Positions 1 through 14,980 of a stretch of 14,980 bases of DNA are shown one piece after another. The translations under genes were made by a program, and so were the position numbers. Every line of letters begins with the position of its first letter. The stretch's first letter is position 1. This stretch comes from Pseudomonadota bacterium (GTDB lineage: Bacteria; Myxococcota; Bradymonadia; UBA4248). The notes under the pieces are model-generated. The model made no database searches, had not been told where the DNA came from, and was given only the letters and a program-made list of their open reading frames with translations. The DNA is taken from contig JAGACY010000483.1 in the NCBI GenBank assembly GCA_017613855.1, positions 1-14,980 of the forward strand, in the 5' to 3' direction.

Positions 1-2
1 AT

Positions 3-20
3 TTTTTGGGGGCCCAAAAA
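3..20. repeat. Short inverted repeat beyond the symporter 3' end
   Basis: TTTTTGGG (3-10) and CCCAAAAA (13-20) form a perfect 8-bp inverted repeat around a 2-base centre. It lies about 50 bases past the stop codon of the minus-strand symporter. It lacks a classic U-tract after a GC-rich stem in either direction, so I do not call it a terminator. The window edge hides what lies to the left. Bases 21-70 show nothing else I can interpret. Confidence 0.3.
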
Positions 21-70
21 GTGGCCTTCAGAATAGAAAAAAATCCCTAAAATCAATGAAAAACACGGGA

Positions 71-1456
71 TTAAACAGCGGTGGATTTGGCGTTAATTTT
101 TCTCCGGATAATTTGGTCAATGAGGTAGCAAAGAATGGCTGCGATGCCTCCGGCCAGGAGTGGTCTCAGACCAAAAATCAATTCACCCGTGATTTTTTGC
201 ACGATAAACCAGGTGACGGTAACACCGCATCCTACCATCATGAGAACGAGTGATCCCCGGTTACTCATGCGGAATTTCGGGTAATAAGAGGACAGTATGG
301 GAATCAATAGTGAAGCGGCACTCATCGATCCAAAAACTTCCCAGATTTTAACGACTGAATCCGAAATCAAAGCGATAGTTGATGCGATAATGGCACCAAT
401 CACGAGACTGATGCGCGTGCGCGATTGAATGTCCATTTTTTCGAAGCATTTTTGTGGCCATAAATCGCGTCCCAAAGTTGCCGCAGTTGTAAATAAATTC
501 GAGTCGAGCGATGACAAAACCGTCGCCAAAAGTCCCGTAAAAAATAAGCCGACAAGACCGATGGGCAAGACCTCGGCAGCAAGTGCAGGAAAGGCATGAA
601 GCGGCGTCGCCAAATCGGGTAAAAGTGCGCGTGCATAAAGCCCGCAAAGCGTCGTCATGGCATCAAAAAAGACCCAAAATCCGACACTGATGAGCAGTCC
701 TCTGCGGGCAATTTGAGGGGTTTTGGCGGCATACGCACGCTGAAAAAAATTGGGTTCTGCAAGCGTCGAAAGTGCAATGATGTACCAAATTAAAATGCTG
801 CCGATGGATTGCCCGCCCAGCGGTTCAAGATGGGATGGCGGCAATGCTGACAGAGGCTCGGTGCCATAGCCGATAAGCAGCCAAAGCGACAAAACGATAA
901 AACCACCAAACATCAGTGCAAACTGAAGTGCATCTGTTCTCACAACCGCGTTAAAACCGCCGCGCCATAGATAAAACACGACAAACAGTGCGGTTGCCAG
1001 AATTCCCAATGCTGAGCCGATGCCGAAAGACAGCCCTAAAATGGTTCCCATAATGAGCATGTAGGCACCGGGTACAGTCGTTAAAAATATGAGAATGCCT
1101 GCACAGATGGCCGCTTTCTTACCATAATACTGCTCAAATCGGTGGGGGATGCTCAAGACTTCGGATGATCTCGCCCTGCGGCTTAGCAAAAGCGCAAATA
1201 AAATGGCCCCCACATAGTAGGGCACACCAAAAACGAGCCAGTTTGCAATGCCATAAGACCAGGCATATTCGCCGACCCCAAGAATGCCGCCATACCAAGT
1301 AGAAACCGTCGTTGCGACAAATGCCGGCAAAGTCAGTGCCCGACCGCCAAGAAGGTAATTGGGGGCATCTTTGGTTTTATTGCGCAGACGAAGTCCCATG
1401 ACCAACATGAGAATGAGAAAAAATGCAACAATAAGGGTGTCCAGAGAAGAAAGCAT
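71..1456 (-). CDS. Sodium:solute symporter (SSS family), substrate unknown
   Basis: This is a 461-residue inner-membrane protein, hydrophobic throughout, with a predicted dozen or so membrane helices; the length fits the solute:sodium symporter family (SSF). Visible family features are the second-helix stretch STWYGGILGVGEYAW (52-66), the signature-like GGFNAVVRTDALQF (167-180), EPNFFQR (234-240) and SSLDS (315-319). In this family the last of these lies in the helix that supplies the second sodium site. Members use the sodium gradient to import sugars, amino acids, carboxylates, vitamins or nucleobases; I cannot tell which here. The start ATG (1454-1456) precedes the first helix directly, but its upstream sequence has only a weak GAG ribosome-binding match. 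The gene is divergent from the hydrolase at 1624, sharing a 167-bp spacer. The stop is TAA at 71-73. Confidence 0.9.
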   Translation of the reverse strand: MLSSLDTLIVAFFLILMLVMGLRLRNKTKDAPNYLLGGRALTLPAFVATTVSTWYGGILGVGEYAWSYGIANWLVFGVPYYVGAILFALLLSRRARSSEVLSIPHRFEQYYGKKAAICAGILIFLTTVPGAYMLIMGTILGLSFGIGSALGILATALFVVFYLWRGGFNAVVRTDALQFALMFGGFIVLSLWLLIGYGTEPLSALPPSHLEPLGGQSIGSILIWYIIALSTLAEPNFFQRAYAAKTPQIARRGLLISVGFWVFFDAMTTLCGLYARALLPDLATPLHAFPALAAEVLPIGLVGLFFTGLLATVLSSLDSNLFTTAATLGRDLWPQKCFEKMDIQSRTRISLVIGAIIASTIALISDSVVKIWEVFGSMSAASLLIPILSSYYPKFRMSNRGSLVLMMVGCGVTVTWFIVQKITGELIFGLRPLLAGGIAAILCYLIDQIIRRKINAKSTAV

Positions 1457-1568
1457 AATTGATTCAAAATCTCAATGTCTCATACAGAATGGGAGAATTC
1501 GTTTTTCCCCCGACTCTGAAAAAAAAAACATAATATGATTTGGTAAGCGCATATACAAAATGTTAATA

Positions 1569-1597
1569 TTTAAATAGGTGTATTGTGTGTAGATAAT
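1569..1597 (+). promoter_or_regulatory. Possible sigma70-type promoter of the hydrolase gene
   Basis: TTTAAA (1569-1574, 4 of 6 to the -35 consensus) is separated by 17 bases from GATAAT (1592-1597, 5 of 6 to the -10 consensus) in an AT-rich spacer between divergent genes. The distance to the start codon at 1624 would leave a short leader containing the AGGAG ribosome-binding site (1611-1615). The -35 match is modest, so this is only plausible. Confidence 0.35.
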
Positions 1598-1623
1598 AAC
1601 CAACAACATAAGGAGAACAAACC

Positions 1624-3675
1624 ATGCCGGAAAGCAAATCACCAGAATCGAGTTCAGGAAGCGGATCTTCTCTTGCCCAAAAGGTCGTCAACAAGGCGAT
1701 GGAATACGTTAACCGCGGCAATCCCTATTGCTGGGGTGGTAAAGGACAAGCACTGACAGACAGCAATGTCAGCACGCTTTCGAGCTGGTACCCGGATGCG
1801 ACCAACAACGGATGGTACAAACATCTTCAGCCGGGTGGACACAGTTACAGCAAAGTCAACCAGAGCGGCATGGAATGCGTGGACTGCTCAGGATTGACAC
1901 ACAAAGTTTTTGAAGAAGTTGCAGGAATCGATATCGGGCACGGAACAAGCAGTCAGATCAACTATAAAAACCAGGATGTTGGCTATTCCAATGCTCAGCC
2001 TGGCGATCTGCTCGTGAATTCAGGCCATGCCGCCATTATGGGAACCGGTGGCATGATGATCGAAGCCAAAGGTAAAGATTATGGCTGTACGCACGACCGT
2101 GCGCCTAAATCGGATATGAAAGCCATGCGTGTCGTCGATGGCGGTTCTTCTGTCACATCGGGCGGCTCCACATCAACAACATCAGGCGGATCCACAACTT
2201 CTGGCGGCAGCTCCCTTCTGACACAGTCGCAAATCAATTCCGCCATCAGTTACAACAAAGCAAACAGCCAGGATATTTGCCTCAAAATTCAGGCAATGGT
2301 CGGCGTCGAACAGGATAATTCCTTTGGCCCAATTACAGTGGGTGCCATTGCCAAATGGCAGCAATCCAAAGGGCTCGAAGTCGATGGATGCTTCGGCCCC
2401 AAATCCAGAGCGACTGCAGAAGCAGATGGATGGTCAGCCACAGCTGCAGCACCGGCAACGACGACAACGACAACACCGGCACCGACAACCACCACAACAA
2501 CACCGGCACCGACAACCACAACGACAACACCGGCAACAACCACAACAACAACTGCACCGGCACCTGCTTCGACAACCACCACTGCCGTCCCCTCCCACAA
2601 ATTGTCGAAGAGTGAAATTAACACTGCCGTCAGTTACAATAAAAATAATAACCAGTCGATTTGCATCAAAATTCAGGCACTTGTCGGTGTCGAACAAGAT
2701 AATTCCTTTGGCCCGATTACCGTTCAGGCCATCGCCGACTGGCAGGCCTCCAAAGGGCTCGAAGTCGATGGCTGCTTTGGTCCTCAATCCAAAAAAGCTG
2801 CCGGCTTTACCTCGGATGCTTCCGCATCTCCAGCCCCTGCTGCGACGCCAGAAACCAAACCCGAAGAAAACAAGCCTGAAGAAACCCAACCCGAAGATAC
2901 GACACCTGTCGCTGTAGATGCGGATGACTATACGGGAACCGATGAAGTTCGCTATGGTCAGAGTAACAACAAAGTTAAAACCCTGCAAAAACTTCTCAAT
3001 AAACACAATGCCGGCCGTTATGGCAATTCCATTGGCGTCGATGGCGATTTCGGCAAGGGCACAGCGACAGCGCTCATGCGTTTTCAGTATTTTTATGTCA
3101 AGGGAACGAACGTCTGTCAGTTCTTTAAAGATTGCCTCAATAACGGCAAAAAAGCCGTTTGTGATGCCGAGACATGGGCAAAACTTCGCATTGCGTCGCC
3201 AAATTATACACATGAGAAGAATAAAGCCATTCCCTTCTCGAAAGGCGTTGAGCTCGATTCTTCGATGACGCCCGATACACCGATTTATTCCGCCTACGAC
3301 AAACCATGCGGCAAAATGTCTGCCGCAGGTGCCCCTCAATTCAATGCCATGGCCAAAGCATCGTTGAACAGTTCTCAGCCTATTTCGGGGGTTGCCAGTT
3401 CATTCCGTGGCATGACCGACGAAGCGACAGTAGCCGCAACGGGCGGTGTCGGCGGAAGCGAGGGTGCCATTGAGCTCTATGTCGACCGCGATTTCAATAC
3501 CTCTTTGGCTGCTGCACCGGGATACAGTAATCACTGCGGCGGCAATGCCGTCGATATTTCCGGATTCTCGAGCAGAACCGACAAACCATCACTTTGGTAC
3601 TGGCTCAGTTCCAATGCATCCACTTACAGTTTCCATCCTTATGACTACGAAACCTGGCATTGGAATTTCTACTAA
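1624..3675 (+). CDS. Two-headed peptidoglycan hydrolase: NlpC/P60 - three PG-binding domains - M15 carboxypeptidase, no signal peptide
   Basis: 683 residues. Residues about 15-170 are an NlpC/P60 cysteine peptidase domain, with nucleophile Cys88 in DCSG and His135 in NSGHAAIMG; this family cuts stem-peptide bonds such as D-Glu-DAP. A Ser/Gly/Thr linker leads to peptidoglycan-binding domain 1 (about 200-266), a Thr/Pro linker (279-320), a near-copy domain 2 (about 327-393), a Pro/Glu linker, and a third, more divergent binding domain (about 443-523). The C-terminus (about 560-683) is an M15 (VanY-like) D-Ala carboxypeptidase domain, with zinc-site motif SNHCGGNAVD (His637, Asp644), Glu676 and WHW (His679). 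AGGAG lies 8 bases before the ATG and an in-frame TAA lies at 1609-1611, so no N-terminal extension can supply a signal peptide. The first residues (MPESKSPESSSGSGSS) are polar. It could be an effector exported by a specialised system, a lysis-released enzyme, or an autolysin with a non-classical route. Domain calls are strong; the biological role is unknown. Confidence 0.9.
   Translation: MPESKSPESSSGSGSSLAQKVVNKAMEYVNRGNPYCWGGKGQALTDSNVSTLSSWYPDATNNGWYKHLQPGGHSYSKVNQSGMECVDCSGLTHKVFEEVAGIDIGHGTSSQINYKNQDVGYSNAQPGDLLVNSGHAAIMGTGGMMIEAKGKDYGCTHDRAPKSDMKAMRVVDGGSSVTSGGSTSTTSGGSTTSGGSSLLTQSQINSAISYNKANSQDICLKIQAMVGVEQDNSFGPITVGAIAKWQQSKGLEVDGCFGPKSRATAEADGWSATAAAPATTTTTTPAPTTTTTTPAPTTTTTTPATTTTTTAPAPASTTTTAVPSHKLSKSEINTAVSYNKNNNQSICIKIQALVGVEQDNSFGPITVQAIADWQASKGLEVDGCFGPQSKKAAGFTSDASASPAPAATPETKPEENKPEETQPEDTTPVAVDADDYTGTDEVRYGQSNNKVKTLQKLLNKHNAGRYGNSIGVDGDFGKGTATALMRFQYFYVKGTNVCQFFKDCLNNGKKAVCDAETWAKLRIASPNYTHEKNKAIPFSKGVELDSSMTPDTPIYSAYDKPCGKMSAAGAPQFNAMAKASLNSSQPISGVASSFRGMTDEATVAATGGVGGSEGAIELYVDRDFNTSLAAAPGYSNHCGGNAVDISGFSSRTDKPSLWYWLSSNASTYSFHPYDYETWHWNFY
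2458..2583 (+). repeat. Low-complexity ACA/ACC-rich tandem repeat encoding a Thr/Pro linker
   Basis: The DNA is a run of Thr codons with regularly spaced Pro-Ala-Pro groups, giving imperfect repeats of TTTTTTPAP (residues 279-320 of the hydrolase). It joins peptidoglycan-binding domains 1 and 2. Such linkers are flexible and often O-glycosylated in exported proteins. The repeats are prone to expansion or contraction, and assembly errors are possible. Confidence 0.85.
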
Positions 3676-3705
3676 AATACCGGTTTTGTATAGGTAGTTG
3701 GACTG

Positions 3706-3749
3706 GCCGTCCCAAAGTTGCTTTGCAAGCGCATTGGGGCGGCTTTTTT
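3706..3749 (+). terminator. Rho-independent terminator of the hydrolase gene
   Basis: GCCGTCCCAA (3706-3715) pairs with TTGGGGCGGC (3734-3743), ten pairs including one G-U. Six T residues (3744-3749) follow immediately. The stem begins 31 bases after the hydrolase stop codon. The 18-base loop holds its own small TTGC/GCAA pairing. Confidence 0.8.
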
Positions 3750-3756
3750 ATGTTCA

Positions 3757-3788
3757 ACGCCGCGTATCGCCATCAGCGATAGCGGCGT
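3757..3788 (-). repeat. Bulged-C hairpin, copy 1 (reverse orientation)
   Basis: ACGCCGC-G-TATCGC (3757-3770) pairs with GCGATA-GCGGCGT (3776-3788) around a 5-base loop. The unpaired G at 3764 is the reverse-strand image of the bulged C found in the other copies. Read on the minus strand the hairpin has the family form: stem, TAT, variable stem, loop, variable stem, ATA, bulged C, stem. It lies just after the hydrolase terminator. Confidence 0.7.
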
Positions 3789-3825
3789 GCGCAGGCCGTA
3801 TGCCCCAAGGGCATAGGCCGCGCGC
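3789..3825 (-). repeat. Bulged-C hairpin, copy 2 (reverse orientation)
   Basis: GGCC-G-TATGCCC (3794-3805) pairs with GGGCATA-GGCC (3809-3819) around a CAA loop, and GCGC (3789-3792) can pair outside with GCGC (3822-3825). The single unpaired G (3798) corresponds to the family's bulged C. It adjoins copy 1 and is followed by a run of A residues (3826-3834). Confidence 0.7.
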
Positions 3826-3908
3826 AAAAAAAAATGCCATTTATGTTCGCAAAAGTTGCTAAAAGTACCCGCTCAGGCGTAATATCCATGCGGTTTTTTT
3901 GTTCTTTT

Positions 3909-3937
3909 GACGAGTTCGTATTTGATTCGAAAACGTC
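3909..3937. promoter_or_regulatory. Imperfect inverted repeat upstream of malK, possible operator
   Basis: GACGAGTTCG (3909-3918) and CGAAAACGTC (3928-3937) are inverted repeats matching at 8 of 10 positions with a 9-base spacer. The site lies 26 bases before the malK start and overlaps a TTGACG element (3907-3912) that could be a -35 box. I found no convincing -10 to go with it. No regulator gene is present in the window, so operator function is inference. Confidence 0.3.
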
Positions 3938-3963
3938 ATTGATAGCAACATGAAGGAGATGGC

Positions 3964-5187
3964 ATGGCAGGACTTACGCTCAAACACATCGTAAAACGTT
4001 ATGGCAATGCGGAACCCACGTTAAAAGGGATTGACCTTGACATTCGTGACGGTGAATTTCTCGTTCTCGTCGGCCCAAGCGGTTGCGGTAAATCGACTTT
4101 GCTCAGAACTATTGCTGGTCTTGAGTCTATTACAGAAGGTGAGTTGTACATTGGCGACAAACTCGTCAATGACGTTCACCCAAAAGATCGCGATATTGCA
4201 ATGGTTTTCCAGAGTTATGCACTTTATCCGCACATGACGATCCGCCGAAATATGGCTTTTGGCCTCGAAGTCCGCAAAATGCCCAAGGAAGAAATCGACA
4301 AACTCGTGGCAGAAGCCAGCGATATGCTGGGCTTGGATGAATATCTCGACAAATTGCCCAAAATGCTGTCCGGTGGCCAGAGACAGCGCGTCGCCATGGG
4401 GCGAGCTATCGTGCGCCGTCCGAAAGTCTTTTTGTTCGATGAACCGCTTTCGAACCTCGATGCTGCGCTGCGTACCCAAATGCGCGTCGAAATTCGCCGT
4501 CTGCACCGCAAGCTCAAAACCACCATCATTTATGTCACGCACGATCAGGTCGAAGCTATGACACTCGCCGATCGCATCGCCGTTTTGAGCGGACGCGATA
4601 AAGAGACGGGCACCAAGAATGCCGGTTATCTGCAGCAGGTTGGTACGCCGCTCGAGCTTTTCCTTACGCCCAAAAATATCTTTGTTGCCGGCTTTATTGG
4701 CAGCCCTGCGATGAATTTTATCGAATCGACAATCGTCATCAAAGACGGCAAAGCCGAAGTCAAAATTGATGAACAAAATCGAATCGAAATCAATTCGGAA
4801 ATCGCCTCCAAATTGAAGAACAACCAAAAGGTCACGCTTGGTATTCGCCCGCAGGATGTTTTGCTCGCCGAAGACGGACGCGAAGCCAATCTCACTGTAG
4901 CCGTCGATGTCATCGAAACACTCGGGTGGGAAAGCCACGTTCACTTTAAACTGGGTGAACATCCCTTCCTCGCAGTGCTCGAAGCCCAGAAGGTTGCCGG
5001 TTATAAAGAAGGCCAGAGTGTCGGCCTGCACATTGCGCCGACGGCGATTCATCTGTTCGACACAGAAACCGGCGAAGCCATCGCACATGGCACGCAGTAC
5101 GACGAAAAGAGTGCCGCCAATGCCGCCAAAGTCATAGGCATTTCAGATAGAGAGCGCAAAAATCTCGAGAATGAAGAAGATGAATAA
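3964..5187 (+). CDS. malK: MalK/UgpC-type ABC transporter ATPase
   Basis: 407-residue cytoplasmic ATPase that powers the sugar importer encoded by the next two genes. Visible motifs are Walker A GPSGCGKST (37-45), Q-loop region VFQSYALYPHMT, signature LSGGQ (135-139), Walker B ending FDEP (Asp159, Glu160), D-loop SNLD, and switch His193 in YVTHDQ. After the nucleotide-binding domain comes the C-terminal regulatory/TOBE region of the CUT1 subfamily (GSPAMNFIE, LGIRPQD). It is about 35 residues longer than E. coli MalK, with an acidic tail ending ENEEDE and a short insertion after ADRIAVLSG. AAGGAG (3953-3958) stands 5 bases before the ATG. It is first in a tight operon with the malE-malF fusion and malG. 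UgpC or MsmK is the alternative name by sequence alone; the MalE-, MalF- and MalG-like partners favour malK. Confidence 0.92.
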   Translation: MAGLTLKHIVKRYGNAEPTLKGIDLDIRDGEFLVLVGPSGCGKSTLLRTIAGLESITEGELYIGDKLVNDVHPKDRDIAMVFQSYALYPHMTIRRNMAFGLEVRKMPKEEIDKLVAEASDMLGLDEYLDKLPKMLSGGQRQRVAMGRAIVRRPKVFLFDEPLSNLDAALRTQMRVEIRRLHRKLKTTIIYVTHDQVEAMTLADRIAVLSGRDKETGTKNAGYLQQVGTPLELFLTPKNIFVAGFIGSPAMNFIESTIVIKDGKAEVKIDEQNRIEINSEIASKLKNNQKVTLGIRPQDVLLAEDGREANLTVAVDVIETLGWESHVHFKLGEHPFLAVLEAQKVAGYKEGQSVGLHIAPTAIHLFDTETGEAIAHGTQYDEKSAANAAKVIGISDRERKNLENEEDE

Positions 5188-5191
5188 GGAG
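5186..5191 (+). promoter_or_regulatory. Ribosome-binding site that fixes the fusion gene start
   Basis: AAGGAG overlaps the malK stop codon (TAA 5185-5187) and stands 6 bases before ATG 5198. The upstream in-frame ATG at 5171 lies inside malK and lacks such a site, so 5198 is the better start. The overlap suggests translational coupling. Confidence 0.75.
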
Positions 5192-5197
5192 ACTGTC

Positions 5198-7807
5198 ATG
5201 CACGAAACCAACCTTTCGCGCAGCTGCGAAAAACACGGTCGCCTCATTTCCATTATGGCGCGGTGCTTACTCGCTTTGCTGTGCCTTTTTCCGCTGACGG
5301 CAAGTGCGCAGGAGATTACGCTCGATCTGTGGCATGCCTACCGCGGTGCCGAAGCTGACGCAATCCAAAGTGTGATCAATGACTTCGAACGAGTCAATCC
5401 TGGTATTAAAGTCAAGGTTCTGCCCGTACCCAGCGAGACATTTCAAAATAAGGTGTTTACTGGAGTACCGCAGGGCAGTGGGCCGGACGCCTTTATTGCA
5501 GCGCACGATGTCATCGGTAATTGGGCCGACAATAAAATTATTGCCGATTTGACGCCTTATCTGGATCCTAGCGATATCAATGCCTACCACGAAACCACAG
5601 TCAAGGCACTTCGCTACAAGCCCAGTACCCGAAACCCAGAAGGTTCCAAAGAGGGCATTTATGCCATTCCTCTGGCCTATAAGAGCGTGGTGCTTTTTTA
5701 CAACAAAGATCTCGTGCCCAATCCGCCAAGGACGACCGATGAGCTTCTCAGGTATCTCGAAGCCAAAACGGTGATGAGCTGTCCCAAAGAGGATACTAAC
5801 TGCAAACCGCATTTTGGCCTCGTCTATGAGAATACCAACCTCTTTTATCATAGTGTGTGGCTCAATGGTTTTGGTGGGTATCTGTTCGATGAGAATGGCG
5901 CAATTCAGCTCAAAAACGAAGGCAATGCCAAATCCCTTGAGTTTGCAAAAAAACTTAATCAGTACATTCCCAGTGGTATCGACGGTGCCCGCATTAAAAC
6001 GCTGTTTATCGACGGCGATACCGACATGCTCATCAACGGCCCGTGGTTTATGGGCGATCTTCCCGAGCAAAATGGCGGCCCCGGCCTGCATTACGGTGTA
6101 GCCACGCTCCCGCAGATTACCGAGCCCGGTGCTCCTGCCGATGCTTACGGTTCGCCTTATGTGACGGCCGAAGGCATCTACATGGCCCGCGATACCAAAT
6201 ACAGCATCGAACTTTCGCGAATGAAAGAAACTGACAAGGAGTATGCGGCCAAAAAAGCTGCCGTCGATGCCCGCCGCGATGCCACAATCAAACTTATGAA
6301 ATACATTGCTGCCGATGGTGCCTACAAGCGCATGATCGATGGCAAACAGATGGTTGCTTACAAACCCGCATACGATCAGCTCAAGGCAGACAATTCCCCT
6401 AAAACCGCATTTATCAAAGAAGTTGCACCGGTTTTCCTGGCTCAGCTCGATCACGCTCAGCCTTCGAGTAACCGTCCCGAAATGGGGTCGCTCTGGGCCT
6501 CCATGCAGCAGGCACTTCAAAAATCCCTCTTCGGCGGTCCTTCAGGTGAAACACCTTATCTGCTCTTTTTGTTGCTCTCGTTGATTATTGCCGGTTTTGT
6601 CTTCCTGGCAAAATCGACTAACCCAAGTGTGACCACGCCCGAAAAACATAAAATGCATATCGGTGCTACGGTTCTTTCATTTGCGTTGGCCGTTCCCGTA
6701 TTTGTGTGGCTTCGCAGTGTTCAGGGCAACAATAAGAATATCGATGTCATGAGCGCATTGGCCGAGGCTCAGAGCCGCGTGGCCATGCTCAAACCGCCTC
6801 CCGTCGAAGATGGCAATCCCGCAGTACTCGTCACGATTATCTGCGGAATTCTCGCAATTTTGTGCATTCTCGGCATTCGCGCCTACAAAAAACACAAAGC
6901 AGCCAACATCGAGTATACCGATAACAGAGTCGCTGCCGCATTCGTATCACCGGCCATCATCGGCATGATTATTCTCGTTTTCCTGCCTTTCGTCATCGGT
7001 GCATTTCTCTCATTGTTTGCTTACGAAAACGGCGAATTTGTTTATGTCGGTCTGCAGAACTTTGCACGTCTGTTCTCGTCCGATCAGGCATCGTTCCTCG
7101 ATTCGATGTCCTTCTACTTTACCTTTATTGTGACTGTCCTCTGGACTGTGACCAACGTTGCACTGCACGTCGGCATTGGTATGTGCCTGGCTCTGCTGCT
7201 GCGTGAACCCTGGCTTAAACTCAAGGGCATTTACCGCGTGCTCCTCATCGTCCCCTGGGCCATGCCCAACTACATCACGGCTTTGATTTGGCGCGGTATG
7301 TTTGACCATAGCTTTGGTGCCATCAACGGCATTCTGACCTCCATTGGTCTCGAACCCGTCGAATGGTACAACGAGTTCCTCACGTCGTTTGCCGCCAACC
7401 TCACGACCAATACCTGGCTCGGTTTCCCGTTCATGATGGTCGTCACACTTGGCGCGCTGCAGGCCATTCCCCGCGATCTCGAAGATGCTGCCGCCGTCGA
7501 CGGTGCCAGTGCATGGCAGCGTTTCCGCCACGTCACTTTCCCATTGCTTAAGCCTGCATTGATGCCTTCGGTCGTCCTTGGTTCGATTTGGACATTCAAT
7601 GCATTCAACATCATTTACCTCGTCAGCAAGGGGGCGCCCGACGGCTCCACCGAAATCCTCGTTTCCGAAGCATACAAATGGGCTTTCGAGCGCCAGTATC
7701 AGTACGGATATGCCGCAGCTTATGCCATGGTCGTCTTCGTCATTCTTGTGCTCTATTCAAAACTCACTCAGTTCGTGCTCAAAGATAACACAGTGGAGGC
7801 AAAATAA
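5198..7807 (+). CDS. malE-malF: MalE-MalF fusion: maltose-type binding protein joined to its own permease
   Basis: 869 residues. After an N-terminal extension, a hydrophobic segment ends in TASAQ, with likely signal peptidase cleavage after Ala37. Residues about 38-440 form a group 1 solute-binding protein with MalE-like motifs: AHDVIGNWADN, VVLFYNKDLVPNPPRT and INGPWFMGDL. Three extra membrane helices follow (about 454-473, 488-507, 542-562). They enclose a cytoplasmic loop with several Lys/His and a short periplasmic loop. A Lys/Arg-rich segment (RAYKKHK) then leads into a MalF core (about 575-869). This has YRVLLIVPWAMPNYI, NTWLGFPFMMV and the EAA loop beginning at Glu762 (EDAAAVDGAS), which contacts the ATPase. 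The charge pattern places the binding domain outside and the EAA loop inside. The large periplasmic P2 loop of E. coli MalF is not evident. malK ends 10 bases upstream and malG starts on the stop codon (TAATG). Maltose or maltodextrin is the likely substrate; other oligosaccharides are possible. Confidence 0.9.
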   Translation: MHETNLSRSCEKHGRLISIMARCLLALLCLFPLTASAQEITLDLWHAYRGAEADAIQSVINDFERVNPGIKVKVLPVPSETFQNKVFTGVPQGSGPDAFIAAHDVIGNWADNKIIADLTPYLDPSDINAYHETTVKALRYKPSTRNPEGSKEGIYAIPLAYKSVVLFYNKDLVPNPPRTTDELLRYLEAKTVMSCPKEDTNCKPHFGLVYENTNLFYHSVWLNGFGGYLFDENGAIQLKNEGNAKSLEFAKKLNQYIPSGIDGARIKTLFIDGDTDMLINGPWFMGDLPEQNGGPGLHYGVATLPQITEPGAPADAYGSPYVTAEGIYMARDTKYSIELSRMKETDKEYAAKKAAVDARRDATIKLMKYIAADGAYKRMIDGKQMVAYKPAYDQLKADNSPKTAFIKEVAPVFLAQLDHAQPSSNRPEMGSLWASMQQALQKSLFGGPSGETPYLLFLLLSLIIAGFVFLAKSTNPSVTTPEKHKMHIGATVLSFALAVPVFVWLRSVQGNNKNIDVMSALAEAQSRVAMLKPPPVEDGNPAVLVTIICGILAILCILGIRAYKKHKAANIEYTDNRVAAAFVSPAIIGMIILVFLPFVIGAFLSLFAYENGEFVYVGLQNFARLFSSDQASFLDSMSFYFTFIVTVLWTVTNVALHVGIGMCLALLLREPWLKLKGIYRVLLIVPWAMPNYITALIWRGMFDHSFGAINGILTSIGLEPVEWYNEFLTSFAANLTTNTWLGFPFMMVVTLGALQAIPRDLEDAAAVDGASAWQRFRHVTFPLLKPALMPSVVLGSIWTFNAFNIIYLVSKGAPDGSTEILVSEAYKWAFERQYQYGYAAAYAMVVFVILVLYSKLTQFVLKDNTVEAK

Positions 7808-8694
7808 TGGCTAAACAAGAATGGGTAGAAGATTCCGTCGGCCTCAACAAAACCGACCGCTGGATCAAACAAATCGTCTACAATCTCATCCTCATCCTCG
7901 TCTGTATTGCCGTCCTCTATCCCGTTTTCTGGGTCGTTCAGATGGCACTCACGCCCAATGATATGGCCGGCCTCGGCGGAAATTCCGAAAATATTCAATT
8001 TACACTTGACAATTTCCGCTATGTCATGGGCCACACCAATCAGGAAGGCCAAAACCTCTTTTTGCATCAGCTCTGGAATTCGATTATCGTCTCGGTAATT
8101 ACCACGATCATCGGCGTTTTACTTGCCTGTACTGCTGCTTACGGCTTTGCACGACTCAACTTTATTGGTCGACAGATGGGATTGCAGGCCTTCCTGGTCA
8201 CGCAGATGTTCCCCGGCGTCGTCATGATGATCCCCCTCTACATCATCCTCGGCAAACTCGGTCTTACCGATAATGTCTATGGCCTCGTCCTCGTCTACAG
8301 CGTCACGGCGCTTCCTTTCTGCGTCTGGAATCTCAAGGGCTACTTCGATACGATTCCCAAAGAACTTGAAGAAGCTGCCATTGTCGATGGCGCATCGCGC
8401 CTCAAAATATTTACGACGATCGTCCTGCCGCTCGCTCGCCCGGCCATCGCCATTACTGCACTTTTCTCGTTCATGACCGCATGGAACGAATTCATCCTCG
8501 CCGCCACTTTCATGAACAACGAAATCAACTACACACTGCCGGTGGCCCTTAAACAATACATTGGCGAGCAGTCCGTTCAGTACGGCTACTTTGCAGCAGG
8601 CGCAATTCTCGTCAGTATTCCCATCATGGCGCTCTTCTTTGCGCTGCAAAAACATCTCGTCGGCGGCCTCACTGCCGGTGGCGTCAAAGGATAA
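7807..8694 (+). CDS. malG: MalG-type ABC transporter permease
   Basis: 295-residue inner-membrane permease with six predicted helices, the second channel half of the sugar importer. The EAA loop begins EEAAIVDGAS (Glu188-Ser197) and continues through LPLARPA. The C-terminus GLTAGGVKG is the ending I recall for E. coli MalG; there it reaches into the ATPase interface. GGAGG (7795-7799) lies 7 bases before the ATG, and the start overlaps the previous stop codon by one base. Length and motif order are normal for the family. It is the last gene of the operon and is followed by repeat hairpins, one of which resembles a terminator. Confidence 0.93.
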   Translation: MAKQEWVEDSVGLNKTDRWIKQIVYNLILILVCIAVLYPVFWVVQMALTPNDMAGLGGNSENIQFTLDNFRYVMGHTNQEGQNLFLHQLWNSIIVSVITTIIGVLLACTAAYGFARLNFIGRQMGLQAFLVTQMFPGVVMMIPLYIILGKLGLTDNVYGLVLVYSVTALPFCVWNLKGYFDTIPKELEEAAIVDGASRLKIFTTIVLPLARPAIAITALFSFMTAWNEFILAATFMNNEINYTLPVALKQYIGEQSVQYGYFAAGAILVSIPIMALFFALQKHLVGGLTAGGVKG

Positions 8695-8705
8695 CTTTTT
8701 TGGGG

Positions 8706-8727
8706 GAGACGTGTTACGACACGTCTC
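8706..8727. repeat. Hairpin directly after malG
   Basis: GAGACGTG (8706-8713) pairs perfectly with CACGTCTC (8720-8727) around a 6-base loop, starting 11 bases after the malG stop. No U-tract follows. It does not have the TAT/ATA bulged-C form of its neighbours. It may protect the mRNA 3' end or be part of a composite repeat. Confidence 0.6.
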
Positions 8728-8732
8728 TACTC

Positions 8733-8756
8733 GCTATTGGCCTTTGGCCAATACGC
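8733..8756 (+). repeat. Bulged-C hairpin, copy 3
   Basis: GC-TATTGGCC (8733-8742), loop TTT, GGCCAATA-C-GC (8746-8756). The C at 8754 is the single unpaired base. Same plan as the copies near 3757-3825 and 12713-12770, but with its own distal stem (TGGCC/GGCCA). Confidence 0.7.
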
Positions 8757-8762
8757 TCGCTT

Positions 8763-8802
8763 AACGCGGCTATCGTTGCACGATACGCCGCGTTTTCTTT
8801 TT
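8763..8802 (+). terminator. Bulged-C hairpin, copy 4, with U-tract: likely malG operon terminator
   Basis: AACGCGGC (8763-8770) and TATCGT (8771-8776) pair with ACGATA (8780-8785) and GCCGCGTT (8787-8794) around a TGC loop. C8786 is bulged. TTCTTTTT (8795-8802) follows. With 14 pairs and a U-rich tail it should terminate plus-strand transcription. It is also the most complete member of the dispersed hairpin family. Confidence 0.7.
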
Positions 8803-8903
8803 GGGGGCAACAATGTGACCTCATTGTTTGTAAAAAAAATTTACTTTTTAGTGTCACATCTTCCACCATTTCTTTAGAATTTATCTTTGGTTTTGCAAAT
8901 TCA

Positions 8904-8934
8904 ATTGCGCATTGCGCATTGCTAATTGCACATT
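8904..8934. repeat. Heptanucleotide tandem repeat array 1
   Basis: Four consecutive 7-base units, ATTGCGC, ATTGCGC, ATTGCTA and ATTGCAC, are followed by ATT. A further single ATTGCGC unit stands at 8947-8953. The array is in the 424-bp gene-free spacer between malG and the lipoprotein gene. No open frame with coding character covers it. Confidence 0.8.
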
Positions 8935-8965
8935 ACCCCACATCCTATTGCGCATTCATTCCGAT

Positions 8966-9023
8966 CCGGGCGCGCCTGCGGCACACCCGGCTATAACCTA
9001 CGAATGAAACGCCTTCCAGGCGT
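8966..9023. repeat. GC-rich pair of hairpins between the heptamer arrays
   Basis: CCGGG (8966-8970) pairs with CCCGG (8986-8990), enclosing an inner GCC-TGC-GGC stem (8974-8982). Then ACGCCT (9009-9014) pairs with AGGCGT (9018-9023) around a TCC loop. Between them is CTATAACCTACG. The segment is richer in GC than its AT-rich surroundings and looks like another dispersed-repeat module. I do not recognise a named family. Confidence 0.45.
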
Positions 9024-9050
9024 ATCGATCTTAATGAATTGTCTCTCTCA

Positions 9051-9080
9051 ATTACGCATTACGCATTACGCATTGCGCAT
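9051..9080. repeat. Heptanucleotide tandem repeat array 2
   Basis: Units ATTACGC, ATTACGC, ATTACGC and ATTGCGC run without interruption from 9051 to 9078. A degenerate unit ATTCCGC (9097-9103) lies just before the ribosome-binding site of the lipoprotein gene. The unit differs from array 1 by one base (A for G at position 4). Confidence 0.8.
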
Positions 9081-9118
9081 GAGAAAACAATTCTGCATTC
9101 CGCATTACAGGAGGTCGT

Positions 9119-12100
9119 ATGATGAAACGATATTTCTGGCTGCTCTCCTTGTTTGTTTCTCTTTCGATGGTTGCCTGCGAATCGGACAGTGGGAGCAAGG
9201 CGCAGAATCCGGATCCCGATAAATGCTCAGAAAGCTGTACGCCGGGGGAAAAACAATGCAATGACGCCGGTGATGGCCTCCTCGAATGCATTGAAACTGA
9301 TGGCTGTACCCAATGGCAAAAAACATCATGCCCCAATGATAAACCATCCTGTGAAAACAACGAATGCATTGCCCAATGCAGTGATTGCGCTATCGGTGAG
9401 AAAAAGTGCACCGATTCTGGAGATGGCATTCTTGAATGTGTCAAGACCGATGGCTGTACCCAATGGCTGGTATCTGAATGCCCAAGTGATAAGCCGGTAT
9501 GTGAAAATAATGAATGTACGGCACAATGTACGGATTGCACCGCCGGAGAAATCAAATGCACGGATTCTGGTAATGGTCTTCTCGAATGTATCGAAGGCGA
9601 AGACTGCAACCACTGGCAGGAAACTGCATGTCCAAGTTATAAGTCTGCATGCGTAAATAATGAGTGTGTTGCACAATGTACAGATTGCACCGTCGGGGAA
9701 AAACAATGTACCGATTCGGGCGACGGCATACTCGAATGTACAGAAGTCGATGGCTGTACCCAATGGCAGGAAACGTCATGCCCCGATGATACCGCATGTC
9801 ATAACAATGAATGCACAGCACAATGCAATGAGTGTGTGTTAGGTGAAAAACAATGCACCGATTCGGGCGATGGCATTCGTGAATGCATCGAAGTCGATGG
9901 CTGCACAGAATGGCAGGAAATCGCTTGCCCCGATGATAAGCCTGTGTGCGATAACAATGAATGTAAAGCGCTGTGCAATCAGTGTACCGTTGGTGAAAAA
10001 CAATGCAATGAATCCGCTGATGGCATTCTTGAATGTAAAAATGAAAATGGCTGTGCCCAATGGAAAGAAACTGCATGCTCCAAAGACAAGCCGACGTGTG
10101 ATAACAATGAATGCAAAGCGCAATGTAAAAACGAATGCAAAGAGAATGAAAAACGCTGCAGTGGCGCAGATATCCAGCAGTGTACCATGGTCGATGGCTG
10201 CCTAAAATGGCAAACCACAAGTACTTGTGCTGAATCTGAGGGCGTCTGTCAGCCCGGTACCTATAAATGCGGGTATGCGTGCGGTGATCCCAAAGGCGAA
10301 TCCTGCAAGCCATTCTCGATTGTCTTTTTGCCCGATACCCAGAGATATACACAAGCTCAGCTTAAAAGTTACAATGGAAAATATGAAAATCGTTTCCTAG
10401 AGCAAACAAAATATATCGTCAAACAGGCAAAAGATAATAATATCAAAATGGTCATTCATCTTGGGGATATTACGAATTTTAATGAAGACGAGGAATGGAA
10501 AGTCGCTTCGACAGCTATGAAAGAACTTGCCAATGCAAATATCCCTTATCTCATGTTGCCAGGGAATCATGATTTCCGCATTGCTCGCAGTAACACTGAA
10601 GGGTTCGATGGTATCTACGATCGGACTGCTCGTTCTGCTGGCTTCAACAAATATTTTAAAGCAGCTAATGTCAAAAATTGGCCTACAGACACACAATTCG
10701 GCAAGTATGTGTCAACGACAAATTCCTATGCCACGATGACATTGGGAAATCTCAAATTCCTGTTCATTTCGCTTGAATTTGCAGCCAGAAAGGATGTGGT
10801 TTGCTGGGCAGAGAGACTTATTAAAAAACATCCCGATCACTATGTGATTATCTCAACACACAATTACCTAAAAAGGCCGAATAAAGACGAAACGCCCGAT
10901 TACTTAACCGATGGTGCTTACCTTCCACTCACCCCAACTGGTGTCAGCGGAAAAGAATTGGCAAACGAACTGGCCAAACGTTTTAGCAATGTTATCCTGG
11001 TCGCAAGTGGACATGTAGTATCCACTGCCCACCGACTTCAAAATGGCACAAATGGCAACCAATTTATTGAAATGGTCGTCGACTACTCTTCCGAAGCAGA
11101 CGGAACATGCGGAAGCAGCGCAAGTGGTGGTGTAAAGCCCAATTCAGGTAATGGATGGATGCGAATTTTGACCATTGATCCTAAGAGTGCAAGCAAAAAT
11201 TTCCAGTTTAAAACCGTTTCCTCCATGGCAAAATCAAAGTTTTCCACAGGAAAAAAAGAATTCTATTGCACAACAAGATATGACGCAGATCCTTCGAATG
11301 ATCCACATCACTTTACGGAGTTCATCGATCTGAGGGCACCTGCTAATGGCCAATATAAAGTGAGCAGCTACGCATTCACTGCCCGTGAAATGAACAAAGA
11401 AACCAAGGGATATCAACTGAATCCTGCAATTGGCGTCAATCGCAGCACGGGAGATTTCGTCGCTGTCTGGCAGGACAATTCCACGACAGGAACAAAAGAT
11501 GATGATGGAAAAACTCCAGATGGCAAATCTCAAAACTACGATATTGCTGCTCGCATATTCTGTCGTACCGGCTGTAATCAGCTCGACAAATCCGGTGACC
11601 AAATTGCACAGTTTTTCGTCAATGATAATAAAAAAGGCCATCAGTATTCGCCTGCGGCAGCAATGGATGATAACGGCAATTTCGTCGTCGTTTGGGTCGA
11701 TGATCAAAATAATACCGGCAACGGTCAAATTGTGATGCGCGGCTTCGATCCCTTGGGCAACGAACGATTTAAGACGACGACGGTGAATACCAATACCAAA
11801 GGCAATCACAATAAACCGCAAATTGCAATGACCAAAGACGGCGATTTCATCGTCGCATGGCAAGATGCTTCCGCATCTGCCAAAACCCCACAGATCTATG
11901 TCCGTGGTTTTAACAGCAAGGGAACCGAAAAATTCGCACAGCACAATGTCCTCGATGCCGATGAGGGAATTCGAGAAAATCCGGATATCGCCATCGCAAA
12001 TGATGGATCGTTTGTCGTCACATGGCAGGATGATACCGATTCGAACAACAGCTATCAAATTCGTGCAAGAGCCTTTAACGCGGATGGAAAAGCCAATGGC

Positions 12101-12706
12101 GATGTCTTTACCGTTAATTCACAAGCCAGCGGCCAACAAATGAATCCTTCGATTGCCATGAACCCCGAAACCGGCACTTTCTTCATCACTTACGAAGATA
12201 ATAATAATGATAATAAAACTTATGGAATTAAGGTTCGAGGATATAACAAAGATAAATCGACGGTATTTGATGATCAATATATTAAATTCAAAAAATTGAC
12301 TTTTAAAGATAAAGATAAAAAAGAATATACTGTAGAATATATCAATACGCCTGTTAAAGGCCAGCCACAACAATACTCGGATGTCTGTATAGATCAAAAG
12401 GGCAATGCCTATATTACATGGTTTGGTCTGGAACATCGTACGATAGACCCCAGTAAAACAAATGAGAAAATCGTTGACCTTTCTCCGGATGTACAAAAAA
12501 TTACAATAAAGTACGAAAATGGAAAATATACACTCGCTGAAAAGCCAAGCCCTGTTAATTCTATTCCGTATGAAGTAGAAAAAGACCAATCTAACGTCGT
12601 CAACAAACACCCCGTCATTGGATGCAACAATGCTGGCCATGTCATTCTTTGGAGAGAAATGCTCGACAAAAAGAAAGTGTCCGAAATCTATGGACGTGGA
12701 TTTTAG
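9119..12706 (+). CDS. Large lipoprotein: seven Cys-rich modules, calcineurin-like phosphoesterase, propeller-like C-terminus
   Basis: 1195 residues. A lipoprotein signal ends SMVAC, with lipidated Cys20. Residues 36-388 are seven modules of about 50 residues, each with about eight cysteines and a pattern like GEKQC-TDSGDGILEC-VDGCTQW-C-C-NNEC. Residues about 400-655 form a metallophosphoesterase domain: PDTQ (Asp406, Gln408), HLGD (Asp450), GNHD (Asn483, His484), STHN (His581) and SGHV (His632). The first motif is D-x-Q rather than D-x-H and the last lacks the second His of GHxH. From about 768 on, seven repeats of the type NPxIAM-x-x-x-G-x-F-V-V-x-W-Q-D occur at 55-78-residue spacing, suggesting a beta-propeller. 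AGGAGG (9109-9114) lies 4 bases before ATG 9119 and 7 before ATG 9122, so the second Met may be the true start. The protein is presumably cell-surface or periplasmic; its substrate is unknown. Some regions (12180-12340) are more AT-rich than the rest. Confidence 0.88.
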   Translation: MMKRYFWLLSLFVSLSMVACESDSGSKAQNPDPDKCSESCTPGEKQCNDAGDGLLECIETDGCTQWQKTSCPNDKPSCENNECIAQCSDCAIGEKKCTDSGDGILECVKTDGCTQWLVSECPSDKPVCENNECTAQCTDCTAGEIKCTDSGNGLLECIEGEDCNHWQETACPSYKSACVNNECVAQCTDCTVGEKQCTDSGDGILECTEVDGCTQWQETSCPDDTACHNNECTAQCNECVLGEKQCTDSGDGIRECIEVDGCTEWQEIACPDDKPVCDNNECKALCNQCTVGEKQCNESADGILECKNENGCAQWKETACSKDKPTCDNNECKAQCKNECKENEKRCSGADIQQCTMVDGCLKWQTTSTCAESEGVCQPGTYKCGYACGDPKGESCKPFSIVFLPDTQRYTQAQLKSYNGKYENRFLEQTKYIVKQAKDNNIKMVIHLGDITNFNEDEEWKVASTAMKELANANIPYLMLPGNHDFRIARSNTEGFDGIYDRTARSAGFNKYFKAANVKNWPTDTQFGKYVSTTNSYATMTLGNLKFLFISLEFAARKDVVCWAERLIKKHPDHYVIISTHNYLKRPNKDETPDYLTDGAYLPLTPTGVSGKELANELAKRFSNVILVASGHVVSTAHRLQNGTNGNQFIEMVVDYSSEADGTCGSSASGGVKPNSGNGWMRILTIDPKSASKNFQFKTVSSMAKSKFSTGKKEFYCTTRYDADPSNDPHHFTEFIDLRAPANGQYKVSSYAFTAREMNKETKGYQLNPAIGVNRSTGDFVAVWQDNSTTGTKDDDGKTPDGKSQNYDIAARIFCRTGCNQLDKSGDQIAQFFVNDNKKGHQYSPAAAMDDNGNFVVVWVDDQNNTGNGQIVMRGFDPLGNERFKTTTVNTNTKGNHNKPQIAMTKDGDFIVAWQDASASAKTPQIYVRGFNSKGTEKFAQHNVLDADEGIRENPDIAIANDGSFVVTWQDDTDSNNSYQIRARAFNADGKANGDVFTVNSQASGQQMNPSIAMNPETGTFFITYEDNNNDNKTYGIKVRGYNKDKSTVFDDQYIKFKKLTFKDKDKKEYTVEYINTPVKGQPQQYSDVCIDQKGNAYITWFGLEHRTIDPSKTNEKIVDLSPDVQKITIKYENGKYTLAEKPSPVNSIPYEVEKDQSNVVNKHPVIGCNNAGHVILWREMLDKKKVSEIYGRGF
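9224..10283 (+). repeat. Seven in-frame ~150-bp tandem repeats coding Cys-rich modules
   Basis: Modules begin at 9224, 9377, 9527, 9677, 9824, 9974 and 10124, so unit lengths are 153, 150, 150, 147, 150 and 150 bases. The middle modules are very alike in protein and DNA; the seventh is most divergent and leads into the phosphoesterase domain. All differences are multiples of three, keeping the frame. Modules of this kind could form disulfide-stabilised stalks. Confidence 0.9.
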
Positions 12707-12712
12707 ATGCGC

Positions 12713-12738
12713 GGCTATGGGGCTTCGCCCCATACGCC
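12713..12738 (+). repeat. Bulged-C hairpin, copy 5
   Basis: GGC-TAT-GGGGC (12713-12723), loop TTC, GCCCC-ATA (12727-12734), bulged C12735, GCC (12736-12738). It starts 7 bases after the lipoprotein stop codon. Same architecture as copies 1-4, with a different but fully complementary distal stem. Confidence 0.75.
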
Positions 12739-12748
12739 TTGCGAAAGC

Positions 12749-12779
12749 GGCTATCCCTTCGGGATACGCCCCTTTTTCT
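12749..12779 (+). terminator. Bulged-C hairpin, copy 6, with U-tract: likely terminator of the lipoprotein gene
   Basis: GGC-TAT-CCC (12749-12757), loop TTC, GGG-ATA (12761-12766), bulged C12767, GCC (12768-12770). CCTTTTTCT follows, then more T-rich sequence. It pairs with copy 5 as a doublet and probably terminates the lipoprotein transcript. Confidence 0.65.
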
Positions 12780-12905
12780 TTATTTTGTCACACCTGACGC
12801 CAAACAAAGCTTTTCAAACTCAGCTTCACTCAGACCCGCTTCTGCGGCTGCTGTTTCCAGAGAAAGAATATTTATTTTATACAAATCAGCCAGATTGAGC
12901 AATTT
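12780..12905 (-). pseudogene. Possible remnant of a small gene (helical, antitoxin-like C-terminus)
   Basis: On the minus strand a 41-codon open stretch between TGA (12906-12908) and TAA (12780-12782) encodes a sequence with good helical amphipathy. It includes LLNLADLYKINILSLETAAA, then EAGLSEAEFEKL and a final SGVTK. The pattern LYK-x3-ISLE-x-AA-x2-AGLS-x2-EF resembles the C-terminal helix-turn-helix-like end of UPF0175-type antitoxins as I remember them. Adding one A to the A-run at 12903-12906 would join it to the upstream minus-strand frame (VDIHLKASDE), so a frameshifted gene is possible. There is no ATG or good ribosome-binding site in frame. It could also be chance; I rate the family resemblance as weak. 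Confidence 0.3.
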
Positions 12906-12908
12906 TCA

Positions 12909-13077
12909 TCACTCGCTTTTAAATGAATGTCAACAAAACAGTATGAACATAAAATCAATTTTTTAGATAGGATACTGAACATACAGGCTATCATTTGCAA
13001 GTGATGTAATTAGAGTGTAATCAGCATGCGTTCTGTGCTAGAGCATGCATTACGGCAGGTCATCGATCTCTGCCTTC
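12909..13077. other. AT-rich spacer before the exonuclease gene, no clear feature
   Basis: No plausible gene on the plus strand. GCATGC occurs twice (13024-13029 and 13043-13048) flanking 13 bases, which could form a weak stem. TTGCAA (12995-13000) and TGTAAT (13016-13021) are only 15 bases apart, so I do not call a promoter although one must lie hereabouts or upstream. Confidence 0.4.
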
Positions 13078-13082
13078 AGGAG
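13078..13082 (+). promoter_or_regulatory. Ribosome-binding site that fixes the exonuclease start
   Basis: AGGAG lies 7 bases before ATG 13090. An in-frame ATG at 13045 would add 15 residues (MHYGRSSISAFRSVR) not expected in this family and spans this site, so 13090 is preferred. Confidence 0.8.
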
Positions 13083-13089
13083 TGTGCGT

Positions 13090-13890
13090 ATGAAAATTTC
13101 AATGGCTTCATGGAATATCAATGGCATCAGGGCAGCTTCTGCCAAAGATGATTTTCAATGGTTCTACGATAATACCAATGACATCATTGCTTTTCAGGAA
13201 ACAAAGGCTTCGCCGGAACAAATCCCCGAAGAAGTCAGAAATAAAGAGGGATATCAATCTTTTTTTGCCACATCCGTTGTCAAAAAAGGCTATTCAGGAA
13301 CGGCGGTCTTTTCAAAGATGCCTCCCCTATCCGTTGAAATCGAACTTCCCGACAAGACCTGGCAGGGCGAAGGCAGAATCGTGCATCTCGAATTTGAGAA
13401 ATTTCACTTCTTCAACGGTTATTTTCCGAATGGCGGCGAACAAATCAAAAATCCAGACGGGTCATTTTTTTATAAACGACTCGAATATAAAATGGGGTTC
13501 TTCGAATATTTTTTGAACTATATACAAAGCCTCAGAAAGCACAAACCGATTGTCGTGTGCGGTGATTTTAATATTGCTCATAAAGAAATTGATATTGCAC
13601 GCCCAAAACAAAATATGAACAGCACTGGCTTTTTACCGGTAGAACGTGCTTTTCTGGATCGATTTACAGAGGCCGGATATGTCGATACATTCCGTCATAT
13701 TCATGGCAATGTCAAAGACCGCTACTCGTGGTGGTCCTATAAAATGGGGGCGCGCAAAAATAATGTCGGTTGGAGAATTGATTATTTTTTTGTTTCGGAT
13801 GAACTCAAGGATCGAATTCTCGATGCAGACATTGAAGATGGCGTCTATGGTTCGGATCATTGCCCGGTCAATCTGTTGCTCGAAATTTAG
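13090..13890 (+). CDS. xth: Exodeoxyribonuclease III / AP endonuclease (ExoA-Xth family)
   Basis: 266 residues, the usual size for this cytoplasmic base-excision repair enzyme, which cuts DNA at abasic sites and trims 3' ends. Motifs seen in order are SWNINGIRA (Asn9, Asn11), FQETKA (Glu37, metal ligand), NGYFPNG (Tyr111), GDFNIAH (Asp159, Asn161), WRIDYFFVS (Asp231) and GSDHCPV (Asp256, His257 catalytic pair). All the expected catalytic residues of the endonuclease/exonuclease/phosphatase fold are present. It begins with MKISMASWN, typical for the family. It stands alone, with no operon partner: 199 bases separate its RBS-defined start region from the last gene remnant and 213 bases follow it. 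Confidence 0.95.
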   Translation: MKISMASWNINGIRAASAKDDFQWFYDNTNDIIAFQETKASPEQIPEEVRNKEGYQSFFATSVVKKGYSGTAVFSKMPPLSVEIELPDKTWQGEGRIVHLEFEKFHFFNGYFPNGGEQIKNPDGSFFYKRLEYKMGFFEYFLNYIQSLRKHKPIVVCGDFNIAHKEIDIARPKQNMNSTGFLPVERAFLDRFTEAGYVDTFRHIHGNVKDRYSWWSYKMGARKNNVGWRIDYFFVSDELKDRILDADIEDGVYGSDHCPVNLLLEI

Positions 13891-13915
13891 ACGAAGAAAA
13901 TGTCTATTTGCAGAG

Positions 13916-13955
13916 CAGAAAACTGCAATGCAGTCCAGAAAACTGCAATGCAGTC
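13916..13955. repeat. Two tandem 20-bp repeats, each holding a 13-bp palindrome
   Basis: CAGAAAACTGCAATGCAGTC occurs twice back to back (13916-13935 and 13936-13955), followed by CAG. Each copy contains ACTGCA-A-TGCAGT (13922-13934 and 13942-13954), a perfect palindrome around one A. The centres are exactly 20 bases apart, about two helical turns, so two dimers would sit on one DNA face. This fits a tandem operator for the gene at 14104, or a repeat-derived 3' end for the exonuclease. No T-run follows, so it is a poor terminator. Confidence 0.65.
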
Positions 13956-14040
13956 CAGTATTCTGAACACAATCAAATTGCATCACAATTTCGATTTCGT
14001 TAAACTGCACGATATGTTGGCTGCTCGTCGTGAGACGGGT

Positions 14041-14074
14041 TGTCATAGATGACAAAAATGCATACAGATGCATT
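14041..14074. promoter_or_regulatory. Two adjacent inverted repeats upstream of the small secreted protein gene
   Basis: TGTCAT-AG-ATGACA (14041-14054) and AATGCAT-ACAG-ATGCATT (14057-14074) are perfect inverted repeats 2 bases apart. TTGTCA (14040-14045) is a 5-of-6 match to a -35 box, but no good -10 lies at the right distance. They stand 30-63 bases before the start at 14104, where operators or mRNA leader structures usually are. Confidence 0.35.
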
Positions 14075-14103
14075 CAAATTCATTGTGCAAAAGGTAGTCA
14101 GAC

Positions 14104-14439
14104 ATGAAAATAAAGTTCGTATTGCCTGGACTCATGGCGCTTGCCTTATCTGGGGTGGGTATGGGCGAGGCATTTGCCTCCTGTGACAATTTGGAGAAGA
14201 ATACCGAATGGAACACCCAGCTCAGCATTCTTTCGGATGCCTATAAAGTATGTGCTCAAATGTGTAATTCTGATAAAGATGTTAATGAATGCAAAATTAA
14301 ATTTCAAACGAAAAATATTACAAATGCCATTGTACTAATGGCTCGTATGAAATATCCAAATGCGAATCAAATTGCACCAGCGTGTCTAATGAATGCTATC
14401 CTTAGCCTAAATTCTAACCAGATTAATATATTTTGTTAA
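14104..14439 (+). CDS. Small secreted six-cysteine protein, function unknown
   Basis: 111 residues. A clear Sec signal peptide (MKIKF, hydrophobic core LPGLMALALSGVGM, then EAFAS) probably cleaves after Ala25, leaving about 86 residues. The mature part has six cysteines (27, 50, 54, 63, 94, 111), the first two residues from the cleavage site and the last the C-terminal residue. This suggests three disulfides and a periplasmic or extracellular life. The short hydrophobic segment AIVLMARM is not long enough for a membrane helix. I do not recognise a family. AAGG (14091-14094) lies 9 bases before the ATG, a modest ribosome-binding site. The gene has its own upstream palindromes and downstream terminator, so it is likely monocistronic. 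The signal peptide and cysteine pattern argue that it is a real gene. Confidence 0.8.
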   Translation: MKIKFVLPGLMALALSGVGMGEAFASCDNLEKNTEWNTQLSILSDAYKVCAQMCNSDKDVNECKIKFQTKNITNAIVLMARMKYPNANQIAPACLMNAILSLNSNQINIFC

Positions 14440-14503
14440 AAATATAATTTCTCTAAAAAACACCCATTCCATCATTCTCCCCAATAATCCTACATGATTA
14501 ACC

Positions 14504-14531
14504 AGGCAAGGTGGCATAAGCCACCTTGCTT
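14504..14531 (+). terminator. Strong hairpin after the small secreted protein gene
   Basis: GCAAGGTGGC (14506-14515) and GCCACCTTGC (14520-14529) form a perfect 10-bp stem with an ATAA loop, extendable by a G-U and an A-U pair. The 3' flank TTCATTCAT is only partly T-rich, so termination is likely but not certain. The stem could serve both directions. Confidence 0.6.
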
Positions 14532-14595
14532 CATTCATAACCCTTTATTTAGCCTGCATTTCCCCAGTTCACAACAATCATTCAATCACTCACCA

Positions 14596-14980
14596 ATGAA
14601 AAAGCTCATTTACGCCAGTTTTGTCTTTTCTTTCGTGATACTCTCTGGTTGCCAGATGCTTTTCGGCACCTCCGATGACCAATCGACCTCAGAGCCTGCA
14701 GTGCAAACCGTCAAAGACGACATTCCTCCCCAGGAAACAGATTTAAAAAATGTAGAACCGCAGGCACCTGACGAACATGCTCCGTCGCAGGAAATCCCCA
14801 AAGAGGAAATTGCAAAAGATTTGCCGATCCCCTCCGGAGAACAACCCACGGCAGAACCGAACGATACAGTTGATACGGCAGCTGCACCGGTTCCACCTGC
14901 TCCCGACAATACCCAAAATGAGCCCCAATTCAATAATCCCGATGAACTTAAACAATATATTGCTGAACATCAGGCCGAGA
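14596..14980 (+). CDS. Lipoprotein with Pro/Glu-rich region, 3' end beyond the window
   Basis: The frame stays open from ATG 14596 to the window end (128 residues seen). MKKLIYASFVFSFVILSGC is a textbook lipoprotein signal, with lipobox LSGC and lipidated Cys19. The rest is acidic and rich in Pro, Glu, Asp, Gln and Thr (for example VPPAPDNTQNEP), typical of a disordered tether after the lipid anchor. The last residues (PDELKQYIAEHQAE) begin to look helical, so a folded domain may follow. No Shine-Dalgarno sequence precedes the ATG; the 15 bases before it are CAATCATTCAATCAC-like and purine-poor. Function cannot be told from this part. Confidence 0.75.
   Translation, partial: MKKLIYASFVFSFVILSGCQMLFGTSDDQSTSEPAVQTVKDDIPPQETDLKNVEPQAPDEHAPSQEIPKEEIAKDLPIPSGEQPTAEPNDTVDTAAAPVPPAPDNTQNEPQFNNPDELKQYIAEHQAE

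Follow-up and report, generated by a model that had tools for sequence, protein, structure and literature searches.

The question raised by this locus is what maintains a set of hairpins that are alike in structure more than in sequence. The window, by which we mean the whole 14,980-nt stretch of DNA analysed, contains six of them as three doublets, all at the positions given in a preliminary description of this DNA. Hairpins 1a (3757..3788, core 3762-3783, inner stem TATCGC, 5-nt loop) and 1b (3789..3823, CTAT..ATACG core 3797-3816) are head-to-tail partners on the minus strand, and their bulged base corresponds to G 3764 and G 3798, respectively, on the plus strand. The other four lie on the plus strand. 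Hairpin 2a (8733..8756) has its bulged C at 8754 and a short outer stem, and 2b (8763..8794) has its bulged C at 8786, an outer stem of 8 bp and, seen in the sequence, a terminator-like T run behind it (8793..8802, plus strand). Hairpin 3a (12710..12743, core 12714-12737) has its bulged C at 12735, and the core of 3b (12750..12769) has it at 12767, with a T run beginning at 12773. A GTAG-tagged palindrome of the canonical REP type (8706..8730, minus strand) adjoins hairpin 2a on its upstream side and stands outside the bulged-C family.

Chance does not account for this arrangement. GCTATN{4,24}ATACGC has five matches in the window, and 200 shuffled sequences gave a mean of 0.08 and never as many as five; the shorter CTATN{4,24}ATACG has seven (shuffle mean 0.81), namely the six hairpins and one unpaired stretch (3917-3945). 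Folded as single-stranded DNA, the three doublets gave the described structures on both strands, with z values of -4.1 to -9.3. The six hairpins and three doublets first reported are therefore real features, far above shuffled sequence in both pattern matches and folding. The layout proposed as common to all six needs amendment: the outer pair differs in 1b, so that CTAT and ATACG alone are shared by all, and the first doublet is on the minus strand, with a bulged G on the plus strand.

We traced the family with pattern searches and pair counts in genomes that are fragmented MAGs. Of the nine genomes in the order, eight have 284-1039 pattern matches (809 in G007 and 855 in G013), against 21-160 for a reversed-pattern control, overlapping and chance matches being counted in these whole-genome figures. 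Genome G015, with six matches, is at control level and is without the hairpins, and no other genome exceeds 50 among the 282 of the phylum that were scanned, drawn from a larger group. A genome scan without excess over control had been named as the result that would overturn the idea of a family; the hairpins far exceed the control, and among these genomes the family marks one group of uncultured myxobacteria. Neither Rfam, which gave no match over its gathering threshold in the window, nor the literature searched, in which we found no REP description for this lineage, holds a counterpart, in agreement with the preliminary description, which recognised no described family. Further counts are from 20 contig stretches in each of seven genomes (2.0 Mb), with gene calls from a home-made hexamer script. 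In most of them a cut-off of 2 or 3 on the excess of paired over mismatched positions removes weak hairpins; weaker hairpins are kept in the count of 67/69 dimers, in the flank profile and in the counts of co-directional gaps and T runs (148 copies).

The bulged C is specific. Fully paired CTAT..ATA-C-G hairpins number 52, 81 and 79 in three genomes and bulge-less forms 10, 3 and 3, and in the same genomes another bulged base, or a bulge on the opposite side, was found 0-5 times and seven alternative cores with identical layout 0-18 times. Moreover, the stems covary. Among 72 distinct 28-mers, 93.9% of cells are paired, and double-change cells number 191, against 65.9 in shuffled sets and at most 37 when slid. 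Both the fixed bulge and the covariation had been claimed from the window, and both hold on this wider scale: stems change in pairs around CTAT/ATA-C-G and are almost sequence-free otherwise. The other outcome named in advance as overturning the idea, a bulge missing as often as present, is not what these counts show. Loops are biased as well. Most have a C-G closing pair, and 268 of the 448 intergenic well-paired hairpins have triloops, 117 of which are TNC (GNA on the bulged-G strand) and only 10 GNA on the motif strand. TNC loops occur in 34/137 sense and 40/131 antisense copies; since this bias follows the element whatever the direction of the neighbouring gene, the constraint on the hairpin appears to act at the level of DNA rather than RNA. 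Neither the core nor the flank profile of the hairpins carries a GTAG or CGTC tag; a tag census found the GTAG palindrome to be a separate one of low count in the same genomes, and CGTC beside some hairpins only.

Placement is REP-like. Well-paired copies are intergenic in 448 of 491 cases; 42 of these 448 have no gene on one contig side and are left out of context counts. In the co-directional gaps of three genomes, 114/148 copies lie nearer to the 3' end of the upstream gene, at a median of 60 nt past its stop codon. Close pairs (<80 nt) are head-to-tail in 151/157 cases over seven genomes (67/69 in the first three), and their gap is 13-16 nt in 116/157, about 14 nt. Copy number, intergenic and 3'-end bias, and covariation together uphold the view of a dispersed structural family resembling REP.

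The 3'-end bias suggests a first alternative, that these are RNA-level elements, either intrinsic terminators or stabilisers of mRNA 3' ends, selected in the transcript. In accordance with it, the last hairpin of a doublet is richer in long outer stems (at least 5 outer pairs in 43/65, against 13/64 of first hairpins) and in T runs (30/65 against 9/64), and family hairpins follow malG in the window and in the relatives L001-L005 and L007, where L006 has an ordinary terminator-like hairpin instead. However, orientation relative to co-directional genes is symmetric (137 sense, 131 anti), T runs follow a minority either way (26/72 sense, 11/76 anti), the loop bias is equal in both orientations, and transcript selection does not predict the same-strand depletion described below. 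We consider this alternative unlikely, and reject a simple terminator reading, hairpin orientation being independent of the genes. Our reading is that part of the family serves secondarily as terminators, above all hairpins that close a doublet and have an extended outer stem and a T run. The earlier suggestion that two window copies double as terminators is in keeping with the T runs after 2b and 3b, although a consensus promoter and terminator scan of the window listed neither (12 terminator sites against 10.8 in shuffles, no excess).

The hairpins may be mobile. Sites are kept at orthologous gene ends between the window and L001, and hairpin 2a is missing from the orthologous L001 site, where, by eye, a single CTCGC stands instead of the pair that brackets 2a in the window; L001 may thus have an empty site for 2a (8733-8756). 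Flanking direct repeats of at least 5 nt were found at 23 of 222 hairpins (13.4 expected) and 7-nt repeats at 5 (0.8 expected), and target duplication is not general among the 222 checked.

If hairpins move, an ordinary REP family moved by a RAYT, which some genomes would since have lost or which went undetected in incomplete assemblies, is the familiar explanation, and a RAYT link had been proposed at the outset. Abundance and placement are in line with it, as is the requirement of the E. coli TnpA-REP for the REP bulge, reported in the available part of PMC8266576, and some RAYT-like genes do have hairpins nearby, for example L115, with three hairpins 29-97 nt past its stop. However, the core is without GTAG or CGTC, and the enzyme does not follow the hairpins. 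Models of Y1_Tnp (PF01797) and RAYT (REP_Tyr_transpos, NF047646) match nothing in G007 and G013, and NF047646 has no match in G003; searching with a RAYT protein yielded a single weak hit, in G007 (E 4e-4). The RAYT model has matches in five of eight hairpin genomes, over its cut-off in three. In hairpin-free G015, three Y1_Tnp matches exceed the Pfam cut-off, and four to the RAYT model fall short of that model's own cut-off. Nor are hairpins enriched near such genes: one lies within 300 nt of 8/18 Y1/RAYT-like genes (RAYT-like 5/10, IS200-like 3/7, one weak gene 0; several of the 18 sit at contig ends), against 434/1141 genes overall (0.38). The proposed RAYT link thus finds no support, and we reject RAYT, patchy as it is, as the shared cause; a RAYT lost or missed is improbable.

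Orientation of neighbouring copies offers a different clue. Site pairs 0.2-4 kb apart are on the same strand in 12 of 94 cases, and 2000 permutations gave a mean of 46.5 and a minimum of 31. Below 4 kb, pairs with at least one gene between them are 12 same and 80 opposite, and pairs with none are 13 same and 12 opposite. The effect of intervening genes is confounded with distance in these counts. Listings that did not enter this test, from which rows with an unpaired interior were removed by eye, show the same trend more weakly (9 same, 23 opposite within 0.13-8 kb, among the matches listed). The excess is small in stretches whose genes run in mixed directions or number above four (44 opposite against 34 same). 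Counter to the depletion, G014 has no alternation (3 same, 3 opposite), and sites 2 and 3 of the window are a same-strand pair with a gene between them. IS200/IS605-type elements would be expected to favour one replication strand; here, hairpin strand has no link with GC skew or with a leading-strand proxy (agreement 160/347, duplicates removed).

The depletion is also compatible with slippage during replication or with biased insertion. Ordinary slippage, or recombination at short direct repeats, with no dedicated enzyme, would agree with its fading with distance, gone by about 6-7 kb. The sites share little sequence, however, and the 12 surviving same-strand pairs are not less similar than others: their longest common word averages 14.1 nt, against 9.8 in opposite pairs and 9.2 in random ones. 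These word lengths give no support to homology-driven exclusion, and we think slippage a doubtful cause. Least probable are sites for a host architectural protein or topoisomerase bounding small chromosomal domains, for which orientation alternating on a 1-6 kb scale and conservation of sites at orthologous gene ends would speak, but which comes without a candidate protein, needs neither a sequence-free stem nor a GNA loop, and does not explain why same-orientation copies are tolerated where no gene intervenes.

The reading we prefer, at a probability of roughly 0.5, is that these are lineage-specific, high-copy, REP-like single-stranded DNA hairpins, between whose same-strand copies a putative strand-specific enzyme excises. 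The active form would be the hairpin in single-stranded DNA, and the putative protein would read its base, GC-G-TAT / ATA-GC, in which one strand extrudes the G. Beyond this base the stem would need only to pair, and so could drift through compensatory change. The same protein may cut and rejoin at same-strand hairpins, with loss of the intervening DNA. Tandem copies with nothing between them would be tolerated and same-strand copies around a gene purged, which would leave neighbours in opposite orientation. Some copies, chiefly the last of a doublet with its longer outer stem and T run, may then have been recruited as terminators. A stronger version, which we put forward tentatively as a rather unlikely one, makes the hairpins substrates of a novel single-stranded DNA excision or strand-transfer system that reads a fixed foot and extruded base and hardly the stem sequence, such that sites alternate and genes are short-lived between same-strand sites closer than about 4 kb; its activity would have shaped whole chromosomes.

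A family of REP scale that is defined more by structure than by sequence would tend to escape repeat finders that work from sequence. If the depletion marks an excising enzyme, orientation statistics offer a simple test for processing of single-stranded DNA at dispersed hairpins, of interest for REP elements with no known transposase.

Among known systems, integron attC sites also have extruded bases at fixed places, keep structure over sequence and are recognised as a folded single strand. Their boxes are GTT/AAC, whereas the invariant columns of the bulged-C hairpin hold no such boxes, the hairpins are dispersed rather than in one array, and no integron integrase was found over cut-off in eight genomes; identity with attC is rejected on boxes and integrase. 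Compared by eye with the available part of PMC4666352, a composite subtype with one G block and two C blocks, ordered as a foldback triplex would require, resembles intrastrand triplex (TM/PIT) elements, but its spacer is about 30 nt or more and contains the bulged hairpin, and it departs from the printed TM-ECO consensus. REP elements of the GTAG- and CGTC-tagged superfamilies are, in the available part of PMC3733652, short intergenic palindromes of high copy, found downstream of coding sequence mainly in co-directional and convergent gaps, with units that have alternative complementary stem residues. The bulged-C hairpins are likewise palindromes of 20-40 nt, high in copy and mostly intergenic, but they lack an unpaired GTAG/CGTC end tag, their stem is nearly unconstrained beyond CTAT/ATACG, and their pairs are head-to-tail where REP dimers are mainly head-head or tail-tail; a cognate RAYT flanked by the repeat was not found in these fragmented MAGs. 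REPINs join two REPs in inverted orientation and are linked to RAYTs; their outer parts are conserved, and the interior, with compensatory changes, is under selection for its length and for hairpin formation (PMC3116915, available part); here the conserved ends lie within one hairpin and pairs are direct. The substrates of TnpA-REP and of the IS608/ISDra2 transposases differ in that no enzyme tracking our hairpins, and no guide tetranucleotide, was found; yet these enzymes act on one folded strand only and make use of the loop or of a stem base that is unpaired or mismatched (PMC8266576, available part), and in structure alone the bulged-C hairpins share the marks of a Y1 (HUH) substrate, an irregular hairpin in which an unpaired base is conserved and the two strands are asymmetric.

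The bulged-C hairpins are a real and abundant family under structural selection. All six of the preliminary description were found in the window at the positions claimed, and folding as single-stranded DNA predicted an unpaired base at the same position in each. The strict pattern GCTATN{4,24}ATACGC matched five of them against 0.08 matches expected, the relaxed CTAT..ATACG form covered all six, and an Rfam scan of the window matched no family. The genome scan proposed with the hairpins found copies far above the control, in which the pattern was read backwards, in hairpin-rich genomes: strict-pattern matches, with chance and overlapping matches included, numbered 940 in G001 (control 96), 798 in G002 (115), 797 in G003 (91), 1039 in G004 (160), 559 in G005 (67) and 809 in G007 (33). 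Among nine members of the order of G001, as drawn by the search tool, eight were hairpin-rich, including G013 (855 matches) and G014 (284); G015, of the same order, had 6 matches against a control of 10. G006, a MAG with 72% identity that is not among the nine, also had 6, and five more distant genomes had 2–26, all near their controls. In a phylum sample of 282 genomes only the eight hairpin-rich genomes stood out; some others surpassed their own small controls, and the next-highest count was 50, with a control of 84. The window, about 15 kb long, belongs to an uncultured myxobacterium: its malE–malF fusion gene (5171–7807; SBP_bac_1 + BPD_transp_1, a solute-binding protein joined to a MalF-type permease in a single frame) had best-segment matches at 90% to the Myxococcales MAG UBA4248 and at 72–88% to six other MAGs.

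Contigs sampled from three genomes contained 52, 81 and 79 fully paired copies carrying the extra C and 10, 3 and 3 of the same form without the bulge, which bears out the fixed place of the unpaired C. Forms with another base as bulge, or with the bulge on the opposite side, numbered 0–5, and seven other cores of identical layout 0–18; in an intergenic inverted-repeat census gcTAT..ATAcgc was the most frequent context in each of the three genomes. That stems differ yet stay paired was likewise confirmed: in 72 distinct gap-free copies, standard pairs filled 93.9% of pair cells, and 191 cells were changed on both sides against 65.9 after shuffling (best slid control, 37). In the same copies, neither pairs with a double change (8 against 7.1 shuffled) nor further pair types (24 against 22.8) were in excess; the invariance of the CTAT/ATACG columns reflects their use to select copies. 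Among 448 hairpins from seven genomes (2.0 Mb), 372 interiors were distinct, the loop-closing pair was C-G in 373 and G-C in 40, and the first inner pair was T-A in 167, C-G in 143, G-C in 126 and A-T in 1. In this set the 5′ arm almost never begins with A, and motif-strand flanks in sampled contigs of G001, G004 and G007 are A-poor on both sides, with about 5–10% A just upstream.

Three-base loops were found in 268 of the 448, and 117 of these read TNC on the motif strand, that is GNA on the bulged-G strand, against 10 in the reverse arrangement. TNC was similarly frequent in sense (34/137) and antisense (40/131) copies. The loop bias follows the element and not transcription, and therefore points to constraint on the hairpins at the DNA level. 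C-GNA-G is an exceptionally stable DNA hairpin loop.

The intergenic bias and doublet spacing proposed earlier for testing were both recovered: 448 of 491 good hairpins were intergenic, although coding density was 83–88%, and 116 of 157 close pairs had a gap of 13–16 nt, with 151 arranged head-to-tail. Convergent gaps held 97 hairpins per 33.8 kb, co-directional gaps 268 per 152 kb and divergent gaps 41 per 56.4 kb; in co-directional gaps of three genomes, 114 of 148 copies were closer to the 3′ end of the upstream gene. The last hairpin of a doublet more often than the first had an outer stem of at least 5 pairs (43/65 against 13/64) and a T run (30/65 against 9/64). Terminator use of the hairpins is probably secondary. 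Palindromes of a second family, around AGACGT..ACGTCT, adjoin bulged-C hairpins in the window (8706–8730, minus strand, GTAG-tagged) and in two further loci (L002, about 9660–9830, and L176), and may be doublet partners.

The window and the related locus L001 have five of the six hairpins in common, with identical inner stems and loops changed in all five; hairpin 2a is absent from L001. Family hairpins with differing stems lie 3′ of malG in the window and in the related loci L001–L005 and L007, and L006 has a different, terminator-like hairpin there. Among 119 orthologous 3′ ends, hairpins were present in both members in 25, in one in 25 and in neither in 69; 15 of the 25 shared ends are malG pairs and two more are window–L001 pairs, leaving 8 independent ends, several of which differ in hairpin orientation or distance. 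Thus, hairpin sites are retained among close relatives, with turnover at greater distance. The 1195-aa protein encoded at 9119–12706 of the window combines a metallophosphatase domain with tandem Cys-rich repeats and gives multiple BLAST hits to L001 owing to its internal repeats.

In a composite subtype, a C block, about 7 nt, the hairpin, about 6 nt and a second C block form a frame, matched 210 times in G007, 77 in G004, 42 in G001 and 48 in G013, with a control of 0 in each. Ninety sampled composites had 26 left and 16 right frames against 78 distinct interiors, and 13 copies in G007, 11 of them paired, share one identical frame but carry 12 different interiors; thus frames are conserved and interiors variable. 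A G block lies just upstream in most sampled composites and, as a lead only, might form an intrastrand (foldback) triplex with the two C blocks; compatible copies include L142 9700, L148 8218 and L164 10152.

The most surprising result is the depletion of neighbouring sites on the same strand. Neighbouring clusters in same and opposite orientation numbered 1 and 37 at 100 bp–2 kb, 10 and 39 at 2–4 kb, 14 and 35 at 4–6 kb, 12 and 20 at 6–8 kb, and 14 and 7 at 8–12 kb. Only 12 of the 94 pairs 0.2–4 kb apart were same-strand, against a mean of 46.5, and never fewer than 31, in 2000 within-genome permutations of the labels. Same-strand pairs were absent (0 per kb) at less than 1 kb and increased to 15–18 per kb at 5–7 kb, and opposite pairs were no rarer at short range. 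Pairs closer than 4 kb were 13 same and 12 opposite with no gene between, and 12 same and 80 opposite with at least one. The opposite excess appeared in six of seven genomes (p below 0.05 in five) and was lacking in G014; G005 and other G013 contigs showed a weaker trend among the matches listed (23 opposite, 9 same within 0.13–8 kb). In the window, the first and second doublets are opposite, and the second and third are same-strand, 3.9 kb apart with a gene between.

Gene direction was rejected as the cause, since both opposite arrangements were equally common between co-directional genes (46 and 46; same arrangements 14 and 5); mixed-direction or longer gene stretches had 44 opposite against 34 same. 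Slippage or insertion bias may also account for the same-strand depletion. The simplest reading of the depletion is that DNA lying between two same-strand sites would be at risk of loss, so that arrangements whose loss would remove a gene would be purged. A candidate cause of such loss would be an enzyme that links one hairpin to another on the same strand.

The RAYT transposase suggested earlier as mobiliser was not supported: its model had no match in hairpin-rich G003, G007 and G013, and hairpins lay near 8 of 18 Y1/RAYT-like genes against a background of 0.38, no excess. Matches were patchy, occurring in G001, G002, G004, G005 and G014 (over cut-off in G001, G004 and G014), and four, all below cut-off, in G015, which lacks the hairpin excess. 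A RAYT protein from G005 retrieved itself and weaker relatives in G001, G002, G004, G005, G007 (E 4e-4), G014 and G015. Y1_Tnp matches numbered 4 in G004 and G014, 3 in G001 and G015, 1 in G002, G003 and G005, and 0 in G006, G007 and G013; of six Y1 proteins scanned, none reached the RAYT cut-off and four passed that for IS200/IS605. No integron integrase exceeded its cut-off in eight genomes. RAYT-type Y1 domains also lie within very long open frames of 1300 codons (G001:C245; L119, L194) and 552 codons (G004:C16; L120, L193), the L119 frame having by eye a DNA methylase-like NPPF motif, and in translations of L111, L112 and L116 IS200-like Y1 genes by eye adjoin apparent restriction-modification genes.

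IS200/IS605 transposases join their two ends on one strand, as such a candidate enzyme would join two hairpins. Compared with the described tagged REP families, the bulged-C hairpins are REP-like in behaviour but are not members.
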